Assembly: GCF_003583935.1 (NCBI RefSeq)
Contig: NZ_QYRN01000002.1
Span: 248,001-312,000, forward strand
DNA: 64,000 nt
Source: Aureimonas flava
GTDB lineage: Bacteria; Pseudomonadota; Alphaproteobacteria; Rhizobiales; Rhizobiaceae
Direction of reading: 5' to 3'
The translations under genes and the position numbers were made by a program. The notes beneath the pieces are model-generated. The model saw only the letters and a program-made list of their open reading frames with translations. It had not been told where the DNA came from and did no database searches. Positions 1 to 64,000 of the stretch are shown one piece after another. Positions within the stretch are counted from its first letter, which is position 1, and every line of letters starts with the position of its first letter.

Positions 1-189
1 CGCGGCGTCCGCCACGTCGGTGGGAAGCGCCAGGGCGCGAACGCCGTGCCGGCGCAACTCGGCCGCCGCCCGTTCCAGCCGCTCCGGGTCGCGCGACAGA
101 AGCGCCACGTCGTAGCCGGCCCGAGCGAACTCCTCGGCCGTCGCCCGTCCCACGCCGGCGCCCGCGCCGGTGATCACCACTGTCGTCAT
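1..189 (-). CDS. SDR family oxidoreductase, N-terminal fragment (cut by window edge)
   Basis: This is the first 63 codons of a short-chain dehydrogenase/reductase; the rest lies beyond the left edge of the window. The reading begins MTTVVITGAGAGVGRATAEE, which matches the TGxxxGxG dinucleotide-binding motif of classical SDRs, and continues with the expected second beta strand (YDVALLSRDPERLERAAAEL). The NAD or NADP preference and the substrate cannot be judged from this fragment. It is transcribed leftward, downstream of the VOC/SMP-30/cupin/DoxX genes, with about 70 bases between it and the VOC gene, so it may be the last gene of that operon or have its own promoter. Confidence 0.8.
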   Translation of the reverse strand, partial: MTTVVITGAGAGVGRATAEEFARAGYDVALLSRDPERLERAAAELRRHGVRALALPTDVADAA

Positions 190-260
190 CGGATGCGGCT
201 CTCCGTTTCGTTTGTCTTCCGCCTAGGTTTGGCGTCGGCGGCGAAGGTCAAGGCGCGACC

Positions 261-1055
261 TCACGCCTGCGTGAATGCGCCGCGAAGCAGCCGGTGTCCG
301 TCGGGATCGGCCACCGGTGCCGCCGCGTCCGCTTCCCCCGACAGGCACAGGACGGTGGCGAAGCGCGATCCGTCCGGCGCGGGCGCGCGGGTCGCCGCCG
401 GGCTGCGGTAGCACAGGAGTTCCAGATGGGGCGGCGCGCCGCCCGGCGGCACGAGCGAGACCACCTCGACCCGCACGGGGACGGCGAGGCCGTCGAGACG
501 CTGCTGCTCGACCCCGCGGTTCTGCTGCCGCCCGTGGAGGCGGAAGCCGAGCGCGGCGTAGAAGGCGATCGAGCGGTCCGCGTCGGCCACGGTGATCGCG
601 CTGTGGTCGATGCCCAGGAACGCGCCGTCCGGCATCGACGCAAAGGGCTCGGGCGCCCCGCCCGCGGGAAAGGCCAGAAGCTCCAGGGGATGACCGGCCG
701 GATCGCGGAACTTGAAGGCACCGACGCCGCCCGAAGCCGGTGGCAGCGTCTCGGGGCCGCGCGTCGAGATCGGGCTCCAGCCCCGCGTCTCGCGCAGCCG
801 TCCCATCGCCCGCTCCATGTCGCACACCACCAGGGCGCAGTGCTGGAAGCCGGTGGCGTTGGCGGCCGGCGGATCGTGCGCCGGCTCCGGCTCGGCGCAG
901 GGCGCGAACTCCAGACGCTGCGCGCCCAGGGTCAGCGCCGCGAGGCCCGGCGGCGCCGGCGCCTCGCGGCAGCCGAAGGCCGCCCGGTAGAAGGCGAGCG
1001 CGGCCGCCACGTCCGGGCACGGCAGCCGCACGGCCCGGATGCGCGCCTCGCTCAC
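261..1055 (-). CDS. VOC family (glyoxalase/dioxygenase fold) protein, two-domain
   Basis: A 264-residue protein with two vicinal-oxygen-chelate modules. The first runs from about residue 4 (RAVRLPCPDVAAALAFYRAAF) to 130 and the second from about 140 (LGIDHSAITVADADRSIAFY) to the end. Members of this fold are metal-dependent lyases, isomerases or ring-cleaving dioxygenases, and the exact reaction cannot be assigned. I chose a GTG start because it overlaps the stop of the upstream SMP-30 gene as GTGA, a typical translational-coupling arrangement, and because the first VOC strand begins directly after it. Genes nearby encode a lactonase, a cupin and a DoxX protein, which suggests a role in sugar-acid or aromatic catabolism; this is inference. 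Confidence 0.8.
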   Translation of the reverse strand: MSEARIRAVRLPCPDVAAALAFYRAAFGCREAPAPPGLAALTLGAQRLEFAPCAEPEPAHDPPAANATGFQHCALVVCDMERAMGRLRETRGWSPISTRGPETLPPASGGVGAFKFRDPAGHPLELLAFPAGGAPEPFASMPDGAFLGIDHSAITVADADRSIAFYAALGFRLHGRQQNRGVEQQRLDGLAVPVRVEVVSLVPPGGAPPHLELLCYRSPAATRAPAPDGSRFATVLCLSGEADAAAPVADPDGHRLLRGAFTQA

Positions 1056-1966
1056 GGCCAGCGCGCCCCGCGCCGGTTCAGGAACACGGCGTAGAGCGCG
1101 TGGCTCACGCCGATGAACAGGCGGTCGAGATGCGGCGAGCCGCCGAAGCAGAGGTTGGACACGCGGGCGGGCAGGCGGATGCGACCGAGCAGCGCGCCGT
1201 CGGGCGACAGACAGTGGACCCCGTCGCCGGCGCTGGACCAGATGTTGCCGTCCTCGTCGATCGCCATGCCGTCGGTGTAGCCGGGCGAGACCTTGGCGAG
1301 GTCGCGCATCCCGTGAAGGCTCCGCCCGTCGGGCGCCACGTCGAAGACGCGCAGGACCTGCACCGGGTCGCGCTGCGTCTGGTCGCCGGTCTCGGCGACG
1401 TAGAGCCGTCGCTCGTCGGGCGAGAAGGCGATGCCGTTCGGCCCGTCGAAGGCGTCCGAGACGAGGTCCAGCGCGCCCGTCTCGCCGTCCAGCCGATAGA
1501 CGCCGGGCCGCAGCTCGGACGACTGGCGCGTCCCCTCGTAGTCGTTGGAGATGCCGTAGACGGGATCGGTGAACCAGATCGAGCCGTCGCCCTTCACCAC
1601 CACGTCGTTGGGCGAGTTCAGCCGCGCGCCCGCGAAGCGGTCCGCCAGCACGCGCACCGCGCCGTCGTGCTCGACGCGGCACAGCGCCCGGCGGCGGTTG
1701 GAGCAGAACACGACGCGCCCCTGCCGGTCGCGCGCCTGGCCGTTCGCCTGGTCGGAGGGGAAGCGCCAGACCGAAAGACCCGCCGTCTCGCTCCACATCA
1801 TGGTGCGGTCGCGCGGCAGGTCCTGGAACAGGAGGCAGTTCCAGTCCCCCATCCAGACCAGTCCCTCGATCCAGCGGAAGCCCTCGGCGAGCCGCTCGAT
1901 CGGGGCGTTGTCGAGCACGAACCCGGCGAACCGCTCGTCCACGACCTCGAAGCCGACCTCGCTCAT
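1052..1966 (-). CDS. SMP-30/gluconolactonase/LRE family protein
   Basis: A 304-residue protein of the SMP-30/gluconolactonase (LRE) family, the normal length. It shows the repeated beta-propeller strands typical of the family: FRWIEGLVWMGDWNCLLFQD near residue 30, SPNDVVVKGDGSIWFTDPVYG in the middle, PNGIAFSPDERRLYVAE later, and DGMAIDEDGNIWSS near the end. Family members bind a divalent metal and hydrolyse sugar lactones or related esters, usually in the cytoplasm. It sits second in a leftward operon between the cupin gene and the VOC gene. A sugar-acid or aldonolactone pathway would fit with the GMC oxidoreductase transcribed the other way, but the substrate is not visible from the sequence. 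Confidence 0.85.
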   Translation of the reverse strand: MSEVGFEVVDERFAGFVLDNAPIERLAEGFRWIEGLVWMGDWNCLLFQDLPRDRTMMWSETAGLSVWRFPSDQANGQARDRQGRVVFCSNRRRALCRVEHDGAVRVLADRFAGARLNSPNDVVVKGDGSIWFTDPVYGISNDYEGTRQSSELRPGVYRLDGETGALDLVSDAFDGPNGIAFSPDERRLYVAETGDQTQRDPVQVLRVFDVAPDGRSLHGMRDLAKVSPGYTDGMAIDEDGNIWSSAGDGVHCLSPDGALLGRIRLPARVSNLCFGGSPHLDRLFIGVSHALYAVFLNRRGARWP

Positions 1967-1976
1967 CGCCGCGGCC

Positions 1977-2423
1977 CTAGCGGAAGCGGCACGGAGTGAT
2001 CTCCGGGCGCGCCGTGTCGAACTGGATCACCATCAGCACCGCCGGCTCGCCGCCGACCGTGCCCGACATGTGGCCCTTGCGCCCGTCGCGCTCGCGGGTG
2101 CCCTGGTCCTCGCCGAACGAGATCTCGCCCGGCCCCATCTCGACGCGCGTGCCGTCCATCGATTCCACGTACCACCGGCCCGACAGGGGCACGATCCACT
2201 GCGGCGCCGGGTTCTCGTGCCAGGCGCCTTCCCAGCCGACGGGCTGCACCGTCACCATCACGGTCATCCCGTCGTGGTGCTTGCGGCCCTGCCACTGGGG
2301 CGCGGCGGGCGGCTGCATGCTCTTCAGCTCGAACTCGCTCATGTGGCACCGGCGCTGGCGGCTCAGCCCGTCGCCGTCGGTGTAGAGGTGCCAGTAGGGA
2401 ACGGTCGGCGTCTCGTCGCTCAT
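1977..2423 (-). CDS. Cupin domain protein
   Basis: A 148-residue single-domain cupin. The conserved beta-barrel is visible from about residue 55 (GWEGAWHENPAPQWIVPLSG) to 115 (VEMGPGEISFGEDQGT), with candidate metal-ligand histidine and glutamate positions in the first motif. The start at MSDETPTVPYW was chosen because its ATG overlaps the DoxX stop codon as ATGA; the longer open frame upstream lies inside the DoxX gene. Small cupins of this kind act as isomerases, dioxygenases or ligand sensors. Here it is coupled to DoxX and followed by the SMP-30 lactonase. No specific function is assigned. Confidence 0.8.
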   Translation of the reverse strand: MSDETPTVPYWHLYTDGDGLSRQRRCHMSEFELKSMQPPAAPQWQGRKHHDGMTVMVTVQPVGWEGAWHENPAPQWIVPLSGRWYVESMDGTRVEMGPGEISFGEDQGTRERDGRKGHMSGTVGGEPAVLMVIQFDTARPEITPCRFR

Positions 2424-2890
2424 GGCGCGTCTCCGGTGGAATAGGGATGGGTGGACTGGAGCGGATGGGCCAGGAACGTGCCGACGTCGCTTGCCTGCGC
2501 GCCGAAGGCGAGAACCAGGAAGCCGCCGGCCACGGCGAAGTTCTTCAGGAAGTCCCACATCGTCTCGCGTCCCTGCGACGGGCCGCGCAGGCGAAAGTCC
2601 GGCGCGCGCCAGAATTGCTTGAAGAGCACCGCCGTCACCGCGCAGTAGCCGGCGAGAACCAGGGCGCAGAAGCGGTCGGCGACCCCCGCGAGGACGCCGA
2701 GCGACATCGTCACCTCCACGAGGAGGCCGGCGATCACCAGGACCCGGGCCAGGACGCGGCTGCCGGTCGCCTCCCCGGCCTGCCGCGTGGCGGCGCCGAA
2801 GTTCAGGACCTTGTCCAGGGCGCTGAAGGGCAGGAACAGGAGCACCAGCGACAGGCGCGCCAGGAAGGCGAGGAGGATTTCGATCGTCAT
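2420..2890 (-). CDS. DoxX family membrane protein
   Basis: A 156-residue integral membrane protein of the DoxX/DoxD-like family, starting MTIEILLAFLARLSLVLLFL. Four hydrophobic segments are visible, at about residues 5-25, 45-70, 75-90 and 115-135. The family is named for a subunit of an archaeal thiosulfate:quinone oxidoreductase, but bacterial members occur in many catabolic operons and most have unknown roles. It is the first gene of the leftward operon, followed by the cupin with a 4-base stop/start overlap. A role as a small redox or quinone-linked membrane partner is possible and unproven. Confidence 0.8.
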   Translation of the reverse strand: MTIEILLAFLARLSLVLLFLPFSALDKVLNFGAATRQAGEATGSRVLARVLVIAGLLVEVTMSLGVLAGVADRFCALVLAGYCAVTAVLFKQFWRAPDFRLRGPSQGRETMWDFLKNFAVAGGFLVLAFGAQASDVGTFLAHPLQSTHPYSTGDAP

Positions 2891-3051
2891 GGCGGGAAGG
2901 CGCCCGGTTGGGAACTCTCGGACGGAAAACCGCCAGCCGCCGGGGAGTTCCGACATGAACCCGAATTCACGTTCGCGTCGCCCTGCCTGCGGGAACGATC
3001 CCAGGCCCCGGCGCTTTTGCCGGGACTTCACCGGACAAGAGGGCAGGCCGA
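2891..3051. promoter_or_regulatory. Divergent promoter region between the DoxX operon and the GMC gene
   Basis: This 161-base region separates two divergent units, so it must hold both promoters. Two structures are visible: an inverted repeat GGAACTC (2911-2917) / GAGTTCC (2945-2951), and a stem-loop CCCGGC-GCTTTT-GCCGGG at 3007-3024 about 30 bases before the GMC start. The first could be an operator and the second a 5' leader hairpin. No regulator gene is adjacent, so neither can be assigned. Confidence 0.35.
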
Positions 3052-4641
3052 ATGAGCGAGGACCGCTACGACGTCGTGATCGTCGGCTCGGGACCGGGCG
3101 GGGCGACCATGGCCTGGAAGCTGGCGCAGACCGGCCGGCGCATCCTCCTGATCGAGCGCGGCGACTATCTCAAGCGCGAGCGCGAGAACTGGGACACGCG
3201 CGAGGTGTTCGCCAAGGGGCGCTACCAGGCCGAGGAGACGTGGACCTCGTCGTCGGGCGAGACGTTCCGGCCGGGGCTGCACTATTTCGTGGGCGGCAAT
3301 TCCAAGGTCTACGGGGCGGTGCTGCTGCGCCTGCGCCGGGAGGACTTCGACGCCGTGCGCCATCCCGGCGGCACGGCGCCGGAATGGCCGGTGAAGTACG
3401 ACGTGTTCGAGCCCTACTACCAGGCCGCGGAGGAGCTGTTCCAGGTGCGCGGCCGGCGCGGCGAGGATCCGACCGAGCCGCCCTCCCCCAAGCCCTATCC
3501 GCACGACCCGATCCGCCACGAGCCCCGCATCCAGGCCCTGTCCGACGCCTGGGCCCGCGAGGGGCTCCATCCGTTCCACCTGCCGATGGGCGGGCTCCTC
3601 GATCAGGACGAGACCGGCGCGGCGACGCCGCACTCGCGCCTCCTGCGCTGCGACCCGTTCGACGGCTATCCGAGCCTGACCAACGGCAAGGCCGACGCGC
3701 AGGTGATGTGCGTCGATCCGGCGCTCCAAACCCACCCCAACCTGACGCTCCTCAAGAACGCCTATGTGGAGCGCCTCGTCACCGACGCCTCGGGCCGCTC
3801 GGTCGTGGGCGTGGAGACGATCGTCGAGGGGCGCGCGCACACGGTGCGGGGCGACATCGTCGTGGTCGCCTGCGGCGCCCTGTCGTCGGCGCTCCTGTTC
3901 CTCCGCTCGGCCGACGAGCACCACCCGGAAGGGCTCGCCAACCGCTCGGGCCAGGTCGGGCGCAACTACATGCGCCACAACAACGCGACCGTGCTGGCGA
4001 TCTCGCGCGTGCCCAACCCGACCGAGTTCCAGAAGACGCTCGGCCTCAACGACTTCTACCACGCCCACGCGCTGTCGCCCGCCAACCCGTTCGAGTTCCC
4101 GCTCGGCCACATCCAGATGGTGGGCAAATCCGACGGCATGCAGATCGAGGCGGAGGGGCTGCCCTCGGCCCTCCACTGGCTGCCGGAGAAGCCGTTCGAC
4201 TGGATCGCGCGGCACTCGATCGACTTCTGGCTCACCTCGGAGGACCTGCCGCGCCCGGAGAACCGCATCTTCTATCGCGACGGGCGGGTCCATCTCGACC
4301 TCGCCGAGACCAACATGGACGGCCACCGCGCCCTGCGCGAGATGCTGCGCTCGATCTGCGACAAGGCCGACATCCATCCGCATCTGGCCGACCGCCGGCT
4401 GTATCTCGGGCGCGACACGCCGATCGGCGGCACGGCGCACCAGGCCGGCACGCTGCGCTTCGGCGAGGATCCCGACACCAGCGTGCTCGATCTGGACTGC
4501 CGGGCGCACGGGATCGACAACCTCTACGCCACCGACGCCGGCTTCTTCCCCTCGATCGGCGCGGTGAACCCGACGCTGACGATCATCGCCAACGCGCTGC
4601 GCGTCGCCGACCGGATCGCCGAGCGCCTCGGCCCGGCCTGA
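3052..4641 (+). CDS. GMC family FAD-dependent oxidoreductase
   Basis: A 529-residue glucose-methanol-choline oxidoreductase. The N-terminal FAD-binding motif is clear (DVVIVGSGPGGATMAWKLAQ, residues 6-25), followed by an acidic end of the second strand (LLIERGDY). Near the C-terminus are the catalytic-region histidine of TAHQAGTLRFG and the GAVNPTLTIIANALRVADRI segment that closes the active site. GMC enzymes oxidise alcohols or sugars and pass electrons to oxygen, a cytochrome or quinones. There is no signal peptide or Tat motif. It is monocistronic, divergent from the DoxX/cupin/SMP-30/VOC operon; a shared sugar or polyol pathway is an inference. Confidence 0.85.
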   Translation: MSEDRYDVVIVGSGPGGATMAWKLAQTGRRILLIERGDYLKRERENWDTREVFAKGRYQAEETWTSSSGETFRPGLHYFVGGNSKVYGAVLLRLRREDFDAVRHPGGTAPEWPVKYDVFEPYYQAAEELFQVRGRRGEDPTEPPSPKPYPHDPIRHEPRIQALSDAWAREGLHPFHLPMGGLLDQDETGAATPHSRLLRCDPFDGYPSLTNGKADAQVMCVDPALQTHPNLTLLKNAYVERLVTDASGRSVVGVETIVEGRAHTVRGDIVVVACGALSSALLFLRSADEHHPEGLANRSGQVGRNYMRHNNATVLAISRVPNPTEFQKTLGLNDFYHAHALSPANPFEFPLGHIQMVGKSDGMQIEAEGLPSALHWLPEKPFDWIARHSIDFWLTSEDLPRPENRIFYRDGRVHLDLAETNMDGHRALREMLRSICDKADIHPHLADRRLYLGRDTPIGGTAHQAGTLRFGEDPDTSVLDLDCRAHGIDNLYATDAGFFPSIGAVNPTLTIIANALRVADRIAERLGPA

Positions 4642-4666
4642 CGCCGGAGCGAGGCGCCGGGCGCCT

Positions 4667-5992
4667 TCAGAAGTCGGCGACCCGGCCCCAGGCGGAGCCG
4701 TCGAGCCGCGCCGGGTCGTAGGGCCGCGGGTCGACGATCGGCGCGCGGGCCGTCACGATGTCGGCCACCAGGTGGCCCGCGCCCGGCCCGATGCCGAAGC
4801 CGTGGCCGCTGAAGCCGGCCGCCATGACTAAGCCGGGAACGGCGGCGAGTTCGCCGATCGCGGGCACGCCGTCCGGGGTGGAATCGATGTAGCCCGCCCA
4901 GCCGTGGGTGATCGTGGTGCCGCGCAGGCCGGGCAGGAGCTCGAGGGCGCGCCGGTGCGTCAGCCGGATCTGCGCCATGTCGGGCTTCGGATCGAGGATG
5001 CGCATGCGTTCCATCGGCGTCGTCTCGTCCAGGCGCCAACGGCCGAGCGTCTCGTGCCCGGCGCGCCACCCCTGCGCGCCGCCGGGCGCCAGGCTGCGCC
5101 AGCGCCGGGCGAACATCGGCACGAACTCGCGCGCGAAGCGGAGCTGCTGCGGCGTCGGGTCGACCCGCGCCCGTCCGCTGATCGCCAGCGTGTAGCCGCC
5201 GTCGCCGCGCCGGGTGACCGAAACGCCGGCCGTGTGCAGCGCGTCCGGCAGGTCGTTGGCGCCGGGCGAGACGGCCAGGATAGAGGATCGCACGGCGGCC
5301 TGCGGGAAGCGGATGCCGAGCTGGCGGCAGAAGGAGGAGGCCCAGGCGCCGCCCGCCAGCACGGCGGTCCGGGTGCGGATCGTTCCCTTCTCGGTGACCA
5401 CCGCCGCGACCCGCCCGCCCGACAGCTCGACGCCCCGCGCCGCGCAGCCCTGGTGCACCGTGCCGCCCTCGGCCAGAATGGCGCGCGCCACCACGGGCAC
5501 CGCGCGCGAGGGGTCGGCCGTGCCGTCGCTCGGCGAGAACACGCCGCCCCGCCAGCGCCGTCCGGTCGCGTGGCCGCGCCGCGTCGCCTCCTCGGCGTCG
5601 AGCATGTGGGTCGTCACGCCCACCGTGCGCGCGAAGTCGCGCCAGCGGGCCCAGCCCTCCAGCTCGGCCTCGTCCTGCGAGAGGTAGAACAGGCCGCAGC
5701 GGCGGAAGCCGACGTCGCCGCCGGTCTCGGCGGCCAGCCGGTCCCACAGGTCGAGGCTGCGGGTGGAGATCGGCAGTTCGCGCGCGTCGCGGTTCTGCTG
5801 GCGGCACCAGCCCCAGTTGCGGCTGGACTGCTCGGCCCCCACGCGGCCCTTCTCCACCAGCGCGACCCGGACGCCGCGCCGGGCGAGGTAGAAGGCCGAG
5901 AACACGCCGGCGACGCCGCCCCCGATCACCACGACGTCCGCCTCGCGGGGCAGTTCGGGGCTGGTCTCGATCTGCATCAGTGGCGCGCGCAT
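4667..5992 (-). CDS. FAD-dependent oxidoreductase (DAO/DadA-like)
   Basis: A 441-residue flavoprotein of the DAO fold. The FAD motif VVVIGGGVAGVFSAFYLARRG is at about residues 20-40, followed by VALVEKGRVGAEQSSRNWGW, and the C-terminal FAD-contact segment is GFSGHGFGIGPGAGHLVADI. DAO enzymes oxidise amino acids, N-methyl amino acids or amines. The start MRAPLMQIET was chosen because GGAG sits at the right distance upstream. It is divergent from the Lrp regulator at 6208, and a perfect dyad lies between the two, so it is likely controlled by that regulator. A second, distinct DAO-fold oxidoreductase lies at 16100-17377. The substrate is unknown; an amino acid or amine imported by the neighbouring ABC system is plausible. 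Confidence 0.85.
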   Translation of the reverse strand: MRAPLMQIETSPELPREADVVVIGGGVAGVFSAFYLARRGVRVALVEKGRVGAEQSSRNWGWCRQQNRDARELPISTRSLDLWDRLAAETGGDVGFRRCGLFYLSQDEAELEGWARWRDFARTVGVTTHMLDAEEATRRGHATGRRWRGGVFSPSDGTADPSRAVPVVARAILAEGGTVHQGCAARGVELSGGRVAAVVTEKGTIRTRTAVLAGGAWASSFCRQLGIRFPQAAVRSSILAVSPGANDLPDALHTAGVSVTRRGDGGYTLAISGRARVDPTPQQLRFAREFVPMFARRWRSLAPGGAQGWRAGHETLGRWRLDETTPMERMRILDPKPDMAQIRLTHRRALELLPGLRGTTITHGWAGYIDSTPDGVPAIGELAAVPGLVMAAGFSGHGFGIGPGAGHLVADIVTARAPIVDPRPYDPARLDGSAWGRVADF

Positions 5993-6109
5993 GCGGTCTC
6001 CTTGCGGCGGCGGGGGCGGTCGGGGGCCAGGATAGCGCCGCGTGGGCCGGCCGGGGCGGCGCATCGCGGGGCCGCACCCGCAGATCCTGTGGTTCGCGCG
6101 CCGCCGGAC

Positions 6110-6125
6110 GGCGCAATGTTGCGCC
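6110..6125. promoter_or_regulatory. Candidate Lrp-family operator, site 1
   Basis: The dyad GGCGCAA-TG-TTGCGCC lies in the 215-base region between the divergent oxidoreductase (4667-5992) and the Lrp gene (6208). The same core, GCRCAA-NN-TTGCG, recurs at 15245-15257 and 12771-12783, each in another intergenic region of this cluster. Binding by the neighbouring regulator is an inference from position and recurrence. Confidence 0.55.
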
Positions 6126-6207
6126 GGGTGCCGGCGCACGCTCCCTGGTGACCGGCGGCCGGCCCTGGGGTAAGAATTCGCGGGCGCAGGGAGCGGGACG
6201 GAAGATC

Positions 6208-6684
6208 ATGAAGCTCGACCGGATCGATCTGAGGATCCTCTCCGAACTGCAGAAGAACGGCCGCATCACCAACGTGGAGCTGGCCGAGCTCGTCCATCTG
6301 TCGCCGAGCCCCTGCCTGATGCGGGTCAAGAAGCTCCAGAGCGAAGGCTACATCGTCAACTACTCGGCGCAGATCGACATCTCCAAGCTCGGCCAGACGC
6401 TGACCGTGTTCACCGAGGTGACGCTGAAGAACCACCGGCGCATCGACTTCGCCCGGTTCCTGACGGCGATCGAGAAGGTCGACAGCGTGATGGAGTGCCA
6501 TCTGATCTCGGGGGGCTACGACTATCTCCTGAAGTTCGTCACGCCCGGCATCGTCGAGTACCAGACCACGATGGAGCGGCTTCTCGACATGGACATCGGG
6601 ATCGAGAAGTACTTCAGCTTCGTGGTCCTGAAGTCGCCGCTGATCCGCACCCACCTGTCGCTGGACACGATGTTCCCCGGCTGA
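6208..6684 (+). CDS. Lrp/AsnC family transcriptional regulator
   Basis: A 158-residue Lrp/AsnC regulator, full length for the family. The N-terminal winged helix-turn-helix (DRIDLRILSELQKNGRITNVELAELVHLSPSPCLMRVKKL) spans about residues 4-45, and the C-terminal ligand-sensing domain follows (VMECHLISGGYDYLLKFVTP). The ATG at 6208 was chosen because the family begins directly before the first helix; the open frame extends far upstream but without homology. Lrp proteins usually sense amino acids and often regulate the divergent gene. Here that gene encodes a DAO-type oxidoreductase, with a palindrome between them. The stop is 4 bases from the convergent ABC ATPase gene. Confidence 0.9.
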   Translation: MKLDRIDLRILSELQKNGRITNVELAELVHLSPSPCLMRVKKLQSEGYIVNYSAQIDISKLGQTLTVFTEVTLKNHRRIDFARFLTAIEKVDSVMECHLISGGYDYLLKFVTPGIVEYQTTMERLLDMDIGIEKYFSFVVLKSPLIRTHLSLDTMFPG

Positions 6685-6688
6685 GCCC

Positions 6689-8347
6689 TCAGCGCCGCGC
6701 GAAGGCGCGCAGGAGCTCGGGATCCTGCTCCAGCCCGTCGAGCCAGCCGGTGCGCAGTTGCGGCACGGAGGAGAATAGGAGGCGGGAATAGGGTTGGGTG
6801 GGCTCCCCGCCCGGCCGGAGCTGCTCCAGCTTGCGCCCCTTGTACATGACCACCACCTCGTCGCACACCGCGCGCACGGTGGTGAGGTCGTGGCTGATGA
6901 AGAGGTAGGACAGCCGGAGCTCGCGCTGGAGTTCCTTCAGAAGCTCGATGATCGCGGCGGCCACCACCGTGTCGAGCGCCGAGGTGATCTCGTCGCACAG
7001 GATCAGCTTGGCGTCGGCGGCCAGCGCGCGGGCGAGGTTGACGCGCTGCTTCTGGCCGCCCGACAGCTCGCCGGGGCGGCGGTGGCGCAGCGCGCGCGGC
7101 AGGCGCACCATGTCGAGAAGCGCGTCGATGCGCGCCGCGCGCTCGCGCCCGCCCATGCCGTGGTAGAAGACCAGCGGACGGGCCAGGATCTCCTCGATCG
7201 ACTTGGACGGGTTGAGCGAGGTGTCGGCGAACTGGAACACGATCTGCAGATCGCGCAGCTCCTCGCGGCTGCGCCGGCGCAGATCGCGCGCCAGCGGCTT
7301 GCCGTCGAAGACGATCTCGCCGGACGCCGCCGGCAGGATGCCGGCGATGACGCGCGCCAGGGTCGACTTGCCGCAGCCCGACTCGCCGATGATGCCGAGG
7401 TTGCGGCCGCGGTGCAGCTCCAGCCCGACCTGGTCGAGCACGCGGATCTTCGGCGCGCCGTCCGGCCCCGGCTCGCCGTAGCCGGCGACGATGTCGCGCA
7501 CCGCAAGGAGCGGCGTCGGGGCGGCGGCCTCGGGCTCGGGCTCGGGCGCGCGCACGGTGGCGCTCGGCCGGAAGGCGGCCAGGAGTTCGCGCGTGTAGGG
7601 ATGGCGGGCGCGCTCCAGGATGTCCTGGGTGGTCCCTTCCTCCTGCACCTCGCCGTGGCGCAGCACGATGATCCGGTCGGCGATCTGCGCCACCACCGCG
7701 AGGTCGTGCGAGACGTAGACGCCCGCCACGCCCCCCTGCCGCATCACCGACTTGAAGGCGCGCAGCACCTCGACCTGCGTCGTCACGTCGAGCGCGGTGG
7801 TGGGCTCGTCGAAGATCACCAGCCGGGGGCCGCCGATCAGCGCCATGGCCGCCGACAAGCGCTGGAGCTGGCCGCCGGACACCTGGTGCGGGAAGCGGTC
7901 GCCGATCGTCTCGGGCTCGGGAAGGGCGAGGGCGCGGAACAGCTCCACCGCCCGGCGCCGCGCCTCGGCCGCCGGCATGGAGCGGTGGATCCGGGTGACC
8001 TCCACCACCTGGTCCATGATTCGGTGTGCCGGGTTGAAGGCGGCCGCCGCGCTCTGCGGCACGTAGGAGACCTGCGAGCCGCGCTTCTCGGCGCGCCGGC
8101 GCTCGCCGAGCGCCACCATGTCCTCGCCGCCGAAGCGCACCGCGCCCCCGGTGACGCGGCAGCCGGGCCGCGTGTAGCCCATCAGGTTGAGGGCGATCGT
8201 GGTCTTGCCCGAGCCGCTCTCGCCGATCAGGGCGACGATCTCGCCCTCGGCGATGTCGAACGAGACGCCCCGGATGATCTCGACGTCGCGCCCCGCGTCG
8301 GTCCGCGCCTTGATCCGCAGGTCGCGCACTTCCACGAGCGGGCTCAT
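6689..8347 (-). CDS. Peptide-type ABC transporter, fused double ATP-binding protein (DppD-DppF type)
   Basis: A 552-residue protein carrying two ATPase domains in tandem. The first has Walker [17 protein letters not shown] (about residue 40) and signature VSGGQLQRLS with IFDEPTTALD. The second has Walker A GESGCGKSTLARVIAG (about residue 325) and signature [15 protein letters not shown] with LCDEITSALD. This is the DppD/OppD plus DppF/OppF pair on one chain, an arrangement common in rhizobia. It energises the two permeases encoded directly upstream, and its ATG overlaps the permease stop. The importer probably supplies the substrate for the oxidoreductase, HAD and aminotransferase enzymes around it. 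Confidence 0.93.
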   Translation of the reverse strand: MSPLVEVRDLRIKARTDAGRDVEIIRGVSFDIAEGEIVALIGESGSGKTTIALNLMGYTRPGCRVTGGAVRFGGEDMVALGERRRAEKRGSQVSYVPQSAAAAFNPAHRIMDQVVEVTRIHRSMPAAEARRRAVELFRALALPEPETIGDRFPHQVSGGQLQRLSAAMALIGGPRLVIFDEPTTALDVTTQVEVLRAFKSVMRQGGVAGVYVSHDLAVVAQIADRIIVLRHGEVQEEGTTQDILERARHPYTRELLAAFRPSATVRAPEPEPEAAAPTPLLAVRDIVAGYGEPGPDGAPKIRVLDQVGLELHRGRNLGIIGESGCGKSTLARVIAGILPAASGEIVFDGKPLARDLRRRSREELRDLQIVFQFADTSLNPSKSIEEILARPLVFYHGMGGRERAARIDALLDMVRLPRALRHRRPGELSGGQKQRVNLARALAADAKLILCDEITSALDTVVAAAIIELLKELQRELRLSYLFISHDLTTVRAVCDEVVVMYKGRKLEQLRPGGEPTQPYSRLLFSSVPQLRTGWLDGLEQDPELLRAFARR

Positions 8348-9207
8348 GCCTCGGCGCTCCGGTCGCGGATCCGGCGGGGCAGGTTGTCGATCAGCAGGTT
8401 GACGCTGATCGTCAGGCTGGCGATCGCGACCGAGGGAAAGATCACCGCCGGCGCGGCGAAGGACAGGCCGCCGATGTTCTCCTTCACCAGGGCGCCCCAG
8501 TCGGCGTCGGGCGGCTGGACGCCGAGGCCGAGGAAGGACAGGCTCGACAGAAGGAGCACGATGAACACGAAGCGCAGGCCGACATCGGCCAGGACCGGGC
8601 CGAGGATGCCGGGCAGGATCTCCGCCCGGATCAGGTAGCCGAGCCGCTCGCCGCGGGCGCGCGCCACGGTGACGTAGTCCATCGCGTTGACGTTGACCGA
8701 CAGCGAGCGGGCGAAGCGGTAGGAGCCGGGCACGTAGATGAAGGCGAGGGTCAGGATCAGGATCGGAATCGACGACCCCACCGCCGCCACCAGCACCAGC
8801 GCCAGGATCTTGTTGGGGATCGAGGTCAGGGCGTCGAACAGGCGGCTGAGCGCGGCGTCGAACCAGCCGCCCACCACCGCCGCGGTCATGCCCAGCGCGA
8901 CGCCGAGCACGCAGGCGATGGTCACCGCCGCCAGCGAGATGCCGACCGTGTAGCGCGCGCCGTAGACGATGCGCGACAGGACGTCCCGGCCGAGATAGTC
9001 GGTGCCCAGCGGATAGGCGGCCGAGACCGGGCCGAAGAAGTCGAAGTCGACGATCTCGCCCACCGGATGGGGCGCGATCACGGGTGCCAGCACGGCCACC
9101 GCCGCCCAGGCCAGGATCACCAGGAAGGCGATCACGCCCACGGCGTTGACGCGGTAGCCGAACCGGCCGCCGCGCCGCTTCCCCGCTTCTGGGATCGAAA
9201 GGGTCAT
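8344..9207 (-). CDS. Peptide-type ABC transporter permease (DppC-like)
   Basis: A 287-residue inner-membrane permease of the DppC/OppC type. It begins with a hydrophobic anchor (VIAFLVILAWAAVAVLAPVI), carries the family hallmark LGTDYLGRDVLSRIVYGARY at about residues 70-90, and has further membrane segments and a permease (EAA-like) loop near ARARGERLGYLIRAEILPGI. It forms the translocation pore with the DppB-type subunit. Start and stop overlap the neighbouring permease and ATPase genes by 4 bases on each side, so the three are translationally coupled. Confidence 0.93.
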   Translation of the reverse strand: MTLSIPEAGKRRGGRFGYRVNAVGVIAFLVILAWAAVAVLAPVIAPHPVGEIVDFDFFGPVSAAYPLGTDYLGRDVLSRIVYGARYTVGISLAAVTIACVLGVALGMTAAVVGGWFDAALSRLFDALTSIPNKILALVLVAAVGSSIPILILTLAFIYVPGSYRFARSLSVNVNAMDYVTVARARGERLGYLIRAEILPGILGPVLADVGLRFVFIVLLLSSLSFLGLGVQPPDADWGALVKENIGGLSFAAPAVIFPSVAIASLTISVNLLIDNLPRRIRDRSAEA

Positions 9208-10160
9208 GACCGGCGGAGCCTCGGATTGGAGACGATGGCGACGAGGTCGGCGATCGTGATGAGAAGGAGATAGGCGATGCAGAAGATCATCGCGCAGCTC
9301 TGGATCAGCGGCAGGTCGCGCGTCGACACGGCGTCCAGCATCAGCTTGGCGATGCCCGGATAGTTGAAGATCGTCTCCACGATGATGACCCCGCCCAGGA
9401 GGTAGGACAGGGACAGCGCCACCGCGTTGACGATCGGTCCGAGCGCGTTGGGCAGGGCGTGGCGCAGCACCATGCGGCGGCGCGAGGCGCCCTTGAGCAG
9501 CGCCATCTCGACATAGGGCGCGTCCAGCGTCTCGATCACGGCGGCGCGCGTCATGCGGATCATCTGCGCCGAGATCACGAAGCTCAGCGTGATCACCGGC
9601 ATGGCGAAGGCCTTCACGAGGCCGGCGAAGCTGGTGATGTCGCCGGTCATCGACAGGGCGGGCAGCCAGCCGAGATACACGGCGAAGACGATCACCGCGA
9701 GCGTCGCCACCATGAACTCGGGCACCGAGATGACACCGATGGTGAGGATCGAGATGAGCCGGTCGTAGACCGTGCCGCGCAGGATCGCCGCCGTGATGCC
9801 GAGCGTCAGCGCGACCGGGACCGAGAGCGCGGCGGTGATGCCGGCGAGCCTCAGCGAGTTCGCCAGCCGCGCGCCGAGGAGGTCGGCGATCGGCATGTTG
9901 TTGACGTAGGAGACGCCGAGATCGCCGGTGGCGAGGCCGCCGAGCCAGGCGAAGAAGCGGACCAGGGCGGGCTGGTCGAGATGCATCGCGGTGCGCAGGC
10001 CGGCGACCGCCTCGGGCGTCGCCGCCTGGCCGAGCAGGATCTGCGCCACGTCGCCGGGCAGGAGCGCGGTGGCGCAGAAGATGGTGACCGCCACGATCAG
10101 CAGCGTCACCAGCGCGACCAGGATGCGGCCCGCGACCAGGCGGAGGATGAGGGGGTTCAT
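9204..10160 (-). CDS. Peptide-type ABC transporter permease (DppB-like)
   Basis: A 318-residue DppB/OppB-type permease. The N-terminal membrane segment (ILVALVTLLIVAVTIFCATA) is followed by a periplasmic region and five further hydrophobic segments. The EAA-type loop that contacts the ATPase is visible around TLDAPYVEMALLKGASRRRM and the following NALGPIVNAVALSLSYLLGG. It pairs with the DppC-like subunit encoded next. A stem-loop separates it from the solute-binding protein gene upstream in the operon. The substrate class (peptide, opine or other small amino compound) cannot be decided from the permease. Confidence 0.93.
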   Translation of the reverse strand: MNPLILRLVAGRILVALVTLLIVAVTIFCATALLPGDVAQILLGQAATPEAVAGLRTAMHLDQPALVRFFAWLGGLATGDLGVSYVNNMPIADLLGARLANSLRLAGITAALSVPVALTLGITAAILRGTVYDRLISILTIGVISVPEFMVATLAVIVFAVYLGWLPALSMTGDITSFAGLVKAFAMPVITLSFVISAQMIRMTRAAVIETLDAPYVEMALLKGASRRRMVLRHALPNALGPIVNAVALSLSYLLGGVIIVETIFNYPGIAKLMLDAVSTRDLPLIQSCAMIFCIAYLLLITIADLVAIVSNPRLRRS

Positions 10161-10196
10161 GGACGGCCCATCCGGTGCGGTTCGAGGAGCGGGCGA

Positions 10197-10216
10197 CCCG
10201 GCGCCGGCGCGCCGGG
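10197..10216 (-). other. Stem-loop between solute-binding protein and permease genes
   Basis: CCCGGCGC-CGGC-GCGCCGGG forms a perfect 8-base-pair stem with a 4-base loop in the 85-base gap between the solute-binding protein gene (10246-11856) and the downstream permease. No T-run follows in the direction of transcription, so it is more likely an mRNA-stabilising or attenuating structure than a full terminator. Comparable hairpins follow the other three binding-protein genes in the window. Confidence 0.4.
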
Positions 10217-10245
10217 CGCCGCCGCCGGACCGGTCGGATGCGCGA

Positions 10246-11856
10246 TCAGGCCTCGAACCAGACGTATTCGGCCGCGCCGAAGGCCATCTGCCCGCCCAGC
10301 GGGTTGGGCACGAGGCCGCGCAGCTTGGGCGAGGCGCCGTCGACGTTGGACTGGAACACCGGGATCACGGTGCCGGCCTCGTTGTGGATCATCGACTGCA
10401 TCTCGCCGTAGATCTCCTTGCGCTTGGCCTCGTCCAGGAGGCCGCGGGCCTCCAGGAGCATGCGGTCGAAGGCCTCGGACTTGAAGCCGGTCTCGTTCCA
10501 GGCCGCCTCGGACTGGTAGAGCAGCGAGAACAGGATGTCGGGCGTCGGGCGGGCGTTGAGGTTGCCGAAGTGGACCGCGTCCTTGATCCAGTGGTTGGAC
10601 CAGTAGCCGTCCGAGGGCACGCGGTCGATCGTCAGGCCGAGGCCGATCTCGCCGGCCGCCTGCTGGAGCACGGCCGCGTAGTCGAGCGAGGCCGAGGCCG
10701 CCTCGGAGGCGGTGACGCGGATCGGCTGGCCGAGGACGCCCGCCTTCTGGAACAGCGACTTGGCGCGGTCCGGGTCGTATTCGCGCTGCTTCAGCTCGGC
10801 GTTGAAATACGGGCTCCAGGGCGGGATCGGGTGGTCGTTGGCGATCTCCGCCAGCCCGCGCAGCACCGACTTCTGGATGATCTCGCGGTTGATCAGGTAC
10901 TTGAAGCCCTCCGCGACGCCCGCCTTGTCGCCGGGCGCCATGTCCAGGCGGACGTTGAGATCGGTGTAGGTGCCGAGCTTGGTGACGAAGAGCTGGGCCG
11001 CCGGATCGTTCTCCAGGACGCGCATGGAGCGGGGGTTGAGGTTGGCGGCGAGCTGGATGTCGCCCGACAGGAGCGCGTTGCGGCGCGCCGTCTCGTCGGC
11101 GATGGCGAAGAACTCGAAGGAGTCGAGATAGGGGCCCTCGGCCTTCCAGTAGTTCTCGTTGCGCTCCACCACCGAGCGCACGCCCGGCTGGAACTCGCGC
11201 AGCTTGAACGGGCCGGTGCCGATGCCCTTGGAGAAGTCGGTGGTGCCGTCGGCCACGATCATGAAGTGGTGCAGCGCCAGGATGGTCGGCAGGTCGGCGT
11301 TCGGAGCGGTCAGGGTGATCTCGGCCGTGGTCTCGTCCAGCGCCTTGACGTCGGCGATCTGCTTGGCGATCGCGTTGACCTTGGAGCCGACGGCGGGGTC
11401 GAGATGGCGCTTCAGCGAGAACACGACGTCCTGCGCCGTCAGGCTCCTGCCGTCGTGGAAGGTGACGCCCTTGCGCAGCTTCACGGTCCACACGGTGGCG
11501 TCGCCGCTCTCGACGCTCTCGGCCAGCTCCATCGTGGTCCGGCCGGACCCGTCGATATAGGTCAGGCGGTTGTAGAGGCTGCAGCAGCGCGTGTAGTCGG
11601 TGGAGTTGGAGCCCTTAGCGGGGTCCAGGGTGTCGGCGGTGGAGGAGGTCCAGCCCGCCGCCTTGAGATGGCCGCCGCGCACCGGCTCGGCGGCCAGCGC
11701 CGCCGTGGCGCGACCCAGGATGCCGGTGCCGGCCGTCAGCGCGACGCCGCCCATCAGCATCATCCGGAGAAGCTCGCGGCGGTTGGCCCCGCGCCGGATC
11801 GCGTCTTCCACCATGGCATCGTCGCGAGACGTCCAGTTGGCGATCTTGTCGGACAT
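10246..11856 (-). CDS. ABC transporter substrate-binding protein, family 5 (peptide type)
   Basis: A 536-residue periplasmic binding protein of family 5 (SBP_bac_5, DppA/OppA type). The N-terminus has a twin-arginine-like export signal (ANRRELLRMMLMGGVALTAG, from about residue 25, then an Ala-rich cleavage region AALAAEPVRGG). The mature part shows family features such as YTRCCSLYNRLTYIDGSG, the ETAEITLTAPNADLPTIL region and KGIGTGPFKLREFQPGVRS. It captures the substrate for the permeases encoded downstream. It is preceded in the same operon by a HAD type II gene 53 bases upstream, which points to a shared substrate. Confidence 0.93.
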   Translation of the reverse strand: MSDKIANWTSRDDAMVEDAIRRGANRRELLRMMLMGGVALTAGTGILGRATAALAAEPVRGGHLKAAGWTSSTADTLDPAKGSNSTDYTRCCSLYNRLTYIDGSGRTTMELAESVESGDATVWTVKLRKGVTFHDGRSLTAQDVVFSLKRHLDPAVGSKVNAIAKQIADVKALDETTAEITLTAPNADLPTILALHHFMIVADGTTDFSKGIGTGPFKLREFQPGVRSVVERNENYWKAEGPYLDSFEFFAIADETARRNALLSGDIQLAANLNPRSMRVLENDPAAQLFVTKLGTYTDLNVRLDMAPGDKAGVAEGFKYLINREIIQKSVLRGLAEIANDHPIPPWSPYFNAELKQREYDPDRAKSLFQKAGVLGQPIRVTASEAASASLDYAAVLQQAAGEIGLGLTIDRVPSDGYWSNHWIKDAVHFGNLNARPTPDILFSLLYQSEAAWNETGFKSEAFDRMLLEARGLLDEAKRKEIYGEMQSMIHNEAGTVIPVFQSNVDGASPKLRGLVPNPLGGQMAFGAAEYVWFEA

Positions 11857-11909
11857 GGCAATTCCCCTGGGTTGACGACGAAAGGTGGGTGGGAGGCGGG
11901 CCGAGACGG

Positions 11910-12614
11910 TCAGGCTTCGGCCGCGTCGGCGAGCGCGGCCATCGAGGTGAAGTGGTAGTCGGGCCGGGTGAAGGCGCCGGGCTCGATCGTGCCGCCGTAG
12001 CCCTCGCGGTCGTGGCGGCGCTCGATCCAGCAGTTGGTGAGGCCGAGCTGCCGCGACACGCCGATGTCGTGATACTGGCTCTGGGCGACGTGGAGGATGT
12101 CGTCGCGCGAGTGTCCCTCGCCCTCGACGAACGCGAACACCCGCTCGAAGAAGGCCGGGTCGGGCTTCTCGACGCCGGTGTCGTCCACCGTGAAGGCGGC
12201 GTGGAACGGCTGGCCGAGCGTCTCGGCGAACCCCTCGAAGGCCCAGCGCTGGGCGTTGGTCATCGCCACCAGCCGGTAGCGGCGGGCGAGCCGGGCCAGC
12301 GCCTCGGCGCTGTCGGGAAAGGCCGCCCAGCCGCGCACGCCCTGGCGCAGCGCCTCGCCGTGCTCGCGCCCCTCGGGCAGGCCGAGCGCGGGGGCGATCG
12401 CGCCGTAGACGCGCACCAGGTCGTCGGGGAAGCGGTCGGCGTCGGGCGTGTAGCGCGCCTTGCGGTAGAGGCTCAGCGCCTCCTCCCCGTCCACCGCGCG
12501 GCCCGCCCGGTCGCCGATCGCCCGGAGCGAGGCGACCAGTCCGCCCTCGAAGTCGATCAGCGTGCCGACGACGTCGAAGGTCATGTAGCGGAACGACCGG
12601 AGGTCTCTTGCCAT
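11910..12614 (-). CDS. HAD superfamily hydrolase, haloacid dehalogenase type II-like
   Basis: A 234-residue HAD-fold protein. The nucleophile motif is TFDVVGTL with Asp14; the residue two positions later is Val rather than Asp. That is the pattern of dehalogenase-type HADs and differs from the DxD pattern of most phosphatases. Motif II is MTNAQRW, and the motif III/IV region is VEKPDPAFFERVF ending with ILHVAQSQYHDIG. It is the first gene of the ABC-importer operon. A paralogue lies at 15351-16019. Real dehalogenase activity is uncertain: many members of this group in amino-compound clusters have unknown substrates. Confidence 0.85.
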   Translation of the reverse strand: MARDLRSFRYMTFDVVGTLIDFEGGLVASLRAIGDRAGRAVDGEEALSLYRKARYTPDADRFPDDLVRVYGAIAPALGLPEGREHGEALRQGVRGWAAFPDSAEALARLARRYRLVAMTNAQRWAFEGFAETLGQPFHAAFTVDDTGVEKPDPAFFERVFAFVEGEGHSRDDILHVAQSQYHDIGVSRQLGLTNCWIERRHDREGYGGTIEPGAFTRPDYHFTSMAALADAAEA

Positions 12615-12744
12615 GCGTCGCGTTTCCCTAACTCGCGCCCGGCCCGCGCTCGGGCCAGGGTTTCAGCCGCGCCCCGCCGCGGGCTTCTCGCCGTGGACGG
12701 CGGGCGTCTCGTCGGGATTCAGTTTGCAGCCTACGGTTCATGGA

Positions 12745-12783
12745 TTGCGCCGAATTGCGCCGGGGCCACGGCACAAAATTGCG
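12745..12783. promoter_or_regulatory. Candidate Lrp-family operator, site 2 (with extra half-sites)
   Basis: In the 222-base gap upstream of the HAD-ABC operon, GCACAA-AA-TTGCG (12771-12783) matches the dyad seen at 6110 and 15245. Two TTGCGCC half-sites lie 10 bases apart just beside it (12745-12751 and 12755-12761), i.e. on the same face of the helix, which would suit an oligomeric Lrp-type regulator. The regulator assignment is inferred. Confidence 0.5.
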
Positions 12784-12836
12784 AATATGGCGGTCTGGCA
12801 GAATCCGTGCACGCGGCGGCGGTGCGCGGAAATTCA

Positions 12837-14213
12837 TCAGTCGCGCAGGGCCGAGCGGACGTCCGGGTCCTCCAGCGTCTGGTCCAGCGTGCGGCGCGTG
12901 CGCTCCAGGATGCGGTCGATGTCCTTGTCGGTGCAGCAGAGCGGCGGCGCGTAGCCGAGCACGCCCGTGGGAAAGGCGCGCACCACGAGACCGTTGTCCC
13001 AGGCCCGGTCGAACACGCGCCGTGCCGGATCGGCCGCGGCCGGCAGCGGCGTCTTGCGCGCCTTGTCGGTCACGAGCTCCACCGCCGCCAGCAGGCCGCG
13101 GCCGCGCACCTCGCCGACCAGCGGGTGGTCGGCCATCGCGTGCAGCCCCGCCATGAGCCGCGCGCCGGCACGCCGGCCGTTGTCCAGGAGACCGCCCTCG
13201 TAGAGCTCGAGGCAGGCGAGGCCCACGGCCGCACTCACCGGATGGGCCGAATAGGTGTAGCCGTGCCCGACCGCCGCGGCCCCCGCGCCGTCGGCGATCG
13301 TGTCGTAGACCCGGTCCGACAGGAACACCGCGCCCATCGGGCAGTAGCCCGAGGTCAGGCCCTTGGCCGTGGTCATCAGGTCGGGCACCACGTCGTCGTC
13401 GGCGCAGGCGAAGAGCGGGCCGGTGCGGCCGAAGGCGGTGATCACCTCGTCCGCCACGAAGAGGACGTCCAGCTCTCGGCAGGTGTCGCGCATCGCCCGG
13501 AGCCAGCCGTCCGGGGGCACCAGCACGCCGCCGGAGCCCTGGATCGGCTCCACGTAGAAGGCCGCGACGCGCTCGGCCCCGATCTCCTCCACCTTGGCGC
13601 GCAGCGCGGCGACCGAGGCGTCGATGATCGCCTGCGGGTCGGAGCCGACCGGGTTGCGGTAGCTGTAGTGCGAGGGAATCTTGTGCTGCCAGTCGAGCGG
13701 CAGGCCGAAGCCGGCGTGGAAGGACGGCAGGGCGGTGAGGCCGGCGCCCACGGTGGAGGAGCCGTGATAGCCCTGCATCACCGAGATGAACTGGTCCTTC
13801 TCGGGCTTGCCGAGAGCATGATGGTAGTAGCGGATGAAGCGCACGGTGGAATCCACCGCGTCCGACCCGCCGAGCGTGAAGTAGACGTGGTTGAGGTCGC
13901 CCGGCGCCCGGTCAGCGAGTTCCGAGGCGAGCCGGATCGCCGGCTCCGAGCCCAGACCGAAGTAGCCGGTGGCGTAGGGCAGCTCGCGCAGCTGGCGCGT
14001 CGCGGCCTCCACGATCCGCTCCTGCCCGTAGCCGGCGTTGACGCACCAGAGCCCGGCGAAGCCGTCGATCAGTTCGTGGCCGCCGGCATCCGTGACGGTG
14101 GCGCCGCGCCCCGACTTCAGCACCCGGACCCCGGCCTTCTCGTGGCCGCGATAGGAGGCGACGGGGTGGACGAGATGGGCGCGGTCGAGTTCGACGAGCG
14201 AGTTCATCAGCAT
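12837..14213 (-). CDS. Class III (omega) aminotransferase
   Basis: A 458-residue PLP-dependent class III aminotransferase. The small-domain start GRGATVTDAGGHELIDGFAG is at about residue 33, the cofactor phosphate region GGSDAVDSTVRFIRYYHHAL at about 118, the Asp motif LFVADEVITAFGRTG at about 252, and the Schiff-base lysine is Lys284 in TTAKGLTSGY. Such enzymes move the terminal amino group of diamines, beta-alanine or similar compounds to pyruvate or 2-oxoglutarate. It is 13 bases downstream of the GNAT gene, in one operon. The start MLMNSLVE follows GGAG. It resembles the ectoine-pathway aminotransferase at 36352 but is clearly a different enzyme. Confidence 0.9.
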   Translation of the reverse strand: MLMNSLVELDRAHLVHPVASYRGHEKAGVRVLKSGRGATVTDAGGHELIDGFAGLWCVNAGYGQERIVEAATRQLRELPYATGYFGLGSEPAIRLASELADRAPGDLNHVYFTLGGSDAVDSTVRFIRYYHHALGKPEKDQFISVMQGYHGSSTVGAGLTALPSFHAGFGLPLDWQHKIPSHYSYRNPVGSDPQAIIDASVAALRAKVEEIGAERVAAFYVEPIQGSGGVLVPPDGWLRAMRDTCRELDVLFVADEVITAFGRTGPLFACADDDVVPDLMTTAKGLTSGYCPMGAVFLSDRVYDTIADGAGAAAVGHGYTYSAHPVSAAVGLACLELYEGGLLDNGRRAGARLMAGLHAMADHPLVGEVRGRGLLAAVELVTDKARKTPLPAAADPARRVFDRAWDNGLVVRAFPTGVLGYAPPLCCTDKDIDRILERTRRTLDQTLEDPDVRSALRD

Positions 14214-14226
14214 GGCGGTCTCCAGT

Positions 14227-15063
14227 TCAACCGAGCGCCTGGCTGGCCAGGGCGAAGGGGCGATAGGGGGCGTCGGAAGGGGCCGGAGCGGAGCCGCGCC
14301 GCATGGCGACGCCGCCGCCGGCCGGAAACAGGCCGCGCTCGGCGAGCGCCGGGCCGAGGCCGGCGGCTTCGTCCGTGTCGACGCGCACAAAGGTGCCGGC
14401 CTCGCCGGCCAGAAGAGCGTCCAGGAGGCGCAGCGCCTCCCCGTGCGAACGGGCCACCACCGGCCCGATCACCGAGCCCCGCCCGAAGCGGCGCAGCGCG
14501 GCGAAGGCCTCCACCGTGCCGCGCTCGCGGATCACCGCGAAGCGCGCGTGCCGGTTGAGCGCCCGCATCACCGCCTCGCGCCGGAAGCCGCGCGCCGCCG
14601 CGTCGAGCCCGGCGATACGGGCGAAGTCGTCGGGCCGCGCCCGATCCACGCCGGCGGGCTCCGCCACGGCGCGCGCGATCCCCTGCTGCTGCACGATCTC
14701 GCCGGTCGCCGCGAAGCCGAGCTTCTCGTAGAGCGGCAGGCCCTCCGCGGTCGCCACCAGCCGGCAGGACCGCGCGCCCGCGCGCCGCAGCGCCGCTTCC
14801 ATCAGGCGGCGCCCGAGCCCGCGCCCGCGCATCGCCGCGTCCACGATCACCATGTTGACCGCCGCGACCCGGTCGTCGAAGCAGGTGGTCATCGCGGTGC
14901 CCGCGAGCGCTCCGTCGGCCGTCGCCACCAGCCCGTCGCTGACCGACAGGACCAGCGCCCAGTCCTCGCGGCGATGCGGCCAGCCGGCCTCGCGCGACAG
15001 GCGCAGGGCCCCGTCGAGATGGCCTTCGCCCATCGCCTCCAGCGTGATCTCCCCTGCCCTCAT
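14227..15063 (-). CDS. GNAT family N-acetyltransferase, tandem-domain
   Basis: A 278-residue GNAT protein. The N-terminal acetyltransferase domain shows the acetyl-CoA pyrophosphate-binding loop RGRGLGRRLMEAALRRAG at about residue 78 and a substrate-side element REAGWPHRREDWALV near residue 24. The C-terminal half resembles a second, degenerate GNAT or SCP2-like domain (RHARFAVIRERGTVEAFAALRRFGRGSVIGP). The start MRAGEITLEAM was chosen by comparison with the related protein at 22665; its ribosome site is weak. It is first in an operon with the aminotransferase, divergent from a HAD/oxidoreductase pair. It may acetylate or sense the amino substrate of the pathway; this is inference. Confidence 0.8.
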   Translation of the reverse strand: MRAGEITLEAMGEGHLDGALRLSREAGWPHRREDWALVLSVSDGLVATADGALAGTAMTTCFDDRVAAVNMVIVDAAMRGRGLGRRLMEAALRRAGARSCRLVATAEGLPLYEKLGFAATGEIVQQQGIARAVAEPAGVDRARPDDFARIAGLDAAARGFRREAVMRALNRHARFAVIRERGTVEAFAALRRFGRGSVIGPVVARSHGEALRLLDALLAGEAGTFVRVDTDEAAGLGPALAERGLFPAGGGVAMRRGSAPAPSDAPYRPFALASQALG

Positions 15064-15244
15064 GCGGCGCGCTCGCGTCTCGTTCGCTTCATGGGGAAGG
15101 AATAGACCGGCGGCTCCGGCAGTGCCTTCCGTCTCCGGCCGGGGGGCCGCGGTTTTGCGCTTAAGGCGCCGCCGCGTTCCGCATCTTATGCCGCGCGGCG
15201 GCCGCCGCCCGGGGAACAGTCTCTGCCGCCCGGCTCGGACGATA

Positions 15245-15257
15245 CGCAACATTGTGC
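15245..15257. promoter_or_regulatory. Candidate Lrp-family operator, site 3
   Basis: CGCAACATTGTGC, which reads GCACAA-TG-TTGCG on the minus strand, matches 12 of 13 core positions of the dyad at 6110. It lies in the 287-base region between the divergent GNAT-aminotransferase and HAD-oxidoreductase operons. A further TTGCGC half-site is at 15155-15160. The recurrence supports joint control of the cluster. Confidence 0.55.
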
Positions 15258-15350
15258 TTCGCGGCACCGCCAATGCGGTCGAACGTCCGAAACCGGCGTC
15301 CCTATGATCGGGGCGTCCGGCAGAGCCCGCCGCCACGTTCCGAGGACCCC

Positions 15351-16019
15351 ATGCCCCAGTTCCGGCCCAAGTTCATCACCTTCGACTGCTACGGCACCCT
15401 CACCAACTTCCAGATGGCCGAGGCCGCGCGGGAGATCTTCGGCGCCGTGCTGGACGAGGCGCGGATGGCCGGGTTCGTCCGAGATTTCGCCGCCTACCGG
15501 CTGGACGAGATCCTGGGCGACTGGAAGCCCTATGCCGAGGTGGTGCACAACGCGGTGGAGCGGACCTGCCGGCGCAACGGCGTCGCCTTCGACCCGGCCG
15601 ACGCGCGCCGGATCTACGAGCGGGTGCCGAGCTGGGGGCCCCATCCCGACGTGCCGGCGGGCCTTGCCAAGGTCGCCCGCGAGATTCCGCTGGTGATCCT
15701 CTCCAACGCCATGGACGAGCAGATCGCCTCCAACGTCGACAAGCTCGGCGCCCCGTTCCACGCCGTGTTCACGGCCGAGCAGGCGCGCTCCTACAAGCCG
15801 CGCATGCGGGGCTTCGAATACATGCTCGACCGGCTCGGCGCCCGGCCGGAGGAGATCCTCCACGTGTCCTCGTCGTTCCGCTACGACCTGATGACGGCCC
15901 ACGACCTCGGCATCCGCAACAAGGTCTGGGTGAACCGCGGCCACGAGCCCGCCAATCCCTACTACGGCTACACGGAGATCCGCGACATCTCCGGCCTGGC
16001 CGGCGTGGTCGGCCTCTGA
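15351..16019 (+). CDS. HAD superfamily, haloacid dehalogenase type II
   Basis: A 222-residue HAD type II protein. Nucleophile Asp12 is in ITFDCYGTLTNFQM, again with a non-acidic residue two places on, as in L-2-haloacid dehalogenases. Motif II is VILSNAMDEQ, the motif III Lys region is RSYKPRMRGFEYMLDRLG, and motif IV is ILHVSSSFRYDLMTAHDLG. The ATG is preceded by AGGA. It is followed 80 bases later by a DAO-type oxidoreductase. It differs enough from the HAD at 11910 that the two are probably not redundant. The reaction could be dehalogenation or hydrolysis of a phospho-compound; the motifs favour the former. Confidence 0.87.
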   Translation: MPQFRPKFITFDCYGTLTNFQMAEAAREIFGAVLDEARMAGFVRDFAAYRLDEILGDWKPYAEVVHNAVERTCRRNGVAFDPADARRIYERVPSWGPHPDVPAGLAKVAREIPLVILSNAMDEQIASNVDKLGAPFHAVFTAEQARSYKPRMRGFEYMLDRLGARPEEILHVSSSFRYDLMTAHDLGIRNKVWVNRGHEPANPYYGYTEIRDISGLAGVVGL

Positions 16020-16099
16020 GGGCCGCACCGAGACCCATGCTCCCGCGCGGCCCGACGCCGCCGGGCCCCCCGCAGGCACCAAGGCAGGGAAGCGCAGCC

Positions 16100-17377
16100 A
16101 TGCAGTTCAAGTCCTACTGGCACGACACCGCCCCCCGCTTCGGGGCCGGCGCGACGGGACCGGCGGAGGGGTCGTACGACGTCGCCGTGATCGGCGCGGG
16201 CTTCACCGGCCTCTCGGCCGCGCTCCGGCTGGCCAAGGCCGGCGCGCGCGTCGTGGTGCTGGAGGCGGGCAGCGTCGGCTCGGGCGCGTCGGGGCGCAAC
16301 GGCGGCCATCTCAACAACGGCGTCGCCCACGGCTACGCCGGCGCCAAGGCGCACCTGGGCGCGGAGCGCGCGCACCGGCTTTACCGGGCCTACGACGAGG
16401 CGGTGGACACGGTCGAGCGGATCGTGCGCGAGGAGGCGATCGACTGCGCCTTCCGGCGCTCGGGCAAGCTCAAGCTCGCCTCCAAGCCCGCCCACGCGGA
16501 CGCGCTGCGCCGCAACTTCGAGCTGGTCCACGCCGAGGTCGACCCGGACACCGCCTTCCTGACGCGCGAGGAGCTGCGCGCCGAGGTGGGCTCGGACGCC
16601 TTCCACGGCGCGATGCTGTCGAAGAAGAGCGGCATGGCCCACATGGGGCGCCTGGTGGCGGGGCTGGCGGAGGCCGCCGTGCGCCACGGCGCGACGGTCC
16701 ACGAGAACGCGCCGGTCCGCGAGCGGCTGGCGGAGGGCGGGCGCACCCGGCTCGCGACCGCGCGCGGCACGGTCACCGCCGACGCGGTGCTTCTGGCGAC
16801 CGGCGCCTACACCACCGACGGCTTCTCGCATTTCCGGCGCCGCATCATCCCGGTGGGCAGCTTCGTCGTGGCCACGCGCCCGCTCACCGCCCCCGAGATC
16901 GCGCGCACCCTGCCGGGGGACCGGACCTGCGTGACCTCGCTCAACATCGGCAACTACTTCCGCCTCGCCCCGGACGGCCGGCTGATCTTCGGCGGCCGGG
17001 CGCGCTTCTCGGCCACCTCGGACCAGACCTCGGACGCGCGCAGCGGCGCGATCCTGCGCGCCGGCCTGGAGCGCATCTTCCCGCACCTTGCGGGCGTCGG
17101 CATCGACTATTGCTGGGGCGGTCTGGTCGACATGACGCAGGACCGCTTCCCGCGGGCGGGCTTCGCCGAGGGGATGTGGTACGCCATGGGCTATTCCGGC
17201 CATGGCGCGCAGATGTCGGTGCACATGGGCCAGGTGATCGCCGACGCGATCCTCGGCCGGGAGAACCGCAATCCGGTGGACGGGCTCCCCTGGCCGGCGA
17301 TCGCCGGCTATTCCGGCAAGCCCTGGTTCCTGCCGATGGTGGGGCTCTACTTCAAGATGCTCGACAGGTTCCGCTGA
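16100..17377 (+). CDS. FAD-dependent oxidoreductase (gamma-glutamylputrescine oxidase-like, DAO fold)
   Basis: A 425-residue DAO-fold flavoenzyme. The FAD motif GAGFTG is at residues 32-37, then LEAGSVGSGASGRNGGHLNN (about residues 54-73), the region characteristic of PuuB/OrdL-type amine oxidases. The C-terminal FAD-contact segment is GMWYAMGYSGHGAQMSVHMG. PuuB-like enzymes oxidise an amine or N-substituted amino acid to an aldehyde with hydrogen peroxide formation. An aldehyde dehydrogenase gene (18485-19951) lies just beyond, on the other strand, and could take the product onward. The substrate is inferred only as an amine. A strong hairpin ends the transcript. Confidence 0.85.
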   Translation: MQFKSYWHDTAPRFGAGATGPAEGSYDVAVIGAGFTGLSAALRLAKAGARVVVLEAGSVGSGASGRNGGHLNNGVAHGYAGAKAHLGAERAHRLYRAYDEAVDTVERIVREEAIDCAFRRSGKLKLASKPAHADALRRNFELVHAEVDPDTAFLTREELRAEVGSDAFHGAMLSKKSGMAHMGRLVAGLAEAAVRHGATVHENAPVRERLAEGGRTRLATARGTVTADAVLLATGAYTTDGFSHFRRRIIPVGSFVVATRPLTAPEIARTLPGDRTCVTSLNIGNYFRLAPDGRLIFGGRARFSATSDQTSDARSGAILRAGLERIFPHLAGVGIDYCWGGLVDMTQDRFPRAGFAEGMWYAMGYSGHGAQMSVHMGQVIADAILGRENRNPVDGLPWPAIAGYSGKPWFLPMVGLYFKMLDRFR

Positions 17378-17378
17378 A

Positions 17379-17424
17379 GGGCCCGGTCCGCCCGTTCCGC
17401 GCGAGCGGCGAGCGGACCGGGCCC
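17379..17424. terminator. Strong hairpin between convergent genes
   Basis: A perfect 13-base-pair stem, GGGCCCGGTCCGC (17379-17391) with GCGGACCGGGCCC (17412-17424), encloses a 20-base interior that can itself pair (CGCGCGAGCG). It fills the gap between the convergent oxidoreductase (+) and dehydrogenase (-) genes, so it probably stops transcription in both directions. No long T-run is present on either side. Confidence 0.6.
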
Positions 17425-17429
17425 CGCAC

Positions 17430-18473
17430 TCAGCCGAGCGCCGCCAGCACGGCGGCGGTGATCGCGTCGGTGCGGTCCCGGCCGGGGCGCGTGCCGACGC
17501 CCCCGGCCGTGGCCGCCTCCACCGCCCGCATCACGTCGGCGGCGGCCTCGCGCTCGCCCAGGTGCTCCAGCATCATCGCGCCCGACCAGATCGTGGCGAT
17601 CGGGTTGGCGATGCCCAGATGCGCGATGTCGGGCGCCGAGCCGTGCACCGGCTCGAACATGGACGGGGCGCTGCGGTCGGGGTTGATGTTGGCCGAGGCG
17701 GCGAAGCCGAGCCCGCCCTGGATCGCCGCGCCGAGGTCGGTGAGGATGTCGCCGAAGAGGTTGGAGGCGACCACCACGTCCAGCGTCTCGGGCGCCATCA
17801 CCATCCGGGCCGCCATGGCGTCGATATGGTAGGGCGTCACCTCGACGTCGGCGTACTCGGCCGCGAGCGCGCGCGTCATCTCGTCCCAGAACACCATCGT
17901 GTGCTTCTGGGCGTTGGACTTGGTCACCGACGCCAGCTTGCCGCGCCGCGCCCGCGCCTGCTCGAAGCCGAAGCGCAGGATGCGCTCCACGCCGCGCCGG
18001 GTGAAGATCGCGGTCTCGACCGCCACCTCGTCGGGCGTGCCGACATGGACCCGCCCGCCCGCGCCCGAATACTCGCCCTCCGTGTTCTCGCGGATGCACA
18101 GGATGTCGAAGCCCTCCGCGCGCAGCGGACCCTCGACGCCGGGCAGGAGCCGGTGCGGGCGGATGTTGGCATACTGCGTGAAGGCCTTGCGGATCGGCAG
18201 GAGCAGGCCGTGGAGCGAGACGGAATCGGGCACCTCGGCCGGCCAGCCCACCGCGCCGAGGAAGATCGCGTCGAAGCCGCGCAGGGTCTCGATGCCGTCC
18301 GCCGGCATCATCGCCCCGGTCTCGCGATAGAAGGCGCAGGACCAGGGCAGGCGGGTGGCGGCCAGCGCGAAGCCGTGGCGCGCGGCGGCGCGCTCCAGGA
18401 CCGCCCAGGCGGCGTCGATCACGGCGGTGCCAATGCCGTCGCCCGGAATCAGCGCGATGGAATGCGTCGTCAT
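17430..18473 (-). CDS. Tartrate dehydrogenase / isopropylmalate-type NAD-dependent dehydrogenase
   Basis: A 347-residue member of the isocitrate/isopropylmalate dehydrogenase family, closest in pattern to tartrate dehydrogenase/decarboxylase. Seen are IALIPGDGIGTAVIDAAWAV at the N-terminus, the substrate-binding arginine segment ILCIRENTEGEYSGAGG, the catalytic Lys and Asp regions (ASVTKSNAQKHT; VVASNLFGDILTDLGA) and the adenine-binding segment FEPVHGSAPDIA. These enzymes oxidise and often decarboxylate a 2-hydroxy acid with a neighbouring carboxylate, using NAD and a divalent metal. It is the last gene of a five-gene leftward operon, 11 bases after the aldehyde dehydrogenase. The exact hydroxyacid substrate is not determined. 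Confidence 0.85.
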   Translation of the reverse strand: MTTHSIALIPGDGIGTAVIDAAWAVLERAAARHGFALAATRLPWSCAFYRETGAMMPADGIETLRGFDAIFLGAVGWPAEVPDSVSLHGLLLPIRKAFTQYANIRPHRLLPGVEGPLRAEGFDILCIRENTEGEYSGAGGRVHVGTPDEVAVETAIFTRRGVERILRFGFEQARARRGKLASVTKSNAQKHTMVFWDEMTRALAAEYADVEVTPYHIDAMAARMVMAPETLDVVVASNLFGDILTDLGAAIQGGLGFAASANINPDRSAPSMFEPVHGSAPDIAHLGIANPIATIWSGAMMLEHLGEREAAADVMRAVEAATAGGVGTRPGRDRTDAITAAVLAALG

Positions 18474-18484
18474 GGTGTGTTCCC

Positions 18485-19951
18485 TCACAGATCGATCAAG
18501 ACGCTCTTGGACCGGCGGTTGGCGAGATAGGCCTCGCGCCCCAGGTCCTTGCCGATGCCCGAACTCTTGTAGCCCCCGGTCGGCAGGATGTGGTCGCGCG
18601 AGCGATTGTAGCGGTTGACCCAGACGGTTCCCGCCTGGAGCGACCGCGACAGGCGCAGCGCGCGCGACACGTCCCGCGTGAAGAGACCCGCCGCCAGCCC
18701 ATAGGTCGGATGGTCGGCGAGCGCCAGGGCCTCCTCCTCCTCGCGGAAGGTCTGCACCGTCAGCACGGGGCCGAAGATCTCCTCGCGCAGGGCGGGCGAT
18801 CCCTCGTCCACCCCGGTCAGGATCGTCGGCGCGTAGAAGTAGCCCTCGCGCTCCATCGCGCCGCCCCCGGTCCGGCATTGGGCGCCCGCCGCAAGGCTCG
18901 CGCGCACGATCGCGTCGATCCGGTCGAGCTGCCGGCGTGAGACGATCGGCGAATAGCCGGTGGCCGCATCCCAGGTCGGGCCGGGGCGGATGTCGGCCAT
19001 GTGGCGGGCGATCGCCTCGGCCAGCGGCTCGGCCACCGCCTCGGCCACGATCAGCCGGGAGCCGGCGACGCAGGCCTGGCCGGCGTTCGACAGGATGCCG
19101 CGCGCCACCGCCCCGGCGGCGAGCTCGAGATCCGCGTCGGCGAAGACGAGCTGCGGGCTCTTGCCGCCGAGCTCCAGCGTCATCGGCTTGATGCCGGTGC
19201 GCGCGACGGTCTCCATGATGGCGGTGCCCGCCGCGGTGGAGCCGGTGAACGACACCTTGGCGATGCCGGGATGGCCGGTGATCGCCGCGCCCGTCCCCGG
19301 CCCGTCGCCGAGGACGACGTTGATCAGCCCCGCCGGGATGCCGGCCCGCTCGGCGAGCTCGGCCATGAACAGGGTCGAGAAGGGCGTCATCTCGGAGGGC
19401 TTCAGCACCACCGCGTTGCCGGCGGCCAGCGCCGGGCCGAGCTTCCATCCGGCCATGGAGAGCGGGAAGTTCCAGGGCGTGATCGCGCCCACCACCCCGT
19501 AGGGCTCGCTCAGCGTCATGCCGAAGGCGGTGCCGGCGGTGGGCACCACGTCGCTGCCCTCCTTGTCGGCGAACTCGGCGAAGAAGCGGATCTGCTCGGC
19601 GGTGACGGCGATGTCGCCGGCCACGAGCTGGGCCACCGGCCGGGTCGAGCACACCGCCTCCAGGCGCGCGAGGCGCGCGGCCTCCCGCTCCATGAGGTCG
19701 GCCCAGCGCTGCATCGCGCGCACGCGCTCGCGCGGGTGCGCCGCGCCCCAGCCGCTGGTGCGCAGCGCCGCGGCGGCGGCCTCCACCGCCCGGTCCACCA
19801 GCGCGGCGTCGCCCACCGGGCATTCGGCGAAAGCCCGGCCGTCGGACGGCCGGCGCATCGTCGGGCCGGGGCCCGTCGCCGCGATCCGTCGCCCGCCGAC
19901 ATGGTGGTAGGGGGACAGATCCAGCGCGTCGGGATCGAAGCTCAGGTCCAT
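18485..19951 (-). CDS. NAD(P)-dependent aldehyde dehydrogenase
   Basis: A 488-residue aldehyde dehydrogenase of normal length. The cofactor region has AITPWNFPLSMAGWK and the conserved lysine in VVLKPSEMTPFST. The general base glutamate lies in [14 protein letters not shown] and the catalytic cysteine in SNAGQACVAGSRLIV. The C-terminal [16 protein letters not shown] and YKSSGIGKDLGREA motifs are intact. It oxidises an aldehyde to the acid, and the operon and neighbouring amine oxidase suggest an amino- or hydroxy-aldehyde. It lies between the cupin and the tartrate-type dehydrogenase genes. PuuC or GabD-like roles are possible. Confidence 0.9.
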   Translation of the reverse strand: MDLSFDPDALDLSPYHHVGGRRIAATGPGPTMRRPSDGRAFAECPVGDAALVDRAVEAAAAALRTSGWGAAHPRERVRAMQRWADLMEREAARLARLEAVCSTRPVAQLVAGDIAVTAEQIRFFAEFADKEGSDVVPTAGTAFGMTLSEPYGVVGAITPWNFPLSMAGWKLGPALAAGNAVVLKPSEMTPFSTLFMAELAERAGIPAGLINVVLGDGPGTGAAITGHPGIAKVSFTGSTAAGTAIMETVARTGIKPMTLELGGKSPQLVFADADLELAAGAVARGILSNAGQACVAGSRLIVAEAVAEPLAEAIARHMADIRPGPTWDAATGYSPIVSRRQLDRIDAIVRASLAAGAQCRTGGGAMEREGYFYAPTILTGVDEGSPALREEIFGPVLTVQTFREEEEALALADHPTYGLAAGLFTRDVSRALRLSRSLQAGTVWVNRYNRSRDHILPTGGYKSSGIGKDLGREAYLANRRSKSVLIDL

Positions 19952-19997
19952 GGGGCGATACCTCGAAGGGAAGCGGCGCGGCGCGGCCGGGCCGGGG

Positions 19998-20354
19998 TCA
20001 GTCCTCGACGCAGACGAAGATCTTGCGCACCGTCTCGAGCGTGCGCCACACGCCCACGAAGCCGGGCTTCAGGACGAAGCTGTCGCCGGCGCGGAAGGTG
20101 CGGGTCGCGCCGCCGCGCTCGTCGATCTCCACCACGCCGGACAGGATGTGGCAGAACTCGAAGGTGGTGCCCTTGATCGAGTGGGTCTCCCCGGGCGTCG
20201 CCTCCCAGACGCCGGTGCGGACCTTGCCCTCTCGGCTCTCGTCCAGCGCCCAGGTCTTGAAGGCGGGCGAACCGGCGATCAGCCGCTCGGGCAGCGGCAG
20301 GCTCTCCCTCGGGGCGGATTTCGGATCGGTCTCGAGCGCGACGAGCAGCGACAT
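19998..20354 (-). CDS. Cupin domain protein
   Basis: A 118-residue small cupin. The central barrel reads GVWEATPGETHSIKGTTFEFCHILSG and then FRAGDSFVLKPGFVGVWRTL, matching the two cupin motifs, with His and Glu candidates for a metal site. Its ending, TVRKIFVCVED, resembles the ethanolamine-utilisation-like (EutQ/DUF861) cupins often found beside amine and amino-acid catabolic genes. It may stabilise or isomerise an intermediate, or act as a sensor. It sits between the hydroxyacid dehydrogenase and aldehyde dehydrogenase genes with short gaps, clearly in the same operon. Confidence 0.82.
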   Translation of the reverse strand: MSLLVALETDPKSAPRESLPLPERLIAGSPAFKTWALDESREGKVRTGVWEATPGETHSIKGTTFEFCHILSGVVEIDERGGATRTFRAGDSFVLKPGFVGVWRTLETVRKIFVCVED

Positions 20355-20377
20355 GCGGGTCTCCTGGGGATGGGGGG

Positions 20378-21313
20378 TCAGTAGCCGCGCGCGCGGTCGA
20401 CGAGGCCCAGCATGGGCTGGCCGGCGCGATGGCGGCGGATGTTGCCGATCACGGCGCGGGCGGCCGTCTCGGGCTGGGTGACGCTCGCCACGTGCGGCGT
20501 CACCACCACCTTCGGATGGCGCCAGAGCGGGTGGCCGGCCGGCAGCGGCTCCGGGTCGGTGACGTCCAGCACCGCCGAGCGCAGGTGCCCTTCGTCCAGC
20601 GCCCGCAGGAGCGCGTCGCCGTCGAGCTGGGGGCCGCGCCCGGCATGCACCAGGGCGGCGCCGCGCGGCAGGGCGGCGAAGAGGTCGGCGTCGAGGATGC
20701 CGCGCGTCTCGTCGGTCAGCGGCAGGAGGCAGACCAGGATGTCGGTGCGCGCCAGGAAGCCGGCGAGCGACGCGGCGCCGTGATGGCACTCGACGCCGGG
20801 GATCTCGCGGGGCGACCGGCTCCATCCGGCCAGCGGAAAGCCGAAGGGCGCGAGCCGCTCCATCGCCGCCCGTGCGAGGACGCCGAGGCCGAGAAAGCCG
20901 ACGCGCCGCTCGCCCGCCTGCCGGGGCGGGCGCGCCTGCCAGACCTCCCGTCGTTGCTGCTCGGCATAGGCCGGCCAGTCGCGATGCAGCGCCAGGACGG
21001 CGAGCGCGACGTATTCCTGCATCATGCGCACGATGCCGTCCTCCACCATGCGCACCACCGCGACCGAGGGCGGAACGGCGGACGCGTCGAACTGGTCGAC
21101 GCCCGCCCCGATCGAGAACACGGCCTCCAGCCTGCGGAAGCGGTCGAGCCGCTCGGGAACCGTCCAGGTCAGGAGGTAGCGCACGTCGTCGGGGTCCACC
21201 GCGCCCATCTCGTGGGCGAAGGCGAGGTCGGGCAGCTCGCGCGCGAAGGCCTCGCGGAACACCGCCGCGCGCGCCGCGTCGGAGTTGAACAGGAACACCG
21301 GCCGACCGCTCAT
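20378..21313 (-). CDS. D-2-hydroxyacid dehydrogenase (glyoxylate/hydroxypyruvate reductase GhrA-like)
   Basis: A 311-residue protein of the D-isomer-specific 2-hydroxyacid dehydrogenase family, GhrA group by length and motifs. The nucleotide-binding motif is [20 protein letters not shown] (about residue 135), followed by [12 protein letters not shown]. The catalytic Arg lies in [16 protein letters not shown], and the glutamate/histidine region is [20 protein letters not shown] with [11 protein letters not shown]. It reduces 2-oxo acids such as glyoxylate or hydroxypyruvate with NADPH. Its ATG overlaps the stop of the upstream deacylase gene. It probably handles a 2-oxo acid formed by the neighbouring aminotransferase or oxidases. 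Confidence 0.87.
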
Positions 21314-22431
21314 GCGGCCAGCCTCCTCCCGAGCGACAGGATCATCGCCAGGCATTCGGCCAGCTCGGCGCGCTCGACATATTCGTCGGGCCGATGGGCC
21401 CGCGCGATATCGCCCGGCCCGCAGACGATGGCGTCGAGGCCGGCCTCCTGGAACAGGCCGGCCTCGGTGCCGTAGCTCACGGCCGGCACGGCCGCGTGTC
21501 CCGTCAGCTCGGCCACCAGGGCGGCCAGCGCGCTGCCGGGCTCCAGCCCGAGCGCCGGATAGGCCGAAAGCTCCCGCCACGCGACGCCGAAGCCCTCGCC
21601 CTCCAGCGCCGTCAGCCGTGCGCGCACCGGCTCCAGGAGGGCGCGGGGCGAGACGCCGGCGACCGCGCGCGCCTCGATCTCGGCGGTGCAGAGGTCGGGC
21701 ACGACGTTGAGCGCCCGGCCGCCCGACACGAGGCCGACCTGGAGCGAGGACCAGGGCGGCTCGAACCGCGCGTCCAGCGGCCCGGCCTCCAGCGCACGGC
21801 CGTGCGCCACCGCCTCGGCCAGCACGCCGGTCATCGCGTGGATGGCGTTGCGGCCGAGATCGGGGCGCGAGGAATGGCCGGCGCGGCCGCGAACCTCCAG
21901 CCGTGCGGCCGCCTTGCCCTTGTGGGCCAGCACGCCGCGCAGGCCGCTCGGCTCGCCGACCACGACGCCCGTCGGCGGCGCGCAGAGCCCCGGCAGGGCC
22001 GCGATCATGTGCGGCACGCCGCGGCAGCCGGCCTCCTCGTCGTAGGAGAAGGCGAGATGGAGGGGGCGGGCGAGGTCGAGCCGGGCGAGCGCGGGCACGG
22101 CGGCCAGCGCGCAGGCCAGGAAGCCCTTCATGTCCGTTGTGCCGCGACCGTAGAGGCGCTCGCCCTCGGCGCGCAGCACGAACGGGTCGGAGCGCCAGCC
22201 CTCCTCCCCGGCCGGCACGACGTCGGTGTGGCCGGACAGGACGATGCCCGGCACGTCCGCCGGGCCGATCGTCGCGAAGAGGTTGGCGCGGTCCCCCTCC
22301 GGCCCCGGCAGGACCCGCACCGTCGCCCCGTGCGAGCGGCAGAACGCGGCGATGCGCCCGACGATCTCGCCGTTCGGCGTGCCCGCGACGGAGGGGCAGG
22401 CGACCAGCCACGCCAGGATTTCTTCCACCAT
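21310..22431 (-). CDS. Acetylornithine deacetylase (ArgE)-like M20 hydrolase
   Basis: A 373-residue M20 metallohydrolase of the ArgE/DapE type. The zinc-ligand and catalytic motifs are in order: [17 protein letters not shown] (about residue 65), [17 protein letters not shown] (about 97), and [16 protein letters not shown] (about 130), with the dimerisation domain between and a final histidine region. It removes an N-acyl group from an amino acid. In this operon it more likely releases an amino substrate from an N-acylated nutrient than serves arginine synthesis, since the neighbours are catabolic. It is the first gene of the leftward operon. Confidence 0.87.
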
Positions 22432-22540
22432 CGCACCAGCCTCCGGTCGGGTCGGCCCGACCTTATGGAAGCGGGGGAAGATTTCCCTGCCGCTTCGCCC
22501 GGCGCTTTGGCCGATGATGCGGAAATCGCCCCCGAATGCA

Positions 22541-22554
22541 GCGGAAACTTCCGC
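22541..22554. promoter_or_regulatory. Inverted repeat resembling the cluster operator
   Basis: GCGGAA-AC-TTCCGC lies between the divergent ArgE-like gene and the GNAT gene at 22665. It has the same 6-2-6 architecture as GCGCAA-TG-TTGCGC at 6110, with one symmetrical base change per half. It may be a variant site of the same regulator or an unrelated operator. The rest of this 233-base gap shows nothing else I can name. Confidence 0.35.
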
Positions 22555-22664
22555 CCGTCCCGTCGCATTCTGCTAGGGAACCGGCCGGCGCCGGGCCGCT
22601 CCGGCGTCGCCCCGCCCCCCGAGGACCGGGCAAGCGCCCCGGAAGCTCAGACACGGTGGCGGCC

Positions 22665-23543
22665 ATGCCGGACACGATGCGACTCCAATCGTTCGAACTT
22701 GCGACGCGGGACATCGCCGACGCCGATCTCGACGCGCTCCACGCCCTCTCGATCAGCGTCGGCTGGCCGCATCGGCGCGCCGACTGGGACCTCCTGCGCT
22801 CGCTCGGCCGCGGCTTCGCCTCGCTGGACGATATCGGCCGCGTGTTCGGGTCGGCCATGTGGTTCCGACACGGCGCGGACTGCGCGACGATCGGCATGGT
22901 GATCACCTCGCCCCGCGTCCAGACCCAAGGCGGCGGGCGCTGGATGATGGACCGCATCCTCGCCGAATGCGGCGGGCGGAGGGTGATCGTGAACGCCACG
23001 CGCGCGGCCCACGCGCTCTACCTCCCGCTCGGCTTCGAGCCCCGGGCGACGGTGCACCAGATCCAAGGTTTTGTGGGCGCGGTGCCCCAGCCGGACGGGC
23101 GCGGGACGGGCACGGTGGAGCCCGTGCCCTCCGGCGACCTCGCCGCGATCCTCGCTCTCGACGGCGCCGCGTTCGGCGCGGACCGCACCGCCGTGCTCGC
23201 TCGGCTGGCGCCCCTGTCGCGGGTTCTCGGCATCCGCCGCGACGGGCGGTGGGACGGCTACGCGATGCGCCGCCCGTTCGGGCGCGGGCACGTGGTGGGG
23301 CCGGTGGTCGCCGCGAGCGAGGACGACGCGGTGCGCCTCGTCGCGCCGCTCCTCGCCGATCTCGCCGGCCGCTTCGCCCGCATGGACACGCGCCAGCCCG
23401 AAGGGCCGCTGCGCGCGCTTCTCCGCCGCTCGGGCCTCGGCGTGTTCGACACCGTGCGCACGCTGACGCGCGGCGGCGCGCTGCCGGAGGTCCGGACGGG
23501 GCGCCCGGGCGTCTACGGCCTGGCCGCCCAGCCGCTCAGCTAG
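22665..23543 (+). CDS. GNAT family N-acetyltransferase, tandem-domain
   Basis: A 292-residue GNAT protein, a paralogue of the one at 14227. It shares the element SISVGWPHRRADWDLLRSLG near residue 30 and the overall two-domain plan. The acetyl-CoA loop is less standard here (TSPRVQTQGGGRWMMDRILA), so activity is less certain. The C-terminal half contains RRPFGRGHVVGPVVAASEDD, matching the RRFGRGSVIGPVVARSHG region of the paralogue. The ATG at 22665 was chosen; MRLQSFEL four codons later is possible. Its TAG stop interlocks with the stop of the convergent EamA gene. It is divergent from the ArgE-like operon. Confidence 0.75.
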   Translation: MPDTMRLQSFELATRDIADADLDALHALSISVGWPHRRADWDLLRSLGRGFASLDDIGRVFGSAMWFRHGADCATIGMVITSPRVQTQGGGRWMMDRILAECGGRRVIVNATRAAHALYLPLGFEPRATVHQIQGFVGAVPQPDGRGTGTVEPVPSGDLAAILALDGAAFGADRTAVLARLAPLSRVLGIRRDGRWDGYAMRRPFGRGHVVGPVVAASEDDAVRLVAPLLADLAGRFARMDTRQPEGPLRALLRRSGLGVFDTVRTLTRGGALPEVRTGRPGVYGLAAQPLS

Positions 23544-24457
23544 CGCGCGGCGAGGCGCAGGCCCGCCAGCGACACCGCCATGCCGCACCAGGCCTGCGGG
23601 CCCAGCGTCTCCCCCAGCAGGAGCCAGCCGAACAGGGCGGCGACCGGCGGCACCAGGAAGAACAGCGCCGACACGCGCGCGGCCTCGTTGCGGCCGATCA
23701 TGAAGGTGAGGAGCGACACGGCGACGATGGAATTGGCCAGGATCAGCCAGCCGAGCGAAAGGGCGAGCTCCATCGTCCAGTCCACGGACCCGCTCTCCAG
23801 CGCGACGGCCAGCGGCGCGACCATGGCGAGGCCCACGGCATACTGCACGAGGTTCGCCGTAACCGGATGGACGCGGACCGGGAACCGCCGCTGGTAGAGC
23901 ACCGCCGCCGCCATGCCCGCGGCCGAGCCGAGGCAGAGCCAGACGCCGGCGTCCAGCGTCGCCCGGAAGGTCTCGCCCGCCGTGACCACCAGCAGCGCGC
24001 CCGCCGCGCCCAGCGCGAAGCCCGCCCAGCGCGCCCGTCCGACGCGCTCGTCCGACACGAGGGGCGCGGCGAGCGCGACCAGCAGCGGCTGGAGCGAGGC
24101 GATCACGGCGGCGGTGCCGGCCGACACGCCGAGGCTCATGCCGAGATAGGCGAGCCCGAAATACACCGACTGGATCAGGAAGCCGGCCACGGCCAAGTGC
24201 AGCCAGTCGATCCGGCGCGCCGGCCCGGCGGGGCGCAGCACCAGGAAGGCCGGCAGGAACAGCGCCACGATCAGCGCGAAGCGGAGCGCCAGGAAGACCA
24301 GCGGCTCGGCGTGGCGCAGCCCGATCTTGGCGACCCCGAAGCCGGAGGCCCAGAACACGAGGAAGATCGCCGGCGCGAGGCGCGACAGGACCTGCGCGCG
24401 TCCGGCCGCGGCTGCCCCCGAGGCGGGACCGGCGGCGGGATCGGGCACGGCCGCCAC
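23540..24457 (-). CDS. EamA/DMT family transporter
   Basis: A 305-residue drug/metabolite-type transporter with ten predicted membrane helices and two EamA repeats (repeat 1 from about LAPAIFLVFWASGFGVAKIG, repeat 2 from about GVWLCLGSAAGMAAAVLYQR). Members mostly export metabolites such as amino acids. It starts 3 bases after the stop of doeB and is therefore the last gene of the ehu-eut-doe operon, a position that suggests it moves ectoine or a catabolic intermediate such as N-acetyl-diaminobutyrate. That role is inference; EamA genes are not part of the standard ectoine catabolic set as I know it. Confidence 0.87.
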   Translation of the reverse strand: MAAVPDPAAGPASGAAAAGRAQVLSRLAPAIFLVFWASGFGVAKIGLRHAEPLVFLALRFALIVALFLPAFLVLRPAGPARRIDWLHLAVAGFLIQSVYFGLAYLGMSLGVSAGTAAVIASLQPLLVALAAPLVSDERVGRARWAGFALGAAGALLVVTAGETFRATLDAGVWLCLGSAAGMAAAVLYQRRFPVRVHPVTANLVQYAVGLAMVAPLAVALESGSVDWTMELALSLGWLILANSIVAVSLLTFMIGRNEAARVSALFFLVPPVAALFGWLLLGETLGPQAWCGMAVSLAGLRLAAR

Positions 24458-24460
24458 CGG

Positions 24461-25462
24461 TCAGTCCGCGACGCCGACCACGGCCACGCAGTCGCCCGCC
24501 TTGACGAGGCCGGGGAAGTGCCGGGCCGCCAGGATGCCGTCGAGCCGGGCGCGGAACGCCACCGGCTCGGCGCCCGTGCGCCCCACCGGGTGCGCCCGCG
24601 CCAGGACGTCCCCCCGCCGCACCGGCTCGCCGAGGTCCACCAGCGGCTCCAGGAGGCCCTCGTCCTCGGCGAAGGTGAAGCAGTCGCCGGACGGCATGTC
24701 GAGCCATCGGGTCTCGCGTGCCTCCACCGCGCCCCGGAGGATGCCGGCGTGGCGCAGGACATTGGCGACGCCCCGCTTGGCGATGCCGGCGGTTCGGGCG
24801 GTCGCCGTGCCGCCGCCGCCGAGCTCGGTGGTCACGAAGACCTTGCCCATCGCCTCGGCGGCCGTGTCGTACATGCCCACCGCGTCGATCTCGAGCATGC
24901 GCATGGAGAAGGGCGCGCCGAAGGCGGCCACCGCCGCGAAGCTCGCCGCCTCCTGGCGCTTGTCGGGCAGGACGTGGGCGGCGGCGAAGGGCACGAAGTC
25001 GAGCGTGCGCCCGCCGGAGTGGAAGTCGAGCACGATGTCGGCCATGGGCAGCAGCGTGCGCTGGAAGTAGTCGGCGATCTTCTGGGTCACCGTGCCGTCC
25101 GGGCTGCCGGGAAAGGCGCGGTTGAGGTTGCCCCGGTCGATCGGCGAGGTGCGCGTGCCGGCCCGGAAGGCGGGATAGTTCATCGCCGGGACCACGATGA
25201 CGCGGCCGCGCACGTCCTCGGCCCGGAGCGTGCGCGCGAGGTCGAACAGCGCGATCGGGCCCTCGTACTCGTCGCCGTGGTTGCCGCCGGTGAGGAGCGC
25301 CGTCGGCCCCTCGCCGTTGCGGATCACGGCAAGCGGGATCATCACCGAGCCCCAGGCCGAATCGTCGCGGCTGTGGGGCAGGCGCAGGAACCCGTGCCGG
25401 ACGCCGTCGGCCTCGAGGTCGACGGTCGCCGCGATCGGCGAGGGGCGCATGGGCTCGGTCAT
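24461..25462 (-). CDS. doeB: N-alpha-acetyl-L-2,4-diaminobutyrate deacetylase DoeB (EutE)
   Basis: A 333-residue zinc hydrolase of the succinylglutamate desuccinylase/aspartoacylase family. Zinc-site residues appear in LTGGNHGDEYEGPIALFDLA (HxxE, about residue 60) and VLDFHSGGRTLDFVPF; the catalytic glutamate is in VTTELGGGGTATARTAG. In the ectoine pathway it removes the acetyl group from N-alpha-acetyl-2,4-diaminobutyrate to give 2,4-diaminobutyrate. The gene follows doeA by 5 bases. The identification rests on family, neighbours and gene order, which match the known ehu-eutABCDE clusters, where this gene is called eutE. Confidence 0.93.
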   Translation of the reverse strand: MTEPMRPSPIAATVDLEADGVRHGFLRLPHSRDDSAWGSVMIPLAVIRNGEGPTALLTGGNHGDEYEGPIALFDLARTLRAEDVRGRVIVVPAMNYPAFRAGTRTSPIDRGNLNRAFPGSPDGTVTQKIADYFQRTLLPMADIVLDFHSGGRTLDFVPFAAAHVLPDKRQEAASFAAVAAFGAPFSMRMLEIDAVGMYDTAAEAMGKVFVTTELGGGGTATARTAGIAKRGVANVLRHAGILRGAVEARETRWLDMPSGDCFTFAEDEGLLEPLVDLGEPVRRGDVLARAHPVGRTGAEPVAFRARLDGILAARHFPGLVKAGDCVAVVGVAD

Positions 25463-25467
25463 CCGCG

Positions 25468-26649
25468 TCAGCCCTTCACCAGGAGCTTGCGCGGCACGTC
25501 GGCCAGGAGCTCGTATCCCGTCTCGGTGATGGCCAGCGTCTCGGTGATCTCCAGCCCCATGTTCTCGGCCCAGAGCGCGGTCATGAAGTGGAAGGTCATG
25601 CCGGGCTTCAGCTCGGTGCGGTCGCCCGGGCGCAGGCTCATCGTGCGCTCGCCCCAGTCCGGCGGGTAGGACAGGCCGATCGGGTAGCCGGTGCGGCTGT
25701 CCTTGACGATGCCGTGCCGCTTGAGCACCGCGAAATAGGCGAGCGCGATGTCCTCGCAGGTGTTGCCGGGCCGGGCGGCGGCAAGGCCCGCCTCCATCCC
25801 TTCCAGCGTCGCCTTCTCGGCATCCAGGAAGGCTTGCGTCGGCCGGCCGAGGAAGACGGTCCGCGACAAGGGGCAATGGTAGCGCCTGTAGGCGCCCGCG
25901 ATCTCGAAGAACGTGCCCTCGCCGGCCCGCATCGGCCGGTCGTCCCAGGTCAGGTGCGGGGCGACGGCGTCGGCGCCGGACGGCAGCATCGGCACGATCG
26001 CGGGATAGTCGCCGCCGTGCTCTTGCGTGCCGCGGATGCCGGCATCGTAGATCTCGGCCACGAGGTCGCACTTGCGCATGCCCGGCTCGATCCTGTCGAA
26101 GATGCGCTCGTGCATCTTGGTGACGATCCGGCCGGCGATGCGCATGTAGTCGAGCTCGGTCTCGCTCTTCACCGCGCGCTGCCAGTTGACGAGCGCCGTG
26201 GCGTCCCCGAAGCGCGCGTTCGGCAGATGGGTCTGGAGCGAGCGATAGGCGGCCGCCGAGAACCAGTAGTTGTCCATCTCGACGCCGATCGCGAGCCTGT
26301 CCCAGCCGCGCTCGGCGATCACGCCGGACAGGTGGTCCATCGGGTGGCGCTCGGTGGACTGCACGAAGTGGTCGGGATAGCCGACGATGTTGTGTTCGGC
26401 GAGATAGGCGGTGCGGCGCGCGCCGTGGCCGTCCATCGCGCGGCCCCACCAGACCGGCTCGCCCTCGGGTCCGACGAGGACGCCCTGGTGGACGTAGAAG
26501 CTCCAGCCGTCGTAGCCGGTGAGCCAGGCCATGTTGGACGGATCGGAGACGAACAGGAGCTCGATGCCTCGGGCCGCCATGGCGTCGCGGGTCTTGGCGA
26601 GGCGCGCGGCGTATTCGGCGCGCGTGAAGTTGAGGGCGGGTCCGCTCAT
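25468..26649 (-). CDS. doeA: Ectoine hydrolase DoeA (EutD), M24 peptidase family
   Basis: A 393-residue M24 (creatinase/aminopeptidase P fold) enzyme. The N-terminal creatinase-like domain (LNFTRAEYAARLAKTRDAMAARGIELLFVSDPSNMAWLTGYDGWSF region, residues 5-50) precedes the pita-bread domain with HLTWDDRPMRAGEGTFFEIA and the final MTFHFMTALWAENMGLEITE. It opens the ectoine ring to N-alpha-acetyl-2,4-diaminobutyrate, the compound that also induces the pathway through EnuR. The ATG is preceded by GGAGA. It lies between eutC and doeB in the operon, as in rhizobial and marine clusters. Confidence 0.95.
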   Translation of the reverse strand: MSGPALNFTRAEYAARLAKTRDAMAARGIELLFVSDPSNMAWLTGYDGWSFYVHQGVLVGPEGEPVWWGRAMDGHGARRTAYLAEHNIVGYPDHFVQSTERHPMDHLSGVIAERGWDRLAIGVEMDNYWFSAAAYRSLQTHLPNARFGDATALVNWQRAVKSETELDYMRIAGRIVTKMHERIFDRIEPGMRKCDLVAEIYDAGIRGTQEHGGDYPAIVPMLPSGADAVAPHLTWDDRPMRAGEGTFFEIAGAYRRYHCPLSRTVFLGRPTQAFLDAEKATLEGMEAGLAAARPGNTCEDIALAYFAVLKRHGIVKDSRTGYPIGLSYPPDWGERTMSLRPGDRTELKPGMTFHFMTALWAENMGLEITETLAITETGYELLADVPRKLLVKG

Positions 26650-26669
26650 GGCGTGTCTCCGGGTGGTGG

Positions 26670-27662
26670 TCAGGTGGTGAAGGGGGTGCCGGCGCCGGCC
26701 CGCGCGGCGCGGGCGGCGGCCAGGTTCGCGATGGCCGTGTCCTGGACGCCGGTGCCGGTGAGATCGCACAGGGTGATCGCCTCGGCCGAGACGCGGCCGG
26801 GCGCGAGGCCCGCCACCACGGCGCCGAGCTCGGGAAACGCCTCCCGCTCGCCCACCAGCCCGGCGCGCAGGGCGTGGTGCAGCTCGCCGAGACGGCGCGT
26901 CTGCGCGAGGCGGTCGGCGACGTAGGGCGCCGCGCGGGCGACGAGCGCCGGGTCGATCTCGTTCTTGTGCTCGGCGTCCGAGCCCATGGCCGTGACATGC
27001 GTGCCGGGGTCGACCCACGAGGCGTCGAGGATCGGGCGCTCGGCCGGCGTCGTGGTGACCACGACGTCGGCCCCGCGCACCGCCTCGCGTATGTCGGGCA
27101 CGGCCGACACCGCGATGCCGAGATCGGCGGCGAGGGCGGCCGCCGCGCCCGCCGCCTTGGCCGGGTCGCGCGCCCAGATCCGCGCCTCGCGGATGGGCCG
27201 CACGAGGGCCAGCGCCTCGAGCTGGAGCCGCGCCTGGACGCCCGCCCCGAGGACCGCGACGACCGCGGCGTCGGCGCGCGCGAGGTGCCGCGCCGCCACC
27301 GCGCCGGCCGCCGCCGTGCGCACGTCCGTCAGGTAGCCGTTGTCGAGGAGCAGCGCCTCGGCGAGCCCCGTGGTGGCCGAAAACAGAACCATCATGCCGT
27401 TGAGGCTGGGCAGGCCGCGTTTCGGATTGTCGAAGAAGCCGGGGCTGATCTTGATGGCGAAGCCCGGAAGGCCGGGCACGTGGGCGGTCTTCACGTCCAC
27501 CTCGCCGCGATGCTCAGGGATATCGAGCCGCAGGACGGGCGGCATGGCCACCGGCTGCGTCGCCAGCGCCGCGAAGGCGCCCTCGACGCAGGCCACGGCC
27601 TCCCCGTCCAGCGGCACCAGGGCGCGCAGCTCGGCCTCGGTCAGGATGCGGATCGCGGGCAT
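26670..27662 (-). CDS. eutC: EutC, ornithine cyclodeaminase/mu-crystallin family (hydroxyectoine conversion)
   Basis: A 330-residue protein of the ornithine cyclodeaminase/mu-crystallin family. Seen are the substrate-contact lysine regions (GEVDVKTAHVPGLPGFAIKIS), the Rossmann motif AVVAVLGAGVQARLQLEALA and DLTGTGVQDTAIANLA near the end. In ectoine users, EutA, EutB and EutC together turn hydroxyectoine into ectoine-pathway intermediates; the exact EutC reaction has been proposed mainly from genetics and family. The start shares one base with the eutB stop (TGATG), showing translational coupling. Confidence 0.92.
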   Translation of the reverse strand: MPAIRILTEAELRALVPLDGEAVACVEGAFAALATQPVAMPPVLRLDIPEHRGEVDVKTAHVPGLPGFAIKISPGFFDNPKRGLPSLNGMMVLFSATTGLAEALLLDNGYLTDVRTAAAGAVAARHLARADAAVVAVLGAGVQARLQLEALALVRPIREARIWARDPAKAAGAAAALAADLGIAVSAVPDIREAVRGADVVVTTTPAERPILDASWVDPGTHVTAMGSDAEHKNEIDPALVARAAPYVADRLAQTRRLGELHHALRAGLVGEREAFPELGAVVAGLAPGRVSAEAITLCDLTGTGVQDTAIANLAAARAARAGAGTPFTT

Positions 27663-28642
27663 CAGGCCTCCCCCTCCAGCGCGTCGGCGCCGTCGAGGAC
27701 GCGCCGGTGGAGAGCCGGGTCGATGTTGCCGCCGCTCAGGATCGCCACGGTCGGCCCGCTCGGGCGCACGCGCCCGCCCAGGATCGCGGCGATGCCCACG
27801 GCCGCCGCCCCCTCCACCGTCTGCCCCTCCCGCAGGAAGGCGTGGCGGATGCCGGCGGCGATCTCGGCCTCCGGCACGAGCACGACCTCGTCCACCAGCG
27901 CGCGCGCCGCCTCGAAGGTCCACCGGTTGGCGAGGCCGATGCCGCCGCCGAGCGAATCGGCCAGCGTGGGCAGCTCCTCCACCGCCACCGGGCGCCCGGC
28001 CGCAAGGCTCGCGGCCATGGCCGCGCCGCGCTCCATCGAGACGCCGACGACGCGCCCCCCCGGCGCCAGCGCCTTGACCGCCGCCGCCACGCCGGCGATC
28101 AGCCCGCCGCCCGACAGGGGCACGAGCACGGTGCCGACGCCGGCAAGGTCCTCGGCGATCTCCAGCCCGATGGTGCCCTGCCCCGCCACCACGGCCGGAT
28201 GGTCGAAGGGCGGCACCCCGACGAGACCCTCCTCGGCGGCCAGACGGTCGGCCTCGCGCTGCGCCTCGTCCTGACCGGCGCCGTGGACATGGACGCGCGC
28301 GCCGAGCGCCCGCACCGCCGCGACCTTGTTGGCCGGCACCAGCCGCGACAGGCAGATGGTGCAGGCGATCCCGGCCTCGCGCGCGGCATGGGCGAGCGCC
28401 CGGCCGTGATTGCCGGTGGAGGCCGCGACCACGCCTCGCGCGCCGGGCGGCAGGGTCAGCACGGCGTTGAGCGCGCCGCGCAGCTTGAAGGCGCCGGTAT
28501 GCTGCCGGTGCTCCATCTTCAGATGGACCGGCACGCCGGCAAGGCGCGACAGGCTGGCGGAGGGTTCGAGCGCGGTGCGCACCACCGCCGGCCGGATGCG
28601 CTCGGCGGCGGCGCGGATCTCGGCGAGGGAGACGACGGGCAT
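27662..28642 (-). CDS. eutB: EutB, PLP-dependent threonine dehydratase-like (hydroxyectoine conversion)
   Basis: A 326-residue fold-type II PLP enzyme of the serine/threonine dehydratase family. The Schiff-base lysine lies in HTGAFKLRGALNAV (about residue 53), the substrate loop is AASTGNHGRALAHAA, and the glycine-rich phosphate loop is VPLSGGGLIAGVAAAV. No ACT domain is present, so it is the short, catabolic type. In the hydroxyectoine branch it is thought to dehydrate the hydroxylated ring-opened intermediate. It is flanked by eutA 4 bases upstream and eutC overlapping downstream. Confidence 0.92.
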   Translation of the reverse strand: MPVVSLAEIRAAAERIRPAVVRTALEPSASLSRLAGVPVHLKMEHRQHTGAFKLRGALNAVLTLPPGARGVVAASTGNHGRALAHAAREAGIACTICLSRLVPANKVAAVRALGARVHVHGAGQDEAQREADRLAAEEGLVGVPPFDHPAVVAGQGTIGLEIAEDLAGVGTVLVPLSGGGLIAGVAAAVKALAPGGRVVGVSMERGAAMAASLAAGRPVAVEELPTLADSLGGGIGLANRWTFEAARALVDEVVLVPEAEIAAGIRHAFLREGQTVEGAAAVGIAAILGGRVRPSGPTVAILSGGNIDPALHRRVLDGADALEGEA

Positions 28643-28646
28643 CCGA

Positions 28647-29432
28647 TCAGGCTCCAGGCTCGAAGCATGGCTCGAAGGGCAGGTCGAACAGGCGTCCGGC
28701 GCCGAGCCCCGGTGCGGGCGCGACGCCGCACAGGCCGAGGCAGGCCCAGGCCGTGGCCTGGTTGCTGGTGACCACCGGCCGGCCGATGCGCGCCTCGACC
28801 TGCGCCGCGATCGAGGCCGAGCGCAGCGCCGTGCAGGAGACGAAGAGCGCCTCGGCGTCCGCGTGCGTCGCCGCCACGGCCGCCTCCACCAGCGAGGCCG
28901 GCGCGATGCGCGCCATCTCGCGGTCGTCCTCCAGGCCGAGGCAGGCGACGGAGGCGAGCGCGAAGCCCCGCGCCTCGAAATAGGCGGCCATGCCGGCGGT
29001 GGTCTCAACCGTGTAGGGCGTCAGGAGGCTGATGCGCCGCGCGCCGAGCCGTCCGAAGGCCCGCGTCGCGGCACCCGGCGGGGTGACCACCGGCGCGCCC
29101 GGCTTGGCGCGCGCGATCGCCGCCTCCACCGCCGCGTCGCCGATCGCGACGGACGCCGAGGTGCAGGAGAAGCAGATCGCGTCCAGCGGCTCGTCCGGCA
29201 GGAGCAGCGCGGCGGCCGCGCCGAGGCGCGGCTCCATGGCGCGCAGGTTCTCCGCCGTCACCGGGTTGGCGTATTCGACGCGCGTCGCGAAGAGGCCGAT
29301 GCGGGGGCCGGCGACGAGGCGTGCGAAGTCGGCCTCGGTGGAATGGTCGGTCGACAGGAGGACGAGCCCGACGCGCTTCTCCATCGCGCGCGCGTCGAAG
29401 GCGAGGGCCTGAGACAGGAGGGATGGCGTCAT
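28647..29432 (-). CDS. eutA: EutA, Asp/Glu racemase/maleate isomerase-like
   Basis: A 261-residue protein of the Asp/Glu racemase superfamily, arylmalonate decarboxylase/maleate isomerase branch. The two catalytic cysteines expected for the fold are visible in DAICFSCTSASVAIGDA and EALFVSCTALRSASIAA. In hydroxyectoine catabolism EutA is proposed to invert the stereocentre before EutB and EutC act. Its ATG overlaps the ehuD stop as ATGA, so it is translated directly behind the importer. Confidence 0.92.
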   Translation of the reverse strand: MTPSLLSQALAFDARAMEKRVGLVLLSTDHSTEADFARLVAGPRIGLFATRVEYANPVTAENLRAMEPRLGAAAALLLPDEPLDAICFSCTSASVAIGDAAVEAAIARAKPGAPVVTPPGAATRAFGRLGARRISLLTPYTVETTAGMAAYFEARGFALASVACLGLEDDREMARIAPASLVEAAVAATHADAEALFVSCTALRSASIAAQVEARIGRPVVTSNQATAWACLGLCGVAPAPGLGAGRLFDLPFEPCFEPGA

Positions 29433-30124
29433 GAGGGGATCGCGGTGTTTCGCCGGAAGGAGCCGAGCCGGCCGAGCCGGCCCCAGTGGCGCTGCATCAG
29501 GCGGATCAGGGCCACGGACACGAGGCTGATCGCCAGGAAGAAGGCGCCCACCATGGTGATGGGCTCGATGTAGCGGTAGTTGTAGTTCGCGATGGAGCGC
29601 GCCTGGTTCATCAGTTCCAGGACGGTGATCGCCGACAGGAGCGGCGTTTCCTTGAACATCGCGATGAAGTAGTTCGCCAGCGCCGGCACCATGGGCCGGA
29701 TCGCCTGCGGCAGGACGATGTGCCGCCAGGTCTGCGAGGCCGAGAGGTTGCAGGCCTTGGCGGCCTCCCACTGGCCGCGCGGCACGTTGTCGATGCCGGC
29801 GCGGTAGACCTCCGCCGTGTAGGTGCCGTAGTGGACGCCGAGTCCGATCACGCCGGCCGCGAGCGGCGACAGCGTGAGCCCCAGGTCGGGCAGGATGTAG
29901 AACAGGAAGTAGAGCTGCACCAGGAGCGGCGTGCCGCGCACGAACTCGGCGAAGGCGGCGGTGGGCCAGGAGAGGGCGCGGTTCCGCGACCGGCGCGCGA
30001 TCGCGAGGCCGAGGCCGAACACGGCGGCGAAGGCGAAGCCGAGCAGCGTCGCGACGACGGTGATCCGCGCGCCCTCCAGGAGCTGCGGCGTGATCTGGCG
30101 GACGAAGTCCCAGTCCCATTCCAT
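29429..30124 (-). CDS. ehuD: Ectoine/hydroxyectoine ABC transporter permease EhuD
   Basis: A 231-residue polar amino-acid type (HisM/GlnP-like) permease. The hallmark segment LFGLGLAIARRSRNRALSWP is followed by the ATPase-contact loop GQWEAAKACNLSASQTWRHIVLPQA at about residues 135-160, and membrane helices run through both halves. It pairs with EhuC to form the pore for ectoine and hydroxyectoine uptake. The start shares one base with the ehuC stop (TGATG), and the stop overlaps the eutA start. Confidence 0.93.
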   Translation of the reverse strand: MEWDWDFVRQITPQLLEGARITVVATLLGFAFAAVFGLGLAIARRSRNRALSWPTAAFAEFVRGTPLLVQLYFLFYILPDLGLTLSPLAAGVIGLGVHYGTYTAEVYRAGIDNVPRGQWEAAKACNLSASQTWRHIVLPQAIRPMVPALANYFIAMFKETPLLSAITVLELMNQARSIANYNYRYIEPITMVGAFFLAISLVSVALIRLMQRHWGRLGRLGSFRRNTAIPS

Positions 30125-30783
30125 CAGGCGCGCGTCCCTTCGAAGCCGCGGGACATGCGCCGCTCCAGAGCGCGCACCAGGAGCGTGATGACGGACGACA
30201 TGAGGAAGTAGAGAACCAGGATCGTCAGGAACGGAAAGGCGGTGGAGCCGGTCTGCGAGCGCACCACCTGGGCCTGGAAGGTCATGTCGGCGAGCGAGAC
30301 CAGCGAGACGATGGCGGTGGCTTTGAGCAGCTCGATGGCGTTGTTGCCGAAGGTCGGGAGCATCACCACCACGGCCTGCGGCAGGATCACGTGGCGCAGC
30401 GACTGGGCGCGCGTCAGGTTGAGGGCGACGCAGGCCTCGCGCTGCTCGCGGCCGATCGCCTCCACCGCGCCGCGCACCACCTCGGCGCCGTAGGCCCCGA
30501 CATTCAGCCCCAGCGCCAGGACGCCCGCCTGCATGGGCGAGAGCTCCAGCCCCATCAGCGGCAGGACGTAGTAGGCCCAGAAGAGCTGGACGAAGATCGA
30601 GGTGCCGCGGAAGAACTCGACATAGGCGGCCGCGAGCCAGCGCACCGGCGCCACCGCCGAGACCCGCCCGAGGCCGGCCAGGAAGGCCATGGCCAGCGCG
30701 AACAGGCAGCCGAGCGCGGTGAGCTGCGCCGTGACCAGCGCCCCTTGCAGGATGAGCGTGAGATAGCCGAGCCAGATGTCCAT
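30124..30783 (-). CDS. ehuC: Ectoine/hydroxyectoine ABC transporter permease EhuC
   Basis: A 219-residue polar amino-acid type permease with the usual N-terminal helix (YLTLILQGALVTAQLTALGC), the AAYVEFFRGTSIFVQLFWAYYV segment, and the coupling loop REQREACVALNLTRAQSLRHVILPQA at about residues 130-155. It forms a heterodimer with EhuD. A 12-base-pair hairpin in the 67-base gap upstream separates it from ehuB, which may set a lower expression level for the permeases than for the binding protein. Confidence 0.93.
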   Translation of the reverse strand: MDIWLGYLTLILQGALVTAQLTALGCLFALAMAFLAGLGRVSAVAPVRWLAAAYVEFFRGTSIFVQLFWAYYVLPLMGLELSPMQAGVLALGLNVGAYGAEVVRGAVEAIGREQREACVALNLTRAQSLRHVILPQAVVVMLPTFGNNAIELLKATAIVSLVSLADMTFQAQVVRSQTGSTAFPFLTILVLYFLMSSVITLLVRALERRMSRGFEGTRA

Positions 30784-30801
30784 GATCGCCTTGCCGTGCG
30801 C

Positions 30802-30829
30802 GGCGGCGGGGCGCGTTCGCCCCGCCGCC
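30802..30829 (-). other. Stem-loop between ehuB and ehuC
   Basis: A perfect 12-base-pair stem GGCGGCGGGGCG with CGCCCCGCCGCC and a 4-base loop lies between the binding-protein and permease genes. There is no T-run after it on the transcribed strand. In binding-protein operons such structures protect the upstream mRNA from 3' decay, so higher EhuA/EhuB than EhuC/EhuD output is expected. This is the strongest of four similar hairpins in the window. Confidence 0.6.
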
Positions 30830-30850
30830 CGTCCCGGCCCTTCCCGCCCC

Positions 30851-31696
30851 TTACTGCGCGGCGCAGAGCTTCTCGCGCGTGGTCGACATCGCGGCCTCGG
30901 CGGAGAAGCCGTAGGGCTCGATGAGCTTGGCGAACTCGCCCGACGCCTTGATCGCCGCGAGCTCCTTGTCGAAGGCGTCGCGCAGGGCCGTGTCCTGCTT
31001 GCGGAAGGCGGCGCCGTCGCAGTAGACCGGCGCGCCCTGGACCGGAGCCACGACCTCGATCTGCGGGTCGTTCGCCGTCTTCACCGCGGCGTTGATCGAC
31101 AGGACGGGCAGCGAATAGACGTCGATGCGACCCTGCTGGAGCATGGTGATGCCGCTCTGGGTGTCGGGCACCACGATCACGCGCTCGCGCGGCACGCCGG
31201 CCTCCAGCGCCAGCCGCTCCTCGGTGCCCCCGCCCGGCGCGCCGATCCGCGCCTCCGGGTTGTCGGCGACGTCCTTGTAGCTCTTGAGGCCGAGCGGGTT
31301 GCCGGCCTTCAGGGCGAAGGCCTCGGCGTCGCACAGGATGGGTTCGGAATAGCTCACGGCGTTGCAGCGCTCGGGCTTCATGAAGAGGCCGGCGGTGACC
31401 GCGTCGAAGCGCCGGGCCTGGAGGCCGGGGATCATCGCGCCGTATTCGGAGATCGACGCCACGACGTCGTCGATGCCGAGCCGCTTGAACACGGCGCGCG
31501 CGACGTCCGGGGCGGCGCCCGACACGGTGCCGTCGGCCTTCACGGCCGTGAACGGCGGCTCGTTGGCGATGGCGATGCGGGCGAAGCCCTGCTCCTTCAG
31601 GTCCTCCAGCTCGGCGGCCGGGGCCGAGGCGGCGGCGAGGCACAGGCCCATGGAGGCGCCGAGAACGAGGGGGCGGGCGAGGCGGTGGAGGCGCAT
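30851..31696 (-). CDS. ehuB: Ectoine/hydroxyectoine ABC transporter substrate-binding protein EhuB
   Basis: A 281-residue family-3 solute-binding protein with a clear signal peptide (MRLHRLARPLVLGASMGLCL, cleavage after the Ala-rich ASAPAAE region). The mature domain shows ARIAIANEPPFTAVKADGTV, the hinge region RFDAVTAGLFMKPERCNAVS and the ligand-pocket stretch AGLFMKPERCN typical of EhuB. It captures ectoine and hydroxyectoine in the periplasm with high affinity. It lies between ehuA and ehuC, matching the ehuABCD order of rhizobia. Confidence 0.94.
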   Translation of the reverse strand: MRLHRLARPLVLGASMGLCLAAASAPAAELEDLKEQGFARIAIANEPPFTAVKADGTVSGAAPDVARAVFKRLGIDDVVASISEYGAMIPGLQARRFDAVTAGLFMKPERCNAVSYSEPILCDAEAFALKAGNPLGLKSYKDVADNPEARIGAPGGGTEERLALEAGVPRERVIVVPDTQSGITMLQQGRIDVYSLPVLSINAAVKTANDPQIEVVAPVQGAPVYCDGAAFRKQDTALRDAFDKELAAIKASGEFAKLIEPYGFSAEAAMSTTREKLCAAQ

Positions 31697-31730
31697 GTGG
31701 AACTCCCTTGTTGGCTGATCTTGGCTGACG

Positions 31731-32516
31731 TCAGACGCGGTGCCCGGCGGCGACGACCTTGCGCAGGAAGGCCTGGGTTCGGTCCTGCCGGGGGTTCTTG
31801 AAGATCTCGTCAGGCGGCCCCTCCTCCACGATGCGGCCGCGGTCGAAGAACAGGACGCGGTCGGCGAAGTCGTGGGCGAAGCCCATCTCGTGGGTCACGA
31901 GCAGCATGGTCATGTCGGTCTCGCGGGCGAGCATGTGCATGACGTTCAGCACCTCCTCGACCAGTTCGGGGTCGAGCGCCGAGGTGACCTCGTCGAACAG
32001 CATGATGCGGGGGCTGAGCGCCAGCGCGCGGGCGATCGCCACGCGCTGCTTCTGGCCGCCGGAGAGCTGGGCCGGCATGGCGTCGGCCTTGGCCGACAGG
32101 CCCACCATGTCGAGCAGCTCCATCGCCCGGCGCCTGGCGTCCGCGGGCTTGGCGCCCTGCGTCAGCACCGGCGCCAGGCAGACGTTCTCGCAGACCGACT
32201 TGTGCGGAAACAGGTTGAAGTGCTGGAACACCATGCCGATCCTGGCGCGCATCCGGTGCAGGTGGCGCTCGTCGGCCGGCACCAGCGCGTCGCCCCGGCG
32301 CTGGTGGAACAGCGGCTCGCCCTCCACCATCACCATCCCGTCGGTGGGCGTCTCCAGCGTCATCAGGAGGCGCAGGATGGTGGTCTTGCCCGACCCCGAC
32401 GGCCCGATCAGCGCCAGCTTCTCGCCGGGCGCGACCTCGAACGAGAGCCGGTCGAGCACCGTCAGCTCGCCGAAGCGCTTGGACACGTCCTGGAGTTGGA
32501 TGATCGGCGCGGACAC
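31731..32516 (-). CDS. ehuA: Ectoine/hydroxyectoine ABC transporter ATP-binding protein EhuA
   Basis: A 261-residue polar amino-acid type ATPase. Walker A is [16 protein letters not shown], the signature is [15 protein letters not shown], Walker B is [14 protein letters not shown], and the switch His is in [18 protein letters not shown] chose the GTG start ([11 protein letters not shown]) because AAGGGGA stands at the right distance, and homologues begin just before the first strand; an ATG 45 bases upstream is open in frame. It is the first gene of the ehu-eut-doe-EamA operon, downstream of an AT-rich regulatory region. Confidence 0.92.
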
Positions 32517-32569
32517 GGCGTCCCCTTCTTGGGTTCCGTCTGATGCCCCGACGATGACCACGCCGCTAA

Positions 32570-32604
32570 ATCATGTCAATTTGGAAAATAATATCATGAC
32601 AATT
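32570..32604. promoter_or_regulatory. Candidate EnuR operator upstream of ehuA (tandem direct repeat)
   Basis: Two 12-base repeats, ATCATGTCAATT (32570-32581) and ATCATGACAATT (32593-32604), lie 23 bases apart in a notably AT-rich stretch upstream of ehuA. MocR-type regulators bind direct or inverted repeats of this kind, and the motif recurs beside the enuR start. A minus-strand TTGACA is present in the first repeat and could serve as a -35 element. EnuR binding is inferred. Confidence 0.55.
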
Positions 32605-32638
32605 ATCCCGCCGCTGGCGGCCGCGGAGGCAGCGATGC

Positions 32639-34021
32639 CTAGATGGCGAGCAGCAGCGGCTCGGGATCGCTGTGGATCAGGTTGGTGACGATGCGCAGGC
32701 CGGCGCGCAGCTCCTCCTCCGTGGTGGATCCGAGCGAGATGCGCACCGCCGGCTGCTCCGCCGCGCCGGTCTGGAACGAGCGACCGGGTGCCACGGCGAC
32801 GCCGCGCAGCCGCGCCTGGGCGACGAAGAGGTCCTCCGCCGCGCGGCTGTCCAGCGGGATCCAGGCATGCAGCCCCTCGGCATGGGCGCGGTAGGGGATG
32901 CCCACCAGCATCTGCGCCGCCACCGCCTGGCGCCGCCGGAGCGCGCCGCGCTGCCAGCGCACCAGTTCCATCGCCGTGCCGTCGGCCACCCAGCGCGTGG
33001 CGATCTCGGCGATCAGGGGCGTGGCGATCCAGTTGGTCACGAGATGCCGGTTGGTGACCGCCGCCAGCATGCGGTCGGGCACGGCGAGATAGCCGGTGCG
33101 CAGTCCCGGCATGACGATCTTGGTGAAGCTCGTGACGTAGAGCGTGCGTTCGGGCGCGAAGGCGGCGAGCGGCGGCGGACGCCCCTCGATCAGGGGGCCG
33201 AGCCCGTCGTTCTCGATGATGGCGAGGTCGTGCGCGCGCGCCACCGCCGCGATCGCCTCGCGGCGCTCGGCGCTCATCACCACGGCGGTCGGATTGATGC
33301 CCGAGGGCTGCACGAACACCGCCCGTACCCCCTCGGCCCGGCACAGGGCGTCCAGCGCCTCCGGCACGATCCCGTCGTCGTCGATCTCGACCGCGGCGAG
33401 CTTGAGCCCGAGATAGGCGGCCAGCGGCGTCAACGTGTGGTGGCCGATCGCCTCGGTCGCCACCACGCCCCCCGTCTGGGCGACGCTCATCAGCGCGATG
33501 GTCATGCCCGCCGTGGCGCCGTTGGTCAGGCACACGTTGTGCGGCGACACGTCCAGCCCGCACAGCCGCAGCCAGTCCGCCGCCACGGCCCGGTGCCGGG
33601 GAAAGATCACGTTGGGCCGGAACGACAGGGCGACGCTCGGCGGCAGGTCGGCCGAGAGGCCGGCCAGTGCCGCCTTCATCCGGTCGAGATGCATCGTCTC
33701 GCAGACCGGCTTCAGGATCGACAGGTCGATCACCTCGCCGAGCCGCTCGGGGATGTAGGGGAGCTGGCCCACCGGCTCCTCGCGCCGCACGAAGGTGCCC
33801 CGCCCCGTCTCGCCCGACAGGAGGCCGCGCCGGATCAACTCCTCGTAGGCCCGGCTCACGGTCTGCACCGACAGCTTGAGGCTGTCGGCGAGGACCCGGT
33901 GCGGCGGGAGGCGCGTGCCGTCGGCGAGGCGCCCGTCGGAGATCGCCCGGTTGATCTGGTCGGCCAGCGACAGGTAAACCGGACGCTTTAGGGCGTCCTG
34001 ATCGATGAACCACATTGTCAT
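32639..34021 (-). CDS. enuR: EnuR/EhuR, MocR-type (GntR) regulator of ectoine catabolism
   Basis: A 460-residue MocR-type regulator. The N-terminal GntR winged helix (PVYLSLADQINRAISDGRLA to TVSRAYEELIRRGLLSGE, residues 13-62) is joined to a fold-type I aminotransferase-like domain. Its PLP-binding lysine is Lys301 in TSFTKIVMPGLRTGYL, close to the position reported for EnuR. EnuR represses ectoine genes, and PLP-bound EnuR is released by N-alpha-acetyl-diaminobutyrate or diaminobutyrate. It is encoded directly upstream of ehuA on the same strand and divergent from asnC, with related dyads on both sides. The start MTMWFIDQD is likely; Met3 is possible. Confidence 0.93.
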   Translation of the reverse strand: MTMWFIDQDALKRPVYLSLADQINRAISDGRLADGTRLPPHRVLADSLKLSVQTVSRAYEELIRRGLLSGETGRGTFVRREEPVGQLPYIPERLGEVIDLSILKPVCETMHLDRMKAALAGLSADLPPSVALSFRPNVIFPRHRAVAADWLRLCGLDVSPHNVCLTNGATAGMTIALMSVAQTGGVVATEAIGHHTLTPLAAYLGLKLAAVEIDDDGIVPEALDALCRAEGVRAVFVQPSGINPTAVVMSAERREAIAAVARAHDLAIIENDGLGPLIEGRPPPLAAFAPERTLYVTSFTKIVMPGLRTGYLAVPDRMLAAVTNRHLVTNWIATPLIAEIATRWVADGTAMELVRWQRGALRRRQAVAAQMLVGIPYRAHAEGLHAWIPLDSRAAEDLFVAQARLRGVAVAPGRSFQTGAAEQPAVRISLGSTTEEELRAGLRIVTNLIHSDPEPLLLAI

Positions 34022-34050
34022 GGATGCACGTTTCCTGAAATCATGACATT
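34014..34050. promoter_or_regulatory. Candidate EnuR autoregulatory inverted repeat
   Basis: ATTGTCATG (34014-34022) and CATGACATT (34042-34050) form an inverted repeat matching 8 of 9 positions around the enuR start, in the region shared with the divergent asnC gene. The same ATGACAAT core occurs upstream of ehuA. Binding here would let EnuR control itself and the asnC-ssd-atf genes; this is inferred. Confidence 0.5.
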
Positions 34051-34107
34051 CGACAAGGGCACGCCGCTTCGCGGCGGCCGCAACGCCCGCCCTTTTTTCG
34101 AGACGCC

Positions 34108-34587
34108 ATGCTCCAGCTCGACGCGACCGACATCCGGATCCTGGCCGAGATCCAACGCGAGGGCCGGATCGCCAAGACCGCGCTGGCCGAGCGCGTCGGC
34201 CTGTCGGCGACGCCCTGCTGGATGCGGCTGAAGCGGCTGGAGAAGGCCGGCATCGTGGCGGGCTACCATGCGCGCATCGACTGGCGGCTGGCCGCGCCGG
34301 TCACCACGGTGATCGTGGAAGTAACGCTCGGCGGCCACCGGCAGGCGGATTTCGACCGGTTCGAGCGGGCGATGCGCGCCGCGCCCGAGGTCGTGTCCTG
34401 CTGGTCCACGGGCGGCGGCGTCGACTACGTGGTGAAGGTCGCCGCACGCGACGTCGAGGCCTACCAGAGCCTGGTGGACGGGTGGCTGGATCGCGAGATC
34501 GGCATCCTGCGATACGTCACCTACGTGGTGACCAAGGTGGTCAAGGACGCGATCGACCCGCCCGCCTCCCTGTTCGCCGCGCCCTAG
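34108..34587 (+). CDS. doeX: AsnC/Lrp family regulator of ectoine catabolism (DoeX-like)
   Basis: A 159-residue AsnC/Lrp regulator with the helix-turn-helix DIRILAEIQREGRIAKTALAERVGLSATPCWMRLKRL (residues 7-45) and a ligand-binding domain ending GGGVDYVVKVAARDVEAYQS. In Halomonas the equivalent DoeX binds upstream of the catabolic genes, and in Ruegeria asnC sits in the same operon. It is divergent from enuR and 248 bases ahead of ssd. It is only moderately similar to the Lrp protein at 6208, so the two probably sense different compounds. Confidence 0.9.
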   Translation: MLQLDATDIRILAEIQREGRIAKTALAERVGLSATPCWMRLKRLEKAGIVAGYHARIDWRLAAPVTTVIVEVTLGGHRQADFDRFERAMRAAPEVVSCWSTGGGVDYVVKVAARDVEAYQSLVDGWLDREIGILRYVTYVVTKVVKDAIDPPASLFAAP

Positions 34588-34834
34588 ATCCCTCGCCCTG
34601 GATCCCGCGCGGGGGCGGGTTCGGGCGCGGACCGGAGAAACCCTCTCCCGTGCCCCGGATAAAAAGACCGCCCCTCCGGTCGGCCCCGCGCTGTTCGGAC
34701 CGATCCTCCGCCAAGGACCGCCTAGCCTTCGGGCCTTCCGAGGTCGGCCGGCCCCCGCGGATCGCCCCGCGGCCGGACGGCAGACGTCGGAAGACCCGCA
34801 AGAGCCGGCGCCCGTCCGGCGAGGGAGGTCCACG

Positions 34835-36322
34835 ATGAACGCGCATGTTGCCCGATCCGTCCCGCACCGGCGCTTCGCCCGCCTGTCCGACCCGCGCCTC
34901 CTGCGCGAGGACGCCTATATCGGCGGGCGCTGGGTCGCGGGCGCGGCGCGCTTCGCCGTCACCGATCCGGCCGACGGCGAGGCGCTCGCCCATGTCGCCT
35001 CGCTCGGCGCCGAGGCGGCGGACCGGGCGGTGGAGGCGGCGGCCGCCGCCTTTCCCATCTGGGCCGACCTCCCCCCGGAGGCCCGTTCGGCCGCCCTCCT
35101 GCGCTGGCACGATGCGATCCTCGCGGCGCGCGAGGACCTGGCGGCGATCATGGTGCTAGAGCAGGGCAAGCCGCTCGCCGAGGCGCGGGGCGAGATCGAC
35201 TACGCCGCCTCGTTCGTGCGCTTCTACGCCGGCGAGGCGCAGCGCGTGTGCGTGGAGGGCGTCGCCTCGCACCTGCCGGACGCCGAGATGCGGCTGACGC
35301 GCCGGCCGGTCGGCGTCGCCGGCCTCGTCACGCCCTGGAACTTCCCCTCCGCCATGCTGACGCGCAAGGCGACGGCCGCGCTCGCCGCCGGCTGCACGGC
35401 CGTGGCCCATCCCTCGTCCCACACGCCGCTCTCGGCGCTGGCGCTGGCGGTGCTCGCCGAGCGCGCGGGACTGCCGGAGGGCGTCTTCAACGTGGTCACG
35501 GGCGAGGCCGACGCGATCGTCGGCCGGCTGTGCGCCGACGCTCGCGTGCGCGCGATGAGCTTCACCGGCTCCACCGAGGTCGGACGCCTGATCGCCGCGC
35601 GGTCGGCGCCCACCATGAAGCGGCTGGTGATGGAGCTCGGCGGCCACGCGCCGCTGATCGCCTTCGCCGACGCCGGCGTCGAGCGCGCCGCCGCGATGGC
35701 GGTCGCCGCCAAGTTCGCGACCTCCGGGCAGGACTGCCTCGCCGCCAACCGCATCTATGTCGAGCGCCCCGCCTACGCGGCCTTCGCCGACGCCTTCGTG
35801 CGCCGGACGCAGGCGCTCAAGGTCGCCGCCGGCTTCGCGGAAGGCGCCGAGATCGGGCCGCTGATGCACGAGCGGGCCGTGGCCAAGTGCGCGGCGCATG
35901 TCGCCGACGCCCTGGCGCGCGGCGCGCGGCTCCTGTGCGGGGGCAGCGGCCACGCGGCCGGCCCGCTGTTCTTCCAGCCCACCGTCCTCGCCGACGTGCC
36001 GCCCGATGCCGCGATCATGCGCGAGGAGACCTTCGGCCCGGTCGCCGCGCTCGCGCCCTTCGACACCGAGGCGGAGGCGCTGGCGCGCGCCAACGACACC
36101 GAATACGGGCTGGTCGCCTATCTCTCCACCGCCGACGCGGCGCGCGCGGCGCGCATGAGCGCCCGGCTCGACTACGGCATGGTCGCCGTGAACCGCGTGA
36201 AGATCACCGGCGCGCCGGTGCCGTTCGGCGGCACCAAGCAGTCCGGCCTCGGCCGCGAGGGCTCGCGCCACGGGCTCGAGGCCTTCACCGATATCCAGTA
36301 CGTCTGCCTCGACCGCGGCTGA
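34835..36322 (+). CDS. doeC: Aspartate-semialdehyde/succinate-semialdehyde dehydrogenase-like enzyme (Ssd/DoeC)
   Basis: A 495-residue aldehyde dehydrogenase that oxidises aspartate beta-semialdehyde to aspartate in ectoine breakdown. The catalytic glutamate is Glu267 (VMELGGHAPLI) and the nucleophile Cys301 (SGQDCLAANRI). The cofactor-binding lysine usual in the family (VVKPAE) is replaced by His192 in CTAVAHPSSHTPLS, a notable change that may affect NAD/NADP use. It is followed 29 bases later by the aminotransferase. The 247-base gap before it holds a small hairpin but no gene that I can see. Confidence 0.92.
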   Translation: MNAHVARSVPHRRFARLSDPRLLREDAYIGGRWVAGAARFAVTDPADGEALAHVASLGAEAADRAVEAAAAAFPIWADLPPEARSAALLRWHDAILAAREDLAAIMVLEQGKPLAEARGEIDYAASFVRFYAGEAQRVCVEGVASHLPDAEMRLTRRPVGVAGLVTPWNFPSAMLTRKATAALAAGCTAVAHPSSHTPLSALALAVLAERAGLPEGVFNVVTGEADAIVGRLCADARVRAMSFTGSTEVGRLIAARSAPTMKRLVMELGGHAPLIAFADAGVERAAAMAVAAKFATSGQDCLAANRIYVERPAYAAFADAFVRRTQALKVAAGFAEGAEIGPLMHERAVAKCAAHVADALARGARLLCGGSGHAAGPLFFQPTVLADVPPDAAIMREETFGPVAALAPFDTEAEALARANDTEYGLVAYLSTADAARAARMSARLDYGMVAVNRVKITGAPVPFGGTKQSGLGREGSRHGLEAFTDIQYVCLDRG

Positions 36323-36351
36323 CACCCCTTTCGACGCCAAGGAGAGCCGCC

Positions 36352-37731
36352 ATGCTCGACCCGTCCAACGACCTCGTCGCCTTCGACCGGGACCACTTCT
36401 TCCACCCCTCGACCCACATGGGCATGCATGCGCGGGGCGAGACGCCGACCCGCGTCATCGCCGGTGCCCGGGGCTGCACGGTGGTGGACCGGGAGGGGCG
36501 CGAGAGCCTCGACGCCTTCGCCGGCCTCTACTGCGTCAACGTCGGCTACGGCCGGCCCGAGATCGCCGAGGCGATCGCCGAGCAGGCGCGCCGCCTGCCC
36601 TACTACCACGCCTATGTCGGCCATGGGTCGGAGCCGGCGATCCGCCTCGCCAAGATGATCGTGGACCGGGCGCCGGCGGGCATGAGCCGGGTCTATTTCG
36701 GCCTGTCGGGATCGGACGCCAACGAGACCAACATCAAGCTGGTCTGGTACGCCAACAACATCCTCGGCCGCCCGGAGAAGAAGAAGATCATCTCGCGCTG
36801 GCGCGGCTATCACGGCTCGGGCGTGATGACCGGTTCGCTGACCGGCCTCAAGCTCTTCCACGACGCCTTCGACCTGCCGCGCGCGCCGATCCTCCACACG
36901 GAGGCGCCCTACTATTTCCGCCGCGCCGACCGCACCATGGGCGAGGAGCAGTTCTCGCAGTTCTGCGCCGACCGGCTGGAGGAGACGATCCTCGCCGAGG
37001 GACCGGAGACGGTCGCCGCGATGATCGGCGAACCGGTGCTCGGAACGGGCGGCATCGTGCCCCCGCCCGCCGGCTACTGGGAGCGGATCCAGGCGGTGCT
37101 GGCGCGCTACGACGTGATGCTGATCGCCGACGAGGTGGTCACCGGCTTCGGGCGGCTCGGCACCATGTTCGGCTCGGACCACTACGGGATGCGGCCGGAC
37201 CTCGTGACCATCGCCAAGGGCCTGACCTCGGCCTATGCGCCGCTTTCGGGCACCATCGTCTCGGAGCGGCTCTGGAACGTTCTGGTGCAGGGTTCGGACA
37301 CGCTCGGGCCGATCGGCCACGGCTGGACCTATTCGGCCCATCCGCTCTGCGCGGCGGCGGGCGTCGCCAACCTCGCGCTGATCGACGAGCTGGACCTCCT
37401 GGCCAACGTGCGCACGGTCGGCGCCCATCTGCGCGCCGGCCTCGCGGCGGCGCTCGGCGACCATCCCCATGTCGGCGAGGTCCGCGGCGAGGGGCTGCTG
37501 GCGGCCGTGGAATTCGTCGCCGACCGGGACGACCGCCGCTTCTTCGAGCCGGCCGCCAAGGTCGGCCCGCGCATCTCGGCGGCGCTCCTGGCGCGCGGCG
37601 TCATCGCGCGCGCCATGCCCGAGGGCGACATCCTCGGCTTCGCGCCGCCGTTCTGCCTGACCCGCGAGGAGGCCGACACGATCGTGGAGAAGACCGCCGA
37701 GGCGGTGGCGGCGGTGACCGCCGAGCTGTGA
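36352..37731 (+). CDS. doeD: L-2,4-diaminobutyrate aminotransferase (Atf/DoeD), class III
   Basis: A 459-residue class III aminotransferase. The Schiff-base lysine is Lys289 (VTIAKGLTSAYAPLS), the Asp motif is MLIADEVVTGFGRLG, and the N-terminal part has GCTVVDREGRESLDAFAGLY. In the ectoine pathway it converts 2,4-diaminobutyrate to aspartate beta-semialdehyde, which the enzyme encoded upstream then oxidises. AAGGAGA precedes the ATG. Its gene is convergent with choV, 22 bases away. Assignment rests on family plus context; on sequence alone beta-alanine or 4-aminobutyrate transaminases look similar. Confidence 0.92.
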   Translation: MLDPSNDLVAFDRDHFFHPSTHMGMHARGETPTRVIAGARGCTVVDREGRESLDAFAGLYCVNVGYGRPEIAEAIAEQARRLPYYHAYVGHGSEPAIRLAKMIVDRAPAGMSRVYFGLSGSDANETNIKLVWYANNILGRPEKKKIISRWRGYHGSGVMTGSLTGLKLFHDAFDLPRAPILHTEAPYYFRRADRTMGEEQFSQFCADRLEETILAEGPETVAAMIGEPVLGTGGIVPPPAGYWERIQAVLARYDVMLIADEVVTGFGRLGTMFGSDHYGMRPDLVTIAKGLTSAYAPLSGTIVSERLWNVLVQGSDTLGPIGHGWTYSAHPLCAAAGVANLALIDELDLLANVRTVGAHLRAGLAAALGDHPHVGEVRGEGLLAAVEFVADRDDRRFFEPAAKVGPRISAALLARGVIARAMPEGDILGFAPPFCLTREEADTIVEKTAEAVAAVTAEL

Positions 37732-37753
37732 CGCCTCCCCTGCGGCGCCCGGC

Positions 37754-38950
37754 TCAGCTCGGCACGGAGCGCTGCAGGAGACCGCGATAGATTTCCTCGT
37801 CGTCGCACAGGCCGGCCAGCCGGCCGAGCTCGTCGACGAGGAGGATCGGGTGGTTGGTCTGGCGCTTCAGCGCGATCGCGGCGCGCAGCTTGAGGTCCGC
37901 GGGGGCGACGATCACGTCGCAGGGGCGGTCGAGGCGGCCTTCCACCGCGTCGGCGCGCCCGAGCGTGCCCTGCCCCTCGCCGATCCGCACGCCGAGCGGC
38001 CGGTCGGCCCCGTCGACCTGGAGCCGGATCTCGCCGTCCCGGTCGAGGAGGACGGCGTCGCCCTCGCGCCGCAGCGAGACGGCGGGGCGCATCAGCGCCG
38101 AGCCGCGCAGGACGTTGAGCGGGTTCATGTGCTGGACGAACTCGGCGACATAGGGCGTCGCCGGTGCGAGCAGGATGTCCTCCGGGCTGCCCTGCTGCAC
38201 GATGCGGGCGTCCTGCATGATCGCGATCCGGTTGCCGAGCTTCATCGCCTCGTCGAGGTCGTGGCTGACGAAGAGGATGGTCTTGCGGATCCTCGTCTGG
38301 AGCTCCAGGAGCTCGTCCTGGAGCTTGGTGCGGATCAGCGGGTCGAGCGCCGAGAAGGGCTCGTCCATCAGGAGGATGTCGGCGTCGGTGGCGAAGGCGC
38401 GGGCGAGGCCGACGCGCTGCTGCATGCCGCCCGACAGCTCGTGGGCGTAGCTGTCGGCCCATTGCGACAGGCCGACCATGGCCAGCTTCTCGTCCACGAC
38501 GCGGTTCCGCTCGGCCGCGGGCATGCCCTGTAGCTCCAGCCCGAGGCCGGCGTTCTGGCGCACCGTGCGCCAGGGCAGGAGCGCGAACTGCTGGAACACC
38601 ATGGAGACCGTGTGGGTGCGCAGGTCCCGCAGGGTGGCCGCGTCGCAGGTCGCCACGTCCACCGGCCGGCCGCGATGGCGCACCACCGTGCGCCCGCGCG
38701 AGATGGTGTTGAGGCGGTTCACGGCGCGCAGCACGGTGGACTTGCCCGAGCCCGACAGGCCCATCAGCACGCAGATCTCGCCGGGCCGCACCGCGAGGTC
38801 GATCCCTGCCGCGCCGAGCACCGCTCCGGTCTTGCGCAGGATCTCGTCGCGCGTCGCCCCCCGGTCCACCATGGCGAGCGCCTCGGCGCGGCGTTCGCCG
38901 AACACGATGTCGACGTTGCGGAACTCGACGGCGGGCAGCTCGGCGTCCAT
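37754..38950 (-). CDS. choV: Choline ABC transporter ATP-binding protein ChoV
   Basis: A 398-residue quaternary-amine type ATPase (ProV/ChoV). The family-specific N-terminal extension (FGERRAEALAMVDRGATRDEILRKTG) precedes Walker A LMGLSGSGKSTVLRAVN; the signature is LSGGMQQRVGLARAF and Walker B ILLMDEPFSALDPL. The C-terminal portion is a CBS-like regulatory region ending HPILLVDELGRLAGLCDDEE. It energises choline uptake with ChoW and ChoX. The gene sits opposite betIB-betA, which supports choline over other betaines as substrate. Confidence 0.9.
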   Translation of the reverse strand: MDAELPAVEFRNVDIVFGERRAEALAMVDRGATRDEILRKTGAVLGAAGIDLAVRPGEICVLMGLSGSGKSTVLRAVNRLNTISRGRTVVRHRGRPVDVATCDAATLRDLRTHTVSMVFQQFALLPWRTVRQNAGLGLELQGMPAAERNRVVDEKLAMVGLSQWADSYAHELSGGMQQRVGLARAFATDADILLMDEPFSALDPLIRTKLQDELLELQTRIRKTILFVSHDLDEAMKLGNRIAIMQDARIVQQGSPEDILLAPATPYVAEFVQHMNPLNVLRGSALMRPAVSLRREGDAVLLDRDGEIRLQVDGADRPLGVRIGEGQGTLGRADAVEGRLDRPCDVIVAPADLKLRAAIALKRQTNHPILLVDELGRLAGLCDDEEIYRGLLQRSVPS

Positions 38951-38952
38951 GG

Positions 38953-39807
38953 TCAGCGTCCTTTGACGGCGCGGCGCTCGGGCGCCTTGCAGATGCGGTC
39001 GAGCAGGATGGCGAGGATGACGATGGCCAGGCCCGCCTCGAAGCCCATGCCGATATTGACCGTGTTGAGGGCGCGCACCACCGGCTTGCCGAGCCCGTCG
39101 GCGCCGACCAGGGCGGCGATGACGACCATGGAGAGGCTGAGCATGATGCATTGCGTGACGCCCGCCATGATGGTCGGCAGGGCGTAGGGAAGCTCCACCT
39201 TGAACAGGAGCTGGCGCCGGGTGGCGCCGAAGGCGCTGGCCGCCTCGCGCAGGGCCGCCGGCACGGAGGTGAAGCCGAGATAGGTCAGCCGGATCGGGGC
39301 GGGCAGGGCGAAGATCACGGTGGAGATCAGGCCGGGCACGACGCCGAGGCCGAAGAGCACCAGCGTCGGGATCAGGTAGACGAAGGTCGGGATCGTCTGC
39401 ATCAGATCGAGGAAGGGCCGCATCGCGGTGTAGACGACCGGGCGGTGCGCGGCGGCGATGCCGAGCGGCACGCCGATGGCGACGCAGACGAGGGTGGCGC
39501 AGAACACCAGCGACAGCGTCTGGATCATCTCGGTCCAGTAGCCGAGATTGACCACGAGAAGCAGCGAGCCGAGCGCGAAGACGGCCAGCGCCAGCGAACG
39601 GTGCAGCAGGTAGGCGCCCACGGCGACGAGCCCGATGAAGGCGAGCGGGGGGATCGCCGCCAGCCCCGTGGTGAGCCCGCCGACCAGGAACTCCAGCACC
39701 GTCGAGATCGCGTCGAAGACCCCTTGGGCGTGTCCGGTCAGCGCTTCCACGAAGCTGCGCAGCCAGAGCCCGAGCGGGATCTTATGATCGATGAGCCATT
39801 GCGTCAT
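38953..39807 (-). CDS. choW: Choline ABC transporter permease ChoW
   Basis: A 284-residue permease of the ProW/ChoW type. The N-terminal amphipathic part (IDHKIPLGLWLRSFVEALTG) is followed by a hydrophobic core with the ATPase-contact loop REAASAFGATRRQLLFKVELPYALPTI at about residues 190-216 and a final helix before ICKAPERRAVKGR. It forms a homodimeric pore for choline. The stop lies 2 bases before the choV ATG. A hairpin at 39843 separates it from choX. Confidence 0.92.
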   Translation of the reverse strand: MTQWLIDHKIPLGLWLRSFVEALTGHAQGVFDAISTVLEFLVGGLTTGLAAIPPLAFIGLVAVGAYLLHRSLALAVFALGSLLLVVNLGYWTEMIQTLSLVFCATLVCVAIGVPLGIAAAHRPVVYTAMRPFLDLMQTIPTFVYLIPTLVLFGLGVVPGLISTVIFALPAPIRLTYLGFTSVPAALREAASAFGATRRQLLFKVELPYALPTIMAGVTQCIMLSLSMVVIAALVGADGLGKPVVRALNTVNIGMGFEAGLAIVILAILLDRICKAPERRAVKGR

Positions 39808-39842
39808 GCGTCCTCGGATTCCGGCGGGGTGAAGGGGAGGAG

Positions 39843-39862
39843 ACGGCCGCACCGGCGGCCGT
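39843..39862 (-). other. Stem-loop between choX and choW
   Basis: ACGGCCGC-ACCG-GCGGCCGT forms a perfect 8-base-pair stem with a 4-base loop in the 81-base gap between the choline-binding protein and permease genes. It has no T-run. As with ehuB-ehuC, it is placed to stabilise the binding-protein end of the mRNA. Confidence 0.45.
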
Positions 39863-39888
39863 GTCGCATGGCCCGGGGCGCGTCGGCG

Positions 39889-40842
39889 CTAGCGCTCCAG
39901 CGCCGTCTGGACGGCGGCGTCGGCGGGCTGGCCGTCGAAGGTGGTGACGCCGTCGAGCCAGGGCTTCCAGGCGTCGGGATGGGCGGCGAGCCACGTGCGG
40001 GCGGCCGCCTCGGGCGCCTCGCCCCCATCGAGGATCGCCCCCATGATCTCGTTCTCCATCGGCAGCGTGAAGGCGAGGTTGGCCAGGAGCTTGCCGAGGT
40101 TCGGGCAGTCGGTGGACAGCCCCTTGCGCGTCAGCGTGTAGATCGTGGCGCCCCCGTAGTTCGGCCCGAACACCTCGTCGCCCCCCGACAGGTAGGAGAG
40201 CTGGAAGTTGGCGTTCATCGGATGCGGCTCCCAGCCGAGGAACACGATCGGCTTCTCCGATCGCGTCTCGCGCGCCACCTGGGCGAGCATGCCCTGCTCG
40301 GACGATTCCACGAGCTCGAAGCCGCCGAGCCCGAACTGGTCGGCATCGATCATGGACAGGATCAGCCGGTTGCCGTCGTTGCCGGGCTCGATGCCGTAGA
40401 TCTTGCCGTCCAGTTCGTCGCGGAACTTGGCGATGTCGGCGAAGGTCTTGAGCCCCGCGTCGAACAGGTAGCGCGGCACGGCGAGCGTGTACTTGGCCCC
40501 CTCGAGGTTGGCGCGCACGACCTCGATCGAGCCGTCCGCCCGGTAGGGTGCGAGATCGGCCTCCATCGTGGGCATCCAGTTGCCCAGGAAGACGTCGATG
40601 TCGTTGTTCTTGAGCGAGGCGAAGGTCACGGGCAGCGCGAGGATGTCGGTGCGCGGCTGGTAGCCCAGCGCCTCCAGCACGGTGGAGGCCGTGGCCGTGG
40701 TCGCCGTGATGTCGGTCCAGCCGACGTCGGCGAAGCGAACCGCGCGGCACGAGGCCGCGTCGGAGGCCAGCGCCGGGGCGCAAAGGGCTGCGAATGCGAG
40801 AGCGGCGAGGCTCATGGCGGCGGCGGGGTTCGATGACACCAT
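39889..40842 (-). CDS. choX: Choline ABC transporter substrate-binding protein ChoX
   Basis: A 317-residue quaternary-amine binding protein (OpuAC/ChoX type). The signal peptide reads MVSSNPAAAMSLAALAFAAL with cleavage after PALAS. The mature protein has CRAVRFADVGWTDITATTAT, DVFLGNWMPTMEADLAPYRA and IVFLGWEPHPMNANFQLSYL; these Trp and Tyr residues match the aromatic cage that binds the trimethylammonium group. AGGAGA precedes the ATG. It is first in the choXWV operon and divergent from the betIB fusion across a 356-base region with candidate BetI sites. Confidence 0.93.
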   Translation of the reverse strand: MVSSNPAAAMSLAALAFAALCAPALASDAASCRAVRFADVGWTDITATTATASTVLEALGYQPRTDILALPVTFASLKNNDIDVFLGNWMPTMEADLAPYRADGSIEVVRANLEGAKYTLAVPRYLFDAGLKTFADIAKFRDELDGKIYGIEPGNDGNRLILSMIDADQFGLGGFELVESSEQGMLAQVARETRSEKPIVFLGWEPHPMNANFQLSYLSGGDEVFGPNYGGATIYTLTRKGLSTDCPNLGKLLANLAFTLPMENEIMGAILDGGEAPEAAARTWLAAHPDAWKPWLDGVTTFDGQPADAAVQTALER

Positions 40843-40973
40843 TCGGGTTCTCCTGCGATGGACAAGCCTTGGCCTCGGACGGCGGCGAAAACAAGCGGGG
40901 CGGCCCAATGTTCGTTCGGAAAAATCGAACCGACACCCCTTATTGAGGACGGGCCGGACGCATCTGTCAAGCG

Positions 40974-40997
40974 AGCATTGAACGATCGTTCAATGCT
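40974..40997. promoter_or_regulatory. Candidate BetI operator 1 (24-base perfect palindrome)
   Basis: Each half reads AGCATTGAACGA, giving a perfect 24-base dyad with TTGA and TCAA arms 8 bases apart. It lies 132 bases upstream of choX and 202 bases upstream of betIB. As I recall, the dyad described for enterobacterial and Vibrio BetI has similar TTGA/TCAA arms. It is adjacent to the palindrome TTGTATACAA. Confidence 0.6.
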
Positions 40998-41142
40998 TTG
41001 TATACAAGGCGCATCGACACCGGATGAAATGAGAAATTCCGGTAGCCTGCAAACTTATGCTTGTTCGTCTTTGCGCAGCGACATGCGCTATTGGAGCCGG
41101 AACGCGGAAGAATGGGGATTGCGTCGGATCGCGTTTCGTTCG

Positions 41143-41160
41143 ATTGAATGGACGATCAAC
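41143..41160. promoter_or_regulatory. Candidate BetI operator 2
   Basis: ATTGAATGGACGATCAAC has the same TTGA-N8-TCAA layout as operator 1 and lies 39 bases before the betIB start, close to where the promoter should be. Its centre is 166 bases from that of operator 1. BetI binding is inferred from layout and position. Confidence 0.5.
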
Positions 41161-41198
41161 GAATGCACCCCGCCTGCTTTGCGTCGGAGACCTGATCC

Positions 41199-43310
41199 AT
41201 GGGCCGTCCCCACACCGCCCCCCGTTTCGGCCTGGAGGACCAGCGCCGCCGCCAGCTGATCGAGGCGACGATCGAGGCGCTCGCCGATGTCGGCTTCGCC
41301 GCCGCGAGCCTGTCGGAGATCGCCGGGCGCGCGGGCGTCGCCCCGTCGCTCGTGTCCCACTATTTCGGCGACAAGGACGGCCTCCTGGAGGCGACGCTGC
41401 GCCACCTGGCGGCGCGCGTCTCGGACGGCACGCGCTGGCGCCTCCGGCGCGCCGAGGGCGCGCGCGAGCGGCTCCAGTGCGTGATCGACGCCAACCTCGC
41501 GCCCGAGGAATTCGACGGGCGCACCGGCTCCGTCTGGCTGGCCTTCTGGGGGCAGGTGCTCCATTCGGCGCGGCTGAAGCGCGTGCAGCGGGTCTACCAG
41601 CAGCGCATGCTTTCCAACCTGCGCCACGACCTGCGCGGCCTGGTGGCGGACGAGGACGTGGGCCGCGTCGCCGTGGCCGTGGCGGCGGTGATCGACGGGC
41701 TGTGGCTGCGCTCCTCGCTGTCGGACGCGGGCGAGACCGACAGCGCGGCGGCCTGCGCGCTCGCCACGAGCTTCGCCGACGCGCAGATCGCCGCGGCGGC
41801 GCCCCGTCGCGAGGGCGCCCCGCCCGCAAGGCCGGCGCGCGCGCCCGGCGTTGCGATCCTCACCAGCCATGTCGGCGGCGCCTACCTGCCGCTGCGCGAG
41901 GGTGCCGAGACCCTGGCCACCATCGACCCGGCGACGGGCGAGACCCTGGCCGAGATCGCGGTCGCGGACGAGCGCGAGGTGGACGCGGCGGTCGCGCAGG
42001 CGCGCGAGGCGCAACGTGCCTGGGGCGCGATGACCGGGGCCGAGCGCGGGCGCGTCCTCCACCGCGTGGCCGCGCGGCTGCGCGAGCGCAACCGGGAGCT
42101 GGCGCTCCTGGAGACCCGCGACACGGGCAAGCCGATCGCGGAGACGGAGGCCGTCGACATCCTGTCGGGCGCCGACTGCATCGAGTATTTCGCGGGGCTG
42201 GCGGCCGGCATCGCGGGCGAGCACGTCGACCTCGGGCCCGACGCCTTCGGCTACGTGCGGCGCGAGCCACTCGGCGTCGTGGCCGGGATCGGCGCCTGGA
42301 ACTATCCGATCCAGATCGCCTGCTGGAAGGCGGCGCCCGCGCTGGCGGCGGGCAACAGCTTCGTGTTCAAGCCGGCCGAGCTGACGCCGCTCACCGCCCT
42401 GAAGCTCGCCGAGATCATGACGGAGTGCGGCGTGCCGCCCGGCGTCTTCAACGTGGTGCAGGGCGACGGGCGCACGGGGCGCCTCCTGTCGCGCCATCCC
42501 GGCATCGCGAAGATTTCGCTCACCGGCGAGGTCGGCACCGGCAAGAAGGTGATGGCCGACGCCGCGTCCACGCTGAAGCAGGTGACGCTGGAGCTCGGCG
42601 GCAAGTCGCCGCTGATCGTCTTCCCCGACGCCGACCTCGACGACGCGGTGGGCGGCGCGATGCTCGCCAACTTCTACTCGGCCGGCGAGGTCTGCTCCAA
42701 CGGCACGCGCGTCTTCGTGCACGAGGACGTGCGCGAGGCCTTCCTGGCCAAGCTGGCGGCGCGCACGCGGGACATGGTGGTGGGCGATCCGACGGACCCG
42801 GCGACGCAGGTCGGCGCCCTGATCTCCGAGGCGCACATGGCCAAGGTCCTGTCCTATGTCGAGGAGGGGCGTCGCGGCGGCGCCCGGCTCCTGTGCGGCG
42901 GCGACCGCGTCACCGCCGGCGCGCTCGGCCGCGGCTTCTTCGTGGAGCCCGCGATCTTCGACGCCTGCACGGACGACATGCGGATCGTGCGCGAGGAGAT
43001 CTTCGGCCCGGTGATGACCGTGCTCCCGTTCCGCGACGAGGACGAGGTGGTGGGGCGCGCCAACGCCACGCGCTTCGGCCTGGCCGCCGGCGTCTTCACC
43101 CGCGACCTCGCGCGCGCCCACCGCGTGGTGGCGCGGCTGGAGGCCGGCACGACCTGGATCAACACCTACAACATCACGCCGATCGAGCTGCCCTTCGGCG
43201 GCGCCAAGGAATCGGGCCTCGGCCGCGAGAACGGGCGGGCCGCCCTTCTCGCCCACACGCAGGCCAAGAGCGTCTACGTGAACCTCGGGCGCGTCGACGC
43301 GCCCTACTGA
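41199..43310 (+). CDS. betI-betB: BetI-BetB fusion: choline-responsive repressor joined to betaine aldehyde dehydrogenase
   Basis: One open frame of 703 residues. Residues about 14-200 are a full BetI-type TetR repressor ([13 protein letters not shown], then [16 protein letters not shown], later [11 protein letters not shown] and [15 protein letters not shown]). An Ala/Pro/Arg linker (about 201-217) leads into a complete betaine aldehyde dehydrogenase (218-703): Asn368 (GAWNYPIQ), Lys391 (FVFKPAEL), Glu465 (LELGGKSP), Cys499 (GEVCSNGTR). The linker has no in-frame stop and no ATG, GTG or TTG codon, and its codon usage is normal, so BetB cannot easily be made alone. It converts betaine aldehyde to glycine betaine with NAD. 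betI and betB are separate genes in the systems I know. betA follows after 15 bases. Confidence 0.92.
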
Positions 43311-43325
43311 CCGGAGCGGCAAGGC

Positions 43326-44996
43326 ATGGAGACCGAAAGCTTCGACTACGTGATCGTCGGTGCCGGATCGGCGGGCTGCGTGCTGGCCAACCGGCTCACC
43401 GAGGACGGCAGGAGCACCGTTCTGGTGCTGGAATTCGGCGGCTCGGACCGCTCGATGCTGATCCAGATGCCGAGCGCGCTGTCGATCCCGATGAACATGC
43501 GCAAGTACAACTGGGGCTACGAGTCCGAGCCCGAGCCGCATCTGGGCGGGCGGCGCATGAACTGCCCGCGCGGCAAGGTGCTGGGCGGCTCCTCCTCGAT
43601 CAACGGCATGGTCTACGTGCGCGGCGCCCCGGCCGATTTCGACCGCTGGGAAAGCCAGGGCGCCACCGGCTGGGGCTACCCGGACGTCCTGCCCTACTTC
43701 CGCAAGGCCGAGCACCGGCGGGCCGGGGGCGACCCCTACCGGGGCGAGGGCGGCGCGCTGCACACGACCTACGGCACGCTCGCCAACCCGCTCTACGACG
43801 CCTTCGTGCACGCGGCGGCCGAAGCCGGCCACGCGCTCAACGAGGACATCAACGGCGCCACGCAGGAGGGCTTCGGCCGAATGGACATGACCGTCCACAA
43901 CGGCCGGCGCTGGTCCACCGCCAACGCCTATCTGAAGCCGGCGCTGGGGCGGCCCAACCTCCAGGTCGTCACCCATGCGCTGGTGGAGCGCGTCCTGTTC
44001 GAGGGACAGGCCGCCGCGGGCGTCGCCTATCGCGTCGGCGACGCGCCGCGCCGGGCGCTGGCGCGGCGCGAGGTGATCCTCGCCGCCGGCTCGATCAACT
44101 CGCCCAAGCTCCTGAAGCTGTCGGGCGTCGGGCCCGGCGCCGAACTCCGGGACCATGGGATCGACGTGGTCGCCGACCGGGCGGGCGTCGGCGAGAACCT
44201 GCAGGACCACCTGGAATTCTACTTCCAGGTCGCCTGCCGCGAGCCGATCACGCTGTTCTCCGCCATGTCGCCCTTCGCCAGGGGCTCGATCGGCGCGCGC
44301 TGGCTGCTGACCAAGCGGGGTCTGGGCGCCACCAACCATTTCGAGAGCTGCGGCTTCATCCGCTCGCGCCCGGACGTCGAGCACGCCGACATCCAGTACC
44401 ATTTCCTGCCGCTCGCCGTGACCTACGACGGGCGCGGGCTCGCCTCCGAGCACGGGTTCCAGGCCCATGTCGGGCCGATGCGCTCCAAGTCGCGCGGCCG
44501 CGTGCGCCTCGCCTCGGCCGATCCGGCCGCCCCGCCGCGCATCCTGTTCAACTACATGAGCCACCCAGACGACTGGGCGGAGATGCGCGCCTGCGTGCGC
44601 CTGACCCGGCAGATCTTCGCGCAGCCCTCGTTCGACCGCTATCGCGGCCGCGAGATCCAGCCGGGCGAGGCGGTGCAGAGCGACGAGGAGATCGACCGCT
44701 TCGTCGCCCGGCACGCGGAAAGCGCCTACCACCCGTCCTGCACCTGCCGCATGGGCGCGGCCGACGATCCGCTGGCGGTGGTGGACCCGCAGGCGCGCGT
44801 CATCGGCGCCGGGCGGCTGCGGGTGGTGGACTCCTCGATCATGCCCTCGATCACCACGGGCAACCTCAACGCGCCCACGATCATGATCGCCGAGAAGGCC
44901 TCCGACATCATCCGGGGGCGCGACGCGCTGGCGCGCGCCGAGGTGCCCTACGAGCGCGTGGCCTTCCTGCCGATGCCCGCGCAAGGGGCGCTCTGA
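43326..44996 (+). CDS. betA: Choline dehydrogenase BetA
   Basis: A 556-residue GMC flavoenzyme of standard BetA length. The FAD motif is [20 protein letters not shown] (residues 6-25), GMC signature 1 is [19 protein letters not shown], and signature 2 is [19 protein letters not shown]. The active-site histidine is in [13 protein letters not shown], and the C-terminal [17 protein letters not shown] is intact. It oxidises choline to betaine aldehyde at the membrane and feeds electrons to the respiratory chain. It follows the BetI-BetB fusion by 15 bases, as betA follows betB in betIBA operons. Confidence 0.95.
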
Positions 44997-45001
44997 GACG
45001 C

Positions 45002-45028
45002 CGTCCGGAAACGCTCCGGCGGACGTTT
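45002..45028 (+). terminator. Possible weak terminator after betA
   Basis: CGTCCG (45002-45007) pairs with CGGACG (45020-45025) and is followed by TTT, 6 bases after the betA stop. The stem is short and the T-run minimal, so termination may be partial or Rho-dependent. Confidence 0.3.
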
Positions 45029-45152
45029 CGCACGGGCTCCGAGGGCCGGGCGCCGTCGCCGCGAACGCCCCAGGCCTGTCGCGCCCTGCGACGGCGGGCA
45101 CGAGGCGGGACACGGGGGCACGCCCCGCCCGCGCCGGCGGGGCCCGCTTTCG

Positions 45153-46670
45153 TCAGCGGGACAGAAGCGCCCGGAAGTCCTGGTCCAGCCGCTCCAGCGC
45201 GGCGTCGACATGGCCGCGCCGATCGGCGATCCAGCGGTCCTGCGCGTCCAGCTTCTCGCCCGCCTCGGCGAGCATGCGCGTCACCTCCGCCGGCTGCGGT
45301 CCGCCGGCGGTGACGCGGCTGCGCACGATGGCGGCCGGGTCCAGCGCCGCGCGGAACTCCGCCTCGCCGAGGGGCAGCACCGGGGGAAAGTCGGTGCCCG
45401 CCACCGTTTCGGCATAGATGCGCTGCGCCTCGGCATAGGGGAAGTCGAGCGGCCCGATGCCCCGGGCGCGCGCATAGGTGACGATCTCGGAGGCGACGTG
45501 GTGCCCCTCCCGGAACGGCAGCCCGTGCTCGCGCATCAGCCTGTCGGCGATCTCCTGGGAGGCCGTCCAGTCGCCGTTCAGTTCCTCCAGCGCCCGGCGC
45601 GGATCGACCACCAGCCCCTTGAGCACCCGGTCCAGCCCGGCCAGCGCCTTCACGCCCGCCGCGATCACGGCCGAGTTGGCCTCGACGTCCTTCGGGTCGC
45701 TCATGCCGGGCGTGATGTTGTGCGCCTGGATCATCGGTCCGAGCGCCAGGGTGATGGCGGTGGAGGCGTCGCTGCGGGTCGAGTTGAGAAGGCCCGGATT
45801 GCGCTTCTGCGGCATGGCGGAGGAGACGTAGGTGTTGCCGCCGCCCTCCTCCAGGAGGATCCACGGGCGGCTCTGGGCGTACTGCGTCATCACGTCCTCG
45901 ATGAAGTGCCCGGTATGGAGCGCGATCGAGGTGACCACCGCGCCGACCTCGACGGGATGCTCCATGGAGGAGATCTGCGAGGCGTCGTAGGCGTTGTCGA
46001 CCACGCCCGCGAAGCCGAGATAGTCGGCCATGCGCGCGCGGTCGAGCGGCCAGCCGGTTCCGTTCAGCACGGTGGTGCCCATGGCCGAGCGGTCGATCCG
46101 GCCGTAGGCCTCGCGGATCCGCTGCGCGTCCCGCTCGAAGCCGGCGGCATGGCCCAGGAGATAGTGGGCGTAGCTGTTGGGCTGCGCCGCGACGCCGTTG
46201 GTGTAGTTCGGGACGATCGTCTCGCGATGGTCGGCGGCGAGCGCCACCAGCGTGCGCGCCGTGGCGTTCAGCCGGTCGGCGAGCCGCAGCAGGTCGTCGC
46301 GCAGGATCGCGGCCCGATAGGTCGCGTGCATGTCCTGGCTCGATCGGCCGGCATGCAGGAGCGTGACCTCCACCCCGCCGGCCTCGATCAGCAGCGGCTC
46401 GAAGCTGATCACCGTGGACGGGCGCTTGGCGTCCGGCCGGTCGCCGTCGCGGATCACCCGGTCGAGCGCGGCGGCGATGCCCGGCACCTTGTCGGCCGGC
46501 AAGAGGCCCTCGTCGGCGTTGATCACCGCCGTCGCCTTGTTGATCTCCCCGAGCCAGAAGAATTCGTCGCGCCCCGCCTCGGCGGCGGCGGCGGCCCCCG
46601 ACAGCATCAGCGCGCCGGCAAGAACGCCCCAGCCCGCGAACGGGGCGAGGCGGCCGTGAATCGCAGTCAT
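45153..46670 (-). CDS. Exported argininosuccinate-lyase-like protein (aspartase/fumarase superfamily)
   Basis: A 505-residue protein of the argininosuccinate lyase family. The superfamily catalytic loop is intact: TYVSSAMPQKRNPGLLNSTR at about residues 280-299, with the mobile-loop Ser and the Lys and Asn of the MPxKxN signature. Unlike cytoplasmic ArgH it starts with a typical signal peptide (MTAIHGRLAPFAGWGVLAGA, then an Ala-rich cleavage zone before EAGRDEF). GGAGGA lies 10 bases before the ATG. It would eliminate an N-substituted succinate or similar in the periplasm; the substrate is unknown. It stands alone, divergent from an aldose epimerase. ArgH function is unlikely because the enzyme appears exported. 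Confidence 0.82.
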   Translation of the reverse strand: MTAIHGRLAPFAGWGVLAGALMLSGAAAAAEAGRDEFFWLGEINKATAVINADEGLLPADKVPGIAAALDRVIRDGDRPDAKRPSTVISFEPLLIEAGGVEVTLLHAGRSSQDMHATYRAAILRDDLLRLADRLNATARTLVALAADHRETIVPNYTNGVAAQPNSYAHYLLGHAAGFERDAQRIREAYGRIDRSAMGTTVLNGTGWPLDRARMADYLGFAGVVDNAYDASQISSMEHPVEVGAVVTSIALHTGHFIEDVMTQYAQSRPWILLEEGGGNTYVSSAMPQKRNPGLLNSTRSDASTAITLALGPMIQAHNITPGMSDPKDVEANSAVIAAGVKALAGLDRVLKGLVVDPRRALEELNGDWTASQEIADRLMREHGLPFREGHHVASEIVTYARARGIGPLDFPYAEAQRIYAETVAGTDFPPVLPLGEAEFRAALDPAAIVRSRVTAGGPQPAEVTRMLAEAGEKLDAQDRWIADRRGHVDAALERLDQDFRALLSR

Positions 46671-46883
46671 GCGGATGGTCTCCTCCCTGTTGGGCCGGGC
46701 GCCGCGTCCGGCGGGGCGCGCCGGTCCCGATCGGCACCTTGCGGCGCCGGCCGCGATCCTAGACGGGCCGCGCGTTGATAAGCAAATCATACGAATCGAC
46801 GCGCTCGCCGCGCGAGCCCGAAGAGCGCGCTGTCATCGGCGCCCAACTTGCCGTAGTCGGAACGCCGGACAAGGAGTGCGCGC

Positions 46884-47762
46884 ATGAGCGATCGGATCAC
46901 GCTGGAAACGGGCGAGCTGTCGGCCACGGTGGCGCTGGCCGGGGCCGAACTTGTCGGCCTGACGGGCGCGGACGGCGCAGAGCTCCTGTGGCAGGGCGGG
47001 GCCGAATGGCCGCGCCGGGCGCCGGTGCTGTTTCCCATCGTCGGGCGTCTGGCCGGCGACACGCTGCGCCACGCGGGCCGCAGCCTGCGCATGACGCAGC
47101 ACGGGTTTGCCCGCGACAGCCTGTTCCGACTGGTGGAGGCGACCGGCACGCGCGCCGTGCTGCGGCTCGAGGACGACGAGCGGACCCGCGCGCTGTTCCC
47201 CTTCGCCTTCAGGCTCGAACTCGCCTTCGCGGCGGAGGGCCCGACGCTCGCCGTCACCGCCACGGTGACCAATCCCGGCACGCAGGTCCTGCCCTTCGGC
47301 CTCGGCGCCCATCCCGGCTTCCGCTGGCCTCTGGTGGACGGCGTGCCCAAGCACGACCACGCAATCGAGTTCGGCGCCGCGGAAAGCGGCGAGGCGCTTT
47401 CGGTCCGCGACGGGCTGCTGGGGCCGCCCCGCCCCATTCCGCTGCGGGGCACCGTGCTGCCGCTGTCGGAGGCGCTGTTCGCCGACGACGCGCTGGTCCT
47501 GCCGTCCGTGCGCAGCCGGTCCCTGCGCTACGTCGCCAGGAACGCGGACGGCTCCACCGCGCGCGCGCTGCGCTTCTCGTGGGAGGGCTACCGCGACCTC
47601 GGCCTCTGGTCGAAGCCCGGCGGCGCGTCGTTCCTGTGCGTCGAGCCCTGGTACTCGATGGCGAGCCCGGAAGGCTGGGACGGGGAGTTCGCGGACAAGC
47701 CCGGCCTCGCGCACCTGGCGCCCGGCGAGCACCGGGCGATGACATGGCGCGTCACGCTCTGA
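46884..47762 (+). CDS. Aldose 1-epimerase family protein
   Basis: A 292-residue protein of the aldose 1-epimerase (GalM/YeaD-like) family. Seen are AGAELVGLTGADGAELLWQG near the start, LGAHPGFRWPLVDG with the conserved His in the middle (about residues 136-149), and FLCVEPWYSMASPEGW containing the catalytic glutamate. It interconverts anomers of a hexose or hexose phosphate. It is divergent from the exported lyase and convergent with a GNAT gene 30 bases away; neither neighbour explains the sugar involved. Confidence 0.87.
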   Translation: MSDRITLETGELSATVALAGAELVGLTGADGAELLWQGGAEWPRRAPVLFPIVGRLAGDTLRHAGRSLRMTQHGFARDSLFRLVEATGTRAVLRLEDDERTRALFPFAFRLELAFAAEGPTLAVTATVTNPGTQVLPFGLGAHPGFRWPLVDGVPKHDHAIEFGAAESGEALSVRDGLLGPPRPIPLRGTVLPLSEALFADDALVLPSVRSRSLRYVARNADGSTARALRFSWEGYRDLGLWSKPGGASFLCVEPWYSMASPEGWDGEFADKPGLAHLAPGEHRAMTWRVTL

Positions 47763-47792
47763 GGGCTTCGCCCCGCCCCTGCAGGCGCTCGG

Positions 47793-48392
47793 CTACTCGA
47801 AGATCGGCACGTGCGGCGCCGCGTCGCGCGGCAGGTGGCCGGTGAGGCGCGGGTCGTCGTTGATCTCGACCTCCTGGCCGATCGGCGTGAAGCCGGAGCG
47901 CCCGTAGAAGGCCATCGCGCGCGGGTGATCCATCGTGTTGGTGTGGAGCCACAGCCGGCGCGCGCCCGCATCGAAGGCCGCCGCCACCGCGTGGTTCATC
48001 AGCCGGCGGGCGCTGCCGGTGCCCTGGCGCGCGGCGGTGACGCCGAAATACTTGATCTCGCACACGCCCTCGCCCTGCGACAGGTCGAGCTCGGCCAGCC
48101 CTTCGAGCCGGCCGTCCACGCGCTCGCCGAGGAGGCGGGTGCCCGGCGCGGCGAGCAGGCCTTCCAGGTCCTCGCGCGCCATCAGGAGCCGCGTCAGCCA
48201 GAGATGGTCGGTGCCGATACGCCGGAAGAGGTCGAGATAGCGATCGACGGAAATGCCCTCGAGCGACACGACCTCGCCGTCCAGCCCGTCCGGCTCGGGG
48301 CGCGCCGCCGGGCGCTCGCGCATCTCCAGCCGGGTGGCGATCGCCGCGATCTTGCCGCGTCCGATCGGGGTGAAGCGGGGCGTTTCGGTCAT
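47793..48392 (-). CDS. GNAT family N-acetyltransferase
   Basis: A 199-residue single-domain GNAT. The acetyl-CoA loop is TAARQGTGSARRLMNHAVAA (about residues 122-141), preceded by the strand EGVCEIKYFGV and followed by ARRLWLHTNTMDHPRAMAFY and the strand SGFTPIGQEVEI. These are the usual motifs of a complete enzyme, and it is unrelated in detail to the two tandem-domain GNATs elsewhere in the window. The substrate is not known. It lies downstream of rpsA behind two strong terminator hairpins, so it probably has its own promoter. Confidence 0.85.
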   Translation of the reverse strand: MTETPRFTPIGRGKIAAIATRLEMRERPAARPEPDGLDGEVVSLEGISVDRYLDLFRRIGTDHLWLTRLLMAREDLEGLLAAPGTRLLGERVDGRLEGLAELDLSQGEGVCEIKYFGVTAARQGTGSARRLMNHAVAAAFDAGARRLWLHTNTMDHPRAMAFYGRSGFTPIGQEVEINDDPRLTGHLPRDAAPHVPIFE

Positions 48393-48456
48393 GCTGGGTC
48401 CTTGCGAGGAATGGTGGGGCGCGGGGAGCGCTCGTGGCGGGCTCGGGCCCGCATGC

Positions 48457-48496
48457 GCGAAGGGCCCGCGCCGATCGCTCGGCGCGAGCCCTTCGC
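48457..48496 (-). terminator. Second, long hairpin downstream of rpsA
   Basis: A 17-position stem with a single C/A mismatch and a 6-base loop: GCGAAGGGC at 48457-48465 pairs with GCCCTTCGC at 48488-48496, and CGCGCCG with CGGCGCG inside. It lies directly after the first rpsA terminator and has no T-run on the transcribed strand, so it may serve as a back-up terminator or an mRNA 3' end structure. Confidence 0.5.
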
Positions 48497-48503
48497 GTCT
48501 CAC

Positions 48504-48528
48504 GTGAAACGGGCGGCCGAAGCCGCCC
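48504..48528 (-). terminator. Rho-independent terminator of rpsA with TTCG tetraloop
   Basis: Read on the minus strand, GGGCGGC-TTCG-GCCGCCC is followed by GTTTCAC, 12 bases after the rpsA stop. The C(UUCG)G tetraloop is the most stable known RNA tetraloop and common in intrinsic terminators. The T-run is short. Confidence 0.65.
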
Positions 48529-48540
48529 GGATCGGATGGT

Positions 48541-50241
48541 CTACTCGGTGTCGCGCTTGTTCATCGCGGCGGCGAGGATGTCGCCGAGCGAGGCGCCGGA
48601 GTCGGTCGAGCCGTACTGGGCCACCGCCTCCTTCTCCTCGGCGATCTGCAGCGCCTTGATCGACACGCCGACGCGGCGGGCCTTCTTGTCGAACTGCGTG
48701 ACGCGCGCGTCGACCTTCTGGCCGACCGAGAACTTCTCGGGGCGCTGGTCGTCGCGGTCGCGGCCGAGGTCGTTGCGGCGGATGAAGGCGGTCAGGTCGG
48801 TGTCCACGATCTGGACCTCGATGCCGCCCTCGTTCACCGACGTGACCTCGCAGGTGACGATGGCGCCGCGGCGCAGCTCGCCGGACTCGGCGGCCGTGGC
48901 GAAGGCGTCGCCGCCGACCTGCTTGATGCCGAGCGAGATGCGCTCCTTCTCGACGTCGACGTCGAGAACCTGGGCGCGCACGGTGTCACCCTTGTTGAAC
49001 TCGTCGATGACCTGCTCGCCCGGACGCGACCAGTCGAGGTCGGACAGGTGAACCATGCCGTCCACGTCGCCCTCGAGGCCCACGAACAGGCCGAACTCGG
49101 TCTTGTTCTTGACCTCGCCCTCGACGATCGTGCCCACCGGGAACTGGTCGCGGAACGCTTCCCAGGGGTTCTGGAGCGTCTGCTTGAGACCCAGCGAGAT
49201 GCGGCGCTTGACCGGATCGACCTCGAGCACCACCACTTCGACTTCCTGCGAGGTCGAGAGGATCTTGCCCGGATGGACGTTCTTCTTGGTCCAGCTCATC
49301 TCCGAGACGTGGATCAGGCCTTCGATGCCCGGCTCCAGCTCGACGAAGGCGCCGTAGTCGGTGATGTTGGTCACGCGACCCGAGACCTTCACGCCCATCG
49401 GGTACTTGACGCCGATGCCTTCCCAGGGATCCGCCTCGAGCTGCTTCATGCCGAGCGAGATGCGGTGCGTTTCCTGGTTGATGCGGATGATCTGCACCTT
49501 CACCGACTGGCCGATCTGGAGGATCTCGGTCGGGTGGTTGACGCGGCGCCAGGCCATGTCGGTCACGTGGAGCAGGCCGTCGATGCCGCCGAGGTCGACG
49601 AACGCACCGTAGTCGGTGATGTTCTTGACCACGCCGTCGACGATCTGGCCTTCCTCGAGGTTCTGGACGATCTCGGAACGCTGCTCGGCGCGGCTCTCCT
49701 CGAGGACCGTGCGGCGCGACACCACGATGTTGCCGCGGCGCTTGTCCATCTTGAGGATCTGGAACGGCTGCGGCGTGTTCATCAGCGGGCCGACGTCGCG
49801 GATCGGACGGATGTCGACTTGGCTGCGCGGCAGGAAGGCCACGGCGCCGTCGAGGTCGACCGTGAAGCCGCCCTTGACCTGGTTGAAGATCTGGCCTTCG
49901 ACCTTCTCGCCGGCGTTGAACTTGACCTCGAGCTTGACCCAGCTCTCCTCGCGGCGCGCCTTGTCGCGCGACAGGACGGCCTCGCCCAGCGCGTTCTCGA
50001 TGCGCTCGACGTAGATGTCGACGACATCGCCGACCTTCAGGGTGCTCTCGCCGCCCTTCGTGCCGAATTCCTTGAGGGCGACGCGGCCCTCGACCTTCAG
50101 GCCGGCGTCGATGACGGCCATGTCCTTCTCGATCGCGACGACCGTTCCCTTGACCACGGCGCCTTCGGCGACGTCGTTCTCGTGGAAGGACGCTTCGAGA
50201 AGCGCGGCGAAATCGTCGCGCGAGACTGCTGCGTTGGACAT
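48541..50241 (-). CDS. rpsA: 30S ribosomal protein S1
   Basis: A 566-residue ribosomal protein S1 with six S1 (OB-fold) repeats. Visible repeat cores are GAVVKGTVVAIEKDMAVIDA, GEKVEGQIFNQVKGGFTVDL, GQIVDGVVKNITDYGAFVDL, GVKVSGRVTNITDYGAFVEL, GTIVEGEVKNKTEFGLFVGL and GAIVTCEVTSVNEGGIEVQI. It binds mRNA and delivers it to the ribosome for initiation. The start MSNAAVSRDDF follows GGAG at 5 bases. It is 256 bases downstream of cmk, the usual alphaproteobacterial order, and ends in a TTCG-loop terminator. Confidence 0.98.
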   Translation of the reverse strand: MSNAAVSRDDFAALLEASFHENDVAEGAVVKGTVVAIEKDMAVIDAGLKVEGRVALKEFGTKGGESTLKVGDVVDIYVERIENALGEAVLSRDKARREESWVKLEVKFNAGEKVEGQIFNQVKGGFTVDLDGAVAFLPRSQVDIRPIRDVGPLMNTPQPFQILKMDKRRGNIVVSRRTVLEESRAEQRSEIVQNLEEGQIVDGVVKNITDYGAFVDLGGIDGLLHVTDMAWRRVNHPTEILQIGQSVKVQIIRINQETHRISLGMKQLEADPWEGIGVKYPMGVKVSGRVTNITDYGAFVELEPGIEGLIHVSEMSWTKKNVHPGKILSTSQEVEVVVLEVDPVKRRISLGLKQTLQNPWEAFRDQFPVGTIVEGEVKNKTEFGLFVGLEGDVDGMVHLSDLDWSRPGEQVIDEFNKGDTVRAQVLDVDVEKERISLGIKQVGGDAFATAAESGELRRGAIVTCEVTSVNEGGIEVQIVDTDLTAFIRRNDLGRDRDDQRPEKFSVGQKVDARVTQFDKKARRVGVSIKALQIAEEKEAVAQYGSTDSGASLGDILAAAMNKRDTE

Positions 50242-50497
50242 TCGTTCTCCTTGGGACCCCGCCGCTCTCGAGCGGTTCGGGGCATCGCGCCGGGGTTCGT
50301 CGCTTCGGGGCCGTCCGGCCGGTTCCGCCTTCGGCCCGCCCCGCGCGCTGCGGGAGGGCTGGGGCACGGGACCGCCCGTCTCAGGTGGCGGCGGACCCGT
50401 TTCGGCGCGAGGAACCGGCGGCCGGCGGTGAATTCTTAATTGAAACGCATGCGCGCCGCCCGGCGGCGGGCCCGGGGCCCGTCGATGGACGGCTGTG

Positions 50498-51142
50498 CTA
50501 CGCTCCGCTCCGTGGATGTGGCGACGCGTCGACGATACGACAAGCCGCCCGGAACGCTTCCTCTATATCGAGTTCGCTCGTGTCCAGCAAGGCGGCGTCG
50601 GGCGCGGCCTTGAGCGGGGCGGCCGCGCGCCCCGAATCGCGCTCGTCGCGCGCGCGCACCTCCTGGAGGATCGTTCCGTAGTCCACCGCCCGGCCCTTGG
50701 CGAGGAGCTCGTCCGTGCGGCGGCGCGCGCGCACCTCCGGGCTCGCGCTGACGAAGATCTTCACCTCGGCCTCCGGGCAGATCACCGTGCCGATGTCGCG
50801 CCCGTCGAGCACCGCGCCGCCCGGCCGGCGGGCGAAGCCGCGCTGGAACTCGGTCAGCGCCGCGCGCACCGGCGCGTGGACGGCGACGCGCGAGGCGAGT
50901 TCGCCCGCCTCGCGGCCGCGCAGCGACCCGTCGTCGAGCACGGCCGGGTCGAGCGCCCGCGCCACGGCGCCCATCGCCTCGCCGTCGTCTAGGTCGAGGC
51001 CGCGCTCCGCCGCCAGGCGCCCGATCGCCCGGTAGAGGAGGCCCGTGTCGAGATAGGCGAAGCCGTAATGGGCGGCGAGGCGCTGGGCGATCGTGCCCTT
51101 GCCGGCCGCCGCGGGCCCGTCGATCGCCACCGTGAACCCCAT
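50498..51142 (-). CDS. cmk: Cytidylate kinase (domain; in frame with an upstream membrane segment)
   Basis: A 214-residue (d)CMP kinase when read from the internal ATG. The P-loop is VAIDGPAAAGKGTIAQRLA (about residues 4-22). The CMP-binding parts are FAYLDTGLLYRAIGRLA and AVLDGRDIGTVICPEAEVKIFV, and the lid arginines are in ARRRTDELLAKG. It phosphorylates CMP and dCMP. The frame continues upstream without a stop for another 148 codons that encode membrane helices (separate entry), so the natural product may be a 362-residue fusion; ATG 51140-51142 has only a weak AAGAGAG ribosome site. The neighbours aroA and rpsA are the usual ones. Confidence 0.9.
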   Translation of the reverse strand: MGFTVAIDGPAAAGKGTIAQRLAAHYGFAYLDTGLLYRAIGRLAAERGLDLDDGEAMGAVARALDPAVLDDGSLRGREAGELASRVAVHAPVRAALTEFQRGFARRPGGAVLDGRDIGTVICPEAEVKIFVSASPEVRARRRTDELLAKGRAVDYGTILQEVRARDERDSGRAAAPLKAAPDAALLDTSELDIEEAFRAACRIVDASPHPRSGA

Positions 51143-53706
<2,564 letters not shown>

Positions 53707-53778
53707 TCATACCTAGCCGCCACACCGGTCGCGGGGCCTGCCCAAGGGTCCCGACGGAATGTCCGCCTCGGCGGCGAT

Positions 53779-53854
<76 letters not shown>

Positions 53855-54012
53855 TCTCCACCACAGACGTCTCTATCCCGTCCACTTCAACGTCCCCCCC
53901 TGCATCGGGCCGCGACGGCACGTGCGCCCGGCGCCTCTTGCGGTGCGCCTCGGGAGCTTTATGGATGGGCGCGAAGCCGGTGCGATCCGGCGCGTTCTCC
54001 AGGACTGTCCGC

Positions 54013-54303
54013 ATGCCCAACTCCGATGACACGATCCGCGTGATGGCCGGCGCGGTGATGAAACTGCAGGCCCAGCTCCAGGCGCAGGACCTGCTCCTGC
54101 GTGCCCTCTACGCCGAGCGCGCCCTGCAGCGCGGCACCTTCCCCCAGGAGGCGGCGGAGGAGGTGCTCGGCCTCGGCGCGTCGCTCGCGGCCGGCGAGGA
54201 CGAGGACTTCGAGGGGCACGACCGGCACCTCGCGGACGTGCGCGCCGCGCTGAACGCCTTCGCCATGACCCTGCGGGCCCAGCTCGACGAGAGCCGGATC
54301 TGA
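54013..54303 (+). CDS. Small conserved-type hypothetical protein
   Basis: A 96-residue protein I do not recognise: MPNSDDTIRVMAGAVMKLQA then a mostly helical body (QDLLLRALYAERALQRGTFP) and a C-terminal helix (LADVRAALNAFAMTLRAQLD). It is predicted all-alpha, soluble and probably oligomeric. The open frame extends upstream through the tRNA gene, so I placed the start at the first ATG after it. Codon usage fits a real gene. Nothing nearby hints at function. Confidence 0.55.
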   Translation: MPNSDDTIRVMAGAVMKLQAQLQAQDLLLRALYAERALQRGTFPQEAAEEVLGLGASLAAGEDEDFEGHDRHLADVRAALNAFAMTLRAQLDESRI

Positions 54304-54446
54304 CACCGGCGATGGCGCCGCCGCCGCGCGGCGCCCCCTGCCCCGCCGGGCGATTCCCTGCCCTGCCGGGCGATTCATTTCGCCGCCGCCGGATCGACGC
54401 CGCGCCCGGCGCCCCTATCTTCCCCGGGGCGTGTGGGAGGCTCTGC

Positions 54447-54923
54447 ATGAAACGTCTTCTGTTGCTTGGGACGGCCCTCTTGGGCTTGTCGGGCTGCGTG
54501 TCGGACTATCCGGTCTACGACGACTATCCGCTCTACGGGGGTCCGCGCGTCTACGACGCCCGGCCGGCGATCGTCTACGAGGACCGCTACCGCCCCCGCC
54601 CGGTCTACCGCTACGACCGCGACCCCTACTGGCGCGACGACCGTCGCTTCGGCCGCTACGACCGGCCGCCTCGGCGCGACGGACCCCGTTACGACGGTCC
54701 CCGCTACGACCGGCCCTCCTCCAGCCGGCCGGGCCGTCCGTCCTACGACCGGCCGCCCCCGCGCGTCGCCGAGACGCCCCCCGTGCGCCGCGCCGCGCCG
54801 CTGGTGCGTCCGGCCCCCGGGGCCCAGCCCGAGATCGACGCCGGCCGCGCCTTCGGCGGCCGCGCCGTGGCAGCGCCCCGCAGCGGACCCCGCCCCTACA
54901 TCCCGCCGCAGCCGGCGGACTGA
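54447..54923 (+). CDS. Tyr/Arg/Pro-rich lipoprotein, hypothetical
   Basis: A 158-residue protein with a lipoprotein signal peptide: MKRLLLLGTALLGLSGCVSD, lipobox LSGC with Cys17. The mature part is low complexity and rich in Tyr, Asp, Arg and Pro, with repeats such as RYDGPRYDRP and RYDRPPRRDG, and no recognisable domain. GGGAGG precedes the ATG. Such proteins are often outer-membrane-attached cell-envelope components. The function is unknown. Confidence 0.78.
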   Translation: MKRLLLLGTALLGLSGCVSDYPVYDDYPLYGGPRVYDARPAIVYEDRYRPRPVYRYDRDPYWRDDRRFGRYDRPPRRDGPRYDGPRYDRPSSSRPGRPSYDRPPPRVAETPPVRRAAPLVRPAPGAQPEIDAGRAFGGRAVAAPRSGPRPYIPPQPAD

Positions 54924-55027
54924 GACCGCGCGGCCGGCGCGCGCGACCGGCCCCGCCCCCTGGACGCCGCCGGCCGGCCTCGCCACGATGGGCGGCGCCG
55001 GCCCGATCGCCGGCCGAGGACCCGCGC

Positions 55028-55609
55028 ATGTCGCCGACGAGACCGACCGAAACCGATGCCGCCGGCACCCCCGTCGCGCTCGCCGCCGACGCGGAGCGCC
55101 TCGGGACGCTGAACGGCTACCGGATCCTCGACACCGAGCCGGAGGCCGCGTTCGACGAGCTCGTGCGCCAGGCCTCGCGCGCCTGCGCGGCGCCGGTGGC
55201 GCTGGTCACCCTGGTGGACCGGGCAAGGCAGTGGTTCAAGGCGCGGCATGGGCTGGACCGGACCGAGACCGTGCTCGACCAGTCGGTCTGCGCCCATGCG
55301 CTCGGCGGCCGCGACCTCCTGGTGATCCCCGATCTCAGCCGCGATCCCCGCACGGCGGCCAACCCGCTGGTGACCGGCGGATCGCACCTGCGCTTCTATG
55401 CCGGCGCGCCGCTGGTGGCGCCCAACGGGCACGTCCTCGGCACGCTCTGCGTGGTGGACGACGTGCCGCGCCCGGACGGGCTGTCGCCCGAGCAGGCCGA
55501 GAGCCTGCGCGCGCTGGCGGGCGAGGTGATGCGCCAGATCGAACGCCGCCGGGCGGCGCCATCCGGCGGATCCGGAGAGGCGTCCGGCGGCCCGCCCGGA
55601 ACGGACTAG
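55028..55609 (+). CDS. Stand-alone GAF domain protein
   Basis: A 193-residue protein consisting essentially of one GAF domain. The N-terminal helix ADAERLGTLNGYRILDTEPE leads into FDELVRQASRACAAPVALVT, VLDQSVCAHALGGRDLLVIP, HLRFYAGAPLVAPNGHVLGT and LCVVDDVPRPDGLSPEQAES, the usual order in GAF sensors. No kinase, GGDEF or HTH output domain is attached. It may bind a small ligand or act with a separate signalling protein. It is convergent with the sulfate transporter genes. Confidence 0.82.
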   Translation: MSPTRPTETDAAGTPVALAADAERLGTLNGYRILDTEPEAAFDELVRQASRACAAPVALVTLVDRARQWFKARHGLDRTETVLDQSVCAHALGGRDLLVIPDLSRDPRTAANPLVTGGSHLRFYAGAPLVAPNGHVLGTLCVVDDVPRPDGLSPEQAESLRALAGEVMRQIERRRAAPSGGSGEASGGPPGTD

Positions 55610-55678
55610 CGGCGAGCCAGGCGCCCCGGTCCGGCGTATCGACGCGCGCCTCGCGAACCCGCCCCCGACGGCGGGGCG

Positions 55679-56701
55679 TCAGGCCGGGAAGATCTGCCAG
55701 CGCAGGGCGGCGAGGACGCCGTTCTCGCCCGGCCGCAGCGAGGCTTCCGGCGGGGCGTCGAGCTCCACCGACGCGCCCTCGGGCGTAAGCGCGACGAGGC
55801 GGCGCGAATCCGGCCGGTCGAGAATGCGCTGGATGCGCGCCGGCAGGCCCGGCCCGTCGGGCGACCAGGCGAGGTCGCGCGGGCGCGCGTAGAGGACGGC
55901 GCGCCCGTCCGGCACCCCGCCGGCGGCGAGCCAGGCCGAGCCGAAGCGCGCCCCGCCGCCGTCCACCGAGACCTCGAACCGGTTGGCGTCGCCCAGGAAC
56001 TCCAGCACGAAGGGCGAGCCGGGCCGGCGCGTGACGTCGGCGGGCGTGCCGGCCTGGACGATGCGCCCGTCCTTGAGGATCACCACCTCGTCGGCGAGGT
56101 CCAGCGCCTCCTCCTGGTCGTGGGTCACGAACAGCGTCGTGATGCCGAGTTCGTCGTGGATCTCTCGCAGCCAGCGGCGCAGGTCGCGGCGCACCGCCGC
56201 GTCCAGCGCGCCGAAGGGCTCGTCCAGGAGCAGGACGCGCGGCTCCACCGCCAGCGCGCGGGCGAGCGCCACGCGCTGGCGCTGGCCGCCCGAGATCTGC
56301 GCCGGGAAGCGCGCGCCAAGGCCCGGCAGGCGCACGAGGCCGAGCAGCTCCTCGACGCGCGCCGCGATCGCGGCCCGCGAGCGTTTGGGCTTCAGCGCCT
56401 CCATGCCGAAGGCGACGTTCTCGGCCAGCGTCATGTGCGGAAACAGGGCGTAGTGCTGGAACACGAAGCCGACGCCGCGCCGGGCGACCGGAATCGCGGT
56501 GGCGTCCTCGTCGCCGAAGCGGATCGTGCCCCGGTCGGGAAAGTCGAGGCCGGCCACCATGCGCAGGATCGTGGTCTTGCCCGAGCCCGAGGGCCCGAGC
56601 AGCGCGACGAGGCGACCCGAGCCGATCTCCAGCGACACGTCGTCCACGGCCGGCACGGTGCCGTCGAACAGGCGCGAGACGCCCTGGAGGCTGATCTTCA
56701 T
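55679..56701 (-). CDS. cysA: Sulfate/thiosulfate ABC transporter ATP-binding protein CysA
   Basis: A 340-residue CysA-type ATPase. Walker A is [19 protein letters not shown] (about residue 32), the Q-loop segment is FVFQHYALFPHMTLAENVAF, the signature is ISGGQRQRVALARALAV, Walker B LLLDEPFGALDAAVR, and the switch VTHDQEEALDLADEVV. A C-terminal TOBE-like regulatory domain follows (RFEVSVDGGGARFGSAWLAA). It powers sulfate or thiosulfate import with CysT and CysW. The ATG overlaps the cysW stop. Confidence 0.93.
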   Translation of the reverse strand: MKISLQGVSRLFDGTVPAVDDVSLEIGSGRLVALLGPSGSGKTTILRMVAGLDFPDRGTIRFGDEDATAIPVARRGVGFVFQHYALFPHMTLAENVAFGMEALKPKRSRAAIAARVEELLGLVRLPGLGARFPAQISGGQRQRVALARALAVEPRVLLLDEPFGALDAAVRRDLRRWLREIHDELGITTLFVTHDQEEALDLADEVVILKDGRIVQAGTPADVTRRPGSPFVLEFLGDANRFEVSVDGGGARFGSAWLAAGGVPDGRAVLYARPRDLAWSPDGPGLPARIQRILDRPDSRRLVALTPEGASVELDAPPEASLRPGENGVLAALRWQIFPA

Positions 56702-57606
56702 CGGGCAAGGCCTCCGGGCGGCAGCGTGGCGGGATCGGCGGGCATGGCCGGGGCGGCGGGCCGGCGGCGGCGGCCGGCGCCGCGCCCCTCCAGCCAGACC
56801 TTGGCGGCCAGGGTGACCAGCGCCAGCACGGTGAGCACGCTGGCGGCGGCGAAGGCGCCGGCCGTCTGGTAGTCGTGGTACAGGAGCTCGATGTGGAGCG
56901 GCAGCGTGTTGGTCTGGCCGCGGATGTTGCCCGACACCACCGACACCGCGCCGAACTCGCCCATCACCCGGGCGTTGCACAGCACCACGCCGTAGAGCAG
57001 CGCCCAGCGGATGTTGGGCAGGGTCACCCGGCGGAAGGTGCGCCATCCGCCGGCCCCCAGCGTGGTCGCCGCCTCCTCGAGGTCGCGCCCCTGCGCCTGC
57101 ATCAGCGGGATCAGCTCGCGCGCCACGAAGGGCGCGGTGACGAACACGGAGGCGAGCACGATGCCGGGCAGCGCGAACAGAATCTGCACGCCCGCGTCCT
57201 GGAGCGCCGCCCCGAAGAGGCCCTGCAGCCCGTAGACGAAGAGATAGGCGACGCCCGCCACGACCGGCGATACGGAGAACGGGATCTCGATCAGCACCAC
57301 CAGGAGGCGCTTCAGCGGGAAGTCGAACTTGGTCACCGCCCAGGCGGCGGCCACGCCGAACGCCGTGTTGACCGGCACCGCGATCAGCGCGGCGAGAACG
57401 GTGAGCCCGATCGCGTGAAGCGTGTCGGGATGGAGGATCGCCGCGCCGAAGGCCGCCCGGCCGGCGGAGAAGGCCTGCACGAAGATCACCGCGAGCGGGG
57501 CCGCCAGCAGCACCGCGGCGACCAGCACCGTGGCGCCGATCAGGAGGCGCCGCACCAGCGGCGCGTCGCCGATGCGCGCGCGGGCGCGGCGGTTCGCGCC
57601 GGCCAT
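56698..57606 (-). CDS. cysW: Sulfate/thiosulfate ABC transporter permease CysW
   Basis: A 302-residue CysW-type permease. The hydrophobic N-terminal helix (LIGATVLVAAVLLAAPLAVI), the segment FDFPLKRLLVVLIEIPFSVSPVVAGV, the ATPase-contact loop LEEAATTLGAGGWRTFRRVTLPNI and the CysW hallmark RVMGEFGAVSVVSGNIRGQT are all present. It forms the pore with CysT. The stop overlaps the cysA start by 4 bases. Confidence 0.94.
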   Translation of the reverse strand: MAGANRRARARIGDAPLVRRLLIGATVLVAAVLLAAPLAVIFVQAFSAGRAAFGAAILHPDTLHAIGLTVLAALIAVPVNTAFGVAAAWAVTKFDFPLKRLLVVLIEIPFSVSPVVAGVAYLFVYGLQGLFGAALQDAGVQILFALPGIVLASVFVTAPFVARELIPLMQAQGRDLEEAATTLGAGGWRTFRRVTLPNIRWALLYGVVLCNARVMGEFGAVSVVSGNIRGQTNTLPLHIELLYHDYQTAGAFAAASVLTVLALVTLAAKVWLEGRGAGRRRRPAAPAMPADPATLPPGGLAR

Positions 57607-57607
57607 C

Positions 57608-58429
57608 TCAGGCGCGCCCCGTGTAGCGCAGGGCGCGGCCCTGGAGCACGCCGATCACGCTCAGCATCGCGAAGGCCGCCAGCAGCATCACCGAGGCGAG
57701 CGCGGCGGCGGCGGGGTAGTCGTATTCCTCCAGGCGGATGAAGGCGAGAAGCGCGGTGATCTCGGTGGAGCGCGGCTGGTTGCCGGCGATGAAGATGATG
57801 GCGCCGAACTCGCCGAGCGAGCGGGCGAAGGAGAGCGACACGCCGGCCATCAGCGCGGGCGCGAGCAGCGGCAGGATGACGCGCGCGAAGATGCGCCCCT
57901 CCGACTGGCCGAGCGACAGCGCCGCCTCCTCCAGGGCCGGGTCGAGATCCTCCAGGACCGGCTGCACGGTGCGCACCACGAAGGGGATGCTGGTGAAGGC
58001 CATGGCCACCACGATGCCGAGCGGCGTGTAGACCACGGTGACGCCGGCCTGCGCCAGGAGGCCGCCGAACCAGCCGTTGGCGGCGAACAGCGTGGTGAGG
58101 GCGATGCCCGCCACCGCGGTCGGCAGCGCGAAGGGCAGGTCCACCACCGCGTCGAGCAGGCGCCGCCCGGGAAAGCGGTAGCGGGTGAGCACGAAGGCGA
58201 GCGCCAGGCCGAACACGGCGTTGAACAGTGTCGCCACCGCCGCGCAGCCGATGGTGACGCGATAGCTCGCCACGGCGCGCGGCGAGGAGACGATGCGCCA
58301 GTACTCGGCCGGGCCGAGGCTGGCCGCCTTCAGGATCAGGGCGGCCAGCGGCAGGCAAACGATCACCGAGACGAACAGGAGCGTGAAGCCCAGCGTCAGG
58401 GGAAGGCCGGGCAGAACGCGGCGGGACAA
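57608..58429 (-). CDS. cysT: Sulfate/thiosulfate ABC transporter permease CysT (CysU)
   Basis: A 273-residue CysT-type permease. Membrane helices and the segments LTRYRFPGRRLLDAVVDLPF ALPTAVAGIAL, LEEAALSLGQSEGRIFARVI and the typical RSLGEFGAIIFIAGNQPRST are visible. It pairs with CysW for sulfate or thiosulfate import. Its stop is 1 base from the cysW start. A hairpin-containing 96-base gap separates it from the binding-protein gene. Confidence 0.94.
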   Translation of the reverse strand: MSRRVLPGLPLTLGFTLLFVSVIVCLPLAALILKAASLGPAEYWRIVSSPRAVASYRVTIGCAAVATLFNAVFGLALAFVLTRYRFPGRRLLDAVVDLPFALPTAVAGIALTTLFAANGWFGGLLAQAGVTVVYTPLGIVVAMAFTSIPFVVRTVQPVLEDLDPALEEAALSLGQSEGRIFARVILPLLAPALMAGVSLSFARSLGEFGAIIFIAGNQPRSTEITALLAFIRLEEYDYPAAAALASVMLLAAFAMLSVIGVLQGRALRYTGRA

Positions 58430-58456
58430 GCGTCGGGCACTCCGTGGATGCGGGTC

Positions 58457-58478
58457 GGGGCGGCCTCGCGGCCACCCC
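58457..58478 (-). other. Stem-loop between sulfate-binding protein and cysT genes
   Basis: GGGGCGGCC and GGCCACCCC pair around TCGC with one C/A mismatch. It lies in the gap after the binding-protein gene and has no T-run, like the hairpins at 10197, 30802 and 39843. Confidence 0.4.
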
Positions 58479-58525
58479 CTTGGACGGGCGCGGCCGCGCG
58501 GGGGCCGCCGGACGGCGGGTTGGCC

Positions 58526-59569
58526 TTAGCGGTCGCCGTAGATCCTGTCGAGCGCGCCGCCGCTGGCGAACTGCTCCTCCTGGACCTTCTGCCAGCCGCC
58601 GAACACGTCCTCCACCGTCAGGAGGCGCGTCTCGGGAAACTCGGCCGCGAACTCGCGGGCCACCGCCTCGTCGCGCACGCGGTTGCCGTTGCGGGCGATC
58701 AGGCGCTGGCCGCCCGGCGTGTAGAGATAGTCGAGATAGGCCTTGGCGAGCGCTTGCGTGCCGCGCCGCTCGGCCACCCGGTCCACCACGGCCACGGGAA
58801 ACTCGGCGAGCAGGCTGACCGGCGGCACCACGGTCTCGAAGCGCTCGGCGCCGAACTCGCGGGCGATGCCGCGCGTCTCGGCCTCGAAGGTGATCAGGAC
58901 GTCGCCGATCTCGCGCTCCACGAAGGTCGTGGTGGCGGCGCGCCCGCCCGTGTCGAACACCGGCACGTTGTCGAACAGCTTGACCAGGAAGGCCTCGACC
59001 TTCTCCTCGTCGCCCCCGAACGCCTCGCGCGCGAAGGCGGTGGCGGCGAGATAGGTGTAGCGGGCGTTGCCGGAGGTCTTGGGGTTGGGGAACACGACCT
59101 TCACGTCGTCGCGCACCAGGTCGTCCCAGTTGCGGATGTTCTTCGGGTTGCCGGCGCGCACCAGGAAGGCCGGCAGCGAGTAGTAGGGCGAGGCCTGATG
59201 CGGAAAGCGGGTCTGCCAGTCGGCCGCCACGAAGCCGCCCCGCACCAGCGCGTCGACGTCCGTCACCTGGTTGAAGGTGACCACGTCGGCCTCCAGGCCC
59301 TCCAGGATGGCGCGCGCCTGCTTGGACGAGCCGCCGTGGCTCTGGTCCACCGTCACCTCGGTGCCGTTGGCGGCCCGGTAGGCCTCGCGGAACCCGGCGT
59401 TCACGGTCTCGAACAGCTCGCGCGAGATGTCGTAGGAGGCGTTCAGGATGCGGTTCGGCTCCTGCGCCCGCGCCGATGTGGACAGGCCGGCGGCCAGGGG
59501 AGGCGCCAGGGCGGCGGCGGCGAGCGCGGCGGCAAGGCCCAGCGTTCGGAGGGAGAGCGATCGGGCCAT
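58526..59569 (-). CDS. Sulfate-binding protein (CysP/Sbp)
   Basis: A 347-residue sulfate ABC substrate-binding protein. The signal peptide begins MARSLSLRTLGLAAALAAAA and is cleaved after the STSARA region. Mature motifs include ILNASYDISRELFETVNAGF, VTVDQSHGGSSKQARAILEG (family signature with sulfate-contact Ser residues) and VVFPNPKTSGNARYTYLAAT. It binds sulfate or thiosulfate in the periplasm for CysTWA. Whether it is Sbp or CysP type is not settled by the sequence alone. It is divergent from aroQ. Confidence 0.93.
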   Translation of the reverse strand: MARSLSLRTLGLAAALAAAALAPPLAAGLSTSARAQEPNRILNASYDISRELFETVNAGFREAYRAANGTEVTVDQSHGGSSKQARAILEGLEADVVTFNQVTDVDALVRGGFVAADWQTRFPHQASPYYSLPAFLVRAGNPKNIRNWDDLVRDDVKVVFPNPKTSGNARYTYLAATAFAREAFGGDEEKVEAFLVKLFDNVPVFDTGGRAATTTFVEREIGDVLITFEAETRGIAREFGAERFETVVPPVSLLAEFPVAVVDRVAERRGTQALAKAYLDYLYTPGGQRLIARNGNRVRDEAVAREFAAEFPETRLLTVEDVFGGWQKVQEEQFASGGALDRIYGDR

Positions 59570-59689
59570 GCGGCAGTCCTCGTTGCAGCGACGGAGCGGG
59601 ACTCTAGCGGCGGCCCGCCGCCCGCACGAGCGACGGGCGCTGCGCCGGCGGCCGGGTTCGGGGAACGATTCACCCCCGGATCGGGCACG

Positions 59690-59707
59690 GGGGCGAAAAT
59701 TCGCCCC
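59690..59707. promoter_or_regulatory. Palindrome between sulfate transporter and aroQ
   Basis: GGGGCGAA-AA-TTCGCCCC is a perfect 8-base inverted repeat with a 2-base spacer, 64 bases before the aroQ ATG and 120 bases before the sulfate-binding protein start. It could be an operator for either gene. No matching regulator gene is in the window. Confidence 0.4.
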
Positions 59708-59771
59708 GATGGGCTTGCGGGGCGCCCTCTGCTAAGCCTCGGAGGCTCACGATTCGCGCCGGAACCCCGCC

Positions 59772-60218
59772 ATGCCGCTCGTCTTCGTCCTGAACGGACC
59801 CAACCTCAATCTCCTGGGCCGGCGCCAGCCCGAGATCTACGGCCACGAGACGCTGGCCGACGTGGAGCGGGACTGCCGGGCGCTGGCGGGCGAGCTCGGA
59901 CTGGAGATCGCCTTCCACCAGTCCAACCACGAGGGCGCGATCGTGGACCGCATCCACGAGGCGCGCGAGAGCGCGGCCGCGATCGTCATCAATCCCGCCG
60001 CCTACACGCACACCTCGGTCGCCATCCTGGACGCGCTCAAGGCCTTCGACGGGCCGGTGATCGAGGTGCACATCTCCAACGTGCACCAGCGCGAGGCTTT
60101 CCGGCACCACTCCTACGTGTCCCTCCGGGCCGACGGGGTGATCGCCGGATGTGGAACGGAGGGCTACCGCCTGGCCCTTCGCCGCGTGGCGAGCCTCGTC
60201 CAATCGCGCCCCGGTTGA
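59772..60218 (+). CDS. aroQ: Type II 3-dehydroquinate dehydratase
   Basis: A 148-residue type II dehydroquinase. The N-terminal [20 protein letters not shown] carries the mobile-loop Arg and Tyr (residues about 7-26), followed by [34 protein letters not shown] and [20 protein letters not shown] with the catalytic His. It converts 3-dehydroquinate to 3-dehydroshikimate by the trans-elimination route. It forms a dodecamer in known cases. It is a second shikimate-pathway gene here, about 7 kb from aroA. Confidence 0.96.
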
Positions 60219-60311
60219 GACGCGATCCAGCCTCGCGCAACGCATGCCCTCGTGCCGACGCAATCGATGTGGCATGATGGCCTCACGGAAACGAGAGCGG
60301 GGCGTGACGGA

Positions 60312-61967
60312 ATGGCCGGAGGGGGATGGTTGCGGCGTCGCGGGCGCCTGGGCCTCGCGGCTGCGCTGGCGGCCGGGCTGGCGGGCCTCGCGCTCGGAAC
60401 CACGGCCACGGCCGGGCCCGAGACGCGCACCCTCCGTCTCTACCACATCAACCTGCACGAGGCCTCGGAGATCACCTTCAAGCGCGACGGCAAGTACCTG
60501 CCGGACGGGCTGAAGAAGGCGAACTGGGCGCTGCGCGACTGGCGCCGCAACGAGCCGACCAAGATGGACCCGCGCCTCCTGGACCTCCTTTGGGAGGCCT
60601 ACCAGAAGAGCGGCTCGCACATGCCGATCCACGTGATCGGCGGCTACCGCGCCCCCGAGACCAACAAGATGCTGCGCTCGCGCTCGTCCCATACGGGCGT
60701 CGCCGAACACTCGCAGCACATGCTGGGCAAGGCGGTGGACTTCTTCATCCCCGACGTGCCGCTCGCCAAGCTGCGCGAGATCGGCCTCAAGATGCAGATC
60801 GGCGGCGTCGGCTTCTATCCCCGCTCGGGCGCGCCCTTCGTGCATTTCGACGTCGGCTCGGGCCGCTACTGGCCGCGCATGAGCCGGCAGGAGCTCGCCC
60901 GGATCTTTCCCGACGGCAAGACGATCCACCTGCCGGCCGACGGCAAGCCCCTGCCGGGCTACGCCGAGGCCGTGGCCTCCTACAAGAAGCGCAAGGGCGC
61001 GTCCGAGCTGATGGTGGCCGACGCCGGCTCGGTGGCGCCGCGCCGCTCGTTCCTGGCCGCGCTGTTCGGCGGCGGCCGCGACGAGGCGGAGGACCGCGAG
61101 GAGATGGAGGCCGCGCCGGCGCCCGCCGCCAAGGCCGCGCCGCCCGCCGCGCCGCCCGCCGCCCCGAGGCCCGCCGAGGCGAGGCCCAGGCCGCCCGAAC
61201 TGCCGCCCGGCGTCGCCATGGCCGATGCCGGCGCCTTCGACGCCACGAGCCCGAAGAGCGCGGAGGTGGCGGTGGCCGCCCTCGCCGCGCCCGACCGGGT
61301 GCCGCTGCCGACCCACGCGCCTGCGCGCGGCCCCGCTCCCGAGGAGCGCAATCCGATCGACGCCGTGCTGGTGGCCGCGCTGGCCGAGGAGCCCGAGGCG
61401 GAGGCGGGCCTGCCGCACGGCGTGCCCATGCCGCACGAGCGGCCCGTGGCCGCGGGCGCCGCATCCGGCATCGCGCGGGAGATCGCGGCGGCCGTCGGCG
61501 AGGCGCCCGACGACGCGGCGGCCGCCGCCCCGATGCTCGCCGCCGCCTTCGCGCCCGAACGGGCCTCCGCGATCCATGCCCCGGCGCCGCACGCGCGCCC
61601 GGCGCTCCTGGAGGCCTCGCTGGACCGGCGCTCCGCCGCCGCCGCGGTGACCGCTCGCCCCGCCGTTTCGGCCACGCCCACCGGGCGCGGCGGCCGCGTC
61701 GCGGGGACGGCGCGCCCGCCGAAGCCCGCATCCACCGCCGCCGCCCGCCCCTCCGGTTCGCAGACGGCGATCGCCGCCCTGCTGGTGGACCCGGAGCGAC
61801 GCGCGCTGGAAACGGCGCCCGCCCTGCCCCGCGCTGAACGGCTGGTGGCGGACCGGCCGCACGACGTGCTGGCGCTCGGCTTCGCGCCGACCGGCGGCAA
61901 GCCGGGGCGCACGGCGCGCTTCAGCGGCCGGGCGGTGAACTTCCTGCCCGTCCGGCACATCGACTGA
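60312..61967 (+). CDS. DUF882 (M15-like, YcbK family) exported protein with long low-complexity tail
   Basis: A 551-residue protein. A signal peptide (MAGGGWLRRRGRLGLAAALA, cleavage near TATAG) precedes a DUF882/peptidase M15-like domain at about residues 40-230. It has the zinc-site pattern of the family: HVIGGYRAPETNKMLR, TGVAEHSQHMLGKAVDFFIP and GGVGFYPRSGAPFVHFDVGS, with His and Asp ligands. Such domains are linked to peptidoglycan peptide processing. The remaining 300 residues are Ala/Pro/Arg-rich and probably disordered, much longer than the usual tail. An upstream in-frame ATG 45 bases earlier is possible as start. Confidence 0.82.
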   Translation: MAGGGWLRRRGRLGLAAALAAGLAGLALGTTATAGPETRTLRLYHINLHEASEITFKRDGKYLPDGLKKANWALRDWRRNEPTKMDPRLLDLLWEAYQKSGSHMPIHVIGGYRAPETNKMLRSRSSHTGVAEHSQHMLGKAVDFFIPDVPLAKLREIGLKMQIGGVGFYPRSGAPFVHFDVGSGRYWPRMSRQELARIFPDGKTIHLPADGKPLPGYAEAVASYKKRKGASELMVADAGSVAPRRSFLAALFGGGRDEAEDREEMEAAPAPAAKAAPPAAPPAAPRPAEARPRPPELPPGVAMADAGAFDATSPKSAEVAVAALAAPDRVPLPTHAPARGPAPEERNPIDAVLVAALAEEPEAEAGLPHGVPMPHERPVAAGAASGIAREIAAAVGEAPDDAAAAAPMLAAAFAPERASAIHAPAPHARPALLEASLDRRSAAAAVTARPAVSATPTGRGGRVAGTARPPKPASTAAARPSGSQTAIAALLVDPERRALETAPALPRAERLVADRPHDVLALGFAPTGGKPGRTARFSGRAVNFLPVRHID

Positions 61968-61973
61968 GGCGGC

Positions 61974-62570
61974 TCAGCCGCCGAGCGTGACGCGGCGCGA
62001 GGCGATGCGCGCCAGGAGCGCCGCGTCGTGGCTGATCGCCAGGATGCCGAGGCCGCGTTCGGCGCACAGGGCCAGAAGCAGGCGCCAGAGATCGGCCTGT
62101 GCGATCGCGTCGAGCGGCGCGGAGATCTCGTCGGCCACCAGGAAGCGCGTCCGGGGCCCGAGCGCCCGCACCAGCGAGACGCGCTGCAACTGCCCGCCCG
62201 ACAGCTCGTGCGGATAGCGCCCCTCCCAGGCCGGATCGATGCCGAGGCGCGCGGCCAGCGCCGGGTCGGGCCGCCCGGCCTCGGCCAGCACGCGCGCGAC
62301 GCGCCATCGCGGGTTCATGTCCAGGACGGGGTGCTGGGCGAGATACTGGACGGGGCGAAACCCGCGCTCCGGCAGGGGCTGCCCGTCGAGGCGCACCGAT
62401 CCGGCCTGCGGGCGCAGCCGCCCGGCCAGGAGACGCCCGAGCGTCGTCTTGCCGATGCCCGAGGGCCCCGACAGCCCGACCACCTCGCCGGGGGCGACGC
62501 GGATCGACACCTCGCGCAGCGCCGGCACGCCGGGCGCATAGGCGTGGCCGAGGGCGAGCGCCTCAAGCAT
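61974..62570 (-). CDS. Peptide/nickel-type ABC transporter ATP-binding protein (DppF/NikE-like)
   Basis: A 198-residue, rather short ATPase of the DppF/NikE type. Walker A is LSGPSGIGKTTLGRLLAG (about residue 34), the signature is ELSGGQLQRVSLVRAL, Walker B VADEISAPLDAIAQAD, and the switch ISHDAALLARIASRRV. It ends directly after the core domain, lacking the C-terminal extension of most DppF proteins. Its start overlaps the end of the DppD-like gene by 8 bases. It works with the ATPase and permease encoded upstream. Confidence 0.87.
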   Translation of the reverse strand: MLEALALGHAYAPGVPALREVSIRVAPGEVVGLSGPSGIGKTTLGRLLAGRLRPQAGSVRLDGQPLPERGFRPVQYLAQHPVLDMNPRWRVARVLAEAGRPDPALAARLGIDPAWEGRYPHELSGGQLQRVSLVRALGPRTRFLVADEISAPLDAIAQADLWRLLLALCAERGLGILAISHDAALLARIASRRVTLGG

Positions 62571-63342
62571 TGGCGCCGAAGCCGTTCTGCGGCAGCGCCC
62601 GCCACAGCGTGCGGCCATAGGCGGAGGCGATCCCCTCGCCGTCACCCGCGAAGGCCGAGGCGGGCTCGGTCCCCGCCAGCCGCCCGTCGCGAAGGAGCGC
62701 GACGCGGGTGGCGAAGGGCAGCGCGGACACGAGGTCGTGCGTCACCAGGAGCACCGCGCCGCCGCGCCGCGCGACCGCGGCCAGCGCCTCCAGCACCGCG
62801 GCCGCGCCCGCCGGATCGAGATGGTCGGTCGGCTCGTCGGCGATCACGAGGTCGGGCTCGCCGACCAGCGCGGCCAGGAGGAGGACGCGGCGCGCCATGC
62901 CACCCGACAGGGCGTGCGGATGGGCCGCGCGCAGCGCCGGGTCGAGCCCGAGCCGGCGAAAGCCCGCCGCGCCCGGATCCGGCACGCCGGCGCGGCGTGC
63001 GGCGAGCGCCACCTGGCGGCCGACGGGCATCAGCGGATCGAGATGGGTGACCGACTGCGGCACCAGCGCGATGCGCCGGCCCCGGAGGGCCGGAAGGGTG
63101 TCGGCGTCAAGCCGCCAGCCCGCGAACCAGACCTCGCCGGACAGTTCGGCATTGGGCGGCAGGAGGCCGAGGACGGCATGGGCCAGGAGGCTCTTGCCCG
63201 CGCCGGACGTGCCCACCAGCGCCAGCACCTCGCCGCGCGCGAGGTCGAGCCGCAGCTCGCGCAGCACCGCGCCGGCCGGCGCCGCCCCCCCGCGCGGTGC
63301 GAAGCCCAGCGTGAGGTCGCGGATCGACAGGAGCGCGCTCAC
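62563..63342 (-). CDS. Peptide/nickel-type ABC transporter ATP-binding protein (DppD/NikD-like)
   Basis: A 259-residue ATPase with Walker A LVGTSGAGKSLLAHAVLG (about residue 40), Q-loop ALVPQSVTHLDPLMPV, signature ALSGGMARRVLLLAALV (slightly divergent), Walker B VIADEPTDHLDPAGAAA and switch LVTHDLVSALPFATRV. The GTG start overlaps the stop of the permease gene as GTGA. Nickel (NikD) and peptide (DppD) systems are hard to tell apart from the ATPase. Substrate unknown. Confidence 0.88.
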   Translation of the reverse strand: MSALLSIRDLTLGFAPRGGAAPAGAVLRELRLDLARGEVLALVGTSGAGKSLLAHAVLGLLPPNAELSGEVWFAGWRLDADTLPALRGRRIALVPQSVTHLDPLMPVGRQVALAARRAGVPDPGAAGFRRLGLDPALRAAHPHALSGGMARRVLLLAALVGEPDLVIADEPTDHLDPAGAAAVLEALAAVARRGGAVLLVTHDLVSALPFATRVALLRDGRLAGTEPASAFAGDGEGIASAYGRTLWRALPQNGFGANA

Positions 63343-64000
63343 CCGGCGCCTCGCGGATCGAGCCGGCGGCGCGCGGCCGAGCCGAGCGTCTCGAAGCCCA
63401 GGGCGAGCGCCAGGAGGGCGAGGCCCGGAAACAAGGCGAGCCACCAGCGCCCCGCGCTCAAGGTGCGCATCGCGTCGGCCAGGAGCACGCCGATCGCCGG
63501 GCGCGAGGGCTCCAGGCCGAAGCCGAGAAAGGTCAGCGCCGCCTCGTGGAGGATCGCGTGCGGGAACAGGAGCACCAGCCCGACGCCGAGCTGCGGCAGG
63601 AGGTGGGGCAGGACATGGGCGCGGGCGACGAACAGGCGGGAGCGTCCGAAGCCGCGCGAGGCGGCGACGTAGTCGCTGCGCAGCACCGCGAGGAGCTCGG
63701 CCCGCAGGATGCGCGCGAGGCGCGGCCAATGCGTCAGCGCCACCGCGGCCGCCACCGCCTCGGCCCCGCCGCCCAGCGCGAAGGCGACGAGGATCAGCGC
63801 CACCAGATGCGGCAGGCTGAGCGCGGCGTCGGTGAGGAGCGAGACCGCCGCGTCGGCCATCCGCGACAGGGTGGCGGCCAGCGCCAGGAGCAGCGCGATG
63901 GCGGCCGACACGGTGGCGGCCAGGAGCCCGATCCGCAGGCTCACCGACAGGCCCTGGAGCGTGCGGGCGAGCATGTCGCGCCCCAGCGCGTCGGTGCCGA
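63339..64000 (-). CDS. Peptide/nickel-type ABC transporter permease (DppC/NikC-like), 5' end outside window
   Basis: This is the C-terminal 219 residues plus stop of a DppC/NikC-type permease; the gene continues beyond the right edge. The first visible residues, GTDALGRDMLART, are the family hallmark that normally stands about 60-70 residues from the N-terminus. The coupling loop is SDYVAASRGFGRSRLFVARA, and membrane helices follow to the end. The stop overlaps the start of the DppD-like ATPase gene. The DppB-like partner and binding protein are presumably encoded further upstream, outside the window. Confidence 0.9.
   Translation of the reverse strand, partial: GTDALGRDMLARTLQGLSVSLRIGLLAATVSAAIALLLALAATLSRMADAAVSLLTDAALSLPHLVALILVAFALGGGAEAVAAAVALTHWPRLARILRAELLAVLRSDYVAASRGFGRSRLFVARAHVLPHLLPQLGVGLVLLFPHAILHEAALTFLGFGLEPSRPAIGVLLADAMRTLSAGRWWLALFPGLALLALALGFETLGSAARRRLDPRGAG

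Follow-up and report, generated by a model that had tools for sequence, protein, structure and literature searches.

A BetI repressor and BetB betaine aldehyde dehydrogenase fused in one Aureimonas flava protein, with a possible role for the enzyme half as a bridge between two operators

A gene of Aureimonas flava joins the repressor BetI to the betaine aldehyde dehydrogenase BetB in one open frame. We infer that it encodes a single bifunctional protein, a choline-released BetI repressor and a working betaine aldehyde dehydrogenase. Beyond this, it is nearly an even call whether the active enzyme also serves, through its oligomer, to link BetI dimers across two operators in the manner of LacI. 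The window analysed here is a stretch of 64,000 nucleotides, and all positions refer to it. In betIBA operons, betI and betB are usually two genes. The fusion gene and its parts are as follows.

41199-43310, plus strand: betI-betB fusion, open over 703 codons in one frame.
41199-41798, plus strand: BetI half, residues 1-200, with TetR_N, a BetI-type C-terminal domain and the conserved columns.
41799-41861, plus strand: linker, residues 201-221, fast-evolving and without an in-frame start codon.
41862-43310, plus strand: BetB half, residues 222-703 and stop, a betaine aldehyde dehydrogenase with Asn368, Lys391, Glu465 and Cys499.

The sequence-only reading had described BetI and BetB within one 703-residue protein, and Pfam and NCBIfam domains in the single open frame confirmed this. 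TetR_N (PF00440) was matched at residues 20-65, TetR_C_6 (PF13977, the BetI-type C-terminal domain) at 88-197 and Aldedh at 237-692; PF00440 and PF13977 both exceeded their gathering scores. At residues 223-703 the NCBIfam betaine-aldehyde dehydrogenase model PRK13252 scored 765 bits (cut-off 593), and the TIGR01804 BADH score was slightly below its cut-off (658.3 versus 668.6). The catalytic residues Asn368, Lys391, Glu465 and Cys499, earlier called intact, are indeed so, and are invariant across 44 aligned intact fusions. The linker was also found as described, with no stop and no in-frame ATG, GTG or TTG in the stretch examined. The closest other aldehyde dehydrogenase in the A. flava genome is 42% identical to that of the fusion, and the other TetR matches in this genome are weak. 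AlphaFold monomer models of the A. flava fusion and of L170, a relative with a damaged enzyme half, gave pTM values of 0.65 and 0.60, and the final ~45 residues of the A. flava model were of low confidence.

The fusion occupies the betI and betB position of a betIBA operon, beside choline transporter genes.

43326-44996, plus strand: betA, choline dehydrogenase, downstream of the fusion (TIGR01810 and PRK02106 above cut-off).
39889-40908, minus strand: choX, choline-binding protein, divergent from the fusion (TIGR03414 above cut-off).
38953-39807, minus strand: choW, choline transporter permease (TIGR03416 above cut-off).
37754-38950, minus strand: choV, choline transporter ATPase (TIGR03415 above cut-off).

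Next to choV lie a succinate-semialdehyde-dehydrogenase-like gene and a class III aminotransferase gene (34835-37731). Past betA, a long minus-strand frame (45153-46790) gave no NCBIfam match at E <= 1e-60. A scan of 40850-41250 detected no promoters or terminators.

A recent frameshift merger had been thought unlikely, and the distribution of the fusion bears this out: a full-length, stop-free match is present in 20 of 21 Aureimonas genomes, and the fusion recurs in other families. Relatives with the TetR_N and Aldedh architecture, whose search had been proposed, were found and placed on trees. Fused rows came from seven named alphaproteobacterial families (Aurantimonadaceae, Afifellaceae, Xanthobacteraceae, Pleomorphomonadaceae, Kaistiaceae, Acetobacteraceae and Sphingomonadaceae) and from MAGs, one labelled gammaproteobacterial. 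With seven named families and one origin on the BetI tree, the fusion is therefore no sequencing error; its conservation across the genus and its relatives rules out both an assembly error and a recent frameshift merger.

Named relatives with a one-frame fusion include Aureimonas, Faunimonas, Ancylobacter, Methylobrevis, Bauldia, Novosphingobium and Gluconacetobacter. The 80 loci listed in the named-genome scan comprised 22 one-frame fusions, 51 separate betI/betB loci and 7 without BetI upstream; the 22 include one that runs off its contig (L067) and two MAG loci (L088 and L106) in which BetI and BetB are joined in frame and the enzyme half is broken further on, through an assembly fault or in reality. 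Wider samples gave the fusion in at least 16 of 397 genomes of the order at E <= 1e-200 (the enzyme half being damaged in two), in 3 of 385 genomes of the class at E <= 1e-150, and in 33 of 296 genomes and 3 of 47 genera of one family. The sole Aureimonas genome of the 21 without the fusion, G018, carries another, separate BetB beside BetA (L147, 5993-9197) with no BetI match near them; in the BetB tree this BetB clusters with gammaproteobacterial BetBs, as if replaced by transfer. Two Komagataeibacter saccharivorans plasmids (NZ_CP023037.1 and NZ_CP036405.1) appear fused, the tblastn match being one unbroken piece. The only gene listed under it, in a gene table that is incomplete, is betB, and a regulator half is easily overlooked in such records.

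A quick BetI tree (101 rows) placed all 53 fused rows together on one side of a branch (SH-aLRT 95), and their neighbours were separate betI-betB pairs from two families of the same order. In the BetB tree (130 rows), the fused label required 5 changes and several unfused BetBs nested within the fused rows; the single origin therefore rests on the BetI tree. These nested BetBs may represent later losses, exchanges or cut contigs; L074, L089 and L134, among others, are unfused BetBs of this kind with no nearby BetI. We favour one fusion event followed by loss and transfer, as a reading rather than proof. Among the Sphingomonadaceae fusions, the BetI half is fast-evolving in L051, L054, L061 and L106, and that of L054 matched the BetI-type C-terminal domain only in part.

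Comparison of intact pairs indicated purifying selection on both halves and far faster change in the linker, whose length and sequence vary freely among fusions. Of 32 BetI columns strongly conserved in fused and separate proteins, 31 hold the same residue in both, including Trp113, Phe116, Trp117, Asp166 and Trp169. The available text of PMC12442346 gives choline as the signal for separate BetIs. Because 31 of the 32 shared columns agree, choline sensing by the BetI half itself would be a simpler reading than a switch located in the enzyme half.

Two predicted operators lie between choX and the fusion.

40977-40994, no strand assigned: predicted operator 1, ATTGAACGATCGTTCAAT, the core of a perfect 24-bp palindrome, on the choX side.
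41143-41160, no strand assigned: predicted operator 2, ATTGAATGGACGATCAAC, an imperfect palindrome on the fusion side, 166 bp from operator 1.

Sites of the ATTGAAY-N4-RTTCAAT type were searched for, with at most 2 mismatches over the two half-sites and a spacer of 0-8. A predicted operator was present upstream in 58 of 59 fused loci (4% in shuffled sequence) and in 75 of 76 separate-gene loci (14% in shuffled sequence). The predicted sites resemble the BetI box ATTGACG*CGTCAAT given in the available text of PMC12442346. At loci with divergent choX, 33 of 48 fused loci had at least two sites (6-base spacer, at most 2 mismatches), as did 4 of 32 separate-gene loci, a comparison that ignores descent. 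In the separate-gene family closest to the fusions, two operators were present in 5 of 5 genomes examined. Two operators and the fusion are confounded by descent, because on our reading the fusion arose once.

We propose that the BetI half would bind the two predicted operators between the divergent choXWV and betIB-betA genes, and that an oligomer of the enzyme half would join two BetI dimers into one particle, because BetB-type enzymes form dimers or tetramers. One such particle could hold both operators simultaneously, forming a LacI-like bridge that would shut choline uptake and oxidation together, and choline binding to BetI would release the DNA. DNA binding, choline response, oligomer, bridging and enzyme activity are here all deduced from sequence. 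Bridging by the enzyme half would explain two observations, the near whole-turn spacing of the operators and an enzyme half that stays open after its catalytic residues are gone.

Operator spacings at fused loci fell into classes such as 86-87, 97, 109-111, 152-154, 164-167, 176-180 and 187-189 bp, with a few outside them. The best-fitting period was ~11.3 bp, in a pattern first seen post hoc. The significance of phasing varied with clustering: p<3e-4 with 34 clusters, 0.0027 with 22 and 0.22 with 15 (strict); 8 clusters of the strongest sites gave p=0.019. Raw spacings showed no phasing at 10.5 bp (R=0.06). A pre-registered validation on 29 new loci, at the cut fixed beforehand, left just 2 new clusters (p=0.20), and looser cuts of these loci gave p=0.117 (n=6 clusters) and p<0.001 (n=14 clusters).

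A tree-based test, devised after the validation, used pairs with non-overlapping paths and spacings at least 5.6 bp apart. The 16 tree-independent pairs differed by 10 (4 pairs), 11 (2), 12 (6), 13, 14, 45 and 52 bp, and the V-test on this post hoc pattern gave p=0.0003 for a period of 10.5 bp and <1e-4 for one of 11.2 bp, an outcome unchanged by leaving out four duplicate loci. A single event may underlie several of the Ancylobacter pairs; with this group thinned to leave n=10 pairs, p was 0.0018 (10.5 bp) and 0.0007 (11.2 bp). Operator-to-gene distances showed no phasing in the same test (p=0.74-0.995). The five two-operator genomes of the closest separate-gene family have spacings of 175, 196, 269, 269 and 339 bp, only 4 of them distinct, with R=0.61 and p=0.23 at 10.5 bp, R=0.23 at 11.2 and R=0.06 at 11.3. 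For lac repressor loops in vivo, the available text of PMC1762422 reports fitted repeats of 11.08-11.60 bp, a range that includes the ~11.3 bp period of the fused loci, and that of PMC8501960 a repeat of about 11 bp. The earlier suggestion that the fusion could bridge its two operators is favoured by the near whole-turn spacing, which falls short of proving it.

Relatives with a damaged enzyme half bear on the second observation. They belong to one genus of the same order, which we take to be perhaps Kaistia or a near relative, solely from Bauldia matching the same family. Of its 14 genomes, G683, G821 and G837 have the fusion intact, and in G760, G832 and G809 its enzyme half is damaged; 8 have no BetI match, one because the contig ends. 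A fourth damaged half, in G836, is cut by the contig end, so that the contig shows neither a BetI half nor operators. Asn368, Cys499 and residues 445-448 of the NAD motif are lost in all four damaged halves (L170, L174, L194 and L195). Lys391 is lost in three and kept in L170, and Glu465 is lost in two, an aligned Glu remaining in L170 and L195. The four have substitutions in common at several invariant sites, which suggests that they trace to one ancestral change.

All four damaged halves are nevertheless open. Their dN/dS values are 0.39-0.59 with upper limits of 0.50-0.75, all <1; they are about 6-8 times that of an intact pair (0.07), and only slightly more constrained than the pooled linker (0.64). 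Of 228 family-invariant residues examined, all four keep 72 and all four lack 50. A neutral star simulation, in which shared history is disregarded, put the joint probability of four stop-free halves at ~0.0015. In the damaged fusions, the BetI halves are 81-89% identical to that of the intact L151, and the two predicted operators are 109-111 bp apart, as compared with 109-110 bp in intact fusions of the same genus; BetI half and operators persist in the three damaged genomes where the stretch is visible. The L170 model resembles BetB structures with a target-normalised TM of up to 0.92, a result biased by the intact enzymes in its alignment. Oligomerisation segments are not clearly spared in the damaged halves, L194 retaining 9 of 24 and 4 of 18 residues.

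A more speculative reading, which we hold to be less likely than not, is that BetB has become an oligomerisation scaffold of its own repressor and that in this genus it would have been kept as a looping scaffold after the loss of its catalytic residues. A serious competitor, to which we give rather less than even weight, is that the damaged halves are decaying after the loss of betA, and are kept by chance or because a broken tail would harm BetI. This idea bears on the damaged-half relatives alone, and any account of the intact fusion can stand beside it. betA was not found beside G760, G832 or G809, nor beside the intact fusion of G837 (flank of 1.5 kb for the last two), and the top betA-like match located elsewhere in each of these four has 45-48% identity, as against 70-71% in G683 and G821. 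The raised dN/dS and the eight genomes of the genus without a BetI match, one of them owing to a contig end, likewise fit decay. It is opposed by the open frames with their low joint probability under the neutral simulation, by upper limits of dN/dS all below 1, and by the 72 residues kept throughout. Among the matches listed for G760 and G832, no other BetB-like match exceeded 42%. The G837 fusion itself (L193), intact and with no betA in its 1.5-kb flank, is perhaps a step preceding the loss of catalytic residues.

For the intact fusion, the main rival to bridging is dose coupling, in which one repressor is made per enzyme subunit, giving autoregulation and quick shut-off, with the halves independent and no bridging; we regard it as a real possibility, though less probable than not. 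In its favour, both halves retain the signature residues of their families and the linker is free to vary. Additionally, the BetI stop lies 14-166 nt ahead of the first aligned BetB codon in the closest separate-gene relatives, where a small deletion or frame change could join the two. Dose coupling does not, however, predict near whole-turn operator spacing or an enzyme half left open after losing its catalytic residues, both of which enzyme-half bridging would explain.

PutA is a precedent for a repressor joined to pathway enzymes in one chain, and the sequence-only reading had raised PutA-like control, with betaine aldehyde or the NAD state of the enzyme half governing DNA binding by BetI. 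The likeness lies in a repressor and pathway enzyme sharing one chain, and we found no positive support for the switch, which we consider very improbable. The BetI half keeps the columns common to separate BetIs, which respond to choline (available text of PMC12442346), and the linker is not conserved. Moreover, Asn368, Cys499 and the NAD motif are gone in four genomes, yet the three of these whose stretch is visible still have BetI and the operators, and hence BetI can be kept there without NAD binding or turnover.

Highly unlikely, too, is a chain cut or restarted within the linker to give separate BetI and BetB in the cell: the fast-evolving linker is a plausible cleavage site and in some relatives an in-frame start codon occurs within or close to it, in a few of them behind an SD-like sequence, but the frame stayed fused throughout the clade, and an internal start in the linker was rejected since none is conserved among relatives and none occurs in the stretch examined of the A. 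flava protein and several others.

No report of a BetI-BetB fusion was found in the literature searched, a search outside which most subscription journals lie. The fusions treated in the available text of PMC7824335 are fused methyltransferases, and that of PMC9781493 names the two enzymes in an Aureimonas, with 'BetI' absent from this text. As far as could be seen, the BetI-BetB pairing, its spread, the operator spacing and the damaged-enzyme relatives are undescribed; the fusion of a repressor and an enzyme as such is of a known kind. To our knowledge, few repressors are naturally fused to an enzyme of the pathway they control; PutA, BirA and NadR are examples. The BetI-BetB fusion is conserved across several families and brings natural comparisons with it: separate adjacent genes in its nearest relatives, spacing steps of about one turn, and relatives without the catalytic residues. 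It thereby makes testable whether an enzyme oligomer can act as the bridge of a DNA loop.

The BetI half has in common with the BetI of betIBA operons its domain signature, conserved columns, ATTGAA..TTCAAT palindromic operator and place beside betB and betA. The latter ends at its own stop, whereas the fused BetI runs on into BetB, usually with two operators at near whole-turn spacing. The enzyme half is 58-60% identical to BetB enzymes of known structure (6wsa, 2wme and 3r31) in the fold comparison, with catalytic residues intact; unlike them, it bears a complete N-terminal repressor, and four relatives have lost the catalytic residues. As in PutA, a DNA-binding repressor shares one chain with its pathway enzymology, which in PutA includes an aldehyde dehydrogenase; the DNA-binding fold differs, the fusion has no flavin domain, and a redox switch is unsupported for it. 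The likeness to LacI lies in two operators roughly 90-190 bp apart and, on the pattern seen post hoc, in spacing steps near 11 bp (available text of PMC1762422 and PMC8501960). LacI joins its dimers by a dedicated tetramerisation segment, whereas in the fusion the joining part would be the enzyme.
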